DNA from: Phycisphaerales bacterium
GTDB taxonomy: Bacteria; Planctomycetota; Phycisphaerae; Phycisphaerales; SM1A02
Direction of reading: 5' to 3'
NCBI GenBank assembly: GCA_020345805.1
Contig: CP070772.1
Location: 2,782,220 to 2,832,792 of the forward strand
Length of the DNA stretch: 50,573 bases
Under the pieces are notes generated by a model. It was given only the letters and a program-made list of their open reading frames with translations. It ran no database searches and was not told the DNA's origin. Each line of letters begins with the position of its first letter. Within the stretch, counting starts at the first letter, position 1. Of the stretch, positions 1 to 50,573 are shown piece after piece. A program made the translations under genes and the position numbers.

Positions 1-1
1 G

Positions 2-727
2 GCAACTCCCGAGGCGGTCCATCTCAATCGGTTGATCGGGGATCCGTCGATCGTCGACCGGTTTGAGCTCATCGGCCTGCCGGGCGGTTTCGCCCACGGC
101 GATGCGGTAGCCGCCGGTCGCATCATGGCCCAGCTCATGCGGCTGCACTTGCACGGCGCGTTTGTTCGCGCGATCGAGCGCGGCGTGCCGATCATCGCCC
201 CCTGCAACGGTTTTCAGATCGCCGCCCAGATGGGTTTGCTGCCGGGGCCGGAGGAAGGCGAGCCGTGGCCGGACCGACCGCCGCGGCCTTCCATTCGTCT
301 GGCGGACAACGAGTCGGCCCGCTTCAGCGATCGCTGGGTGAAGGTGGAGCTTGAGGTGAATTCGCGCTGCATCTGGACGCAGGGACTTTCATTCGACCAG
401 CAGGAGCGCATGCTCCCCATCGCCCACGGCGAGGGCCGATTCATCCCCGGCTCTGACGACTTGCTGGCTCATCTCGAGCAGTGCGGCCGGATCGCGGTCC
501 GCTATGCGGCGGATGACAATCCCAACGGCTCGGTGGCGAACGTGGCGGGGATCTGCGATGCCACCGGGCTGGTGCTGGGGCTCATGCCGCATCCCGAACG
601 CTACTACCGCTGGACGCAACATCCGTTCTGGACCAGGCTTGGCGGTGATCACGCCACGCGGGAGCCGCTGGGGCTGGCCATGTTCCGCAACGCCGTCGCC
701 CATGCCCGCAGCGCCGTGGCGGTCTGA
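2..727 (+). CDS. purQ: Phosphoribosylformylglycinamidine synthase, glutaminase subunit PurQ (5' end missing)
   Basis: The frame is open to the left window edge, so the N-terminus is missing; about 241 codons remain and the family is usually 220-260 residues. PurQ is the class I glutamine amidotransferase subunit that supplies ammonia to PurL for the FGAR to FGAM step of purine synthesis in the cytoplasm. Visible signatures are GGFAHGDAVAAG (family: GGFSYGDxLRAG), the nucleophile motif PCNGFQ with its catalytic Cys, and GLMPHPER near the C-terminus carrying the catalytic His and Glu side. CNGFQ is typical of stand-alone PurQ rather than the fused large PurL. The nearest in-frame start inside the window is TTG at 32, but it lies within the domain and is probably not the true start. 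The upstream partner genes are outside the window. Confidence 0.9.
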   Translation, partial: ATPEAVHLNRLIGDPSIVDRFELIGLPGGFAHGDAVAAGRIMAQLMRLHLHGAFVRAIERGVPIIAPCNGFQIAAQMGLLPGPEEGEPWPDRPPRPSIRLADNESARFSDRWVKVELEVNSRCIWTQGLSFDQQERMLPIAHGEGRFIPGSDDLLAHLEQCGRIAVRYAADDNPNGSVANVAGICDATGLVLGLMPHPERYYRWTQHPFWTRLGGDHATREPLGLAMFRNAVAHARSAVAV

Positions 728-786
728 ACCTGGAAAACGCTCCTTGATTTCGGAAGCTGCCGTCTGATCGGTATCATCTGATCTGA

Positions 787-1959
787 ATGTCCCAGTTCTT
801 CTCCAAGAAGTACCTGCGCTACTTCGGGCGATCGATCGACAAGACCACGATCGAGAAGGACACTTTGTGTCCCAACTGCGACTACAACCTGCGAGGTTTG
901 CCTCGAGACCGCCGCTGCCCGGAATGCGGCTGGGATCCGCTGGCGCTGGTTGACGAGGAAGAGAGAAAGATAGTCGCCGAATCCAAAGTCGAGAGGCGAC
1001 CGCTGATCGACGCAATGAGCGCGGCGGCGGGCGGTAACCGGTCGCGCCTGGAGGCGGGGCTGACGGTGGCGGCCCTCTGCCTGGCCGCAGTCGTAATCGC
1101 CCGCGCGGTTTTCTTCGTTCTGGCGGCCTCGGGAGCCGGCGAGAACGCATACAAAGGCTATCTGTTCATCGGACTGCTGGTGTCCATCGCATGGACCATC
1201 GCGACCGCGCTTATTCTTCCCGCGAGGTTGGGCGGCTATTGGCGCTGGGTGCGCCCGTTGCGGACGTTCGTGATCGCCACCCAGTGGTTGTGGATCGTGG
1301 CCTACGTGGTGTGGATGGTCGACGTGGTCCAGACCGGCGGAAAAGGAGTGACCGGTCTCACCGTGGCCCAGATTCTGCTTCGCCTGATGGCCGGGACGGG
1401 CGTGGTGGCCCTGGCGGTGGTGATGCGTCAGGTGGCGGAAGAGGCGGAGATCGAACTCGCCGCCCGAAGGTTCAATACCGCGGCGTGGCTGCTGCCGATC
1501 CTCTCGCCTCTGGCGCTGGCACTTGCCGCAGCTTTCACCCCGCCGGCCGGGGGGTTTACCTCCGGTCCCTGGGGAATGGTCCAGGCGATCTTCCTCCTTC
1601 CCCCCGCCGCTGCGCTGCTGGGGTGGTGCTGGCTGCTCAGCCTGATGGCGCTGGCGATGTGGAGGATGCGGCAGCATACCGCCTGGACCGTACGGCACGA
1701 ACGGGACGCGATCGGGCGCGATGAACGCGTCGCCAGAAAACGGGAATGGCTGGAGAGGAAGGCGGCGGAGAAGGTCCGGCCGATCGGGGGCCAGGCCAGC
1801 GATCCGGGTGATCTGGTTTGCATCGAGGAAGATTTGCCCTGTCCGGACTGCGGTTACAACCTCCGCGGACTTGCCGTCGGCCGACGATGCCCGGAATGCG
1901 GCTGCGATCCGGCCGACAATCCCGCCTTCGAGTTCGACGGCGACTGGATCGGCGATTAG
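787..1959 (+). CDS. Multi-pass membrane protein with zinc ribbons at both ends
   Basis: This 390-residue protein has a four-Cys zinc ribbon at each end: C28/C31/C44/C47 in CPNCDYNLRGL...CPECG, and C352/C355/C368/C371 in CPDCGYNLRGL...CPECG. Between them are about six hydrophobic stretches, roughly residues 95-290, which read as membrane spans. The ribbon with YNLRGL is a recurrent motif in planctomycete membrane proteins of unknown role. The near-identity of the two ribbons suggests an internal duplication, with both ends probably facing the same side of the membrane because the number of spans looks even. The start is the ATG 59 nt after purQ; no strong Shine-Dalgarno is visible. I do not recognise a specific function. 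A related single-ribbon protein lies at 23357-24802. Confidence 0.8.
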   Translation: MSQFFSKKYLRYFGRSIDKTTIEKDTLCPNCDYNLRGLPRDRRCPECGWDPLALVDEEERKIVAESKVERRPLIDAMSAAAGGNRSRLEAGLTVAALCLAAVVIARAVFFVLAASGAGENAYKGYLFIGLLVSIAWTIATALILPARLGGYWRWVRPLRTFVIATQWLWIVAYVVWMVDVVQTGGKGVTGLTVAQILLRLMAGTGVVALAVVMRQVAEEAEIELAARRFNTAAWLLPILSPLALALAAAFTPPAGGFTSGPWGMVQAIFLLPPAAALLGWCWLLSLMALAMWRMRQHTAWTVRHERDAIGRDERVARKREWLERKAAEKVRPIGGQASDPGDLVCIEEDLPCPDCGYNLRGLAVGRRCPECGCDPADNPAFEFDGDWIGD

Positions 1960-2129
1960 ACCCGGAACATTCACCAGCCTGCTTTGCCCGCACCTATTCA
2001 GGAGAACACACCAACCTGCGCGATGAGCGCAAACCCGGTACGATGAGCAGGTGGCGCGGAAGACCGCGGGGTTCGGTGCGCCCGGGCGACCTCCCGTAAA
2101 CCGCCGTCGGAAGGAAGGTGATAAGCGCG

Positions 2130-3161
2130 ATGACAAGCTCGACCATTCGATGCGGCGTGATCGGGGTGGGGCGCATGGGACGACACCACGCAAGGGTCTA
2201 TGCCACCACCGACGGGGTTGAGTTCGTGGGCGTGGTCGATGCGAATGCCGCGACGGCCGCGGACGTCATCGCTGAATGGGGAGGAAACGCATTCCGGTCG
2301 GCCGATGAGCTGCTCGCGGCGGGAGTGGATGCCGTCACCATCGCCACCCCCACCATCCACCACCTCGCGGTCGCCGAGCCGCTTCTCAAGGCGGGCGTGG
2401 CCTGCCTGATCGAAAAGCCCCTCGCCCCCGACGTCCGGCAGGCCGAATCGCTGGCGGCGCTGGCGAAACAGACCGGCTCGCTCCTCCAGGTCGGACACAT
2501 CGTGCGCTACGACCCGGTGATGACCGGGATCCGCAATTTTCCCGACATCACGCCTCGCTTCATCGAGATGGATCGCATCAGCCCCATGACTTTCCGCAGC
2601 GTGGATGTGGGCGTAGTTTTGGACATGATGATTCACGATCTGGACCTGCTGTTCATGCTCATGGGCTCCGAACCCGAGGAGGTGCAGGCCAACGCGGTGT
2701 GCGTGCTCGGCGAGGCCGAGGACGTGTGCAACGCCCGACTCACCTTCCCCGCCGGCGAAGACGGCATCCGCTGCGTGGCGAACATCACCGCTTCCCGCCT
2801 GGCCCTGAAGACCGAGCGCAAGCTCCGCATCATCAGCGAGGACGCCTACGTCTCGGCGGACTTCGTCGCCCGCAGGGGGACGGTGGTGCGGAAGATCGCC
2901 AACGAGGAGCAGCTTGCGGATGTCCGCAAGAGACTCGCCGCGGGCGAGGACCTCTCCAGCATTAACTACCTGGAGCTGGTGAAGGTCGACGAACTGGATG
3001 TCAAAGAAAGTGAGCCGCTGAAGGCGCAGATCGATGATTTTCTCTCGGCGGTGCGCGATGGACGCCGGCCGACGGTGGATGCCGAAGCGGGTTTCGCCGC
3101 GGTCCGCACCGCCGAGCGCATCATGGAATGCGCACGCGCGGCAGGAGCCAGGCTCGTTTAA
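2130..3161 (+). CDS. Gfo/Idh/MocA-family NAD(P)-dependent oxidoreductase
   Basis: The 343-residue product has the two-domain layout of this family. An N-terminal Rossmann fold carries GVGRMG (G12, G14, G17), followed by the dinucleotide-site EKP motif (E95-K96-P97) and the VGHIVRYDP strand. The C-terminal alpha/beta domain has MIHDLD, where H169/D170 are at the usual catalytic position. Such enzymes oxidise or reduce sugar, inositol or nucleotide-sugar substrates; the substrate cannot be read from the sequence. ATG 2130 is preferred over GTG 2118 because the purine-rich ribosome site AAGGAAGG lies at 2111-2118, immediately before or under the GTG and 11 nt before the ATG. It stands alone: the next gene is on the other strand and converges on it. 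Confidence 0.88.
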   Translation: MTSSTIRCGVIGVGRMGRHHARVYATTDGVEFVGVVDANAATAADVIAEWGGNAFRSADELLAAGVDAVTIATPTIHHLAVAEPLLKAGVACLIEKPLAPDVRQAESLAALAKQTGSLLQVGHIVRYDPVMTGIRNFPDITPRFIEMDRISPMTFRSVDVGVVLDMMIHDLDLLFMLMGSEPEEVQANAVCVLGEAEDVCNARLTFPAGEDGIRCVANITASRLALKTERKLRIISEDAYVSADFVARRGTVVRKIANEEQLADVRKRLAAGEDLSSINYLELVKVDELDVKESEPLKAQIDDFLSAVRDGRRPTVDAEAGFAAVRTAERIMECARAAGARLV

Positions 3162-3314
3162 GTCGCAAGCAGGAACATCAGAGCAAGGTCGAGCGGGTCA
3201 ATATGATGTTTCTCGTTAGAGAGGAAACAGAACCGCGGCCTGGCCACGGTCCTGTTTACGGTTCACGGAGTCATTAATCAGCGGCGTTACTCGCTATTGC
3301 CGTCATTAAGCTCG

Positions 3315-4187
3315 TCAGCCAAGGTGGTCCACGCCGAGGCCCTGGCGGTAGAACGTGGCCATGTGCTGCATCAGTTCGGCCTTGAATCGCCGCCCCAGGT
3401 CCATCATGTCGATGAGGCTGCGCAGGTTGGTGGGAGGATTCTCGGTGAAGCCGATGTCCGACAGCTTCTCGATAAGCGCATCGGCCAAGGCACGGGGGTT
3501 CGAATCCCTGGCAACGCGGGGCAGATTCTCCGGCGGGCCCACCGGCGGAGGAACCTCGCCGTTCCTGCGGTTCTCTTGCGCCATCTGACCCAGCAGGGCG
3601 AACAGGTCGTCGATGTCGACGGTCCCGTCACCGTTGAGATCGTAATGTGGGTTGTCCGTACCCCATGCGTCCAACAGGTTGTCGATGGTGAGAGGCGGCT
3701 GGCTTTCAGACTGGGGAACCTCGCTGGACTCGGTCGCCACATCGCCGCTCTCTAACGAAGGCGTCGCGGCGGGCGTGTCGCTCACCACCGGCGTGTCCGC
3801 AGGTTCGGATGACGGCGGCGGAGTCTGCGGACCATCAACCAGATCGGTGAAGGCCTCGGGTTTGCCTTCCGGCTCATGCATCTCTTCGGCCATCTTGCCC
3901 AGCAGGGCGAAGAGATCGTCGATGTTGACGGTCCCGTCACCGTTGAGGTCGTAACGCGGGTTGTCCGTGCCCCAGGCTTCGATCAGGCCGTCGATGGTGA
4001 TCTCGGCCTTCTCCGTCAGCGTGGGTGGTCCGCTTTCGGCGAGATGATTCTCCTGGTGCGGGGTGATTACGGGCTCGCCGGAAACGGGCGGGACGGCCGG
4101 CCCTGACCGCACATGCTGGTCATCGCGGGCGGCGGTGGGAAGCTGGACGGCGGAAGCAGGGTTCAGGATCGCAGTAAGGGCGTTCAT
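3315..4187 (-). CDS. Protein with two internal EF-hand/dockerin-like units, no signal peptide
   Basis: The product has 290 residues and a good ribosome site (AGGAG, 8 nt before the ATG). Two matching blocks, about residues 65-105 and 165-205, read WGTDNPxYDLNGDGT, then VNIDDLFALLG or VDIDDLFALLG. Each contains one DxNxDGxxxxDD calcium-type loop; the first half of a normal pair has lost its loop. Between and after the blocks are Pro/Glu-rich linkers, and the last 70 residues form a helical domain (LRSLIDMMDLGRRFKAEL). Unlike every other tag-bearing protein in this window it lacks a hydrophobic leader and carries the units internally. This suggests a cytoplasmic or non-Sec location, or a scaffold use of the repeat. 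Function is not recognised. Confidence 0.75.
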   Translation of the reverse strand: MNALTAILNPASAVQLPTAARDDQHVRSGPAVPPVSGEPVITPHQENHLAESGPPTLTEKAEITIDGLIEAWGTDNPRYDLNGDGTVNIDDLFALLGKMAEEMHEPEGKPEAFTDLVDGPQTPPPSSEPADTPVVSDTPAATPSLESGDVATESSEVPQSESQPPLTIDNLLDAWGTDNPHYDLNGDGTVDIDDLFALLGQMAQENRRNGEVPPPVGPPENLPRVARDSNPRALADALIEKLSDIGFTENPPTNLRSLIDMMDLGRRFKAELMQHMATFYRQGLGVDHLG

Positions 4188-4382
4188 CCCAGAGACTCCT
4201 TATGCTCACGGGACCGGGGGCAAACGGTGCGCCGACAGGTGGACGCGGCTGCAACCCGCCATTTGCGGGACGTTGGACGCAAACGTTGCCGGACTGACGC
4301 AGCTTCTGCGCGTGGCCGGTCGGACGGGGCGAATCGTGCGCTTCGAATCGTGATGGGAATCACCGCCGGCTCTCGTCCCGGA

Positions 4383-4626
4383 GGTCGATTTCTGCGCGCG
4401 CGCCGGGCGCACATCGACGAAGGTAAATATGGGTCAAAAAACCGCATTTTCGGGGGCGCCAGGTGGGCAGGTCGATTTCTGCGCGCGCAGGGCGCGCAAA
4501 TTCGCGCGCGCAAGGGGTGTTTACTTTGCGCGCGCCAGAATCGACCACCCCCGGAACTTGAAACAGGTCGAAAAACCGCCCTTGCAGGCTGTGAGAAGGG
4601 GAAGAACCACATTTGCGCGCGCCAGA
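4383..4626. repeat. Cluster of CGCGCGC-containing direct and inverted repeats
   Basis: The 19-mer GGTCGATTTCTGCGCGCGC occurs at 4383-4401 and again at 4470-4488. An inverted, slightly diverged copy (GCGCGCGCCAGAATCGACC) is at 4528-4546. The 15-mer TTTGCGCGCGCCAGA occurs at 4525-4539 and 4612-4626. An exact inverted copy of the first 19-mer is found further on at 4800-4818. Opposite copies could pair into long hairpins in RNA or cruciform DNA. Confidence 0.75.
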
Positions 4627-4655
4627 TTGTCGTTTTGGGATGAAGAAGATGTAAA

Positions 4656-4669
4656 GAGTGATGAGCGAT
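4656..4669. repeat. Heptamer repeat, two units (AGYGATN)
   Basis: AGTGATG followed by AGCGATG. It is the same seven-nucleotide pattern found just after the stop codons at 7970, 10628 and 20030. Confidence 0.6.
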
Positions 4670-4744
4670 GAGAGGCAGGGTGAAACACGGAGGGCCGCGG
4701 AGAGCCGCGGAGAAGGAATGTGGCTGAACCACGCATCTGGCGAC

Positions 4745-4764
4745 GGGCCGCTTGCGGCTTAGCA
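4745..4764. repeat. REP-like 20-mer, copy 1
   Basis: The 20-mer GGGCCGCTTGCGGCTTAGCA contains the small hairpin GCCGC-TT-GCGGC. It is repeated exactly at 7990-8009, and both copies sit shortly after heptamer repeats, flanking the gene at 5175-7970. Confidence 0.6.
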
Positions 4765-4799
4765 CGGGCCCGCCACAAGAGTCCGGAGGTGCGCTTCCT

Positions 4800-4818
4800 G
4801 CGCGCGCAGAAATCGACC
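4800..4818. repeat. Exact inverted copy of the 19-mer repeat
   Basis: GCGCGCGCAGAAATCGACC is the exact reverse complement of the 19-mers at 4383-4401 and 4470-4488. Confidence 0.75.
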
Positions 4819-5174
4819 TCCGTCCCACAAATCAATTCAGGCGCGGCGGGCAATCGCTGTAAGAGGCTGCCCCCCAAGCCCTTACGCGGCGGCGGGGAAT
4901 CCGGCGATTCTGCCGAAAAAACTCAAAAAGGCCGTTCGGACGACGACAAATCTGCGCGCCCCCGGCGCCGGAAGGGAAAATGGGGGGTTTGACGCGCGGG
5001 TGGACCCCCAGAAGAGCGGCGAGTACCGATCCGGGTGCTTCCAAGACAGAAGAATCAGCAGATCCGCGCGCAATGCACGGGGACAGGCCGCGTATCTCCG
5101 CTTGAAGGACCGCCGGCTTGCCGGCCAATGGTGCGCTGGGACGCTTTCAGGAATCACGCGGAAAGGGGCTGGGA

Positions 5175-7970
5175 ATGCTTGAGAACACTTATTGTCGCTG
5201 CTGTCTGACCTCAGTCATCGCGGTTGCCGCCTGCCTCATCCTGGGGTCAGGCCAATCGGCGTGGGGGCAGTGCCTGGTGAACAGACTGCTGCCCTCAGAT
5301 GGCGCCAGCGGCGACCGCTTCGGCGGTGACGTGGCGATGAGCGGCCAGTACATCCTGATCGGAGCCCCCTGGTTCGACCGCTTCTCCAGTACTGACTCAG
5401 GTGCCGCATACGTCTTCCAACTCGACGGGTGGGACTGGGTACAGCAGCAGAGGCTCCTGCCGTCGGATTGGCACGAAGATGATCATTTTGGCAGCTCGGT
5501 GGCGATCAGCGGCAACGCGGCGGTCATCGCAGCGCCGGGTGATGATAACCTTGGCGAGTCGTCGGGCTCGGCGTATGTCTTTCGCCACAATGGCGTGGAG
5601 TGGATTGAGCAGGTGAAGCTGCACGCCGTCGACGGGGCGGCAGGTGACGTCTTCGGCTGTTCCGTCGGCCTCTCCAACGGCGCCACCGGCCTCGTGGCGA
5701 TCGTCGGGGCGCGCGGGAACGATGAAAACGGTGAAGATGCAGGGGCCGCTTACGTCTTTCGATTCGATGGGATGCAGTGGTTCAAGGAGGCCAAACTGCT
5801 GGCGTCCGACGGCAAAGAGAATGACGAGTTCGGGACGAGCGTGGCCATAGAGGAAGACCTCATCGTCGTCGGGGCTCTCTGGGGTTTCGGCGTCGATACG
5901 TACAGTGGTGCAGCTTACGTATTCCGGCGCGTTGACGGAGCGTGGATCGAGGAGGTCAAGCTGGTGCCCCCTGAAGGCAACTCGGGCGACCGCTTCGGCA
6001 ATTCGGTGTCTTTGAGCGGGGATATCGTGGTGGCTGGTGCGCCGCGTCACGATCAGCCCGAAACGAATTGTGGTGCTGCCTACGTGTTCACCTGCGACGG
6101 CGGTATCTGGGAACAGACCGAGAAGCTCACTGCGGGCGACCCCGGCGAGTTCGACTACCTGGGCTATGACGTGGCCGCAAGCGGGAATCTGATCGCCGCG
6201 GCCGCTCCGCTGGATGACAACGAAGTCGGCGAGAATGCCGGCGCCGTATACATCTTTGAGCTTGACGGCTCGAACTGGATCGAGATCTCCAAGCTTCTGC
6301 CGTTCGATTACGGGAATCCGGATGATCCACACGACTTCGGCGACGCAGTGGCGCTGGAGGGGACGCTGCCTCTTGTCGGAGACCCGTGCGCCAACGGGAC
6401 CGGCGCGGCCTACGTCATGGGAATCAACGAGCCGGACTGCAACTGGAACGGCTACTGTGACTGGTACGACATCGCCACCGAGGTCAGCACTGACTGCAAT
6501 GAGAACGCTATTCCCGATGACTGCGATGCGTACCAGGTCTCAAAGCTCCTCGCATCGGACGGACAAGTGGCGGACAACTACGGCCAGACAGTGAGCATAT
6601 CGGGAGCCGCCGCGGTCATCGGAGCCAACGCCGACGACGATAATGGTGAAAACTCCGGCTCGGCGTATGTGTACCGGTATGCGGATGACTTCTGGTCCGA
6701 AGAAAGCAAGCTCGCCGCTTCAGATGGGGAGGTCGATGATGGTTTTGGCTATACGGCTGCAATCGATGGCGGCTTGGTCGCCGTCGGCGCTCCCTGGGAT
6801 GATGACCACGGCGAGGACTCGGGCTCGGCGTATCTTTATCGCCACAACGGCATGGAGTGGATCGAACAGGCGAAACTGCTGCCCAGCGATGGCGCACCGG
6901 AGAATACGTTCGGCAGATCCGTCGGCATCAGCGGCGACGTGGTGATCGTCGGGGCCGACAACGACGATGATAATGGCGAGAATGCGGGGGCCGCCTACAT
7001 CTTTCGATTCGATTTCGCTCAACGGCTGGAGCAAGCCAAGCTGCTGGCCTCCGACGGTGCGGAGGGCGATGACTTCGGTAAATCGGTCGATATCTGCGGC
7101 GACACCGCGATCATCGGCGCGCCTCGTCATAATGGTAACGGAGACGACTCGGGCGCGGCCTACATCTTCAGCTACAACGGCTCGGACTGGATAGAGACGG
7201 CCAAGCTCGTGGCGTCGGACACCGAGACCAAGGACTACTTCGGTGGCGCTGTCGCCATCCACGGCGATCTGGCGGTGGTCGGGGCAACCGGGGATGACGG
7301 CGCAGAAGACTACTGCGGCTCGGCTTCTGTCTTCCGGTACGACGGCTCGGACTGGGTGGAAGAAGCCAAGATCTTCGCATCAGATGGCGCGACACTCGAG
7401 ATGTTCGGCATCTCGGTCGCGACGGATGGCCAGACCGTGCTGATCGGCGCACGATGGGATGATGATGGCGGCTACTGGTCCGGATCCGCCTACATCTACC
7501 GATACGACGGCGCGGACTGGGCTGAGATGAAGATTACCGCCCCGGACGCCGAGGAAGACGACTACTTCGGCAATGCCGTGGCCGTGGACGGGGACCATAT
7601 CCTGATCGGCGCCAACAGGGCCGATGACTGGACAGGAGCGGCCTACATGTTCGACGGCTTGGCCACGGCGGACTGCAACGCCAACGGCGTTCTTGACCAG
7701 TGCGATATCTCAAGCGGTTTCAGCGATGACATAAACAACAACGGCATCCCCGATGAGTGCGAATGCCCGGCCGACCTGAACGGCGATGAGAAGGTCAACA
7801 TCGACGACCTGTTCCAGATCCTCGCCCACTGGGGAGCCTGCGATGACCCCGCCAACTGCCCGTGGGATCTTGCCGGGCCGGGCAACGGTCCTCCCGACGG
7901 GAAAGTCAACATCGATGACATCTTCGCGGTGCTCAACGCATGGGGGCCGTGCCCGGGAAAGAAGCGATAA
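5175..7970 (+). CDS. Secreted double seven-bladed FG-GAP propeller with C-terminal tag
   Basis: The start at 5175 gives a signal peptide (hydrophobic SVIAVAACLILGSG, then AWGQ) and has an AAAGGGG ribosome site 6 nt upstream; the longer frame from 5118 would bury it. In the 931-residue product I count 14 FG-GAP blades, each marked by K(L/I)xxSDGxxxDxFG...GAPxDD...GSAYVF. Seven lie at about residues 33-415 and seven at 455-830, separated by a Cys/Asp-rich linker (DCNWNGYCD..., DCNENAIPDDCD) like calcium-binding type 3 repeats. This is the integrin-alpha-like count for two closed propellers. The end carries the paired EF-hand tag with VNIDDLF and VNIDDIF and the long linker ACDDPANCPWDLAG, then WGPCPGKKR. 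It is probably an extracellular or surface protein; its ligand is unknown. Confidence 0.85.
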   Translation: MLENTYCRCCLTSVIAVAACLILGSGQSAWGQCLVNRLLPSDGASGDRFGGDVAMSGQYILIGAPWFDRFSSTDSGAAYVFQLDGWDWVQQQRLLPSDWHEDDHFGSSVAISGNAAVIAAPGDDNLGESSGSAYVFRHNGVEWIEQVKLHAVDGAAGDVFGCSVGLSNGATGLVAIVGARGNDENGEDAGAAYVFRFDGMQWFKEAKLLASDGKENDEFGTSVAIEEDLIVVGALWGFGVDTYSGAAYVFRRVDGAWIEEVKLVPPEGNSGDRFGNSVSLSGDIVVAGAPRHDQPETNCGAAYVFTCDGGIWEQTEKLTAGDPGEFDYLGYDVAASGNLIAAAAPLDDNEVGENAGAVYIFELDGSNWIEISKLLPFDYGNPDDPHDFGDAVALEGTLPLVGDPCANGTGAAYVMGINEPDCNWNGYCDWYDIATEVSTDCNENAIPDDCDAYQVSKLLASDGQVADNYGQTVSISGAAAVIGANADDDNGENSGSAYVYRYADDFWSEESKLAASDGEVDDGFGYTAAIDGGLVAVGAPWDDDHGEDSGSAYLYRHNGMEWIEQAKLLPSDGAPENTFGRSVGISGDVVIVGADNDDDNGENAGAAYIFRFDFAQRLEQAKLLASDGAEGDDFGKSVDICGDTAIIGAPRHNGNGDDSGAAYIFSYNGSDWIETAKLVASDTETKDYFGGAVAIHGDLAVVGATGDDGAEDYCGSASVFRYDGSDWVEEAKIFASDGATLEMFGISVATDGQTVLIGARWDDDGGYWSGSAYIYRYDGADWAEMKITAPDAEEDDYFGNAVAVDGDHILIGANRADDWTGAAYMFDGLATADCNANGVLDQCDISSGFSDDINNNGIPDECECPADLNGDEKVNIDDLFQILAHWGACDDPANCPWDLAGPGNGPPDGKVNIDDIFAVLNAWGPCPGKKR

Positions 7971-7983
7971 GCGATGAGTGATG
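7963..7983. repeat. Heptamer repeat, three units, overlapping a stop codon
   Basis: AGCGATA, AGCGATG and AGTGATG in register. The first unit contains the start of the TAA stop of the preceding gene. Confidence 0.6.
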
Positions 7984-8303
7984 GGCGTGGGGCCGCTTGC
8001 GGCTTAGCAGGGGCCCGCAACGCAACCGCCTGCGGATCGGACGCACGGATGGGGGAAAGCATTGACAAGGGCGCGTGCACTGTCCCTTCGGGAGAAAAAA
8101 AGAGGAATTTGCGCGCAGGGCGAGTGGGGAGACGGCGTAGATTATGGATGGGGGTGCGTGCTGGCTGTTGACGTCGCATCGTCGGCCGGTCCTCAGCAAG
8201 GGCCGTTTCCCGGCGGCGGGGGGCGGAGCAACAGCGCGCAAGTGCCGCCGGGACAGGAGTTTATGTTCTTTCCGGGCAGGCAATTCCAAGTGGGAGGACC
8301 ACA
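7984..8303. other. Intergenic stretch, 320 nt
   Basis: Contains the second REP-like 20-mer and a further TTTGCGCGC run near 8108. A TTGACA at 8062-8067 has no matching -10 hexamer. The only clear signal is the ribosome site GGGAGG at 8291-8296 for the next gene. Confidence 0.5.
7990..8009. repeat. REP-like 20-mer, copy 2
   Basis: Exact repeat of GGGCCGCTTGCGGCTTAGCA from 4745-4764; in both cases a GGGCCCGC-like run follows within a few bases. Confidence 0.6.
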
Positions 8304-10628
8304 ATGAAACGCAGTGAAACGACCGCGGCGAGTCTGCTGGCGATGTTGGTAGTTTGTTCTGAGCCATGTGCCGGCTCCGGGGCACTGTTTCCGGCCGCCC
8401 AATACGAGGTGGGGCTGGACCCTCGCTGCGTGGCGGTAGGGGATCTGGATGGGGACGGTGATGATGATCTGGTTGCCGCCAACGGGCACAACCACAACAT
8501 TTCGGTCCTGCTGGGTCATGGAGACGGGACGTTCGCTACGGATGTCACGTACTTGACGGGCGCGGGCCCGGTGTCGGTCGCCATCGGTGATTTGGATGGC
8601 GACGGGGACGGTGATCTAGCGGTGGCCAACTCCTTCGATGGTGATCTGTCGATTCTGCTCAATAACGGGGACGGGACGTTTGCGTATCACGTCAGATACG
8701 ACACGGGCTTCAGGCCGGAGTGGGTTGCGATATCCGATCTTGACGGTGACGGTGCTGCGGACCTGGCGGCGGCGAACTACGGAAGCAGCACCGCCTCCAT
8801 TCTGTTGAACGAGGGGGATGGGACGTTCGCGGAGCAGGTGACGTATGAAACCGGCGAAACTCCGACCGCGATTGCGATATCGGATCTTGACGGGGATGGG
8901 GACGCGGACCTGGCGGTGGCGGACAGCGAGGGCGACACCGTCTGGGTACTGCCGAACGAAGGAGACGGCACGTTCGGCGAAGCCGTGGGCTACCACACCT
9001 CCTGGTCTCCGCATGGGCTGGCGATCGGGGATGTTGACGGTGATGGAGACGAGGACCTGGCGGTGGCGAACGCCGGGGGCCACACCATACTCATCCTCCT
9101 GAACGAAGGTGACGGCACGTTCCAGCCGGATGCAATATACGAAATGGATGGCGAGCCGGAATCGGTGGCGTTGACGGACCTTGACGGCGACGGGGATCGG
9201 GATCTGGCGATCGCGGTCGGCGCCAACACGTTTGTCGTCTCGATTCTGCTGAATGACGGCGACGGGATCTTCGGCTCGCAATCTGATTACGGAGCCGGCG
9301 CGTGGCTGTGTTTCCTGGCCGCTTCGGATGTTGATGGCGATGGGGATCAGGATCTGGCGGTGGTCAACCAGGGAAGCGATGACGTGACGGTGCTGCTGAA
9401 CGAGGGTGGGGGTGAGTTCGCCAGCCGGGTGAACTACGACGCGGGCGACGATCCGAGCGCGGTGGCCATCGATGATCTTGATGGGGACGGGGATGATGAT
9501 CTGGCTGTGTCCAACACGGGGCACGACAACGTGTCAATCCTGCTGAACGTCGGCGACGGGACCTTCGCCGAGCAGGTGACATATGCGGCAGGCGATGGGG
9601 CGGGCTCGGTTGCGATTTCAGACCTTGATGCCGACGGGGATAGTGACCTGGCGGTGAGAAACCGGGAGGCTGACACCGTTTCAATCCTGTTGAATCACGG
9701 GGACGGGACCTTCGCCGAGCAGGTGATTTATCCGACGGGCCACGAGCCGAGCTCCGTGGCGATTTCGGATCTCGATGGCGATGGTGATGATGATCTGGCA
9801 GTGTCGAGCGCGGCGGATGATAACGTGCTGATTCTGATGAACGAAGGGGATGGGACTTTCGAGGCGCAGGGGACGTACGACACCGGCCCGTCTCCAAGTT
9901 CGATCGCGATCGAAGACCTTGACGGTGACGGGGATAATGACCTGGCAGTGACGAACTATGACAGCCGCAGCGTTTCGATACTATTGAACCGGGGCGACGC
10001 AACGTTCGACGGGCAGGTCTCCTACGGTGTAGGCGATGAGCCGAGGGAGGTCGCAGGGGGGGATCTCGACGGGGATGGCGATTTCGACCTGGCCGTCGCG
10101 TGCAACGAAGACGACAATGTCTCGATCCTTCTGAATCACGGCGATGGAACGTTCGCCGAGCACATGACCTACCGCGCGGGCGAGGGCCCGTGGTCGGTGG
10201 CGATCGCAGATCTTGACAATGATGGCGATGCGGACCTTGCGGTGGTGAATCGGGTTTACCGCAACGTCTCGATACTCCTGAACGCGGGCGATGGGACGTT
10301 CACGGTAAACGTGAAGCACGGACTGGGTAGTTTCCCCACTTCAGTGGCGATATCTGATCTTGACAACGACGGCGATGCTGACCTGGCGGCGACCAATTGG
10401 ACCGACAGAACCGTCTCGATTCTCCTGAATCGACTTATCGAGCTTCCGCCCTGCCCGGCGGATGTCAACTTCGATGACCAGGTGAACATCGACGATCTGT
10501 TCCAGGTTCTCAGCGTGTGGGGTACGTGCGATGACTGCCCGGAGGACATCAACAGAGACGGCAAGGTCAACATCGATGATGTGTTCGCGATCCTCGGGGC
10601 GTGGGGGCCGTGCCCGGAGAGTAAGTGA
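8304..10628 (+). CDS. Secreted protein with 14 VCBS/FG-GAP-type repeats and C-terminal tag
   Basis: The start has GGGAGG 7 nt upstream, and the first 26 residues form a signal peptide (AASLLAMLVV core). Residues about 33-718 are 14 tandem repeats of roughly 49 residues. Each has the form VAIxDLDGDGDxDLAVAN, then VSILLNxGDGTF, with a DxDxDGxxD calcium loop. Fourteen blades fit two seven-bladed propellers. The tag is the Cys-linker form: VNIDDLF...WGTCDDCPED...VNIDDVF, ending WGPCPESK. The neighbour at 10711 is a close paralogue, and both share the join NRLIELPPCPAD between last blade and tag, so this is a tandem duplication. The role is probably extracellular, with unknown binding partner. Heptamer repeats follow the stop. 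Confidence 0.87.
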   Translation: MKRSETTAASLLAMLVVCSEPCAGSGALFPAAQYEVGLDPRCVAVGDLDGDGDDDLVAANGHNHNISVLLGHGDGTFATDVTYLTGAGPVSVAIGDLDGDGDGDLAVANSFDGDLSILLNNGDGTFAYHVRYDTGFRPEWVAISDLDGDGAADLAAANYGSSTASILLNEGDGTFAEQVTYETGETPTAIAISDLDGDGDADLAVADSEGDTVWVLPNEGDGTFGEAVGYHTSWSPHGLAIGDVDGDGDEDLAVANAGGHTILILLNEGDGTFQPDAIYEMDGEPESVALTDLDGDGDRDLAIAVGANTFVVSILLNDGDGIFGSQSDYGAGAWLCFLAASDVDGDGDQDLAVVNQGSDDVTVLLNEGGGEFASRVNYDAGDDPSAVAIDDLDGDGDDDLAVSNTGHDNVSILLNVGDGTFAEQVTYAAGDGAGSVAISDLDADGDSDLAVRNREADTVSILLNHGDGTFAEQVIYPTGHEPSSVAISDLDGDGDDDLAVSSAADDNVLILMNEGDGTFEAQGTYDTGPSPSSIAIEDLDGDGDNDLAVTNYDSRSVSILLNRGDATFDGQVSYGVGDEPREVAGGDLDGDGDFDLAVACNEDDNVSILLNHGDGTFAEHMTYRAGEGPWSVAIADLDNDGDADLAVVNRVYRNVSILLNAGDGTFTVNVKHGLGSFPTSVAISDLDNDGDADLAATNWTDRTVSILLNRLIELPPCPADVNFDDQVNIDDLFQVLSVWGTCDDCPEDINRDGKVNIDDVFAILGAWGPCPESK

Positions 10629-10630
10629 GT

Positions 10631-10658
10631 TGTGATCAGTGATGAGCGATAAGCAATG
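10631..10658. repeat. Heptamer repeat, about four units
   Basis: TGTGATC, AGTGATG, AGCGATA and AGCAATG, starting 2 nt after the stop codon of the preceding gene. Confidence 0.6.
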
Positions 10659-10710
10659 GGTGGCGGATCGTTAGTGAGAATTAACTAATCACGGGGGCGG
10701 GAGCGGAATC

Positions 10711-13059
10711 ATGAACCCGATCGAAATGACGGCAAGTCTGGCGGCATTGGCGGCAGCGGCGGCGGCATGCGGATTGTGCCCCGGCGAGGAATATCTGTTC
10801 CAACACCCGCAGCTCGGAGTGGAGTCGGAACCGCGTTGCGCTGCGAGCGCGGATCTTGACGGCGATGGGGATACGGACCTCGTCACAGCCAACCGCTACG
10901 GTTACTCGGTCTCGGTCCTGCTGAACCACGGCGACGGGACGTTTGCCGATGATGTGAACTACGGTGCGGGCGAGGGACCCACGTCGGTGGCGATCGGCGA
11001 CCTTGACTCCGACGGGGATGATGACCTGGCCGTAGCGAACTATGGAAGCGACGACGTGTCGATCCTGCTCAACAATGGTGACGGCACGTTCGCCGCGCAA
11101 ATCACCTGCGCAGTCGGGGACCGGCCGCGATCAGTGGCGATCGGCGACCTTGACGGCGATGGCGACGCCGACCTCGCCCTGGCCTGCTACGGAAGCTACA
11201 ACGTGTCGATACTACTCAATCAGGGCGATGGGACGTTTGCGATGTATGTCCCATACGGTGCGGGCGAGCATCCCTGGTTCGTGGCGATCGCGGATCTTGA
11301 CAACGATGGCGATGCGGACCTGGCGGTGGCGAACCGCGACGGCGGGAACGTGTCGATCCTGCTGAACGAGGGGGATGGCACGTTTGCCGGTCAGTCGATG
11401 TACAGCACCGGCGAGGAGCCGTCCTCGATCGCCGTTGATGACCTTGATGCTGATGGTGATCTCGATCTGGCCGTGACGAACCGCGAAAGCGACAACGTGT
11501 CGATACTGTTCAATGGTGGTGATGGCGGCTTCGCTGAGAGTGCTGCTTACGAGGTCGGTGCACATCCCGAGTCAGTGGCGATCGCCGACCTTGACAACGA
11601 CGGCAATGCGGATCTGGCCGTGGCCAGCCTGGCCACTTCCGGCGTAATGGTCCTCATCAACCAGGGTGACGGATCGTTCGACGGGCTGGTGAGCCAGGGC
11701 GCCGGTTGGGGTCCGTGCTCGGTGGTGGCAGTGGAACTGGACGATGATGGCGACCTGGATCTCGCGGTGGCCGATTATGCGTCGAACACTGTTTCGGTGC
11801 TGTTGAACGAAGGTGACGCGACGTTTGCCGAGCATCCCGGATACGCGGTGGGCTATGAGCCGCAGGCGGTGGCGGCGGCGGATCTCGATGGGGATGATGA
11901 TCCGGACCTGGCGGTGGCCAATCGGCACGACAACATCTCGATCCTCATGAATCGCGGCGATGGGACTTTTGACGAGGATGTGCTTGTCGCCGTGGGCGGT
12001 GTGCTGAGAGATTTGGCGATCGCCGATCTGGATGGCGATGATCATGCGGACCTGGCGGTGGTGGACTCGTCGTCTAATCTGGTCTTGGTTCTAGTGAACC
12101 ACGGCGACGGGACCTTCGCTGATCCGGTCGAGTACGAAATCGAGCTCGGAGCAAGATCGGTGGCAATTGATGATCTGGATGGCGATAGTGACGCCGATCT
12201 GGTGATCGGGTGCGGTTTTCCAGAGGACTTCGTCTTAGTCCTCATGAACCATGGCGATGGGACTTTTGCCGATCCGGTCGTTTATGAGCTGGAACTGATC
12301 GGGGAATATCAAAAGGAAGAACTTGGCCTCGGTGATCTCAACGGCGACGGTTATGCCGACGTCGTCGGTGGCAGCCACATCGGCTACGGTGTATCGATCA
12401 TGATGAACATCGGGGATGGGACATTCGCCGAGCCCGTGGTGTACCCCATGGACTTTATGCCGATTCGGGTCGGGATCGGGGATCTTGACGGTGATGGGGA
12501 CGCGGACCTGGCGGTCGCCAATCTGATTACACGGATTTTGATCTGGCTGAATGACGGCGAAGGAAGTTTCACTGAGACCACGCAGGTTCACGCGGGCGGC
12601 AAGCCAAATTCACTGGTGATTGCGGATGTCGACTCCGACGGCGACGCCGATCTGACCGCAGCCTGCATATCGTCAAACGTCGCCATCCTGCTCAATAATG
12701 GGGATGCTACGTTCGCGGAGCGCACAACCTACCTTGTCGGGCGTTACCCCACGTCGACGGCGGTTGCGGATCTCGACTCAGACGGGGATATGGACCTGGC
12801 GTTATCGAACCGCGAGGACAATGACGTCTCGATTCTCCTGAATCGACTCATCGAGCTTCCGCCCTGCCCGGCCGATTTCAACGGCGACCGGAAAGTGAAC
12901 ATCGACGATCTGTTCCAGATCCTCGCCCACTGGGGAGTCTGCGATGACCCCGCCAACTGCCCGTGGGATCTTGCCGGGCCGGGCAACGGTCCTCCTGACG
13001 GCAAGGTGAACATCGACGATCTCTTCGCCATGCTCGCCGCGTGGGGGCCGTGCCCGTGA
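10711..13059 (+). CDS. Secreted 14-repeat VCBS/FG-GAP paralogue with C-terminal tag
   Basis: The 782-residue paralogue of the gene just upstream has a signal-like leader (TASLAALAAAAAAC) and again 14 repeats of the VAIxDLDxDGDxDLAVAN...GDGTF type. Blades 10 and 11 are slightly longer and more diverged. The tag, however, is not the one of its sister: it has the long linker VCDDPANCPWDLAG found in the 5175 gene, and 85 of 86 nt are identical to that gene in this stretch. This points to recent exchange of tag DNA. The start is ATG 10711, with GGGGGCGGGAG as ribosome site 8-10 nt upstream. It probably acts outside the cytoplasm; the ligand is unknown. Confidence 0.87.
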   Translation: MNPIEMTASLAALAAAAAACGLCPGEEYLFQHPQLGVESEPRCAASADLDGDGDTDLVTANRYGYSVSVLLNHGDGTFADDVNYGAGEGPTSVAIGDLDSDGDDDLAVANYGSDDVSILLNNGDGTFAAQITCAVGDRPRSVAIGDLDGDGDADLALACYGSYNVSILLNQGDGTFAMYVPYGAGEHPWFVAIADLDNDGDADLAVANRDGGNVSILLNEGDGTFAGQSMYSTGEEPSSIAVDDLDADGDLDLAVTNRESDNVSILFNGGDGGFAESAAYEVGAHPESVAIADLDNDGNADLAVASLATSGVMVLINQGDGSFDGLVSQGAGWGPCSVVAVELDDDGDLDLAVADYASNTVSVLLNEGDATFAEHPGYAVGYEPQAVAAADLDGDDDPDLAVANRHDNISILMNRGDGTFDEDVLVAVGGVLRDLAIADLDGDDHADLAVVDSSSNLVLVLVNHGDGTFADPVEYEIELGARSVAIDDLDGDSDADLVIGCGFPEDFVLVLMNHGDGTFADPVVYELELIGEYQKEELGLGDLNGDGYADVVGGSHIGYGVSIMMNIGDGTFAEPVVYPMDFMPIRVGIGDLDGDGDADLAVANLITRILIWLNDGEGSFTETTQVHAGGKPNSLVIADVDSDGDADLTAACISSNVAILLNNGDATFAERTTYLVGRYPTSTAVADLDSDGDMDLALSNREDNDVSILLNRLIELPPCPADFNGDRKVNIDDLFQILAHWGVCDDPANCPWDLAGPGNGPPDGKVNIDDLFAMLAAWGPCP

Positions 13060-13253
13060 TCGACAGCGGCCGGTCGAGTGCCCGCCGGGACATGGGATCG
13101 CCGGTCTCGTTGCAGACACCGCCGCGGACGCCGGTTGCGGGGGGGAAGCCGTCTCCATCGGGAGATGATCCGCCCTCCGTGTCGCGGTGTCTGCCGGTCA
13201 CTATTGATGGTACACTGTCGGCAGCTTCCGTGTGCTTCGAGAAAGGAGACGCA

Positions 13254-13625
13254 ATGGCATCCCTGATCATCGTCGCCGGCCCGGCTGAGGGCAGTTACTA
13301 CCCGCTCGGCAAGCGCACCGTGGTCATCGGCCGTGACGAGGCCGTGCCCGTCCAGATCCTTGATGAAGAGATCTCCCGCAAGCACTGTCAGATCAGATGG
13401 GACGAAACCGGCAAGTCGTATCACGTCTTCGACATGAAGAGCGCCAACGGAACGTTCGTCGCGGGGAGGAGGATCTATGACGATCTTGCCCTGGCGGATG
13501 GCGATGTCCTGGAAATCGGAAAGAGCCGGGTGATGTTCACGGTCGAGGATTTTCCGGATCGGCAAAGCGCGTTCGACTACTACAAGCAGCGTGGCGAGCG
13601 GGGCAAGAGCACTCTGGCCCACTGA
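13254..13625 (+). CDS. Small stand-alone FHA-domain protein
   Basis: The 123-residue product is almost entirely one forkhead-associated domain, a phosphothreonine-binding module. The fold's key residues are visible: GR in VVIGRDEA, S-x-K-H in ISRKHCQI, and NG in SANGTF. A short polar tail (DYYKQRGERGKSTLAH) follows. ATG 13254 is chosen because AAAGGAG precedes it by 4 nt; an earlier in-frame start at 13041 would overlap the tag of the preceding gene. It lies 245 nt before a Ser/Thr kinase on the same strand, and binding to phosphorylated kinase targets is a reasonable inference. A TACACT hexamer at 13212-13217 is a possible -10 site. Confidence 0.88.
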   Translation: MASLIIVAGPAEGSYYPLGKRTVVIGRDEAVPVQILDEEISRKHCQIRWDETGKSYHVFDMKSANGTFVAGRRIYDDLALADGDVLEIGKSRVMFTVEDFPDRQSAFDYYKQRGERGKSTLAH

Positions 13626-13648
13626 CCGGAGTTGGCGCCCCGACATTC

Positions 13649-13669
13649 CCGCCAGGCTTCGCCTGACGG
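13649..13669 (+). terminator. Hairpin after the FHA gene, weak terminator candidate
   Basis: CCGCCAGGC and GCCTGACGG form a nine-pair stem with one mismatch and a TTC loop, 24 nt after the stop. There is no T tract, so intrinsic termination is doubtful. Confidence 0.35.
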
Positions 13670-13870
13670 CATTCTGCGACAGGCCGATTCCGGAGCAGTC
13701 CGGGGAGGCAGGCTGATCGGGCAATCCCCGTCCCCGAGACTCGCCGGTGTGGTCGAGTGCTCGCCGGAGAAGGTTCAGCAGATGCCGCAGGTATGCTAAG
13801 CTATGCCGCGATGGGGTTGGATCCGGCGCGTGTTCCGCCACCGTGCACCGGAGCCCAGTGGGAGCAGTCC

Positions 13871-16800
13871 ATGCCCGCGGACGAGCATTCATCCCCGGAC
13901 CGCCCTGGTGAAGTCAACGATTCGCCGCCGGATCCGGTGGGCGAAACGCAGATCTCGCCCCGGGTTCCGCCGTCGACGCCTCAGAAGATCGGCCACTACG
14001 CCATCAAGAGCCTGATCGGTTCCGGCGGGATGGCGAGCGTCTACCTGGCCGTGCAGGAGCACCCGCGGCGGAAGGTCGCACTGAAGGTGATGAAGTCGGG
14101 GATCACCTCGCGCTCGGCGCTGCGTCGCTTCGAGTTCGAATCGCAGATCCTGGGCCGGCTGAGACATCCGAATATCGCCCAGGTCTACGAGGCAGGCACG
14201 CACGACACCGGCGAAGGAGGCGTGCCGTACTTCGCGATGGAGTACATCCCCAGCCATAGGCCAATCACGGACTACGCCAAGGAGAAGAAGCTCAGCACGA
14301 AGCAGCGTCTGGAGCTGTTCGCCAAGGTGTGCGACGCCGTCCACCACGGCCACCAGAAGGGCATCATCCACCGCGACTTGAAACCGGGGAATATCCTGGT
14401 GGACTCATCGGGTGAACCGAAAGTAATCGACTTCGGCGTGGCCCGCTCGACCGACTCGGACATGGCAGTGACGACGCTGCAGACGGATGTAGGTCAGCTT
14501 ATTGGCACCCTCCAGTACATGTCCCCGGAGCAATGCGCGGCGGACCCGGACGATCTGGACACGCGTAGCGATGTGTACGCCCTGGGCGTAGTCCTCTATG
14601 AGCTACTGTGCGATCAACCGCCCTATGACGTGACGAAAGTGGCAGTGTACGAGGCGGCGAGAGTTGTCAGGGAGGAATTACCCACTAAGCCGAGCACGAT
14701 CAGGCGCGCGTTGCGTGGGGATGTCGAGACGATCGCGCTCAAGGCGCTGGAGAAGGAGCGCGACCGCCGCTATAAATCCGCCGAGGCGCTCGGTGGGGAC
14801 ATCATTAGATATCTCAGCAACGAGCCTATCGAAGCACGACCGCCGAGTGTTCTATATCAGATCAAGATGTTCGCTCGTCGGAATCAGGTGATATTTGGCG
14901 CGTCGGCGGTTGTGTTGGCCGTGTTGGCAGTGGCAACAATCGTGAGCCTGACCTTCGCAGTACAGAAGAACATAGAGGCGGCGCGGCGCTACGAGGCTGA
15001 GAAGACCGCACAAGATGCAAGAGTTGAGGCCGAGCGACAACGAGACGACGCACGACATCAGGCCTATGTTGCCAACCTCTTTGCGGCGGACGCTTCACTG
15101 CGTGTAAACGAGGTGGCGACTGCTCGAGCACGGCTGGAGCGATGCCCTCCAGATCTCAGGCGTTGGGAATGGAATCATCTGCATTCTCGGCTCGATCGAA
15201 GCCTTCGCATTCTGCTCGGGCATGAAGATGGGGTCTGCAACGCCTCGTTCAGCCCGGACGGCACGCGGATCGTGACAGCGTCAAAAGACAATACGGCGCG
15301 TATTTGGGATGTGGCGACGGGCGAAACAGTCGCCGTCCTGCGCGGGCACGAGAATTGGGTTGGGGCCGCATCGTTCAGTCCGGACGGCAGGCGGATCGTG
15401 ACGATATCACGGGACAAGACGGCGCGGGTCTGGAACGCGGTGACGGGCAAAGAAGTCGCCGTCCTGCGCGGCCACGAGGGTGGGGTCGACTTCGCCTCGT
15501 TCAGCCCGGACGGCACACGGATCGTGACGGCGTCATCGGACCCTATGGGGAGCATTTCGGATGCGACGACGAACGAGTCTGTATGTATTTGGGATGCGGC
15601 GACGGGCGAAAGAGTCGCCGTCCTGCGCGGCCAAGTGGGTACGGTCCACTCCGCCTCGTTCGACCCGGGCGGGACGCAGATCGTGACCGCGTCATGCGAC
15701 AACACTGCACGCATGTGGGATGCGGCGACGGGCGAGGAAGTCGCCGTCCTTCGCGGGCACGAGAATTGGGTTTGGTCCGCATCGTTCAGTTCGGACGGCA
15801 GGCGGATCGTGACGACGTCACGGGACAAGACGGCGCGGGTCTGGAACGCGGTGACGGGCAAAGAAGTCGCCGTCCTGCGCGGCCATGAAGACTCGGTCAT
15901 TGGTGCCTCGTTCAGCCCGGATAGCACGCGGATCATGACGATGTCATTGGATAAGACAGCGCGTGTATGGGACGCGGCAACGGGCGAGGAGATTGCCTCG
16001 CTGCGCGAGCTCGAAGATCGGTTTTCCTCCGCCTCGTTCAGTCCGGATGGTGCGCGTATTGTGACGGATTCAGAGGGCAGGGCAGCACGTGTCTGGGATG
16101 TGGTGACGGGCGAGGAGGTCGCCGTCCTGCGCGGGCATGACGATCTTGCCTGCTCCGCTTCCTATAGCCCGGACGGCACGCGGATCGTGACGGCGTCAGG
16201 AGACAATACGGCGCGTATTTGGGATGCGACGACACGCGGGGAGGTTGCCGTCCTGAGTGGCCATAAGTGGCATGTCAAATCCGCGTCGTTCAGTCCGGAT
16301 GGCGCGCGGATCGTGACGGCGTCAGTGGACAAAACAGCGCGTGTGTGGGATGCGGCGACGGGCGAGGAGATTGCTGTTCTCCGCGGCCATGGATCCGCTG
16401 TCAAAGCTGCCTCCTTCAGCCCCGATGGTTCGCGCATCATCACGGCCTCGTCGGATACCACAGCGCGTGTGTGGGACACGGCGACCGGCGAGGGGGTCGC
16501 CGTCCTGCGCGGCCATAAGAGCAGCGTCGACTCCGCCTCCTTCAGCCCGGACGGCATGCGGATCGTGACGGCGTCACTGGGTAGGACAGCGCGTGTGTGG
16601 GACACGTTGACCGGCGAGGAGGTCGTCGTCCTGCGCGGCCATAAGAGCACCGTCGACTCCGCCTCCTTCAGCCCGGACGGCATGCGGATCGTGACGGCGT
16701 CATGGGACGAAACAGCGCGCGTGTGGGACACGTTGACCGGCGAGGAGGTCGTCGTCCTGAGTGGGCATGACGATCATGTTTCCTGCGCTTCCTATAGCCC

Positions 16801-17374
16801 GGACGGTATGCAGATCGTGACGGCGTCAGTGGATAGGACAGCGCGTGTGTGGGATGCGGCGACGGGCGAGGAGATTGCTGTTCTCCGCGGCCATGGATCC
16901 GCTGTCGTAGCTGCCTCCTTCAGCCCCGATGGTTCGCGCATCATCACGGCTTCGGAGGACAATACAGCGCGTGTGTGGGATGCGGCGACGGGCGAGGAGG
17001 TTGCTGTTCTCCGCGGCCATGGATCCGCTGTCGTAGCTGCCTCCTTCAGCCCCGATGGTTCGCGCATCATCACGGCTTCGGATGACAAGACAGCGCGTGT
17101 GTGGCACAGCAGACCTTGGCGGAAGCGAAAAGCTGAGCTTGATCAATACCACGAAGCGATGACCTTTGTCAGGTCGCGCATTGACGAGATGTTCGCCGAC
17201 GGCATCGAGCCTTCCAGAATCGCAGAGCAAGTCCGCAACGATCGTTCGCTCACCGACATGCAGCGACGTGCCGCGCTGAACTTGATCCTCAAGCATTGCA
17301 GCGACATGCGCGAGGCACAAAGGCAATCGAAGGAGAGCGATTCGCCTGCGGAGACAGAGGAGGGGGATCGATGA
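13871..17374 (+). CDS. Membrane Ser/Thr protein kinase with 15 WD40 repeats
   Basis: The 1167-residue product has a complete Hanks-type kinase domain: glycine loop LIGSGGMASVY (49-58), K72 in VALKV, HRDLKPGN (H167-N174), DFG (187-189) and MSPEQ. One membrane span follows (SAVVLAVLAVATIVSL, near 345-360), then a charged coiled segment. From about residue 450 there are 15 WD40 blades of about 42 residues (ASFSPDGxRIVTASxDxTARVWDxATGEEVAVLRGH). The kinase should be cytoplasmic, with the propeller on the other side as sensor or docking platform. The start at 13871 has GGGAG about 7 nt upstream; upstream frames to 13757 are possible. Its stop overlaps the next start (ATGA), so the truncated kinase behind it was translationally coupled. 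Confidence 0.92.
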   Translation: MPADEHSSPDRPGEVNDSPPDPVGETQISPRVPPSTPQKIGHYAIKSLIGSGGMASVYLAVQEHPRRKVALKVMKSGITSRSALRRFEFESQILGRLRHPNIAQVYEAGTHDTGEGGVPYFAMEYIPSHRPITDYAKEKKLSTKQRLELFAKVCDAVHHGHQKGIIHRDLKPGNILVDSSGEPKVIDFGVARSTDSDMAVTTLQTDVGQLIGTLQYMSPEQCAADPDDLDTRSDVYALGVVLYELLCDQPPYDVTKVAVYEAARVVREELPTKPSTIRRALRGDVETIALKALEKERDRRYKSAEALGGDIIRYLSNEPIEARPPSVLYQIKMFARRNQVIFGASAVVLAVLAVATIVSLTFAVQKNIEAARRYEAEKTAQDARVEAERQRDDARHQAYVANLFAADASLRVNEVATARARLERCPPDLRRWEWNHLHSRLDRSLRILLGHEDGVCNASFSPDGTRIVTASKDNTARIWDVATGETVAVLRGHENWVGAASFSPDGRRIVTISRDKTARVWNAVTGKEVAVLRGHEGGVDFASFSPDGTRIVTASSDPMGSISDATTNESVCIWDAATGERVAVLRGQVGTVHSASFDPGGTQIVTASCDNTARMWDAATGEEVAVLRGHENWVWSASFSSDGRRIVTTSRDKTARVWNAVTGKEVAVLRGHEDSVIGASFSPDSTRIMTMSLDKTARVWDAATGEEIASLRELEDRFSSASFSPDGARIVTDSEGRAARVWDVVTGEEVAVLRGHDDLACSASYSPDGTRIVTASGDNTARIWDATTRGEVAVLSGHKWHVKSASFSPDGARIVTASVDKTARVWDAATGEEIAVLRGHGSAVKAASFSPDGSRIITASSDTTARVWDTATGEGVAVLRGHKSSVDSASFSPDGMRIVTASLGRTARVWDTLTGEEVVVLRGHKSTVDSASFSPDGMRIVTASWDETARVWDTLTGEEVVVLSGHDDHVSCASYSPDGMQIVTASVDRTARVWDAATGEEIAVLRGHGSAVVAASFSPDGSRIITASEDNTARVWDAATGEEVAVLRGHGSAVVAASFSPDGSRIITASDDKTARVWHSRPWRKRKAELDQYHEAMTFVRSRIDEMFADGIEPSRIAEQVRNDRSLTDMQRRAALNLILKHCSDMREAQRQSKESDSPAETEEGDR
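15218..17107 (+). repeat. 126-nt tandem WD40 repeat array
   Basis: Fifteen in-frame units of about 126 nt encode the WD40 blades. Several are almost identical at DNA level, notably the last two full units (from about 16890 and 17016) and the pair containing ENWV (from about 15344 and 15758). One unit near 15540 carries an 11-residue insertion. This suggests recent unit duplication and possible copy-number change between strains. Confidence 0.85.
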
Positions 17375-17826
17375 CCGACGAACCTGATCCACCCATCGAC
17401 CACGATGCGGAAGCGACGGGCTCCCCGGCGCATCCGCGAGGTGGAGAGCCGAGGATGAGCCAGATTCCTCAAGATCGAGCGAGAGAATTGTTCTTCGCCG
17501 CCATCGACATCCCGACGGAGCGCCGCGACGATTTCCTGACCGAGCGCTGCGGCGGGGACGAGAAGCTGCGGGCGGAGGTCGAATCCCTCCTTGAACGGGG
17601 TGCGGAGACCGGCGAGTTCATGGATGCGCCCGTCCTGCCGCCTCGCCCCGCCGGCACGACGGTATCGACCGCTTCGGCGCACGTCCCCGAACAGATCGTG
17701 CGATATCACATCAAGCGGCTCATCGGCTCAGGCGGCATGGCGAGCGGTTCCGGTGGCGTCCGGGCGGCGGTTGATTCCGCCGGTCCGGTCGGGCAGCACG
17801 AGGCGCGATCCTCAGCGTTGAGGTAG
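17371..17826 (+). pseudogene. Truncated second Ser/Thr kinase, cut inside the glycine loop
   Basis: The frame starts on the ATGA overlap with the kinase above and encodes 151 residues. Residues about 30-90 match the helical region often found ahead of planctomycete kinases (RARELFFAAIDIP, EVESLLER). Residues 110-125 read VRYHIKRLIGSGGMAS, the beginning of a kinase domain. The sequence then leaves the kinase fold (GSGGVRAAVDSAGP...) and stops after 26 residues. No kinase sequence resumes in any frame downstream, so this is a deletion remnant rather than a simple frameshift. It cannot have kinase activity; a short helical product could still be made. Confidence 0.75.
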
Positions 17827-17837
17827 AATGTTCGGCG

Positions 17838-18140
17838 ATGACTCCCGAGGAAATCATCAAGGCGCTGGCGGTGCGGGAAGGGCCCGTCGGGCCGGGCAGC
17901 ATCGCTTATCAGCCGCTCCTGCCCCTCGGCTGGAAGTACCATGAGCCACTCAGCCCGGCCGACGAGACCTACTGGCTGCGGGTCGGCGGCGGGCCGGAGT
18001 GCTGCGACGGCGACCGGCGGCACCACACCTCCGAGCACGTCGCCGAGGCGATCGGGGTGGACGTCGCCGTCGTCCGCAAGTGGGAAAACGCTGCCAACCT
18101 CATCGCGGAGCTGGAGGCCGGCGGCGAATCCGGCCCGTAA
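17838..18140 (+). CDS. Small hypothetical protein with a possible HTH-like end
   Basis: This 100-residue frame begins with ATG 12 nt after the truncated kinase. The middle is rich in aromatic and Cys residues (PLGWKYHEPL, GPECCDGDRRHH). The end, EHVAEAIGVDVAVVRKWEN, has the spacing of a helix-turn-helix (AxxxGVxxxxVxxW). No known family is recognised and no strong ribosome site is visible. It could have been brought in, or exposed, by the deletion that truncated the kinase. Confidence 0.45.
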   Translation: MTPEEIIKALAVREGPVGPGSIAYQPLLPLGWKYHEPLSPADETYWLRVGGGPECCDGDRRHHTSEHVAEAIGVDVAVVRKWENAANLIAELEAGGESGP

Positions 18141-18320
18141 CCGGGGTTAGGACCGGCCTGGGCACCTCGTTTTGCCGATTCTTCATGGCTGTGCGCCTTC
18201 GCCCGTGATAGGCTAAGGGGATCCCACGCCCGGCTGCCGTTTGCCCCGCGTCCAAACCGCAGCCCGTGACTGTCAAACCAGCCGGTCCGTCCCCGACCGG
18301 AAGCCCGAAGGAGGGTCAGC

Positions 18321-20030
18321 ATGCGAATCAAGGAAAGTCTCGCCATCTCTGCCGCGATCGTCTCGATCGCCCTGTTCAGCCCGGCCTGGACTGCCGCGGC
18401 CGATAAGCCGGATGACAAACCGGCCGCTTCGAAGGCGGCCGAAACATCGCCGCAGGACGCCGCTCGCCTCGACCAGCACCACGAGGTGCCCGACGACCCG
18501 TACGTGAAGGTGCCGCCTGAGAGCGTGCGCACCACGCCCGCGACCAGGATTGTCAACGGCCCTTACTTCATCGTGCAGGTCAACGTGGATGAGAACGGCA
18601 ACAACATCGTGGGCGACGCCGCCAACGAGCCGACCATCGCCGTCGATCCCACCGATCCCAACATCATCGCCATCGGCTGGCGGCAGTTCGACACCATCTA
18701 CAGCAACTTCCGCCAGGCCGGCTGGGGCTACAGCACCGACAACGGCCGGAGCTGGACTTTCCCCGGCGTGATCGAGCCGGGCATCTTCCGTTCCGACCCG
18801 GTTCTGGATTTCGATTCCGACGGCAACTTCTTCTATAACAGCCTCACCACCGTCGGCAGCGAATACGTCTGCGATGTGTTCAAGTCCGAGGACGGCGGGG
18901 CGAACTGGGGATCCAAGACCGCGGCCTACGGCGGGGACAAGCAGTGGATGGTCATCGACCGCTCCGGCGGGATCGGTGACGGCAACATCTACGCCAACTG
19001 GACGCTGTGGTGGAGCTCCTGCAACGGACAGTTCACCTATTCCTACGACGGCGGGCAGACGTACGAGCCGTGCATCGACGTGCCCGGCGAGCCGAGCTGG
19101 GGCACCTTGGCCGTGGGTCCGGAAGGTGAGCTGTACGTTTGCGGCGACGGCTGGGGCGGCCTGACCGTGGCCAGGTCCACCACGCTGCAGGATCCCAACC
19201 AGGCGCCGGCGTGGGACCTCCAGTCAACCGCCAACATAGGCGGCTCCATGGCCGCCTGGGGCGGACCGAACCCCGGCGGTCTCCTCGGCCAGGCCTGGAT
19301 CGGCGTGGATTGCTCCGACGGACCCTACCGCGGCTATGTCTATCTCGTCTGCTCCGTCGATACCGACGGCACCGACCCGATGGACGTGATGTTCACGCGA
19401 AGCACCGACGGCGGTTACTCCTGGAGCAGCCCGGTGAGGCTCAACGAGGTCCAGTCCGGATGGCAGTGGTTCGGAACCATGTCCGTCGCCCCCAACGGCC
19501 GCATCGACGTGATCTGGAACGACACCCGCAACGATCCGGGCGGATACGATTCGGAGCTTTATTACTCCTATTCCACCGACGGCGGTGCGTCATGGTCGCC
19601 CAACGAGGCGCTCAGTCCCGCCTGGGACCCCCATATCGGCTGGCCCCAGCAGGACAAGATCGGCGATTACTATCACATGATCTCCGACACCGTCGGGGCC
19701 AACCTCGCCTATTCCGCGACCTTCAACGGCGAGCAGGATGTCTATTACGTCCGCATCGGCGATTTCGACTGCAACGGCAACGGAATCGGCGATACCCAGG
19801 ACATCGACGACGGCTTCAGCGCCGACTGCAACTACAACGGTATCCCCGATGAGTGCGAAGGCTTCTTCTGCGATGCCGATGTGGATAACAGTTGTAACGT
19901 GGATATCGATGACCTGTTCGAGATCCTCGGTCACTGGGGTGAAGGCGCCGGTACGTATGATGTGAACAATGACGGCGTCGTGGACATCGACGATGTCTTC
20001 GCGGTCCTCGCCGATTGGGGGCCGTGCTGA
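18321..20030 (+). CDS. Secreted sialidase-like Asp-box propeller with C-terminal tag
   Basis: The 569-residue protein starts with a good ribosome site (GGAGGG about 7 nt before ATG) and a signal peptide (SAAIVSIALFSPAWTAAA). I count five Asp boxes of the S-x-D-x-G-x-x-W type: STDNGRSW, SEDGGANW, SYDGGQTY, STDGGYSW and STDGGASW. They mark a sialidase/BNR-like beta-propeller. No classical arginine triad of true sialidases could be confirmed, so enzyme activity is uncertain. After the propeller come a DCNGNGIGD...DCNYNGIPDECE calcium-type repeat and the tag with the Cys-free linker (HWGEGAGTYDVN). The product ends WGPC without the usual final Pro. An efficient terminator follows. Confidence 0.85.
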   Translation: MRIKESLAISAAIVSIALFSPAWTAAADKPDDKPAASKAAETSPQDAARLDQHHEVPDDPYVKVPPESVRTTPATRIVNGPYFIVQVNVDENGNNIVGDAANEPTIAVDPTDPNIIAIGWRQFDTIYSNFRQAGWGYSTDNGRSWTFPGVIEPGIFRSDPVLDFDSDGNFFYNSLTTVGSEYVCDVFKSEDGGANWGSKTAAYGGDKQWMVIDRSGGIGDGNIYANWTLWWSSCNGQFTYSYDGGQTYEPCIDVPGEPSWGTLAVGPEGELYVCGDGWGGLTVARSTTLQDPNQAPAWDLQSTANIGGSMAAWGGPNPGGLLGQAWIGVDCSDGPYRGYVYLVCSVDTDGTDPMDVMFTRSTDGGYSWSSPVRLNEVQSGWQWFGTMSVAPNGRIDVIWNDTRNDPGGYDSELYYSYSTDGGASWSPNEALSPAWDPHIGWPQQDKIGDYYHMISDTVGANLAYSATFNGEQDVYYVRIGDFDCNGNGIGDTQDIDDGFSADCNYNGIPDECEGFFCDADVDNSCNVDIDDLFEILGHWGEGAGTYDVNNDGVVDIDDVFAVLADWGPC

Positions 20031-20033
20031 GGA

Positions 20034-20075
20034 AGTGATAAGTGATAAGCGATCAGTGATTAGTGATTAGCGATC
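20034..20075. repeat. Heptamer repeat, six perfect-register units
   Basis: AGTGATA, AGTGATA, AGCGATC, AGTGATT, AGTGATT, AGCGATC. It starts 4 nt after the stop codon and ends 10 nt before the terminator stem. Confidence 0.75.
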
Positions 20076-20085
20076 AGGGCAGACG

Positions 20086-20119
20086 ACAGCCGCGGGCACG
20101 ACGCCCGCGGCTGTTTTTT
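20086..20119 (+). terminator. Rho-independent terminator
   Basis: ACAGCCGCGGGC pairs perfectly with GCCCGCGGCTGT (12 bp) around a 5-nt loop and runs into six T residues (20114-20119). Confidence 0.92.
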
Positions 20120-20492
20120 GGTGATGCTCGCGCGCCTGCACCGATCTGGGGAAAGGAGAGGCCGCAGGTCCGGCGATCGCCGGGCTTCAGCCACTGTTCA
20201 TCTGCATGCCTCCCTGTTCGGGGGTCGTTTGGCCGCAGTGGCGATCGGGTAATGAGAGCGGGGCTGCTCGCTGAGCGACGGCGACTCGCTGCTTCCGCAG
20301 TTTGCCCATTCTGCCGCAACCTCGGATTCGCCAATCCCGAAAAAGAGGTAACGGCACGCGGGGGGCGAGACGCTATATTGGGGGTTGGCTCAGGGGAGAC
20401 TGGTTTGGGGGCAATGATCTCAAGCGGGGATTGACCTCGGGGGGATTGCGCGTTGGATGATCCAGTGGTCCGAAACGAAAGGAAGAACAGTG
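20120..20492. other. Intergenic stretch, 373 nt
   Basis: No coding region is supported. A TATATT hexamer at 20375-20380 could be a -10 site for the next gene but has no partner at -35. A purine run (GAAAGGAAG) near 20477-20485 is the ribosome site for 20493. Confidence 0.45.
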
Positions 20493-23231
20493 ATGAAGCA
20501 CCTGACGCTGAGTATCGGTTGTGTGGCCGTGCTCTCGGCGGCGACATTCGGAAGCGAGCCGGTCCGGCAGATCAGTCCGGCCCAGGCCGCCGAGCGGTTC
20601 CTGCAGGAGAACCCGCAGTCGCGGATCTACATGACCGACGGTCGCCCCACGCGCCTCTACGGCAAGGCGTTCTCGCACGGCTCCACGCCGCAGGCCAGCG
20701 CCGAGGCGTTTCTGGCCGCCCAGGCCGACGTGTTCGGCGTGAGCCCTGATGAGTTGGCGGCCGTGGGCCCGTTTGTCGACGGCCGGCACGTTCAGCCCAT
20801 CATGTACGACCGCGCCACCGATACGTACAAGTTCACCGGCCTCTACTACACGCAGGTGAAGAACGACATCCCCGTCTTCCGGTCGCGCCTCACGCTGCTG
20901 GTCAGGAACGAGCCGGACCATCCGCTCGTGCTGGCCTCGGCGGACTTGCACGATCTTCGTGGCTTCGACGCGAGGATCGGCCCGCGCGCACTGCAACCTG
21001 AAAAGGGCATCGCCAACGCGATGAAGTTCGCGCCGACATTGGTCGAATTCACCGAGCCGGAGATGGTCATCTGGGCCGGGCTGGAGGGCTGGGAGGTCCG
21101 CCAGCCGGTGCTGGCCTACACCTTCATCGGCGACAGCGCCGGACCCGTGGACAACGGCGAACCCGACAAGTTCCTCTTCGTCACCGATGCGGCGAGCGGG
21201 GCCATCCTCTATCAGGAGGACATGATCCTGCACGTGGATGTGGTGGGGAACGCCGCCGGCCGCGCCACCGACGGGCCGGGCGCCGACGTCTGCCACGAGG
21301 AGGTTCCCATGCCCCTGAAGTGGGCCAGGGTGAGCATCGGCGGAACCAACGCCTACACCGACGAGAACGGCGACTTCGTGATCCCCAACGCCGGCTCCGA
21401 TCCCGTGGACGTGACCTCGACCCTCCTCGGCACGTGGTTCAACGTGAACAACTATTATGGGTCCGACGCGTCCATCACCCTTTACGGGGTTGTCCCTCCC
21501 GGACCCGCCGATTTCCTCCACAACGCCGACAACGTCGATGAGTATTACGTGTCGCAGGTCAACGGTTATGTCGAGGCCAATGTCGTCCGGGACTTCGTGA
21601 TCAAGTACAACCCGGCCTATCCGGGACTGCAGCAGAACGAATTCCCGGTCAACGTCAACATCCTCGGCACCTGCAACGCCTACTACGACTACAGCTCGAT
21701 CAACTTCTACCGATCCGGCGGCGGGTGCGTGAACTCCGCCTTCTCCCAGGTCGTGCATCACGAGTACGGCCATCACCTCGTGGCCATGGCCGGCAGCGGG
21801 CAGGGCCAGTACGGCGAGGGCATGTCCGATTCCATGGCCACCATGATCACCGAGGAGCCCAGGCTCGCCCTCGGCTTCTGGTACGACTGCGAAGAGTGGA
21901 TGCGCACCGCCGACAACGACTTCCAGTATCCCTGCAGCGGCGGGATCCACTATTGCGGCCAGCTTCTGTCCGGATGCGTCTGGAGCACCTATCTGGAACT
22001 GCTCGACGACTATCCGGACGATTACCTCGACATCCTGGCCAATCTCGCGGTCAACGCCATTCTCCTGCATACCGGCGAGTTGATCACGCCCCAGATCACC
22101 ATCGACTATCTCACGCTCGATGATGATGACGGCAACATCCTCAACGGCACGCCTCATTATTACCAGATCAACGCCGGCTTCTCCGCACACAACATGCCGG
22201 GGCCGGAGCTGGAGACCGGGCTCCGCGTCACCCCCCTGGAGGGCATGGATTCCGTCGGGCCCAAGGGCGGGCCGTTCATCCCGGAATCCATCACCTACAC
22301 GCTCGACAACTACGAAGAGAACCCGCTGGATTATGAGGTGAGCAAGACCGCCGACTGGCTCGATCTCTCCAGCACCGGCGGAACCATCCCCATCGGGGGC
22401 CAGGTTGAAGTAACCGTCTCCATCAACGACAGCGCCAACGTCCTGCCCAAGGGCCACTATGAGGACGATGTCCAGTTCGTGAATCTGACCAGCCACGACG
22501 GCGACACCTTCCGCGAGATCAATCTCGACGTGGGTGTGCCCGCTCCGGTCATTATCTTCGACCTGGATTCCAGTCCCGGTTGGAGCACGCAGGGCGAATG
22601 GGCCTTCGGCCAGCCCACCGGCCAGGGCGGATACTCCTGGGGCTACCCCGATCCCACCAGCGGCTACACCGGCGACAACGTCTACGGCATCAACCTCAAC
22701 GGCGACTATTCCACCGACGTCGGCGGGCCGTATTACCTCACCACCGGCGCCATCGACTGTTCCGAACTAACTCAGATCAGTCTGCACTTCCGGCGCTGGC
22801 TCAACAGCGACTATCAGCCTTATGTCGCCCAGACCATCGAGGTCTCCAACAACGGCACGACCTGGACGGAGATCTGGGATAACGGCGATGACGAGATCGC
22901 CGAGAACTCCTGGTCGGAACAGGGCTACGACATCGCCGCCATCGCCGACAACCAGCCCACCGTGTATGTAAGGTGGGGTCATCAGATCGGTCAGTCCGGC
23001 GCGTGGGCCTACTCCGGCTGGAACATCGATGACATCCAGATCTGGGGCGTGACGCCCGACGAGCCCTGCCCCGGCGATGTCAACGGCAGCGGGGTGGTCG
23101 ACATCGATGACGTCTTCGACGTGCTCACCCACTGGGGCGAGGGCGCGGGCCAGTACGACGTCAACGAGGACGGCATCGTCGACATCGACGACATCTTCGC
23201 GATCCTCGCCGCGTGGGGGCCCTGCCCGTAA
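20493..23231 (+). CDS. Secreted M36-like zinc metallopeptidase with C-terminal tag
   Basis: The start at 20493 gives a signal peptide (SIGCVAVLSAATFG). Residues about 25-250 resemble the FTP-type propeptide of fungalysin/thermolysin peptidases. The catalytic motif is HEYGH (H423, E424, H427), with GEGMSDSM (E442) as the likely third zinc ligand region; HEYGH plus GEG(W/M)SD is the M36 pattern. Behind it come an Ig/BACON-like domain (about 580-690, WLDLSSTGGTI), a jelly-roll-like domain (690-855) and the tag with linker HWGEGAGQYDVN ending WGPCP. The last 330 residues are closely matched by the gene at 29512. It is probably exported as a proenzyme that degrades extracellular protein. The longer frame from 20457 would bury the leader. 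Confidence 0.88.
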   Translation: MKHLTLSIGCVAVLSAATFGSEPVRQISPAQAAERFLQENPQSRIYMTDGRPTRLYGKAFSHGSTPQASAEAFLAAQADVFGVSPDELAAVGPFVDGRHVQPIMYDRATDTYKFTGLYYTQVKNDIPVFRSRLTLLVRNEPDHPLVLASADLHDLRGFDARIGPRALQPEKGIANAMKFAPTLVEFTEPEMVIWAGLEGWEVRQPVLAYTFIGDSAGPVDNGEPDKFLFVTDAASGAILYQEDMILHVDVVGNAAGRATDGPGADVCHEEVPMPLKWARVSIGGTNAYTDENGDFVIPNAGSDPVDVTSTLLGTWFNVNNYYGSDASITLYGVVPPGPADFLHNADNVDEYYVSQVNGYVEANVVRDFVIKYNPAYPGLQQNEFPVNVNILGTCNAYYDYSSINFYRSGGGCVNSAFSQVVHHEYGHHLVAMAGSGQGQYGEGMSDSMATMITEEPRLALGFWYDCEEWMRTADNDFQYPCSGGIHYCGQLLSGCVWSTYLELLDDYPDDYLDILANLAVNAILLHTGELITPQITIDYLTLDDDDGNILNGTPHYYQINAGFSAHNMPGPELETGLRVTPLEGMDSVGPKGGPFIPESITYTLDNYEENPLDYEVSKTADWLDLSSTGGTIPIGGQVEVTVSINDSANVLPKGHYEDDVQFVNLTSHDGDTFREINLDVGVPAPVIIFDLDSSPGWSTQGEWAFGQPTGQGGYSWGYPDPTSGYTGDNVYGINLNGDYSTDVGGPYYLTTGAIDCSELTQISLHFRRWLNSDYQPYVAQTIEVSNNGTTWTEIWDNGDDEIAENSWSEQGYDIAAIADNQPTVYVRWGHQIGQSGAWAYSGWNIDDIQIWGVTPDEPCPGDVNGSGVVDIDDVFDVLTHWGEGAGQYDVNEDGIVDIDDIFAILAAWGPCP

Positions 23232-23265
23232 CGCGCAAGGCACTGCGACATCAAGACACAGCGCA

Positions 23266-23292
23266 AGCGCGGCTCCCCGAGCCGCGCTTTTC
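23266..23292 (+). terminator. Rho-independent terminator
   Basis: AGCGCGGCTC pairs with GAGCCGCGCT (10 bp, 3-nt loop), followed by TTTCTTT. It ends the metallopeptidase transcript just before the convergent gene. Confidence 0.8.
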
Positions 23293-23356
23293 TTTCCATG
23301 TCGCTTGATGAGAACTACATCACCGCGTGCGCGGCGATCGACACGCCCGTCCGATC

Positions 23357-24802
23357 CTACTGTACCTGCCCGGGCGGATCGGCGGCTTCGGCGGGGATGG
23401 TGTCTTCCGGGATCCAGCCGCGTGGTGGCGCCGGCTGCGGCTCGGAGGTGGTCGGAACCACAACTTCAACCTGCCCCGACCAGTACTTGCTCACGTTGTC
23501 GAGCCGGAGGGCCAACTCCGGCAGGCCCCGCACCCGCAGCGTCCAGACATCGTCTTCCGTTACCCGGGGCAGCAGTACCTCGTCATTGAGGTAAGGCACT
23601 TCCCAGTCATACTGACGGTCGAAGTTGCCCGCTCCGCCCTTCCACCAGAGATCGAGCTGCCGCCCGAGCACTCCGTTACGAAGCACATCCACCCGAATGC
23701 CGATGGCGGTGTCGTTGAGAGTCTCCCGGTAGGTCGGGCTCGGATCCAGGCGCACGCGCACCGGCAGGCTGCCGCTCGGATACTTGGCCAGCGGCTGGCC
23801 TTCGAACACCGCCCGTATGATCTGAGACAGCTCTTCATTGTCGACCGGGGTCATCGTCTCGGCCAGGGTGCCTTGGACTTTCAGCGGCACGGTAACCGTC
23901 TGGTTTCCCACCTCCGTCCAGTCGCCGGGGCCTTCGGCTCCTATGAAGCGCCGAGAGAACTTCACTTCGATCTCCACCTCGTGCTCGCCTTCCTCCAGCG
24001 GCGGCAGATACAGCGTGTAAGTTGTCAATGGGATACCGAGCGGGTCGCGGAGGCGAACGTGGACATCGGACTCGGCCTCGGGCAGCCGGGGCATTGCGGC
24101 GGCCCGTATCTGCACCCATTCCGGCCACCAGTCGCCGGCCCCTACGTGCAGCGAAGGGGCCACGTCCGCGGGCCACACATCGCGTGTGGAGAAAACAAGG
24201 CGCGGCGGGATGGAAAGCAGGATCCTCTCGACCTCCTGTTGGAACGGTTCATCGCTTCGGGCGAGCATTGCCCTGCGATAGACCCGCAGCACCTCGGCGT
24301 ATTTGCCCAGCCAATCGTCATCGACCGGCCTCGCCCCCGCATCGCCCTTCGCGCAGCGCCTGAGCACCGCCAGCCATTGCTCATCGGTGAGCCGGTTGGC
24401 GGCCAGGCGATCATCAAGTTCCCGATAGAGCGCGCCGCTGGGGATGTCCATGAGAGGCATGGACCAGATGAGCACGTTAGAGGGCAGATAGCTGGGCCAT
24501 CCGCGGAGGTTGGCCCGATCGATCACGAACCCGCCGAGGATGGCCCCGCCGAGGATCGCGGTCAGCCCGATCTTCCAGCGGCGGTGGGTTCGGGAAAAGT
24601 CCTTCTCGGTTCGGGCGGTGAAGCCGCACTCGCTGCAGGTCATGCCGGGCGAGTAGGCCATGTCGTACCAGCAGCGGGGGCATCGCCGCCGGCCCCGCGG
24701 GCGGTCCGCAAACAGCGCCCACCAGGCGGCGAACACCAGGCCCGCAATCGCCACGATCAGACCCACCCCGTAAAGCCAGTATGCCCATTCGTCGCTGATC
24801 AT
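23357..24802 (-). CDS. Membrane protein with one zinc ribbon and a large soluble domain
   Basis: This 481-residue protein begins with a membrane span (about 10-31), then a four-Cys ribbon (C41/C44/C56/C59: CPRCWYDM...CSECGF) and a second span (about 78-95, LTAILGGAILGGFVID). The remaining 380 residues are soluble and apparently contain beta-sandwich-like stretches (TYTLYLPPLEEGEHEVEIEV). The ribbon links it loosely to the protein at 787-1959. It is the only minus-strand gene inside the run of secreted proteins. Two spans would put the large domain on the same side as the N-terminus. No strong ribosome site is seen before the ATG. Function is not recognised. Confidence 0.78.
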   Translation of the reverse strand: MISDEWAYWLYGVGLIVAIAGLVFAAWWALFADRPRGRRRCPRCWYDMAYSPGMTCSECGFTARTEKDFSRTHRRWKIGLTAILGGAILGGFVIDRANLRGWPSYLPSNVLIWSMPLMDIPSGALYRELDDRLAANRLTDEQWLAVLRRCAKGDAGARPVDDDWLGKYAEVLRVYRRAMLARSDEPFQQEVERILLSIPPRLVFSTRDVWPADVAPSLHVGAGDWWPEWVQIRAAAMPRLPEAESDVHVRLRDPLGIPLTTYTLYLPPLEEGEHEVEIEVKFSRRFIGAEGPGDWTEVGNQTVTVPLKVQGTLAETMTPVDNEELSQIIRAVFEGQPLAKYPSGSLPVRVRLDPSPTYRETLNDTAIGIRVDVLRNGVLGRQLDLWWKGGAGNFDRQYDWEVPYLNDEVLLPRVTEDDVWTLRVRGLPELALRLDNVSKYWSGQVEVVVPTTSEPQPAPPRGWIPEDTIPAEAADPPGQVQ

Positions 24803-25195
24803 CTTGAGTCGGTGATTGTACGGAAGTTGCGGTGGCCGTCGCCGCTGGATGCCCTTTGGAGGTTGAATCGCCCCTTTCTCCCGGCGAGGCGGGCGTCATC
24901 TGCCGAGTTCTGCGCCGCCTCCGGGGAGCCGGTGTGCGTAGGCCGATACGTCCGGTCGGATCGCGGTTCCGGGAGGTAACGACACCCCGTCCAGATCCCG
25001 AACTGGCGTGCCTCGCGGCCCGCAGCGCCCCGTCAACGGGTCGTACCTACACGCGGGACAGGCCCGGTCCGGCCCTCCCGCGGGGCGATTTTCGCGGGGA
25101 ATGAAACTTGACCGGCGGTTGTCCGAATAGTAAGCTAATACTAACTTGACATGCCCTGCACGCTCCACGCCGCAAGGCCGAAAGAGAGGTGCAAG
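24803..25195. other. Divergent intergenic stretch, 393 nt
   Basis: It lies between two divergent genes. The only structured signal is the promoter candidate at 25108-25136; otherwise nothing recognisable. Confidence 0.5.
25108..25136 (+). promoter_or_regulatory. Sigma-70-type promoter candidate
   Basis: TTGACC (five of six matches to the -35 consensus), a 17-nt spacer, then TAAGCT at 25131-25136. It lies 59 nt before the start of the acyltransferase gene and is the best-formed promoter in the window. Confidence 0.5.
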
Positions 25196-25810
25196 ATGAT
25201 GACCCTGAAGGCCTCCGCCGATTTCCAGGCCCTGCCTGAACGCCCGCTGTCGGCCGATCGAAGGCAATCTCGCCGGCAGGCCGATGACCCCGCCGGCCCC
25301 GCGAAACCCGCCGCGCCTGAGTCTGCCACGCTGGCCCGTGACGTGAAGGGGGGCGGCCATGGGATGCTCAACGCCGACCATGTCGCCTCGCGGTGGAAGG
25401 TTGCGATCCGCCACGTGCTCATGTCGGTGGTGGGCCGGCTGCCCGGCACGCGTTTCAAGAGCCGCCTCATCAGCCGCATCTTCGGTGTGAAGATGGGGCG
25501 TGATGTCGGGCTGGCCTGCGGCTCCATGCTCGACCCCTATGAGCCGTCGATGATCAGCTTCGGCGACAATGTGATCGTCGGCTACGAAACCAAGATCTTC
25601 ATCCACGCATTCACCCTCAACCGTCAGCGGGTCAAGCCGGTGGTGATCGGCAGCGACGTAATGATCGGAGCCCAGTGCCTGATCGCGCCGGGAGTCACCA
25701 TCGGCGACGGTGCGTCGATCGCCCCCGGAACGGTGGTAAGCCGCAATGTCCCCCCCGGTGCAATGGCCTACGGCAACCCCATGCGGATCCGCAAACGGTC
25801 GGTGATGTGA
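25196..25810 (+). CDS. Hexapeptide-repeat (left-handed beta-helix) acyltransferase
   Basis: The 204-residue product ends in a left-handed beta-helix typical of the maltose/serine O-acetyltransferase group: isoleucine-rich hexapeptides such as VVIGSDVMIGAQCLIAPGVT, then IGDGASIAPGTVV, with AYGNPMRI at the end and a candidate catalytic His in IFIHAF. About 60 poorly conserved, Pro/Ala-rich residues precede the domain. These enzymes use acetyl-CoA to acylate sugars or amino sugars, often in surface polysaccharide synthesis; the substrate is not readable here. ATG 25196 follows GAGAGG by about 8 nt; another ATG follows directly at 25199. Confidence 0.85.
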   Translation: MMTLKASADFQALPERPLSADRRQSRRQADDPAGPAKPAAPESATLARDVKGGGHGMLNADHVASRWKVAIRHVLMSVVGRLPGTRFKSRLISRIFGVKMGRDVGLACGSMLDPYEPSMISFGDNVIVGYETKIFIHAFTLNRQRVKPVVIGSDVMIGAQCLIAPGVTIGDGASIAPGTVVSRNVPPGAMAYGNPMRIRKRSVM

Positions 25811-26155
25811 GCTTCCGGACGCGGGGGGACACCTCCGGCGGCGGCAACTTTACCGGATGATTCTGGATCCCGGCCCGGGTGGATGTACACTGGTATCGGA
25901 GAGCGCCTGGGACCTTGCCCACGTCCGGGCGGCCAGTGTTCGACCCGGCAGGGAACTAGACTGCGCCCCTTGCCAGCCTCACACGTTCGAGGAAATCGGG
26001 CATGACCGGGACGGATGACACAGAGAATCCGGAAGGTTCGACGGCCTTTTGTCGGGGAATCCGCGTTGCCGGACCGGCCCATTGCCGTTCCCTTCCCGGG
26101 GGGGTTTCCGGATAATATAGCCGAGGCGTATCGGCACACGATCGGAGGATGAACA
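25811..26155. other. Intergenic stretch, 345 nt
   Basis: No coding region is supported. It contains a TACACT hexamer at 25886-25891 and an AT-rich GATAATATAG at 26111-26120, either of which might be a -10 site; neither has a good -35. GGAGGA about 7 nt before the ATG is the ribosome site of the next gene. Confidence 0.45.
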
Positions 26156-29100
26156 ATGTCGGCCGAAAAGCAGATTATGGCATGGTCCGGCGCGCTCGCC
26201 TCGGCCATCGCGAGTTGCGCATTCACGGTCTCGGCGGAGGCGACGAAGACGAAGATCTACGTCGAAGCCGACGCCCATGTCTATTCCCGCTACAACGCGC
26301 AGCCCTACGGCCTGACCGGGATGCTCTACGTCGGCGACTGGGAGAGTGTGAACAAGTACTCGTACACCTATGTCAAGTTCGATCTCTGCAACTACGTTGA
26401 TGTCAAGATCAACTCGGCGAAGCTGTACCTGTACTGCATCGGAAAGTACGATGGCAACCTGCCCACCGACTCTTTCGAGTGCACCTACGACGACTGGCTG
26501 GAGTCCACCATCACCTGGGGATCCAAACCTGCGTGGGGCACGAACTCGCTGTCCTCAGCGACCATCAACGCCGTCAACACCTGGTTCAACTGGGACGTGA
26601 CCACCGCGGCCCAGAACTGCCAGACCGAGGATGACGGCCACATCACCATCATGGTGAAGCCGAGTTTCAACGCCATCGGCGACTGGTGCAATTTCGCCAG
26701 CTACGAGAACTCCGAGGGCCAGACGACCGATCCCTACGTCGAAATCGACTGGCAGCCGAAGGCCCAATGGGATCCGGTGGACTGGGATCTCATCATTCCC
26801 ACCTTCAACGAGTTTGATCTGCGCGATCCGCAGGATGCGATCGATCTGGGACAGTGGGCGAACCAGGGCCCGGCGAACTCCGATACCACGATCGACTGCG
26901 TCTATGACCTTGATGATTTCCTGTATTTCTCCGACGGCGCCGCCACTACCGTCTACTGGTATCACCGCGGTGGGGGATACATGGGCAGCTATGCCGACGA
27001 GAGCGACGGCCTGCAGAACGTGCGCGGCATTCATCGATACTGCGGCCTCTTCGGAATCGCCTGCGGCGCTTACCAGGCGGACGGTCCGGCCGGGGGGCGC
27101 GGGGCGGGCGGGAGAGTCGCCCTCTTCGACGGCCCGCACAGCTTCGTGGGGAATCTCATCGAGGATGACAGCGATCCGTACGACTTCCACGTGCTGCCCG
27201 GCGGTCGCGTACTGCTCTCGGACACGACTGCCGGGGCAGGGAATGTGCGCCTTTACGAATCGGACCATCAGACCTTCAACGTGTTGTTCTACACGGAGCA
27301 GCCGAGGCAGCTGGCCCCGATGTCGTCCACCGGTCATTACCTTGTGGTCTCGCAGGGCGACGGGCTGGTCATTGAGTTCGATCTGGAGGGCAACATCCAC
27401 AACACTTGGCCGTTCCCGAACGGATCCGGCGTCTTCGAGTTGGGCAACGGGCGGCTGCTGCTGACCAACGACGAGGGAACCTGGTCGATGAATCCCGCCG
27501 ACCCCGGCGACCTGGTTCAACTGGCGGTGGGGCCGGGCCGATTCATCAACGCCACGCCCACCAACTCCGTCGCCTGTTGTTTCGCGGACGGGATGTGCGA
27601 GGATCTCATGGAGGACGATTGTGTGGCCATGGGCGGCGTGTGGCAGGGATACGGCACCAAGTGCGCGACCTTCCAGTGTCCTGAGGGGCCCGATGAGTAT
27701 GTGGACTGGTCCCAGGGAATTTCGGGCGTCCACTACAGCGATGCCCAGTGGGGCGACCTGGACAACGACGGTGATCTCGATCTGGCCATCTGCGGCGTGG
27801 ATAACAGCGACCAGATCGTGACCCGCATTTACGAGAACCAAGCCGGTTCAATGGTGTTTGCGCAGGATCTGGCCGGCGTCAACAACACGGGCAGCGGCTG
27901 CCTGGCCTGGGGTGACTACGACGGGGATGGCGATCTGGATCTGGCCATTGCCGGCATGGGCGAGGTCGAGCGCATCACGCGCGTCTATCGGAATGACGCC
28001 GGTTATCTCACCTGGGATACGGACCAGGTCCTCACGCCGGTCAACACTGCATCCCTCGCCTGGGGTGACTACGACAACGACGGCGACCTGGACTTGGTCG
28101 TCACGGGCAATGACGGCACGAATCGGGTGGCGATCGCCTATCGCAACGACCCGCTCGGAATGCTGACTCCCGATCCGGCTCAGTCGCTCACCGGCGTGGT
28201 GGGAGGCTCGGTTGATTTCGGCGACTACGACGGCGACGGTGATCTTGATCTAGTGATGACGGGATACGACGGTACCGTCCGGCGCACGATCTTCTACGAG
28301 AACGATCCCGTGGGAACGCTGACCGACGATGGCGATCACGGCCTGCCCGGGGCGAACCTGTCCGATACCGCGTGGGGCGATTACGACAACGATGGCGATC
28401 TGGATCTGGCCTGGGTGGGTGAGACCGCCGCGGGCGGTCCTCGTTATGCCCGCGTCTATGAGAATGACGGGGCGGGGAACTTCAGCGTGTTCGCCGAGCT
28501 GATGAATGTCTATCGCAGCTCCTGCGCGTGGGGCGACTACGATAATGACGGCGATCTGGATGTCGCTTTCAGCGGATATACCGGAACCAGCCTGCAGACA
28601 TATATGTTCGAGAACACCGGCGGCGGCTTCACACAATCCTTCTGGTTCCCCGACCGGTACGAAGGTTCTCTGAGCTTCGCGGATGTCGATCAGGATTACG
28701 ACCTTGATTTCCTGGTCACCGGCTATGACTGGTACAACGCATATGCGGATCTGTATGAGAAGCGCGGCGGGTACCTGAATACTCCGCCAGACCCGCCGGT
28801 CATACTCAATGCCGAGCCCGACGAAGACGGGCTTCATCTTTACTGGTACGGCGCTTCGGATTTTGAAACGCCTGCAGACGGGCTCTATTACTGCCTGCGC
28901 ATCGGCACGGGGCCGGGTGCGCATGATGTGATGTCAGGGACCTACGGCAGCCCGCTGATAGGCAACGTCCATCAAGCGGCGGAACTCGTTCTTGACCTGC
29001 CTCCGGGCGAGTACTACTGGAGCGTGCAGGCAATCGATTCAGGACTGCTGGCTTCGCCCTGGTCTGAAGAAATGTTCTCCGAGATTGAGGTGGAGGTGGA

Positions 29101-29269
29101 TTGCCCCGCGGATGTGAACCAGGACCTGGTGGTTAATATCGACGACCTGTTCGCGATCCTCGGCGCTTGGGGACCGTGCGACGACTGCCCGGAGGATGTC
29201 AACGACGACGGCGTGGTGGACATCGACGACATTTTCGACGTGCTCGCGCAATGGGGCCCCTGCCCGTGA
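26156..29269 (+). CDS. Large secreted DNRLRE / seven-blade VCBS protein with C-terminal tag
   Basis: The 1037-residue protein has a signal-like leader (SGALASAIASCAF). Residues about 30-200 are a DNRLRE-type jelly roll (YVEADAHVYSR, YVKFDL, TWGSKPAWG), a module often linked to carbohydrate binding. A beta-rich middle part (about 205-500) ends in a Cys cluster (CCFADGMCED...DDCVAMGG). Seven VCBS blades follow (WGDYDNDGDLDLA, about 510-875), then a fibronectin III-like domain (about 880-980) and the tag with linker PCDDCPED ending WGPCP. The ribosome site is clear (GGAGGA). It is probably an extracellular binding or structural protein; enzyme motifs were not seen. Confidence 0.83.
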   Translation: MSAEKQIMAWSGALASAIASCAFTVSAEATKTKIYVEADAHVYSRYNAQPYGLTGMLYVGDWESVNKYSYTYVKFDLCNYVDVKINSAKLYLYCIGKYDGNLPTDSFECTYDDWLESTITWGSKPAWGTNSLSSATINAVNTWFNWDVTTAAQNCQTEDDGHITIMVKPSFNAIGDWCNFASYENSEGQTTDPYVEIDWQPKAQWDPVDWDLIIPTFNEFDLRDPQDAIDLGQWANQGPANSDTTIDCVYDLDDFLYFSDGAATTVYWYHRGGGYMGSYADESDGLQNVRGIHRYCGLFGIACGAYQADGPAGGRGAGGRVALFDGPHSFVGNLIEDDSDPYDFHVLPGGRVLLSDTTAGAGNVRLYESDHQTFNVLFYTEQPRQLAPMSSTGHYLVVSQGDGLVIEFDLEGNIHNTWPFPNGSGVFELGNGRLLLTNDEGTWSMNPADPGDLVQLAVGPGRFINATPTNSVACCFADGMCEDLMEDDCVAMGGVWQGYGTKCATFQCPEGPDEYVDWSQGISGVHYSDAQWGDLDNDGDLDLAICGVDNSDQIVTRIYENQAGSMVFAQDLAGVNNTGSGCLAWGDYDGDGDLDLAIAGMGEVERITRVYRNDAGYLTWDTDQVLTPVNTASLAWGDYDNDGDLDLVVTGNDGTNRVAIAYRNDPLGMLTPDPAQSLTGVVGGSVDFGDYDGDGDLDLVMTGYDGTVRRTIFYENDPVGTLTDDGDHGLPGANLSDTAWGDYDNDGDLDLAWVGETAAGGPRYARVYENDGAGNFSVFAELMNVYRSSCAWGDYDNDGDLDVAFSGYTGTSLQTYMFENTGGGFTQSFWFPDRYEGSLSFADVDQDYDLDFLVTGYDWYNAYADLYEKRGGYLNTPPDPPVILNAEPDEDGLHLYWYGASDFETPADGLYYCLRIGTGPGAHDVMSGTYGSPLIGNVHQAAELVLDLPPGEYYWSVQAIDSGLLASPWSEEMFSEIEVEVDCPADVNQDLVVNIDDLFAILGAWGPCDDCPEDVNDDGVVDIDDIFDVLAQWGPCP

Positions 29270-29511
29270 GTGGTAGGTGACGGGTGTATGGGTAATGGGT
29301 GGGGTGTGATGAGGCCTGATCGATAGCCGCGCCGCGGCGGCGTGAGGGTCGATGGCACCCGCAGGGACGGGGTGGTGTGGGCTGATTGCCGGCCGATTGC
29401 CGCGCTTTTTCGTGGAATGTCCGGGTACCGCCGTGGTACAGTGGTAGTCTCCGGGCCATCGAATCACTGGAGCTATGGGTACAGGTTCAGGGGCAAGGAA
29501 AGGAAACGACA

Positions 29512-31686
29512 ATGTGGATAGGGCTGAAGCGCGGAAGCCACCGTTTCTGGGCGGCGATCGCCGTCGCGGCACTGATGCTCGCGGCCGCCGATCCGGCAGT
29601 GGCGAAAACGGTCTATGTTGACGGAGTGAACGGCAACGACGCCTGGGACGGCCTGTGCGAGGAATGGGACGGCGGCGCCTGCGGCCCCAAGAAAACCATC
29701 CAGGCCGGAATCAGCGTCGCGGTGAATGATGATGAGGTCGTCGTCGCCGACGCGGTCTATTCCGGCACCGGCAACATCAAGATCCAGTTCTTCGGCAAGA
29801 AGATCACCGTTCGCAGCAAGAACGGGCCGGACAACTGCATCGTGGATATTCTCAACGGCTCCGATCCGGGATTCCACTTCGAGAACGGAGAGGGGGTCGG
29901 CTCGGTCCTGGACGGGTTCACGGTCCGAAAATGCAGCGGATGCTGAGGGTCCAGCACCATCAACTGCTGGTCCAGCAGTCCGACCATCAAGAATTGCGTT
30001 CTCACCCAGAACCTGCCGGGCGGCATCCTGACCAACAACGCCAGCCCCCTGATCATCAACTGCACGTTCGATGCCAACACCGGCTCGGGCGTGGACTGCC
30101 TCTACGGCGGCAGCCCCACAATCATCGGCTGCACCTTCACCGGGTCCGAAAGCTCCGGGGTCTATTGCTACGACACGAGCCCCACCATCGTCAACTGCCT
30201 GATCTTCGAGAACGTGGGGACCTACGGAGGCGGGGGAATCTATTTCGATTACAGCAACGCCACCGTGGTCAACTGCACCATTGTGAACAACAGCGCCGTG
30301 TCGGGCGGGGGCGGTATCCACTGTTATAACAGCAATCCGACCTTGACCAACTGCATCGTGCGCGGCAACACGCCCGACGAGGTTTTCGGCGGCAACCCGC
30401 CAATCACTTACAGCAACGTCATGGGTGGTTACGCCGGTGCGGGCAACATCGATGCCGATCCGTACTTCGTGAATCCTGACGAGTCCGATTACCGCATCGG
30501 CCCCGGTTCGCCCTGCATCGACGCGGGCAACAACGGCGCCGTGCCTTCGGGGATCGATACCGATCTGGACGGCAATCCGCGGTTCATCGACGATCCGTTC
30601 ACTGATGACACGGGACTGGGCGATCCGCCCATCGTGGACATGGGGGCCAACGAGTATCAGGCCGACGCCACCGGCATGATGGTGCTCCCCGCCTTCGGCT
30701 TTTACTCGGACGGGCCCAACGGCGGGCCGTTCACGCCCGATTCGATCACTTACACGCTTCAGAACTACGATGCGATACCTCTGGAGTTCTCGGTGGGCAA
30801 GACGGCGCAGTGGCTTGAGCTCAGCAGCGACGGGGGCGTCATTCCCGCCGGGGGCGAGGTCGAGGTCGTGGCCTCCATCACCGCCTACGCCAACGGCCTG
30901 GCCAACGGCGAGTACCAGGACACCGTCCAGTTCACCAACGAAACCAATCACGACGGCGACACCACCCGCCTGGCGACTCTGGTGGTCGGCGTGCCGATTC
31001 CGATGGTTGTGTTTGATTTCGATATGGAGCCGGGCTGGTACGCCGAGGGTGAGTGGGGGTTCGGCCAGCCCCTCGGCCAGGGAGGTTACAACTTCGGAAA
31101 TCCCGATCCCACCAGCGGATATACCGGCGATAACGTCTACGGCTACAACCTCGAAGGCGACTACTCGGTCGACGTGGGCGGACCTTATTACCTCACCACC
31201 GGCGCGATCGACTGCTCGGATCTGACACACGTCGAGCTGCATTTCTATCGCTGGCTCAACAGCGACTATCAGCCGTACGTGTACCAGACGATCGAAGTGT
31301 CGAGCGACCGCGCGGGCTGGACACTGATCTGGGAGAACGGCAGCAGCGAGATCGCGGAGAACGCCTGGTCGGCGCAGGAGTACGACATTTCCGCCGTGGC
31401 CGACCTCCAGCCGACGGTCTATATCCGATGGGGTCACGAAGTGGCTTCCGCAGGCGCGTGGGCGTATTCCGGCTGGAACATCGATGACGTGCAGATCTGG
31501 GGCGTGGAGCAGGGAATGCCATGTCCCTGGGATGTCAACGATGACGAGGATGTCAATATTGACGACCTCTTCGAGGTGCTCGGCCACTGGGGCGAAGGGG
31601 CCGGCCCGTACGATGTCAATTTCGACGGCATCGTGGACATTGATGATGTGTTTGCCATCCTCGGAAACTGGGGGCCGTGCCCGTGA
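29512..31686 (+). CDS. Secreted parallel beta-helix protein with in-frame TGA (candidate selenoprotein) and C-terminal tag
   Basis: The frame runs 724 codons from ATG 29512 (ribosome site AAGGAAAGGAA) with a signal peptide (AAIAVAALMLAAADPAVA), but codon 145 is TGA at 29944-29946. The frame is unbroken on both sides: GFTVRKCSGC, then TGA, then GSSTINCW, SSSPTIKNC. These are the SPTIxNC rungs of right-handed beta-helix proteins, which continue to about residue 340. Then follow the Ig/BACON-like and jelly-roll domains shared with the peptidase at 20493, and the tag with linker HWGEGAGPYDVN. The TGA follows C141-S-G-C144 directly. A 17-nt hairpin with apex GGTCC sits 16 nt after it. Readthrough as selenocysteine, a recent nonsense mutation, or a sequencing error are the options; a gene caller would start at 30091 and lose the leader. 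Confidence 0.75.
29963..29979 (+). promoter_or_regulatory. SECIS-like hairpin after the TGA at 29944
   Basis: ACTGCTGGTCCAGCAGT is an 8+1+8 perfect inverted repeat, starting 16 nt after the TGA. Drawn realistically it has a six- or seven-pair stem with GGTCC or GTC at the tip. Its size and apex match the hairpin at 37672-37688, and the TGA is followed by GGGTCC here and GGGACC there. An alternative stem (CCAGCA with TGCTGG, 29951-29970) would compete with it. Confidence 0.5.
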
Positions 31687-31731
31687 AGGGCACGTGATGA
31701 ACCTGGCGGGGGGGCGGCGAAATGGCAGGTA

Positions 31732-31768
31732 TGACCGGCGTGGCTGCAGAAACGCCGGTCAGTTTTTT
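31732..31768 (+). terminator. Rho-independent terminator
   Basis: TGACCGGCG pairs with CGCCGGTCA (9 bp, 12-nt loop), followed by G and six T residues. Confidence 0.88.
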
Positions 31769-31796
31769 GCAGCCGATATCATCCTGACGCTGTAAT
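31767..31796 (+). promoter_or_regulatory. Promoter candidate for the HAF-repeat gene
   Basis: TTGCAG, an 18-nt spacer, then TGTAAT (five of six to the -10 consensus), 71 nt before the ATG. It overlaps the T tract of the preceding terminator, a common arrangement. Confidence 0.4.
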
Positions 31797-31867
31797 TAGA
31801 TCAGGCCGCGGCGCCCTGATCGCGATGGGCCGGCCGCGCGCCTCTTTGCGATACCAGGGAGTGTGAT

Positions 31868-33079
31868 ATGAGACTGATCAGCGAGATTTGCCGGCCGGTC
31901 GCGGGGGCGTTGCCGGTGGTATTGACGATGTGCATTCTGGCCCCCGCCGCGCCGGTTTGCGGCGAGGTGCCGCAGTACGAAGTGACTCTGCTGGAGACCA
32001 ATCCGGGCGACAGCATCGCCGATGCGGTGTCCATAAACAACGAGGGACAGGTGGCGGGCTACTCGCGACCGCCGGGCGGGATCTACAGCGCCTGGATCTG
32101 GCACGATGGCGACCTGTTCGATCTCGGCAACTTCGGGGGAAACAAGATCGAGGCCCGCTGCATAAACGAGCAGGGCGACGTGGTGGGTTTCGGCGGGAAC
32201 CTTGATCAGGACTGGCGCGTGCTGGTCTGGATCGAGGGCGTCTATTACGACATTCCCACTTTCGGCGGACCAAGCATCATCGCCATGGGCATCAACGAGT
32301 CGCATCAGGTTGTCGGCCACGCGCAGATTCCCCTGCCCGAAGGTTACTGGCAGGCATACCTCTGGGACGACGGCGACATGACGAATCTCGGCACGCTCGG
32401 CGGCGCAAACAGTGCCGCTTACGCCATCAGCAACGAGGGCGTGGTGGTGGGCTGCGCCACCAACCTGGCGATCGAGTCCCGCGCAGTGACCTGGATAGAC
32501 GGCGTGATCGCTGAGCTGGAGCATCCGGAAGAGTTCCCCAACAGCGTCGCCTACGGCATCAACAACTCAGGTCTGATCGTGGGCACGGTGAACAACGGAT
32601 ACTCAATCGAGATTCCCGTCCAGTGGGTCGACGGCGTGCTGGAGATGCTTCCTCAATTGCCCGGCGATCTCAACGCCACGGCGTGGTCCGCCAACGAGGC
32701 GGGCGATATCGTCGGCTGGACCTGGCTTTCGGACATGGAATACACCGCCGTATTATGGCACGGGGGTGAGATCCACATGCTCAACGACTTCATAGACCCC
32801 GGCCTTGATGTGAACCTCCTTCGCGCCTGGGACATAAATGACCACGGTCAGATTGTGGGCATGGCCACCGCGGACGGAATCACCCGGGCGTTCCTGCTGA
32901 CCCCGATTTCCCAGTGCACGGCGGATGTCAACAACGACGACATGGTGGACATTGACGATCTTTTTGAGATACTCGGCCATTGGGGGCAGGCCGGCGGGTC
33001 GTGGGACGTCAACGAGGACGGCATCGTGGACATCGACGATGTGTTCGAGGTCCTGGCCCAATGGGGGCCGTGTCCGTGA
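31868..33079 (+). CDS. Secreted HAF-repeat protein with C-terminal tag
   Basis: The 403-residue product has a signal peptide (GALPVVLTMCILAPAAPVCG) and repeats of the extracellular HAF type: INNEGQVAGY, then AWIWHDGDLFDLGNFGG, and later AYLWDDG with NLGTLGG. I count seven such units between about residues 45 and 340, which would close a seven-bladed propeller. The tag has the Cys-free linker (HWGQAGGSWDVN) and ends WGPCP. HAF proteins are exported; no enzymatic role is established for this type. The ribosome site is GGGAG about 8 nt before the ATG. Confidence 0.85.
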   Translation: MRLISEICRPVAGALPVVLTMCILAPAAPVCGEVPQYEVTLLETNPGDSIADAVSINNEGQVAGYSRPPGGIYSAWIWHDGDLFDLGNFGGNKIEARCINEQGDVVGFGGNLDQDWRVLVWIEGVYYDIPTFGGPSIIAMGINESHQVVGHAQIPLPEGYWQAYLWDDGDMTNLGTLGGANSAAYAISNEGVVVGCATNLAIESRAVTWIDGVIAELEHPEEFPNSVAYGINNSGLIVGTVNNGYSIEIPVQWVDGVLEMLPQLPGDLNATAWSANEAGDIVGWTWLSDMEYTAVLWHGGEIHMLNDFIDPGLDVNLLRAWDINDHGQIVGMATADGITRAFLLTPISQCTADVNNDDMVDIDDLFEILGHWGQAGGSWDVNEDGIVDIDDVFEVLAQWGPCP

Positions 33080-33246
33080 CACTCTGACCGGAGCGGACAA
33101 CGAAGGGGTGTACTTCGAGAGTTCCGCAGTTTCTGCTTCTGCTGTGCGGGCCCGTGTGGTATCGTGATGTCTGAACCGGCCGGAAGTGCCATCAACGACA
33201 ACCGCCCTGCGACTTTCGGCCCCATCGTTCAGCGGAGGACAGATCC

Positions 33247-34650
33247 ATGTGCCAAGCCCGACTGTTCCATGTTGTTCTCTCCGTGGCGGCGTTCTTCTGG
33301 GCAACCCTCGCCTCGACGGCCGACGCCCAACCCATCGGCTACGAGGGGTATCAGGTTGTTCGCATTACGGTCGGTGATGATGCGGATGTTCAGAAGGTGC
33401 ACGACCTTCAGAAGATGCTCGCGCGCGACTTCCAGGTGTGGTCGGAAGTGGTCAAGATCGGGCCGGTCGAGGTGCGGGTGGCGCCGATGGCGAGGCTGGC
33501 TCTCGCCGCCAGCGGCCTGCGCTATGAGGTCACCATCGAAGACCTGCAGCAGCACATCGACCGGCTATACTCCGGCGGCCGCGGCTTCTTCGACTCCCTC
33601 CAGACCTACGATGCGCACGTTCAGTTCATGAACGATCTGGTCGCGGCCCATCCCGACCTGGCTCAGATGGTCGATCTGGGGCAGTCCGTACAGGGACGCA
33701 CGATGTGGGCGATCCGCATCACCGGCCCCGGCACGGTCAAGCCGGGCCTGATGTACCACGGCGCCGAGCACGGCAACGAGCAGGCGGGCGCTTCGGTGGT
33801 TGTCTACGCCGCTGACTATCTGCTGACGAACTACGACACCGATCCGGATGTGGCGGCCCTGGTGGACAACGTCGAGTGGTACATACTTCCGATCATGAAC
33901 CCGGACGGGTACGTCGCATACGATCGATGGAATGCGCACGGAGTGGACCTGAACCGCAACTGGGACGGGCCGGGAGCGGGACAGGATCCCTGGGGCGGGC
34001 CGTATCCGTTTTCCGAACCGGAGACCCAGAACATGCGCGACTTTTTCCTTGCGCATTTTGGTGTGCGAGTGCACATCGACTTCCACGGTTACGTGCCGTG
34101 GATCATGTGGCCGTGGGCTCATATTCCCGATCACAGCCCCGACCACGACCAATACTACGTCTTGGGGGCCGAATACCGTGACCTGGTCGCCGCGGCCGGT
34201 GGCGGATATTACGACATCGGCACCATATACAACGTGGCATACCCTGTCTCCGGTTGCTCCACGAACTGGGTCTACGGCGTGGAGGATCGGTGGTCCTTCT
34301 CCATCGAAACGATTGATTACGACATGCCCGAGACCTGCGAGGAGTTCCTCGATGGCCAGTTGATGCTCGCGGAGTGGATCCGCAGCTACGACTGCAACGG
34401 CAACGGCGTGGTCGACTCGGAGGACATCGCCAATCAGACCAGCGAGGACGTCAATAACAACGGCGTTCCCGATGAATGCGAATGCCCTGCCGACGTCAAC
34501 TCCGACGCAAAGGTCAACATCGACGACGTGTTCGCCGTGCTGGGCGCGTGGGGGCCGTGCGACGATTGTCCGGAGGATGTCAACGCCGACGGTGCGGTCG
34601 ATATCGATGACATCTCCGCGGTGCTGGACGGGTGGGGGCCGTGCGATTGA
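33247..34650 (+). CDS. Secreted M14-family zinc carboxypeptidase with C-terminal tag
   Basis: This 467-residue metallocarboxypeptidase starts with GGAGG about 9 nt upstream of ATG and a leader ending STADA. An N-terminal prodomain-like segment (about 35-110) precedes the catalytic domain. The zinc pair is HGNE (H175, E178; the neighbouring H171/E174 is an alternative), substrate residues are in DLNRNW (N236, R237), the third ligand is H280 in DFHGY, and the catalytic Glu is E354 in FSIETI. It should release C-terminal residues from peptides outside the cell. A DCNGNGVVD...NNNGVPDECE calcium-type repeat and the tag with linker PCDDCPED follow; the end is WGPCD instead of WGPCP. Confidence 0.9.
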   Translation: MCQARLFHVVLSVAAFFWATLASTADAQPIGYEGYQVVRITVGDDADVQKVHDLQKMLARDFQVWSEVVKIGPVEVRVAPMARLALAASGLRYEVTIEDLQQHIDRLYSGGRGFFDSLQTYDAHVQFMNDLVAAHPDLAQMVDLGQSVQGRTMWAIRITGPGTVKPGLMYHGAEHGNEQAGASVVVYAADYLLTNYDTDPDVAALVDNVEWYILPIMNPDGYVAYDRWNAHGVDLNRNWDGPGAGQDPWGGPYPFSEPETQNMRDFFLAHFGVRVHIDFHGYVPWIMWPWAHIPDHSPDHDQYYVLGAEYRDLVAAAGGGYYDIGTIYNVAYPVSGCSTNWVYGVEDRWSFSIETIDYDMPETCEEFLDGQLMLAEWIRSYDCNGNGVVDSEDIANQTSEDVNNNGVPDECECPADVNSDAKVNIDDVFAVLGAWGPCDDCPEDVNADGAVDIDDISAVLDGWGPCD

Positions 34651-34676
34651 GAGCCGGGGGGTCTGTGCATCGGCGG

Positions 34677-34702
34677 AGCCCGCGGTCGAGAAGGCGCGGG
34701 CT
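34677..34702 (+). terminator. Hairpin after the carboxypeptidase gene
   Basis: AGCCCGCG pairs with CGCGGGCT (8 bp, 10-nt loop) 27 nt after the stop. Only TCGTCT follows, so it is a weak terminator at best. Confidence 0.45.
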
Positions 34703-34780
34703 TCGTCTGATTCGGGGATGCGGCAAATACGTCGGCGCGGCGAATCGAGCGCCGATAATCCGGGCAGCCGCCGGAAATCA

Positions 34781-34809
34781 TTGGACGCCGCCGATGATGC
34801 CGGTACACT
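34781..34809 (+). promoter_or_regulatory. Promoter candidate for the papain-like gene
   Basis: TTGGAC, a 17-nt spacer, then TACACT at 34804-34809, 75 nt before the start codon. Confidence 0.42.
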
Positions 34810-34884
34810 TGACGGGACAGCGGGCGCAGCGCACAGACGCCCTATGATTGCCGCGAGCGCTTCCTGTCAGGACGAGACCGGGAC

Positions 34885-37302
34885 ATGAGCCAAGTTGCAG
34901 TGATTAAGAGGATGCTCAGGCTGGCCATCATTGCCGCGGCGGCCTGCGGCAAGGTCGCTTCCGCCGCGGGACCGAGTCATCAGCTTGCCCCGGAAGAAGC
35001 CCTGAGGCCTGTGGGCGTCGATCCTTCGGCGATCCTTCGGAACCTGCCCTCCGCCTTCGATTGGCGCGACTTCGGCGCGTGCACCGCGATCAGGGCTCAG
35101 GTCTGTTCGGACGCCTCCTGGGCGTTCAGCGCGATCGGCACGGTGGAAAGCGCCATCCTGATCCACCATGGCGTCAAGACCGAACTTTCCGAGCAGTGGG
35201 TGATCAGTTGCACCGACGCCGGCCTCTACGGTGCCGGATCATCCGCTCTCGCCCTGGACTACATGACCATGGACGGGCCGCAGGACCCCTGCGGAGACGG
35301 CGGCGCGGTCCTGGAATGGGACTGCTACTTCCATTGCTGGCCTCCGCCCTGCGATTGCCCTTATCGGCATCCTTATTATGTGGAGTCCTGGTCCTATGTC
35401 GGCCCGACCATCGACGGCGTGCCCGCCGTGGACGAGCTGAAGCAGGCGATTCTGGAGCATGGGCCGGTTTCGGTGCGCGTCCATCGCACGGATGCATTCG
35501 ACCTCTACGAGCGCGGCGTGTTCAGCGAGTGTGAAGACGGGCCGGCCGAGCACAGCGCGGTTCTGGTCGGATGGGATGACGACCAGGGCGCAGAGGGTGT
35601 GTGGATTCTTCGCAACTCCTGGGGCAAAGGCTGGGGCGAGGGCGGCTACATGCGCATCGAGTACGGCTGCTCGCGCGTCGGCTACGGCGCCTGTTACGTG
35701 ACGGGGATCATCAGGGACTGCAACGGCAACGGCGTGCCCGATGACCAGGACATCGCCAGCCACACCAGCGAAGACTGCAACGACAACGGTGTCCCGGATG
35801 AGTGTGATCTTGCGGATCTGGAGCCGGGCTTCAGCGGCGCGGTCTCCTGGTCCACGTTCGATCCCGCCGCCGCCGGCGTGGGCCGTCATCCGATCGGCTT
35901 TCACGGGGCGGTTTTCGACGGCCGGTTTGTCTATCTCATCCCCAATCAGAACCCGCCGGGCCGTCACGCCGAAGCGCTGCGCTTCGACACCACCGCTGGT
36001 TTCGATGATCCCGCCTCATGGGCCGCGCACGATGTCGGATACGACGACATGAATAACGAGCGGGGCGGATACTCCGGCGGAGTCTTCGACGGGCGATACG
36101 TGTACTTCGCGCCGGACCGCGGAAGCACCGGCGAGCACGGCGAAGTGCTGCGACTAGACACGCTCGCCGACTTCGAGCAGGACGCGGCCTGGATCTCCTA
36201 CGATCCCGGCGAGCACGGCGTGGGCGATGATCCCGTCGGGTACAACGGCGCGGTCTTCGACGGCAGGTACGTCTATTTCGTGCCCGACAACAACAGCAGC
36301 GGACCGCACGGGGAAGTGCTGCGTTGCGACACCACCGGTGATTTTGCCGATGTCTCCGCCTGGGCCGCGTTCGATCCCGGTGATTACGGCGTGGGCCACG
36401 ATCCGGACGGTTATCGCGGCGGAGTGTTTGACGGCCGATACGTCTATTTCGTCCCGCATTACAGCGGCGCCCTTTACGACTTTGAAATCCTGCGCTACGA
36501 CACCGCCGCGGAATTCGCCGACCCTTCGTCATGGACCACTTACGATCCGAATCTCGAAGGGATGGGCGGATCGAACGGCGCGGTCTTCGACGGACGCTAC
36601 GTGTATTTCGCGCCGATCAGCGGCTTTGGCGAGCGGACCAGTGACGTGCTGAGACTTGATGTGACCGGAGATTTCAGCGACCCTTCGGCGTGGTCGCGGT
36701 TCGATCCCTATGAGCACGGCGTGGGCCATAACGCCGACACCGAGTATCGCGGCGGCGTGTTCGACGGGCGATACGTCTACTTCTCGCCCTTCGCCGGCGA
36801 CAGCGCTCCGTTCGGGGAAGTGCTGCGCTATGACACGGCAGGCGATTTCGCAGACGCCTCCTCGTGGGACGCGTACGACGCGGGGGCCAACGCGGTGGGC
36901 GAGGATCCGGACGGCTATGACGGGGCGGCCTTCGACGGCAGGTACGTCTATTTCGCGCCCCTGTCCAACGACGGGGGATACCACTGCGAAGTGCTCCGCT
37001 ACGACACCGCCCCCGATCGCGTACCCGACTGCAACGAGAACGGCATTCTCGACGAGTGCGACATCGCCAGCGGCTACAGCGACGACCTGAACAACAACGG
37101 CATTCCCGACGAATGCGAAGGGCGGCCGGTGCGGGCGGGGCGCCAGGCAACAGGCGCCGCGGACATATTTGCGGTTCTCAGCGCCTGGGGGCGGTGCGAT
37201 GATTGCCCCGAGGACGTCAACGCGGACGGTCGGGTGGACGCGGCCGATCTGCTGGCGGTGCTCGCCCGCCGCGGGCCGCAACACCGGTCCGGTGACCGGT
37301 AA
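34885..37302 (+). CDS. Secreted papain-like (C1) homologue with catalytic Cys replaced by Ser, plus propeller
   Basis: After a signal peptide (LRLAIIAAAACGKVASA) comes a C1 peptidase fold starting at AFDWRD. The oxyanion Gln (Q72), the His (H223 in EHSAVLVGWD) and the Asn (N244 in RNSWGKGWGEGG) are all present, but the nucleophile position reads ASWAF with S78 (TCC) where the paralogue at 40426 has GSCWAF. The fold therefore looks catalytically altered or dead. A DCNGNGVPD calcium-type repeat follows, then seven repeats of about 57 residues (GAVFDGRYVYFAP...GEVLRYDT), enough for one propeller. The tag is decayed: its first EF-hand is lost (RQATGAADIF), and the end reads RRGPQHRSGDR instead of WGPCP. 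It may be a pseudopeptidase or a gene beginning to decay. Confidence 0.85.
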   Translation: MSQVAVIKRMLRLAIIAAAACGKVASAAGPSHQLAPEEALRPVGVDPSAILRNLPSAFDWRDFGACTAIRAQVCSDASWAFSAIGTVESAILIHHGVKTELSEQWVISCTDAGLYGAGSSALALDYMTMDGPQDPCGDGGAVLEWDCYFHCWPPPCDCPYRHPYYVESWSYVGPTIDGVPAVDELKQAILEHGPVSVRVHRTDAFDLYERGVFSECEDGPAEHSAVLVGWDDDQGAEGVWILRNSWGKGWGEGGYMRIEYGCSRVGYGACYVTGIIRDCNGNGVPDDQDIASHTSEDCNDNGVPDECDLADLEPGFSGAVSWSTFDPAAAGVGRHPIGFHGAVFDGRFVYLIPNQNPPGRHAEALRFDTTAGFDDPASWAAHDVGYDDMNNERGGYSGGVFDGRYVYFAPDRGSTGEHGEVLRLDTLADFEQDAAWISYDPGEHGVGDDPVGYNGAVFDGRYVYFVPDNNSSGPHGEVLRCDTTGDFADVSAWAAFDPGDYGVGHDPDGYRGGVFDGRYVYFVPHYSGALYDFEILRYDTAAEFADPSSWTTYDPNLEGMGGSNGAVFDGRYVYFAPISGFGERTSDVLRLDVTGDFSDPSAWSRFDPYEHGVGHNADTEYRGGVFDGRYVYFSPFAGDSAPFGEVLRYDTAGDFADASSWDAYDAGANAVGEDPDGYDGAAFDGRYVYFAPLSNDGGYHCEVLRYDTAPDRVPDCNENGILDECDIASGYSDDLNNNGIPDECEGRPVRAGRQATGAADIFAVLSAWGRCDDCPEDVNADGRVDAADLLAVLARRGPQHRSGDR

Positions 37303-37435
37303 TCGTGGCCGGGTCGGTCCGGCGAGCCCGCTGATTGCGGCGGGCCGGGCGGGGCTGACGATCCCCAAACGGCCGTTCGCGGGGCATGCGATGGCTGCCC
37401 CGGGGCCGGGGAGCGGCGATTTTGAACCTCGGATC

Positions 37436-37463
37436 TTGTACCGGCCGCGGAAGGGGCTAAACT
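37436..37463 (+). promoter_or_regulatory. Promoter candidate for the UxxC protein
   Basis: TTGTAC, a 16-nt spacer, then TAAACT at 37458-37463, 82 nt before the ATG. Confidence 0.38.
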
Positions 37464-37545
37464 CGATAGCGCGACGCCCCCCTTGTGTCGTTTCGGGGCC
37501 GTCGGGTCACGGTGGCCCGGGGCCGTACACCAGAAAGGAGAAGAC

Positions 37546-38427
37546 ATGTCAATTCCCAGAATGCTTCCGGGGATCGCCGCCGTTCTGCTGGCGGCCTCGC
37601 CCGCCGCCGCGACCGTCGAGCGCACCGTCCTGGGCGAATACTTCACCGCGACGTGGTGAGGGACCTGCGCCACCACGGGTCCCGTGGTCAGCGACTTGAT
37701 TGATTCCTATCCCGACACCTTCGCGGTGATCCAGCACCACATTCAAGACGGGTATCAGACCAACTGGGGCAACGACAGGGCCGACTACTACACCGACTAC
37801 CTGCTCCTGCCCTGGTTCCAGTACGACGGCCTGTTCGATGCCTGGCCGTACTACACGTACGAGTCCAAGCTCATCACTCGCCAGGCGGTTCCCACCGATC
37901 TGCACGTCGACATCATGGTTCAGGAGATCCGCGCCAACACCTACGAGGTCATCGGCCAGTTCTGTGTGGAGGCGGACGGCACCGGAAAGATGGCGCGTCT
38001 TTATGCCGCCCAGGTTCTGGACAATTGGCCCGCCAGTCCCAGCTACAGCCGCAACACCTTCAAGCAGGCGGGCGAGACGGTTGACGTCGAGCTGCTGCCC
38101 GGGTTGTGCGCCTACTGGTCGTGGCAGTTCACCCTGGATGCCGACAGCCAGGCCCAGGTGGAGGATGTGAAGTTCGCCGTCTGGGCCCAGGAGCCCCTGC
38201 CCCTCGGCCCGGCCGAAGTCTATCAGGCAAAGATGATCGCCTATCCGTTCTCCGAGCCGTGCCCAGCCGACGTCAACACCGACGGGATCGTGAACATCGA
38301 CGATCTGTTCCAGGTTCTCGGGGCGTGGGGCACGTGCGATGACTGCCCGGAGGATGTGAACGATGACGGGCTGGTGGACATCGATGACATCTTCGACATT
38401 CTCGCCGCATGGGGCCCGTGCCCGTAA
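37546..38427 (+). CDS. Secreted thioredoxin-like UxxC protein (candidate selenoprotein) with C-terminal tag
   Basis: ATG 37546 (ribosome site AAAGGAGAAG) opens a frame of 293 codons with a signal peptide (LPGIAAVLLAASPAAA). Codon 38 is TGA (37657-37659), set in GEYFTATW, then TGA, then GTC: exactly the position of the first, nucleophilic Cys of a thioredoxin WCxxC site, with C41 as resolving Cys. The frame then continues as a thioredoxin-like domain (PVVSDLIDSYPDTFAVIQHH, WFQYDG near the cis-Pro region, about residue 90) and ends with the tag, linker TCDDCPED, WGPCP. A SECIS-like hairpin begins 8 nt after the TGA. I read it as selenocysteine: an exported redox protein. Without recoding, a caller would start at GTG 37684 and drop the leader and active site. 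Confidence 0.85.
37668..37693 (+). promoter_or_regulatory. SECIS-like recoding hairpin after the TGA at 37657
   Basis: The core ACCACGGGTCCCGTGGT (37672-37688) is an 8+1+8 perfect inverted repeat. Below it, CGC (37668-37670) can pair with GCG (37691-37693) across a small internal loop. Read as a six-pair stem, the apical loop is GGTCC, about 19-23 nt after the TGA. Bacterial SECIS elements sit within the coding region just after UGA and need G/U at the tip; the E. coli fdhF hairpin has a comparable size and a GGUC apex. The same 17-nt architecture recurs at 29963-29979. Confidence 0.65.
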
Positions 38428-38481
38428 GGAAAGCTGAGCCGCGCGGTGACAAAGCGAGGGGTTAAACATGAGTGAGGCGAG

Positions 38482-38514
38482 GGGCCTGTGCTGAATGCGG
38501 CGCAGGCCCTTTTT
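38482..38514 (+). terminator. Rho-independent terminator
   Basis: GGGCCTG pairs with CAGGCCC, extended inward by T-G and GC pairs, followed by five T residues (38510-38514). The preceding GTGAGGCGAGG is shared with the terminator at 43189. Confidence 0.85.
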
Positions 38515-38567
38515 CATTGGGCGGTCGCTCTTGGCGCCCGCAGCACGCTTTTTCGTCCGATTAGTCC

Positions 38568-38596
38568 TTGAATCGCCCCACAGGATGAGTGAAACT
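38568..38596 (+). promoter_or_regulatory. Promoter candidate for the gene at 38622
   Basis: TTGAAT, a 17-nt spacer, then GAAACT at 38591-38596; this would give a leader of about 20 nt before the ATG. Confidence 0.35.
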
Positions 38597-38621
38597 GTGA
38601 CCGATTAAGGAGGGAAAACCG

Positions 38622-40109
38622 ATGCACTCTGATCGTCGATTAGTCGTTTGCGCCGCTCTGGCCGGGGGGATCCTTCTTCTCGGGGCCGCCCCGGCCGGGC
38701 AGAGGGAGCAGGCCATCACCACGCTCGTGCTGGAGGGCGATTCAGTAACCGACGTGGGGCTCATCACCAGCATCGCCAACATTGCGGTCAACAGCTCCGG
38801 CCAGTGGCTGGTGGAGGCGGACACCGATCACGCCAACAGCGATGCGGACCAGGTCCTGCTCCGCAACGGCGAGCTGTACTGGCGCGAGGACGACCCGGTG
38901 AAGGTGCCGGACGGCGCGCGGCTCGATTCGTTCGACTCGATCACGCTCAACGACTCCGCCCACAGCGGGTTCAATTTCTTCCTCAGCGGCACGGGCGGCA
39001 GCTACGACGATTCGGGCGTCTATTGCGATCACTTCGGGCCCGGTTCCGACCCCTTCGAGGGAACGGTGGCGGTGGTGCTGGAGAGCGAGGAAGCTCCGGG
39101 GTTGACCCCCGGCACGCCGTTCATCGGTTTCTTCGACGTCAAGATCAACAACCTTGACCATCTGTCGTGCGTGGCGTCGGTTGATGACCCCAACATCCCC
39201 ACCGCCGTTGATCGCGCCCTGTACATCTTCGTTTCCGATCCCGACAACGGCGGGATTGTCGATTTCACGCTGATCGCCAAGGAAGGGGACATTCTGCCCG
39301 GCCAGGTCGATCCGATCTATGACTTCGAGACCGGGCCGCACGAGTCGGCCATCAACGACATGGACAACGTCCTGTACGGAGCCGACCTCGATGGCCCGAC
39401 CGCGACGGACGGCGTGGTCTATCTTTATGACCACGCGGCGGGAATGAACGTGCTGCTGGCCCAGGAGGGTTTCCCCTCGCCGATCCCCGAGCGCGACTGG
39501 TACGTGCTGAGCAGTCCCGAGCTGGACCTGTCCAACAACGGGGATTACGTCTTCAGCGGCCGCCTCACCGGCGATACCACCACCGACTCGGTCATCATCG
39601 TCAACGGCGAGAAGTTCATGCAGGAGGGCGATCCGCCTCCGGGAATCGCCGGCGATTTCGTCCTCACCGGCTTCGGCACCGGCCCCCTGCGCATCAGCGA
39701 CAAGGGTGATGTGCTCTGGTACGGCGACTGGGACGATCCCGACACCGACATCGACACCGGCCTGTTCCTCAATGACACGCTACTCGTGCAGGAAGGCGTG
39801 ACGGAAATCGACGGAGCAGTTGTCGATACGATCCGGGGCGTGGAGGACGGCTACCACCTCTCCAGCAACGGCCGCTTCGTCATCTTCGAGGCCATCTTCG
39901 TTGACGGCCGGGAGGGCGCTTTCCTGATCGACATGGGCGCGGACTGCCCGGAGGATGTGAACGGCGATGGCGTGGTGGACATCGATGATCTTTTCGAGAT
40001 TCTCGGCCATTGGGGCGAAGGCCCCGGCCAGTATGACGTCAACGATGACGGAACCGTGGACATCGACGACATCTTCGCAGTCCTCGCCGCGTGGGGGCCG
40101 TGTCCGTAA
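38622..40109 (+). CDS. Secreted beta-rich repeat protein with C-terminal tag
   Basis: The 495-residue product has one of the best ribosome sites in the window (AAGGAGG) and a signal peptide (VVCAALAGGILLLGAAPAG). The body contains repeated phrases of one type: a residue pair about a displayed object (LVLEGDSV, LIAKEGDIL, LLAQEGFPS, FMQEGDPPP, LLVQEGVTE) followed by SIxLND/ALNDMDNV/ISDKGDVLWYG-like turns. This looks like a multi-bladed propeller of about six or seven units, related in style to the HAF protein at 31868, but I do not recognise a named family with certainty. The tag has the Cys-free linker (HWGEGPGQYDVN) and ends WGPCP. It is likely exported; role unknown. Confidence 0.8.
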   Translation: MHSDRRLVVCAALAGGILLLGAAPAGQREQAITTLVLEGDSVTDVGLITSIANIAVNSSGQWLVEADTDHANSDADQVLLRNGELYWREDDPVKVPDGARLDSFDSITLNDSAHSGFNFFLSGTGGSYDDSGVYCDHFGPGSDPFEGTVAVVLESEEAPGLTPGTPFIGFFDVKINNLDHLSCVASVDDPNIPTAVDRALYIFVSDPDNGGIVDFTLIAKEGDILPGQVDPIYDFETGPHESAINDMDNVLYGADLDGPTATDGVVYLYDHAAGMNVLLAQEGFPSPIPERDWYVLSSPELDLSNNGDYVFSGRLTGDTTTDSVIIVNGEKFMQEGDPPPGIAGDFVLTGFGTGPLRISDKGDVLWYGDWDDPDTDIDTGLFLNDTLLVQEGVTEIDGAVVDTIRGVEDGYHLSSNGRFVIFEAIFVDGREGAFLIDMGADCPEDVNGDGVVDIDDLFEILGHWGEGPGQYDVNDDGTVDIDDIFAVLAAWGPCP

Positions 40110-40425
40110 GCGATCGGCCCTGGCCTGTGGGTTGGTCGGAGACGCGGGAACCGATGAATCCGGGCGGCGACCGCATCGCGCCGGCCAATCCCGTCTTCGG
40201 CCGGATTTTGTTCGGCTTGCTGTGCGGTGATATTCGGGGCAACAGGCCCGCCCTGAATGCGGTATAACACTTTGAACGGCCGAGTTTTGCCTTTATCCGG
40301 CTCTCCAAACCCTCTAGACTAAAGAGGACCGTGGCCGGTCGAGCCTGAATCGACCGATATACCGAACAAACGCCTGTACTGATCGAACGTTTCCGTGGGC
40401 CCCAGAGGGAAAAAGGACAAGATAG
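40110..40425. other. Intergenic stretch, 316 nt
   Basis: No coding region is supported. It holds a TATAAC at 40263-40268 and, nearer the next gene, TAGACT at 40315-40320 inside the small inverted repeat CCTCT...AGAGG (40312-40328). AAAAAGGA about 9 nt before ATG 40426 is the ribosome site. Confidence 0.45.
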
Positions 40426-43107
40426 ATGCGGAATCTTTGCTCGAAGGGGGCAAGCGAATGCAGGTGGCGTATTCTGACCCTGATGGCCGTGGCGGTGGCG
40501 TGGTTCATTCCCGCCCCGGCTCTGGCCCAGCTCACTCCCGACGACATCGAGGCCCTGCGGAAGCGCGGCGAAGAGGAAGGCTGGACCTTCACCATCGGCG
40601 AGAACTCCGCCACGAAGTACTCCATCGAGCAGTTGTGCGGCTTCATCGAGCCGGCGGTGATCGACATTTCGCTGGTCTTCGATCCGCCGGCCGCTCCGCT
40701 GGGTCTGCCCAGCGCCTTTGACTGGCGCGATCACAACGGCTGCGGGCCGGTGAGAAACCAGGCCGGTTGCGGAAGCTGCTGGGCCTTCGGGGCCATCGGC
40801 ACGCTGGAGTGCGCCATCCTCATCAACGAGGGCGTCAGCGTGGACCTGTCCGAGCAGTGGGTGGTCAGTTGCACCAACGCCGGTTCCTGCGCCGGCGGGT
40901 GGCACTGGAAGGCGTACCAGTACCTCAAAGCCAACGGCGAGCAGGATCCCTGCGGCGACAGCGGGGCGGTCATGGAAGACGACTTCCCCTACGAGGCGGC
41001 GGACGTCCCCTGCGAGTGCCCCTACCCGCATCCCTACTGGATCGATGACTGGGGGCAGGTCGGATCGGACTATCCGGAGATCAACGACGTCAAGCAGGCG
41101 ATTCTCAAGTACGGTCCCCTCTCGACGTGTGTGTATGTCAACGGCCCGTTCTTCGGTTACAACGGCGGGGTCTTCAACGCCTGCGAAGACCACGGCGTCA
41201 ACCACGTTGTCGACATCGTCGGATGGGATGACAGCCAGGGTTCCATGGGCGTGTGGATCATCCGCAACTCCTGGGGCCCCGGCTGGGGTGAAGGCGGGTA
41301 CATGCGCATCGAGTACAACTGCTCGCGCATCGGCTACCTCACCTGCTTTGTCGAGTATCCCTTCCTCGACTGCAACGGCAACGGGGTCCACGATGCCCAG
41401 GACATCGCCGACGGAATCAGCGAGGACTGCAACTTCAACGACCGGCCCGATGAGTGCGATATCGCCTACGGCGCGAGCCCCGACGGCAACAACAACGGCA
41501 TTCCCGATGAGTGCGATACCTGCATCATGAACAAGCTGCTCGCTTCCGAGGTCCAAGCCGAAGCCTGTTTCGGGCGCGCGGTGGCGATCGCGGGCGGAGT
41601 GGCGGTCGCCGGTGCCGTCGGTGTTGACGACAACGGCACGGACGCGGGTGCCGCCTACGTGTTCCGCTACAACGGCCTGAAATGGGTCGAGGAAGCCAAA
41701 CTGCTCGCATCCGATGGCGCCGCCGGCGACGACTTCGGCGTGTCCGTCGCAGCCGACGCCGACGTGATCATCGTGGGCGCCGATTGGGATGATGACAACG
41801 GCACCGATTCCGGCTCGGCCTACGTCTATCGTTACGACGGCTCGGCTTGGGTGGAGGAAGCCAAACTCCTGCCGTCCGACGGCGAGCCCGATGAGGCGTT
41901 CGGTCATTCCGTGGCCGTGGACGGCGGCGTCGCCATCATCGGCGCACACCGGGATGACGACAACGGCGAGTACTCCGGCTCGGCGTACGTCTTCCGATAT
42001 GACGGTTCGGCCTGGGTCGAGGAAGCCAAGCTCCTGCCCGCCGGGGGATCCGCTTCGGACGTATTCGGATGGTCGGTCGACATCAGCGGCGGTGTCGCAA
42101 TCGGCAGCGCGAGCTGGGACGATGAAGTCGGCGTCAACGCAGGCGCCGCCTACATTTTCCGATACGACGGCTCGAGCTGGCTTGAAGACGCCAAGCTGAC
42201 GGCATCGGACGGTGAGGCGGAGGACTTCTTCGGGTGGTGCGTCTCCATCAGCAGCGATGCCGCCATCGTCGGAGCCAGCTACAGCGACGACTTCGGCACC
42301 AAGTCCGGCTCGGCCTACATCTATCGTTATGATCCCGATGCCGCGGGCTGGGTCGAATCGAAGATCCTGCCCACCGACGGAACCGCTTCCGACCGGTTCG
42401 GCCATGCCGTCTCCATCGACGGAGACGCAGCCGTTGTCGGCGCCTTCGGAGATGGCGACAGCGGCGGGAACTCCGGCTCGGCTTACGCCTTCGTCTACGA
42501 CGGCAGCCAGTGGATTCAGCAGGTCAAGTTCCTGGCCGTGGACGGGGCCGAGCAGGACAAGTTCGGCCAGGCGGTGGCGGTGAGCGGCGACGCCGCGATC
42601 ATCGGCGCATGCTGGGATGACGACGGCGCCACCGACAACGGCTCGGCCTATATCTTCGCCGGCCTCCTCGGACTGGACTGCAACTCCAACGGCGAACTCG
42701 ACGCCTGCGACATCGTCGCCGGCGTTTCCGTCGACTGCAATGCCAATCTCGTTCCCGATGACTGCGACCTCAACGACGGAATCAGCGAGGACTGCAACCT
42801 CAACGGTATCCCCGACGAATGCGACATCGCCGGCGGCGTGAGCGAGGACTGCAACGCCAACGGCGTACCCGATGATTGCGATATCGACAACGGCGTGAGC
42901 GATGATGAAAACACCAACGGCATCCCCGATGAGTGCGAATGCCTCGGCGACCTCAACAGCGATATGAAGGTGAACATCGACGACCTCTTCGCAGTCCTCG
43001 GCGCGTGGGGAACCTGCGATGAATGCCCGGAGGATCTCAACTTCGACGGCGTGGTGAACATCGACGATGTTTTCATCGTTCTCGGCGCGTGGGGCCCGTG
43101 TGAGTAA
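40426..43107 (+). CDS. Secreted active-type papain-like (C1) peptidase fused to a propeller, with C-terminal tag
   Basis: The 893-residue product starts with a signal peptide (ILTLMAVAVAWFIPAPALA) and a short prosegment. The C1 catalytic set is complete: Q112, C118 (GCGSCWAF), H260 (GVNHVVDIVGWD) and N281 (RNSWGPGWGEGG). A DCNGNGVHD/DCNFNDRPDECD repeat leads into seven FG-GAP blades (KLLASDGxxxDxFG...GSAYVFRYDG, about 365-740), then a run of about five DCNxNGxPDxCD calcium-type repeats. The tag has the linker TCDECPED and ends WGPCE. It should hydrolyse proteins outside the cell, with the propeller giving binding or placement. It is the intact paralogue of the Ser-substituted protein at 34885. 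Confidence 0.9.
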   Translation: MRNLCSKGASECRWRILTLMAVAVAWFIPAPALAQLTPDDIEALRKRGEEEGWTFTIGENSATKYSIEQLCGFIEPAVIDISLVFDPPAAPLGLPSAFDWRDHNGCGPVRNQAGCGSCWAFGAIGTLECAILINEGVSVDLSEQWVVSCTNAGSCAGGWHWKAYQYLKANGEQDPCGDSGAVMEDDFPYEAADVPCECPYPHPYWIDDWGQVGSDYPEINDVKQAILKYGPLSTCVYVNGPFFGYNGGVFNACEDHGVNHVVDIVGWDDSQGSMGVWIIRNSWGPGWGEGGYMRIEYNCSRIGYLTCFVEYPFLDCNGNGVHDAQDIADGISEDCNFNDRPDECDIAYGASPDGNNNGIPDECDTCIMNKLLASEVQAEACFGRAVAIAGGVAVAGAVGVDDNGTDAGAAYVFRYNGLKWVEEAKLLASDGAAGDDFGVSVAADADVIIVGADWDDDNGTDSGSAYVYRYDGSAWVEEAKLLPSDGEPDEAFGHSVAVDGGVAIIGAHRDDDNGEYSGSAYVFRYDGSAWVEEAKLLPAGGSASDVFGWSVDISGGVAIGSASWDDEVGVNAGAAYIFRYDGSSWLEDAKLTASDGEAEDFFGWCVSISSDAAIVGASYSDDFGTKSGSAYIYRYDPDAAGWVESKILPTDGTASDRFGHAVSIDGDAAVVGAFGDGDSGGNSGSAYAFVYDGSQWIQQVKFLAVDGAEQDKFGQAVAVSGDAAIIGACWDDDGATDNGSAYIFAGLLGLDCNSNGELDACDIVAGVSVDCNANLVPDDCDLNDGISEDCNLNGIPDECDIAGGVSEDCNANGVPDDCDIDNGVSDDENTNGIPDECECLGDLNSDMKVNIDDLFAVLGAWGTCDECPEDLNFDGVVNIDDVFIVLGAWGPCE

Positions 43108-43188
43108 AGAAAAACTGAAGGCGGAGAAGGCCGAAAAGCGAGATTCCTAAGCCTTTCACAGGCAAGAAATAACGGACAAGTGAGGCGA

Positions 43189-43220
43189 GGAGCCCGTGCT
43201 GATTCCTGGTGCGGGCTCCC
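43189..43220 (+). terminator. Rho-independent terminator
   Basis: GGAGCCCG pairs with CGGGCTCC (8 bp, longer loop with extra pairing), followed by CTTTCATTT. The preceding 11 bases GTGAGGCGAGG match those at the terminator at 38482. Confidence 0.75.
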
Positions 43221-43224
43221 TTTC

Positions 43225-43592
43225 ATTTGTCAAGCAGGTCAGCGCGTTGCGGTCCTGTTCGGTGCAGGCATCGCGGGCAACGGCGCCGGGGACGTCATCC
43301 TGGCGCGGATTACCGCGATGGCGATCGCCCGGCCAACGATGCGAGTTCGTCGGGATATCGACGGGTCGACGCGGCCGCGCAGCCAAACCGATCACACCGG
43401 TTACGCGGATGCGATACATCCCGCTCGCGGGTGTTTCCACTCAGGATGCATGTAGGTCGGAAAGACTGGCGGAATCTTGTCGGAAAACCGACCTTGCGCG
43501 GTCTAGGTCTTTGGCCCGTGTAAGCGGCGCCGGTCCGCGCCCCACGAGTGCAGCGCCCCGACCTAAGACCTTCGATGCCAGGAGACTTCACC
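43225..43592. other. Intergenic stretch, 368 nt
   Basis: No coding region or clear promoter is seen. AGGAG about 9 nt before ATG 43593 is the ribosome site of the next gene. Confidence 0.45.
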
Positions 43593-45047
43593 ATGCACAC
43601 CCGAGGAACCGTGATCCAACCACTTCTCGCTTCGACCTCACTCGCGGCAGCCGGGCTCGCCGCATCCTCCGGCCTGCTTTTTACCGGCGCGGCGTCGGCC
43701 GGTTCCCGGTCGATTGATTGCCAGCCGGTGCAGGTCGCCAAGTGCGTAGCCCCCGACGGTTCCTCCGAGGATTACTTCGGGCTCTCCGCCGACATCGATG
43801 GCGACACGTTCGTGGTCGGCTCCATCTGGGACGACAGCAACGGCTACAACTCCGGATCCGCGTACGTCTTCACTCAAGTGGACGGCTCCTGGTTTTTCCA
43901 GGCCAAGCTCCTGCCCTCCGATGGCGCGGTCAACGACAACTTCGGGCGATCCGTGGGAATCAGCGGTGACACGATAGTGGTCGGGGCGAACCTCGACGAT
44001 GACCACGGCTCAGATTCCGGCTCCGCCTACGTGTTCGTGCGCCAGGGGAGCGCGTGGGTGCAGCAGGCCAAGCTGCTCGCCGCCGACGGCGCGCCAAACG
44101 ATCGCATGGGCTGGTCCAGCGACATCAGCGGTGACACGATCGTGGTATCCAGCCATCGCAACGACGATCACGGCACTGATTCCGGCTCCGCCTATGTCTT
44201 CGTTCGCGGTGCCGGCGACTCCTGGTCCCAGGAGGCCAAGCTCACCGCCTCGGACGGCGCGGCCGATGACCTCTTCGGGCACAGCGTGACGGTCAGCGGC
44301 GACACCGTTCTCGCCGGGGCTTACCACGACGATGATCACGGGTCCGACTCCGGTTCCGCATATGTCTTCGTCCGCGGAGCGGGCAGTGCGTGGACCCAGC
44401 AGGCCAAGCTGACGGCCTCCGACGCCAATGTCGGCTACCACTTCGGCCGCTTCGTCGATCTGGATGAGGACGTCGCCCTGATCGGATCTCCCATGTGGTG
44501 GCCGCTCAACTTCGGCGCGGCCTACGTGTTCCGACGCAACGGGACCAGTTGGCTTGAGGAGGCCCAGCTGACCTCCGACGTCCCCACCAGCCAGGAGTGG
44601 TTCGGGAGCGACGTGGCCATCTGCTCCGGGCGAGCCGTGGTCGGCACGCTCTACTTCTATCTCAACGGGCCCGGTGCCGCCTACGTGTTCGCCTATGACG
44701 ACGGGCAATGGACGTTCGAGCACAAAATAGTCCCCTCCGATGCCCAGAATGGCGACGAGTTCGGCGCCGAGGTCGCGCTGGACGGCGAGACCGCGATCAT
44801 CACCAGTGACGCAGACGATGACGCCGGCTACAACTCCGGCTCGGTCTATGTCTGGGATCTCAACTGCACCTCCTCAGGTTGCACGGGCGATCTGAACGAG
44901 GACGGCGTAGTGAACATCGACGATCTGTTCACGGTGCTTGGCGCGTGGGGGACCTGTGATGAATGCGTTGAGGACATAAACGACGATGGGAAGGTGGACA
45001 TCGACGACATCTTCGCCCTTCTCGGCGCCTGGGGGCCGTGCCCGTAG
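43593..45047 (+). CDS. Secreted seven-blade FG-GAP protein with C-terminal tag
   Basis: ATG 43593 is chosen because AGGAG lies about 9 nt upstream and the leader (LASTSLAAAGLAASSGLLF...ASA) then begins correctly; frames from 43548 or 43575 are longer alternatives. In the 484-residue protein I count seven FG-GAP blades (KLLPSDGAVNDNFG...GSAYVFVRQG) between about residues 45 and 425, which closes one propeller. The tag has the linker TCDECVED and ends WGPCP. It has the same blade type as the proteins at 5175 and 40426, in the shortest form. It is probably extracellular; the ligand is unknown. Confidence 0.87.
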   Translation: MHTRGTVIQPLLASTSLAAAGLAASSGLLFTGAASAGSRSIDCQPVQVAKCVAPDGSSEDYFGLSADIDGDTFVVGSIWDDSNGYNSGSAYVFTQVDGSWFFQAKLLPSDGAVNDNFGRSVGISGDTIVVGANLDDDHGSDSGSAYVFVRQGSAWVQQAKLLAADGAPNDRMGWSSDISGDTIVVSSHRNDDHGTDSGSAYVFVRGAGDSWSQEAKLTASDGAADDLFGHSVTVSGDTVLAGAYHDDDHGSDSGSAYVFVRGAGSAWTQQAKLTASDANVGYHFGRFVDLDEDVALIGSPMWWPLNFGAAYVFRRNGTSWLEEAQLTSDVPTSQEWFGSDVAICSGRAVVGTLYFYLNGPGAAYVFAYDDGQWTFEHKIVPSDAQNGDEFGAEVALDGETAIITSDADDDAGYNSGSVYVWDLNCTSSGCTGDLNEDGVVNIDDLFTVLGAWGTCDECVEDINDDGKVDIDDIFALLGAWGPCP

Positions 45048-45106
45048 AAGAGAGGCATCAAGGCATCAAGACACGGCGGTGACGAAGGCTGATGCGGTGG
45101 TAAATG

Positions 45107-45141
45107 AAAAAGCGGCCGCTCGTGTGGGTGCGAACGGCCGC
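45107..45141 (-). terminator. Rho-independent terminator of the Hsp20 genes
   Basis: Read on the minus strand, GCGGCCG pairs with CGGCCGC (7 bp) and runs directly into TTTTT. It lies 60 nt beyond the stop of the gene at 45201 and between two convergent genes. Confidence 0.75.
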
Positions 45142-45200
45142 CGGGGGGGAAGGGATGATGGGATAATGTGCGCTTTAGGCGTGCGCGGGGGTTATGTAGG

Positions 45201-45620
45201 CTATGCCTGTTTCACTTTGATCCGCCGTCCCTTGGCCTTTTCGGCCTTGGGCAGGTGGATGGTAAGCACGCCGTGCTCGTAGTGGGCGGACATGCGGTCA
45301 GCATCGACCGGGGCCTCGACTACGAAGCGCCTCTGGAAGGAACCGACGCCGTATTCCTGGCGGAGCACCGCGACGGGACCGACGCCGTGGTGCTCGACGG
45401 GGACGTCGATGGTCAGGACGTCGTCCTGGTAGGTCACGTCGATCGTTTCCTGCGATGCGCCGGGGACGTCGGCGACCACGAGGAACTCGTCGTTCGTATC
45501 GATGATGTCGACCCTGGGCTGGAAGGTTACATTCTCGCGACTCCGCTCGGCCTCGCCATGCGACCGAGCCTCAACCTCCTGCGGAGGCATTTGCTGAATG
45601 GCCTTTGTATGCTGAGCCAT
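45201..45620 (-). CDS. Hsp20/alpha-crystallin small heat-shock protein
   Basis: The 139-residue product contains an alpha-crystallin domain from about residue 35: RVDIIDTNDEFLVVADVPGA, then DVLTIDVPV, and the closing GVLTIHLPK motif, ending IKVKQA. Small heat-shock proteins hold unfolding proteins in a refoldable state without ATP, as large oligomers in the cytoplasm. ATG 45620 is chosen over an upstream frame (45710) because AGGAGAG lies 7 nt before it. It is the second gene of a likely two-gene operon with the Hsp20 at 45723, separated by 102 nt. No CIRCE-type inverted repeat was recognised. Confidence 0.9.
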   Translation of the reverse strand: MAQHTKAIQQMPPQEVEARSHGEAERSRENVTFQPRVDIIDTNDEFLVVADVPGASQETIDVTYQDDVLTIDVPVEHHGVGPVAVLRQEYGVGSFQRRFVVEAPVDADRMSAHYEHGVLTIHLPKAEKAKGRRIKVKQA

Positions 45621-45722
45621 GGTTGACTCTCCTTGCATGCGAAGTTTCATTTGCCATGTCCGTCGCTCCGCCGACATGAGTCGGAGTTGGAGCGCCCTGA
45701 ACTCTGCCACTCGGCGGCGAGG

Positions 45723-46187
45723 TTATTTGCCGCCGGCGAGGGCCTTGACGGTGATGCGCTTGGGACGTCTGGCCTCGATCTTGGGCAGCGTGATTGTCAG
45801 CACGCCTTCGCGAAGCTCGGCCTTGACTTCGTCGACGTTGATCTCCGAGGGGAGGGTCGTCTTGCGCTCGAAGCTGCCGGCGCTCCGCTCGCGGCGTAGC
45901 CAGCGGCTGCCCTCTGGCAGGTTGATTTCACGCGAGCCCTTGACGGTCAGCTCTTCGGGCATGGCGAGGATCTCGATATCCTCCAGCTTCACGCCCGGCA
46001 GTTCCGTCTCGACATAGACGTTGTTCTCATCCTCGGAGATGTTCAGAGGCGCAGAGAACCAGCTTTGCTGAATCTCCACCGGCGTAAGTCGGCTCGACGG
46101 GGAGAACATGGATTCGAAAAGGCGATCCATGTCACGCGTCAGAGCCATGAACGGATCTCTTGGCATTCTTGCTCTGGTCAGCAACAT
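45723..46187 (-). CDS. Hsp20/alpha-crystallin small heat-shock protein (first of a pair)
   Basis: The 154-residue product has an N-terminal segment (DPFMALTRDMDRLFESMF) typical of bacterial class A small heat-shock proteins, an alpha-crystallin domain (LNISEDENNVYVETELPGV) and the GVLTITLPK motif near the end. ATG 46187 is preceded by the full-length Shine-Dalgarno AAGGAGGT with 5-nt spacing; a longer frame to 46265 is therefore unlikely. It differs clearly in sequence from its neighbour at 45201, so the two may form hetero-oligomers or serve different stresses. The upstream region to 46427 is shared with the divergent ABC-F gene and shows no certain promoter. Confidence 0.92.
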   Translation of the reverse strand: MLLTRARMPRDPFMALTRDMDRLFESMFSPSSRLTPVEIQQSWFSAPLNISEDENNVYVETELPGVKLEDIEILAMPEELTVKGSREINLPEGSRWLRRERSAGSFERKTTLPSEINVDEVKAELREGVLTITLPKIEARRPKRITVKALAGGK

Positions 46188-46427
46188 CGCAGACCTCCTT
46201 TGTTTGCTTTGGTCCTTGGTGTGTACTTCTCGGACGGCCCCCGGAAGGGACCGTCGGGATGACATATTGCAAGGGTCGTGCCAGTGCAGGGAAGGGGGGC
46301 GAGGCCTCTGCCGAGGCCGGGAAGGCCCGTGTCGGTGTCAATATGTCGCCGCCTGCTTCGCCGGATGTCAATTCGGCAGTTGCGCCGGGGAGGCGGCCGT
46401 GGCGGGGGCGGCTAAACTGTCTGGTCT

Positions 46428-48383
46428 ATGCCGCTGATGACCCTTGCCAATCTCCGACAGAGTTATGGAACTCAGGTCGTGCTGGACGGGGCGACGCTGT
46501 CGGTCGAGGCGGGTGAGAAGATCGGCCTGGTCGGCCGCAACGGCTCGGGCAAGACGACGCTGATGCGGGTGATGGTGGGGGCATTGGAGCCGGACACGGG
46601 AGCCCGGCAGCTTCAGCGCGGCGCGAAGGTCGGATATCTCAGTCAGGATCCGGAATTCGATCCGGAAGACACCGTGCGGGATGCAGCCGAGTGTGCGTTC
46701 GTGGAATTGCACGAACTGCACCGTCAGGCCAAGGAGCTTTATGAGGAGATGGCCGCCCCGGCTATCGGCCCGGCGGAGCTGGACCGGCTCCTGAAGCGGC
46801 AGGCCCGTCTGGATGCGGCGATCAAGACCGCCGGCGGGTACGCGATCGATCACAAGATCGATGCCACCTTGCACGGTCTGGGCTTTGATGACTCGCAGTT
46901 CGGTCTGCTCACGTCGCAACTGTCCGGCGGGCAGAAGGGGCGGCTGGGTCTGGCCCGCCTGCTGCTGGAAGCGCCGGATCTGCTTCTGCTGGACGAGCCA
47001 ACAAATCACCTGGACATCGCCGGCCGGCGGTGGCTGGAGGAGTTCCTCGCCGAGGAATACGGCGGGGCGGTGATGCTGGTCACTCACGACCGGTGGTTTC
47101 TCGATCGGGTCGTCGATCGCATTGTCGAGGTGGAGCGCGGCGTGATCCGCGATTATCCGGGCCGATATCAGCAGTACGTGCAGCTCCGCCAGGAGCGGCA
47201 GCTCACGCAGTCCCGGGTTTATGAAAAGCAGCTCGACAAGATCCGCCAGGAGAAGCTGTTCATCGCCAAGTACAAGACGGGTCAGCGGGCCAAGCAGGCC
47301 CGCGGCCGGCAGACGAGGCTGGACCGCTTCAAGCGCGATGAACTCGTCGAGCGGCCGATCGAGCTTGACGTGATGAGGCTGCAACTGCCCAAGGGGCCGC
47401 GCAGTGGCGACCTGGTGCTCGCGGCCGAGGGCATCACCAAGCGCTACGGCGACCTGACCCTGTTTGATAACCTCGACCTGGTGATCAGGCGCGGCGACCG
47501 CATCGGGGTGATCGGCCCCAACGGCATCGGCAAGACCACGCTCGTTCGTTGCCTGCTGGGGGAGTTGAAGCCGGACGAGGGATCGGTGCGCACGGGGACG
47601 CGGCTGAGCATCGGCTATTACCGCCAGCTTCAGAAGCATCTGGATCTGTCGCTGACGGTGTGGCAATACCTTCAGTCGGTGATTTGCGCGTTGGAGAATC
47701 AGGTGAAGGCGTCGGAGCAGCAGGCCCGGGACTTGGCCGGGGCGTTCCTGTTTTCCGGCGACGAGCAGGACAAGGCGCTGGGGGATCTGTCCGGCGGGGA
47801 GCGCAGCCGGTCCGTGCTCGCCGGGCTGGTGGCGGGGGGGCACAACCTCCTGGTGCTGGACGAGCCGACCAACCACCTGGACATTCCCTCGGCCGAGCGC
47901 CTGGAGTCGGCGCTGTCACGCACGCGCAGGGGCGGGTACGAAGGCGCGCTGATACTGATCACCCACGACCGGGCCCTGCTTCAGGGCACGTGCGACAAGC
48001 TGCTCATCTTCCAGGGTGATGGCAATGTGCACCTGTTCCAGGGAACCTACCGCGACTGGCTGGATCGTCAGAGGTCGCGGAAGGAGGAGGAGGCGAGGAG
48101 GGGGGAAGGACGAAAGTCGAAGAGGAGAAGCGCGAAACCGCAGGCGGCTCGAAGCGACAGCAATGCGAACGACAACCCGCTGGCGAAGCTCAGCACGGGC
48201 CGGCTCGAAGAGCGCATCGAGGCGATCGAGACGAGGATCGAGGAACTCGATCAAATGATGCTCGATCCGGAGAACTATACGAACGGCGAGAAGCTGCGTC
48301 AGCTTCAGGCAGAGCGAGGGAAAGGGGTGCAGGAGCTGGCCGCCCTGGAAGCGGAGTGGTCGCGCCGCGCCGACGACGCTTAG
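46428..48383 (+). CDS. ABC-F family ATPase (Uup/YheS-like)
   Basis: The 651-residue soluble protein has two ABC ATPase domains and no membrane spans. Domain 1 has Walker A GRNGSGKTT, signature LSGGQKGRLGLA and Walker B LLLLDEPTNHLD; domain 2 has GPNGIGKTT, LSGGERSRS and LVLDEPTNHLD. Between them is the charged linker (P-site tRNA interaction motif region, YEKQLDKIRQEKLFIAKYK). The C-terminus is a lysine-rich stretch and a coiled coil (RLEERIEAIETRIEEL). ABC-F proteins act on the ribosome in translation rescue or antibiotic protection. The start is ATG 46428 or 46437; neither has a strong ribosome site, and a TAAACT at 46413-46418 suggests a nearly leaderless transcript. Confidence 0.93.
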   Translation: MPLMTLANLRQSYGTQVVLDGATLSVEAGEKIGLVGRNGSGKTTLMRVMVGALEPDTGARQLQRGAKVGYLSQDPEFDPEDTVRDAAECAFVELHELHRQAKELYEEMAAPAIGPAELDRLLKRQARLDAAIKTAGGYAIDHKIDATLHGLGFDDSQFGLLTSQLSGGQKGRLGLARLLLEAPDLLLLDEPTNHLDIAGRRWLEEFLAEEYGGAVMLVTHDRWFLDRVVDRIVEVERGVIRDYPGRYQQYVQLRQERQLTQSRVYEKQLDKIRQEKLFIAKYKTGQRAKQARGRQTRLDRFKRDELVERPIELDVMRLQLPKGPRSGDLVLAAEGITKRYGDLTLFDNLDLVIRRGDRIGVIGPNGIGKTTLVRCLLGELKPDEGSVRTGTRLSIGYYRQLQKHLDLSLTVWQYLQSVICALENQVKASEQQARDLAGAFLFSGDEQDKALGDLSGGERSRSVLAGLVAGGHNLLVLDEPTNHLDIPSAERLESALSRTRRGGYEGALILITHDRALLQGTCDKLLIFQGDGNVHLFQGTYRDWLDRQRSRKEEEARRGEGRKSKRRSAKPQAARSDSNANDNPLAKLSTGRLEERIEAIETRIEELDQMMLDPENYTNGEKLRQLQAERGKGVQELAALEAEWSRRADDA

Positions 48384-48440
48384 CCGGTCACGGAGGTTCG
48401 CCCCTCCGACGTGAGCCGGCAGAAACTCAGTCATAAAGGA

Positions 48441-48472
48441 ACCGGCCTGCGGCGGTGATGCCGGGGGCCGGT
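48441..48472. terminator. Hairpin between convergent genes
   Basis: ACCGGCC pairs with GGCCGGT; on the minus strand it is followed by TCCTTTATG. It may serve both the ABC-F and the anti-sigma transcripts, but the T tract is poor. Confidence 0.4.
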
Positions 48473-48513
48473 CGGGTGGGATCAGATGGCAGCGGCGAAT
48501 CGCCGGGAACTGA

Positions 48514-49329
48514 TCAGGCGGATCGGAAGAGAACCTTGCCGTTATTGCCGGTGACGAGCAGGACCGCGGATGCGAGCTTGACCGGGTCGATCCCGTCCAG
48601 ACGCCGTGCGGCCACGAGTCCGTCACTGCGGATCTCTCCCAGGTCGGTGGTTTCTCCGCCTTGCTGCATGGACAGAGTGTAGGGTTTGGCGTCCTCGGGC
48701 AGACCCATCGCGAGCATGAAAGCCTCATTGGTCTCCTCGTTGACGAGCACGGCGATCATCCCGGGCTGGCGGCTGTCAAGGGGTCGCAGCTCAATCCACC
48801 GACAGTTGGGATTGCCCACGAAGTCCTCCCAAGTGGGTCCGATCATCTCCTTCAGTTCAGCGCTGGTGGCCTTGATGAGCGCGAGCTGGGCGATCGTCTG
48901 CCCGTGGCGTGTGGCTTCGGACCAGAAGAAAGAGATCACCACCACGGCCCCTGCGAGAACGAACGCGGCGGCACGCCAGAACTGGCCCGATCGGCCCAGG
49001 GGGATCTGTCCAATAATGTCGCCCACTGCGTTGCGTTGACGGCCAATGCTGGCCAGAGGGTTAAGGTGTGCAGTTTCAGCTTCGATGGCCTTGGCCACTG
49101 CTTCCAGGACGCGTTGCCGCAACTCCGGGGAGGGCTGCGAGTCCGGGAGCAGGCTCTCATCGCTGATCAGCTCCGCCTGCAGTTCGATAATCTCATCCTG
49201 CACTCCCGCAGGGGCATCATGAAAACTGCGTGTGTAAAGCGCCGCTTCGTATTCATCGAGCAGGCCGAAAGCATCCAGGGCGGCCAGCTCCATCAGTTCC
49301 TGCCGGGTCATCAGTTTCGAAGAGGTCAT
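48514..49329 (-). CDS. Membrane anti-sigma factor, RskA-like
   Basis: The 271-residue product has an N-terminal helical domain (QELMELAALDAFGLLDEYEA) of the type that clamps ECF sigma factors, without the HxxxCxxC zinc motif. One membrane span follows (about 120-138, AAAFVLAGAVVVISFFW), then an outer domain of the anti-sigma-K kind with a conserved Trp region (WIELRP). It lies 58 nt behind an ECF sigma gene on the same strand, the usual order for a cognate pair, so it probably holds that sigma at the membrane until a signal triggers release. ATG 49329 has GGGAGAG about 6 nt upstream; the frame from 49344 is less likely. Confidence 0.87.
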   Translation of the reverse strand: MTSSKLMTRQELMELAALDAFGLLDEYEAALYTRSFHDAPAGVQDEIIELQAELISDESLLPDSQPSPELRQRVLEAVAKAIEAETAHLNPLASIGRQRNAVGDIIGQIPLGRSGQFWRAAAFVLAGAVVVISFFWSEATRHGQTIAQLALIKATSAELKEMIGPTWEDFVGNPNCRWIELRPLDSRQPGMIAVLVNEETNEAFMLAMGLPEDAKPYTLSMQQGGETTDLGEIRSDGLVAARRLDGIDPVKLASAVLLVTGNNGKVLFRSA

Positions 49330-49387
49330 GAGTGTCTCTCCCATCGTGATTCGCCTACTTCACGGTGCGGTTGCATTGAAAATCCGG

Positions 49388-49942
49388 CTAGATGGCCCAA
49401 TCTGACTTGGACTGTTCCCTCAGGCGTACGAGCCCGCGACTAAGCGCGGATTTAATGGTGCCCAGAGGCGCCTCGAGCTGCTCGCTGACTTCCCGCAGAG
49501 TGTAGCCGTGCAGATACGTCCGTTCGATAACTGTTCGTTGCAGCTCGGGGAGTTGGGCAATTCGCTTCAGCAGGTTTGCATTCCTTTCCTCGACCTGCGT
49601 CGGCCGTTCCGGTTCGGTGTGGGTTTGGGTGCCGGCGGAGTCTCCCTCCATGGTGGTGAGCACGGGACGAGCGGCGGACCGGCGAAGCCGATCGATAAGG
49701 TGTCGGCGGGCGATGAGCATCACCCAGGTCACCAGCTTGGCCCGGCGGGGGTCGTAGCGGTCGGCGGTCTTCCATAATCGGACAAAGACCTCCTGTACGG
49801 CATCTTCCGCGTCGGCCCGCGTGGGGAGCAACTGCTGGGCGACCTTGTAAACCAGTGCCCCGAACCGATCGTACAGTTCGGCCACAGCATCCTCGTCGCC
49901 GGCCGCGACACGGTGCATCAGCAGCCAATCCTGCCGGGTCAT
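49388..49942 (-). CDS. ECF-type RNA polymerase sigma factor
   Basis: This 184-residue sigma factor contains only region 2 (about 20-90: ELYDRFGALVYKVA, DAEDAVQEVFVRLW, WVMLIARRHLIDRLRR) and region 4 (about 125-180: LPELQRTVIERTYLHGYT, APLGTIKSALSRGLVRLR). That is the ECF (group 4) layout, close to the SigK/RpoE-type groups paired with RskA-like anti-sigmas. It is the first gene of an operon with the anti-sigma at 48514. Its targets cannot be read here. The ribosome site before ATG is modest (GGAG about 11 nt upstream). Confidence 0.92.
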   Translation of the reverse strand: MTRQDWLLMHRVAAGDEDAVAELYDRFGALVYKVAQQLLPTRADAEDAVQEVFVRLWKTADRYDPRRAKLVTWVMLIARRHLIDRLRRSAARPVLTTMEGDSAGTQTHTEPERPTQVEERNANLLKRIAQLPELQRTVIERTYLHGYTLREVSEQLEAPLGTIKSALSRGLVRLREQSKSDWAI

Positions 49943-50292
49943 GATTTACGCGCTCCAGGCAAAGTATTGTCCGTAAAGGAGTTCCGTTCGGTTGCAGGGC
50001 GGGGCCGACTCGTCTACAAAGCCGCCTGCTGGCTCACACGCCGGCTGCCCGTTCCTCAGCTTACACGCTGGTTTCACAAAACAGACTTTTTTTTGAACGA
50101 TTCGTAGTCGGTTTGGGGTAGTCTACATACAGAATGGGATTCTTGGCTTTGCCTCTGGGGGGCGAGCGGGAATTGTGTGTCGTTGACCATGGTTTGTCAG
50201 GCACTCCCTGACCTTGGGCGGGTCGAGCAATGGCCGAATGGCCGAAATCTCCGAGAATCAGGATTTTTGGTCCTTATCGGACCTTCGGGGAA
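49943..50292. other. Divergent intergenic stretch, 350 nt
   Basis: It separates the sigma gene from the pseudopilin gene. It contains a T8 tract at 50087-50094 and an AT-richer TACATACAGAAT near 50124 that might be a -10 site, without a convincing -35. An in-frame ATG at 50230 could extend the following gene. Confidence 0.45.
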
Positions 50293-50573
50293 ATGTACGT
50301 CCCGGGCCGATCCGCGGCCCGTGGCTTCAGCCTCGTTGAGTTGCTGGTGGTGCTCTCCGTGGCTGTGGTGCTCACCGGGCTGCTCATGCCCGCCATGGCC
50401 CAGCTGCGGGAGGCCGCCCACCGGGTGGTTTCCGCCTCCAACATGCGGCAACTGGACATGGGCGTCCTGATGTTCGCCAACGACTGGAAGGACGAGCTGC
50501 CCTACTCCTATTACCTGGATCTGGAGGCCTTGGAGGAGGATGGCGTTGATGCCCGCCAGCCACAGGAACTGAT
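50293..50573 (+). CDS. Type II secretion-type pseudopilin, 3' end outside the window
   Basis: From ATG 50293 the first 11 residues (MYVPGRSAARG) are a basic leader, followed by FSLVELLVVLSVAVVLTGLL, the class III prepilin signal: cleavage after Gly, a Phe at +1 and Glu at +5, then a hydrophobic helix. The remainder (AMAQLREAAHRVVSASNMRQL) is the amphipathic helix continuation seen in the many planctomycete pseudopilin-like proteins with a DUF1559-type body. It should be processed by a prepilin peptidase and anchored in the inner membrane. An alternative start at 50230 would add 21 residues. The gene runs off the window, so the C-terminal domain is unknown. Confidence 0.85.
   Translation, partial: MYVPGRSAARGFSLVELLVVLSVAVVLTGLLMPAMAQLREAAHRVVSASNMRQLDMGVLMFANDWKDELPYSYYLDLEALEEDGVDARQPQEL

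What the first reader, a model, noticed from the sequence alone, without database searches (positions are those of the whole stretch)
37546..38427. In-frame TGA at the nucleophile of a thioredoxin-type site: candidate exported selenoprotein
Codon 38 (37657-37659) is TGA inside GEYFTATW-TGA-GTC, the exact place of the first Cys in WCxxC. The frame is intact from a signal peptide through a thioredoxin-like domain to the same C-terminal tag as its neighbours. Selenocysteine replacing the attacking Cys (UxxC) is a well-known theme. A secreted, tag-bearing selenoprotein of this architecture is not one I recognise.
Basis: partly seen in the sequence, partly recalled or inferred. Interest (0 to 1): 0.93.

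Follow-up and report, generated by a model that had tools for sequence, protein, structure and literature searches.

The report
Exported dockerin-tailed thioredoxin-fold selenoprotein
This bacterial gene has an in-frame TGA exactly where close relatives have the active-site cysteine of a thioredoxin-like domain, so it is predicted to make an exported selenium-containing redox protein, one of a large and little-described family in Phycisphaerae-type bacteria.

Summary
The finding holds. TGA 37657-37659 lies in frame in an otherwise intact 293-codon gene, at the first Cys of a WCxxC site. Its genome has tRNA-Sec, SelB and SelD. SelA is not found, but an assembly gap lies beside tRNA-Sec, where a same-family genome has selA. 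Among 91 family-model matches the site codon is TGA in 51, Cys in 37 (one unrelated protein, one of uncertain placement) and another residue in 3; no second stop lies in the 51 TGA domains. A SECIS hairpin follows: 29 of 51 TGA forms meet the published bacterial model, against 0 of 37 non-TGA forms; for the window alone this is weak. All 23 TGA-form genomes have SelA or a strong tRNA-Sec. The predicted fold is thioredoxin plus an Omp28/HBP35-type beta domain, then a dockerin-like tail. The closest named family, NF045500 (GOS_C), matches only far below its cut-off, so this is a new variant of a known kind. Selenium incorporation and redox activity are untested.

The parts
37534..37540 (+). Shine-Dalgarno-like AAAGGAG, 5 nt before the ATG
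   Evidence: read from the sequence; not tested
37546..38427 (+). whole predicted selenoprotein gene, 293 codons plus TAA stop
   Evidence: translation with TGA read through; homologues keep the frame
37546..37617 (+). signal-peptide-like N-terminal segment (residues 1-24)
   Evidence: hydrophobic stretch followed by small residues, read from the sequence; low model confidence at residues 1-20; no signal-peptide tool was run
37621..37887 (+). thioredoxin-like domain (residues 26-114)
37657..37659 (+). TGA predicted to be read as selenocysteine, nucleophile of UxxC
37666..37668 (+). resolving Cys41 of UxxC
   Evidence: invariant column C22 of alignment A1, 17 rows; a few further members lack it (L144, L145)
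37672..37688 (+). predicted SECIS hairpin: 7-bp stem, GUC loop (37679-37681), G23/U24 counted from the U of UGA
   Evidence: meets the published bSECIS model, -9.6 kcal/mol; present in the minimum-energy folds of 37652-37712 and 37640-37720 but not of 37657-37702; family-level tests
37810..37812 (+). conserved Pro89, at the place of the cis-Pro of thioredoxins
   Evidence: invariant in A1 (as P70) and A3; the cis-Pro role is recalled family knowledge
37894..38253 (+). beta-sandwich domain like that of Omp28 (residues 117-236)
38260..38412 (+). GC-type dockerin-like tail (residues 239-289)
   Evidence: NF041540 26.2 bits, under its cut-off of 29; 34 of the 39 scored own-genome matches of this protein cover only its tail end (39 of 218 candidates were scored)

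Best explanation
The gene at 37546-38427 is very likely a selenoprotein gene: its in-frame UGA (37657-37659), followed by a predicted SECIS hairpin at 37672-37688, would be read as selenocysteine, giving a predicted exported thioredoxin-like protein with a UxxC active site and a dockerin-like tail. Steps: (1) SelB carrying Sec-tRNA-Sec is expected to bind the hairpin and decode UGA as Sec (inferred from tRNA-Sec, selB, selD and the hairpin). (2) The chain is likely exported by its signal peptide and held outside the cytoplasm by the tail (inferred from sequence and from the tail's occurrence on many other proteins of the genome). (3) The selenolate at position 38 would attack disulfides of client proteins and Cys41 would resolve the mixed selenylsulfide, i.e. 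a surface thiol-disulfide oxidoreductase working like HBP35 of P. gingivalis (inferred from UxxC, the conserved Pro and the fold). Clients are unknown; the Cys-bearing dockerin-tailed exoproteins of the same genome are a guess.
Against: SelA is not found in the own genome. SelB is cut by a 100-N run, so its C-terminal, hairpin-binding part was not seen. For the window alone the hairpin is weak evidence: 440 of 3000 synonymous shuffles also meet the model; fold z-scores are only +0.05, -1.23 and -1.13, and all three centroids, and the minimum-energy fold of the shortest stretch, prefer a rival hairpin that starts right after the UGA. 22 of 51 TGA forms fail my strict, bulge-free version of the SECIS model. 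No Rfam SECIS match. The 60-bit tRNA-Sec threshold is mine, chosen after seeing the scores: at Rfam's own cut-off of 47 bits 31 of 39 genomes have a match, among them Cys-only genomes at 47-51 bits, which I take for cross-hits to other long-armed tRNAs without having checked them. Activity, export and selenium content are untested.
Confidence: 0.88

Rival explanations
1. The TGA is a true stop: the gene is a pseudogene or yields a 37-residue peptide plus a separately started downstream protein.
For: The protein database holds this gene as a 247-aa product that starts after the TGA (P0002). A TGA that looks like a plain nonsense change does occur elsewhere in the window, at 29944.
Against: TGA recurs at the same column in 51 family members from 23 genomes with no other stop in those domains; the downstream product would lack a signal peptide and half the active site; TGA forms carry the hairpin far more often than others.
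Confidence: 0.05
2. TGA is read as an ordinary amino acid by a genome-wide code change or another suppressor tRNA.
For: The frame is open past the TGA.
Against: 12 of the 25 TGA-form genes with a seen end use TGA as terminal stop; Sec machinery is present; relatives have Cys in 35 of the 38 placed non-TGA rows.
Confidence: 0.02
3. Sequencing or assembly error turned TGC/TGG into TGA at this site.
For: The genome is a gapped assembly (100-N runs) and reads could not be checked.
Against: Four paralogues in the same genome and 46 members in other genomes have TGA at the same codon.
Confidence: 0.03
4. It is a selenoprotein, but the domain serves another job, such as heme or metal binding or selenium handling, rather than thiol-disulfide exchange.
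For: HBP35, the closest solved structure, also binds hemin (PMC2907840, passages read); some family members lack a Cys three residues after U (L144, L145).
Against: UxxC with an invariant second Cys and Pro in the 17 rows of A1; recombinant HBP35 reduced insulin and lost that on mutation of both Cys.
Confidence: 0.15

Closest known systems
NCBIfam NF045500 Omp28_seleno, 'Omp28-related selenoprotein' = hypothetical protein GOS_C (PMC2398784, PMC13188914; passages read)
   Same: UxxC selenoprotein with a thioredoxin-like fold, Cys homologues and bacterial SECIS; all 17 members of A1 match at E up to 1
   Different: Window protein 16-17 bits, best match in 8 family-bearing genomes 94.9 bits, against a cut-off of 200; no genome over the cut-off among 392 of the phylum (in which none of the 14 control genomes rang either, so absence is not shown)
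HBP35, 35-kDa hemin-binding protein of P. gingivalis (5y1a)
   Different: Cys instead of Sec, 16% identity, Por-secretion C-terminal domain instead of a dockerin-like tail
Omp28 outer membrane lipoprotein (PF11551; 2r2c) and DUF1223 (PF06764)
   Different: The window protein itself matches neither at E up to 1
GC-type dockerin domain proteins (NF041540)
   Same: C-terminal tail shared with many other proteins of the genome
   Different: The tail scores just under the cut-off; here it follows a selenoprotein domain

Membership tests
Bacterial selenoprotein (UGA-decoded Sec) | In-frame UGA aligned with Cys of homologues | tested here: met
Bacterial selenoprotein (UGA-decoded Sec) | SECIS hairpin just downstream of UGA (loop 3-9, stem 4-16, G in first two loop positions, spacing 16-37, energy at most -7.5) | tested here: met
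   Window: 7 bp, GUC loop, spacing 19, -9.6 kcal/mol; family 29 of 51 against 0 of 37. Weak for the window taken alone (440 of 3000 shuffles meet it)
Bacterial selenoprotein (UGA-decoded Sec) | tRNA-Sec, SelB and SelD in the genome | tested here: met
   (SelB seen for its first 273 profile positions only)
Bacterial selenoprotein (UGA-decoded Sec) | SelA in the genome | tested here: inconclusive
   Not found; a 100-N gap begins 101 nt 5' of tRNA-Sec, where selA lies in G008
Bacterial selenoprotein (UGA-decoded Sec) | Selenium in the protein | not testable with these tools
   needs mass spectrometry or 75Se
NF045500 Omp28-related selenoprotein (GOS_C) | Score over the curated cut-off of 200 bits | tested here: not met
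   16.4 bits; best 94.9 in the 8 genomes searched
NF045500 Omp28-related selenoprotein (GOS_C) | Thioredoxin-like fold with UxxC | tested here: met
Omp28/HBP35 fold | Thioredoxin-like domain followed by the Omp28 beta domain | tested here: met
Pfam Thioredoxin PF00085 | Score over the gathering cut-off 23.5 | tested here: not met
   19.8 bits
GC-type dockerin NF041540 | Score over the cut-off 29 | tested here: not met
   26.2 bits; the neighbour at 38622-40109 scores 30.7

The most novel reading that the evidence does not exclude
Phycisphaerae-type bacteria run an extracytoplasmic selenium-based disulfide system: a radiating family of dockerin-tailed UxxC thioredoxin-fold selenoproteins, up to five per genome in the sample and switching Sec and Cys many times, that services the Cys-bearing dockerin-tailed exoproteins sharing the same tail.
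Probability: 0.3. Interest if true: 0.75.

Novelty: new variant of a known kind. Interest (0 to 1): 0.58.

Why it matters
The database protein for this gene, and two of the homologous entries that I looked at (P0005, P0006), start after the active site, so family members are probably easy to miss in public annotation. The family adds a multi-copy, predicted surface-held branch to the known exported bacterial selenoproteins, and its many Sec/Cys switches (17 on the tree, at least 9 forced by well-supported branches) make it a natural test of what selenium buys outside the cytoplasm.

Tried and rejected
Rfam search of 37400-38600: four matches, all far under gathering scores and none a SECIS. 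Folding of the window strand alone: no significant stability. The beta-helix frame with TGA at 29944 as a second selenoprotein: it meets my SECIS test, but of 116 homologues tallied at that place 6 have Cys, 16 a gap and the rest many other residues (the repeats make the alignment loose), so it was rejected. This also shows that the hairpin test alone is not enough: 4 of 47 candidate TGAs in the window meet it. SelA by profile: not found in the own genome. NF045500 in 392 phylum genomes: none over cut-off (no control rang, so absence is not shown). Literature searches: selenoprotein, Planctomycetes, selenocysteine and thioredoxin; selenoprotein and dockerin (one paper, listing only, on carbohydrate-active enzymes); selenocysteine and Phycisphaer; metagenome and SECIS terms; Omp28 and selenoprotein (0 papers); NCBIfam terms; Global Ocean Sampling. 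In the listings, and in the passages that I read of PMC4807772, PMC13188914, PMC2398784 and PMC12013277, I saw no dockerin-tailed or Phycisphaerae selenoprotein of this kind; only open-licence papers are held. The supplementary tables of PMC4807772, which list selenoprotein candidates of two planctomycetes, could not be read here and might hold a relative.

Rows dropped before counts: the L048 plus-strand row (an unrelated thioredoxin-like match) and L121 from the SECIS tests, and one duplicate among the non-TGA forms (38 to 37); the 37 include three forms with Tyr, Gly or Ser. The tree has 87 of 91 rows. From I fetched 68 stretches and used the ones already held, leaving out at least three partial hits at contig ends (G333:C91, G333:C59, G268:C151). 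In one search at most 7 candidates per genome were scored, so genomes counted as having no TGA form may hold one unseen; relatedness of the genomes is not corrected for in the Fisher tests.

Full report
Observation. The frame 37546-38427 (+) has an ATG behind AAAGGAG, one in-frame TGA at 37657-37659 (codon 38) and a TAA end; the translation reads GEYFTATW-U-GTC. The protein database holds this gene as a 247-aa product (P0002) that starts after the TGA and so loses the site.

Machinery. The window lies in a single 3.94-Mb scaffold, G000, rated 80% complete. It has tRNA-Sec (70.3 bits, cut-off 47; ARAGORN SeC, anticodon tca), SelB (324.4 bits, profile positions 2-273) and SelD (350.6 bits, with one in-frame TGA of its own, codon at L046:7495). 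SelA was not found. The scaffold carries 100-N runs: one cuts selB and one begins 101 nt 5' of tRNA-Sec. In G008, a genome of the same family, selA (C39:13948-15291) lies directly 5' of tRNA-Sec (C39:15427-15522), and that tRNA-Sec stretch is 98% identical to the one of G000. A gap is therefore the likely reason for the missing selA; this is inferred.

Family. A search of 61 genomes with the protein and of 397 genomes of the class with a 17-row domain alignment (A1; at most 7 candidates scored per genome) found a large family. In the loci that I fetched, a profile placed the site codon in 91 matches: TGA 51, TGC 30, TGT 7, TAT 1, GGC 1, AGC 1. One TGC row is an unrelated protein; another (L121, G253) has Cys at the column and TGA three codons later, with unlike neighbours, so its placement is uncertain. 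No other stop of any kind lies in the matched domain of the 51 TGA forms. The 51 come from 23 genomes; five are in G000 itself, two of them in tandem. A narrow pattern scan of named genomes gave 6 loci, all in MAGs labelled Phycisphaerales, Phycisphaerae or Planctomycetota. In the protein database, 34 entries match residues 20-236 of the query, its own truncated entry included. The nearest full-length one, P0003, has Cys at the site (11 of 12 aligned residues identical upstream, 183 of 255 downstream) and P0004 has Ser.

Co-occurrence. SelA over cut-off is present in 20 of 23 genomes with TGA forms and in 5 of 15 in which I found none (p 0.001). SelA over cut-off or a tRNA-Sec match of at least 60 bits is present in 23 of 23 against 6 of 15 (p 3e-5, counted; G253 excluded). 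The 60-bit line is mine: at Rfam's 47 bits 31 of 39 genomes have a match, including Cys-only genomes at 47-51 bits that I take for cross-hits. The nine Cys-only genomes of the window's own family all lack a SelA match. These counts do not correct for relatedness.

SECIS. Counting the U of UGA as 1, the window has a stem 16-22/26-32 with loop G23-U24-C25. G23 and U24 are also the loop positions that I recall for the E. coli fdhF element. All five core pairs (18-22/26-30) form in 29 of 51 TGA forms against 3 of 37 others (p 1.5e-6), and in 0-3 of 51 when the stem is slid; synonymous shuffles give mean 4.4 and at most 10. G23U24 is present in 40 of 51 against 6 of 37; shuffles mean 15, at most 29. 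The window's A19-U29 replaces the majority G19-C29, a change on both sides. The published bacterial model, as given in PMC13188914 (passages read), in a strict bulge-free form, is met by 29 of 51 TGA forms and 0 of 37 others (p 1.2e-9; shuffles of the TGA forms mean 5.05, at most 11). Against: 22 of 51 fail it; a second loop type (CGUGC or CGUGA, stem 18-24/30-36) is seen in part of the family; the window alone is not significant (440 of 3000 shuffles meet the model). Of three folded stretches of the window, the two longer ones have this stem in the minimum-energy fold, the shortest one and all three centroids prefer a rival hairpin right after the UGA, and none is unusually stable.

Code. Of the 25 TGA-form genes whose end was seen, 12 end with TGA. 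UGA is therefore still an ordinary stop in these organisms, and decoding needs a local signal.

Evolution. A tree of 87 rows, with the site itself masked, needs 17 changes of the TGA label (bootstrap range 16-18, at least 9 forced by strongly supported branches; shuffled labels 28.3). The window sits in a 12-row clade, 10 TGA and 2 Cys, with support 100/99. Sec and Cys have thus been exchanged repeatedly.

Known kinds. The nearest named family is NF045500 'Omp28-related selenoprotein', listed as hypothetical protein GOS_C (UxxC) in PMC13188914 and described with 74 Sec and 312 Cys sequences, a Trx-like fold and UxxC in PMC2398784 (passages). The window protein scores 16.4 bits against its cut-off of 200; the best match in 8 genomes is 94.9. 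It works like that family and probably shares ancestry, but by the curated test it is not a member. It is therefore rated a new variant of a known kind.

Noticed in passing
window 29512-31686 (+): A beta-helix, dockerin-tailed frame is interrupted by a single TGA at 29944; homologues show no conserved Cys there, so it looks like a nonsense change rather than Sec.
   Followed up: yes
L046:7495 (G000 selD): The genome's SelD has an in-frame TGA in CSG-U-AG and is probably a selenoprotein itself.
   Followed up: partly
L096, L109, L111, L119, L120, L124, L126, L127, L128, L129, L133, L134, L136, L141: Long members of the family carry CxxCH heme-like motifs in the region after the thioredoxin and beta domains, suggesting fusion with a cytochrome c-like part.
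   Followed up: no
L105, L111 (+), L142 and protein P0004: Tyr, Gly or Ser replaces Sec/Cys at the site, suggesting redox-dead paralogues.
   Followed up: no
L144, L145: TGA forms without a Cys three residues after U (UAYD, UGAD), so the resolving residue is lost or moved.
   Followed up: no
L121 (G253): By the alignment Cys stands at the site and TGA three codons later (CGV-U), which would be a CxxU arrangement; the neighbouring residues differ, so a shifted or broken copy is possible.
   Followed up: no
G138, G143, G148, G268, G333, G399 selA: SelA matches split at model positions about 258/267 with about 80-140 nt between the pieces in one open frame, suggesting a small in-frame insertion.
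   Followed up: no
window 33247-34650, 34885-37302, 38622-40109 (+): Neighbours are a predicted M14 carboxypeptidase with a similar tail (24.1 bits, under the cut-off), a papain-family protease, and a DUF7453/NxxGxxAF protein with the tail over its cut-off.
   Followed up: no
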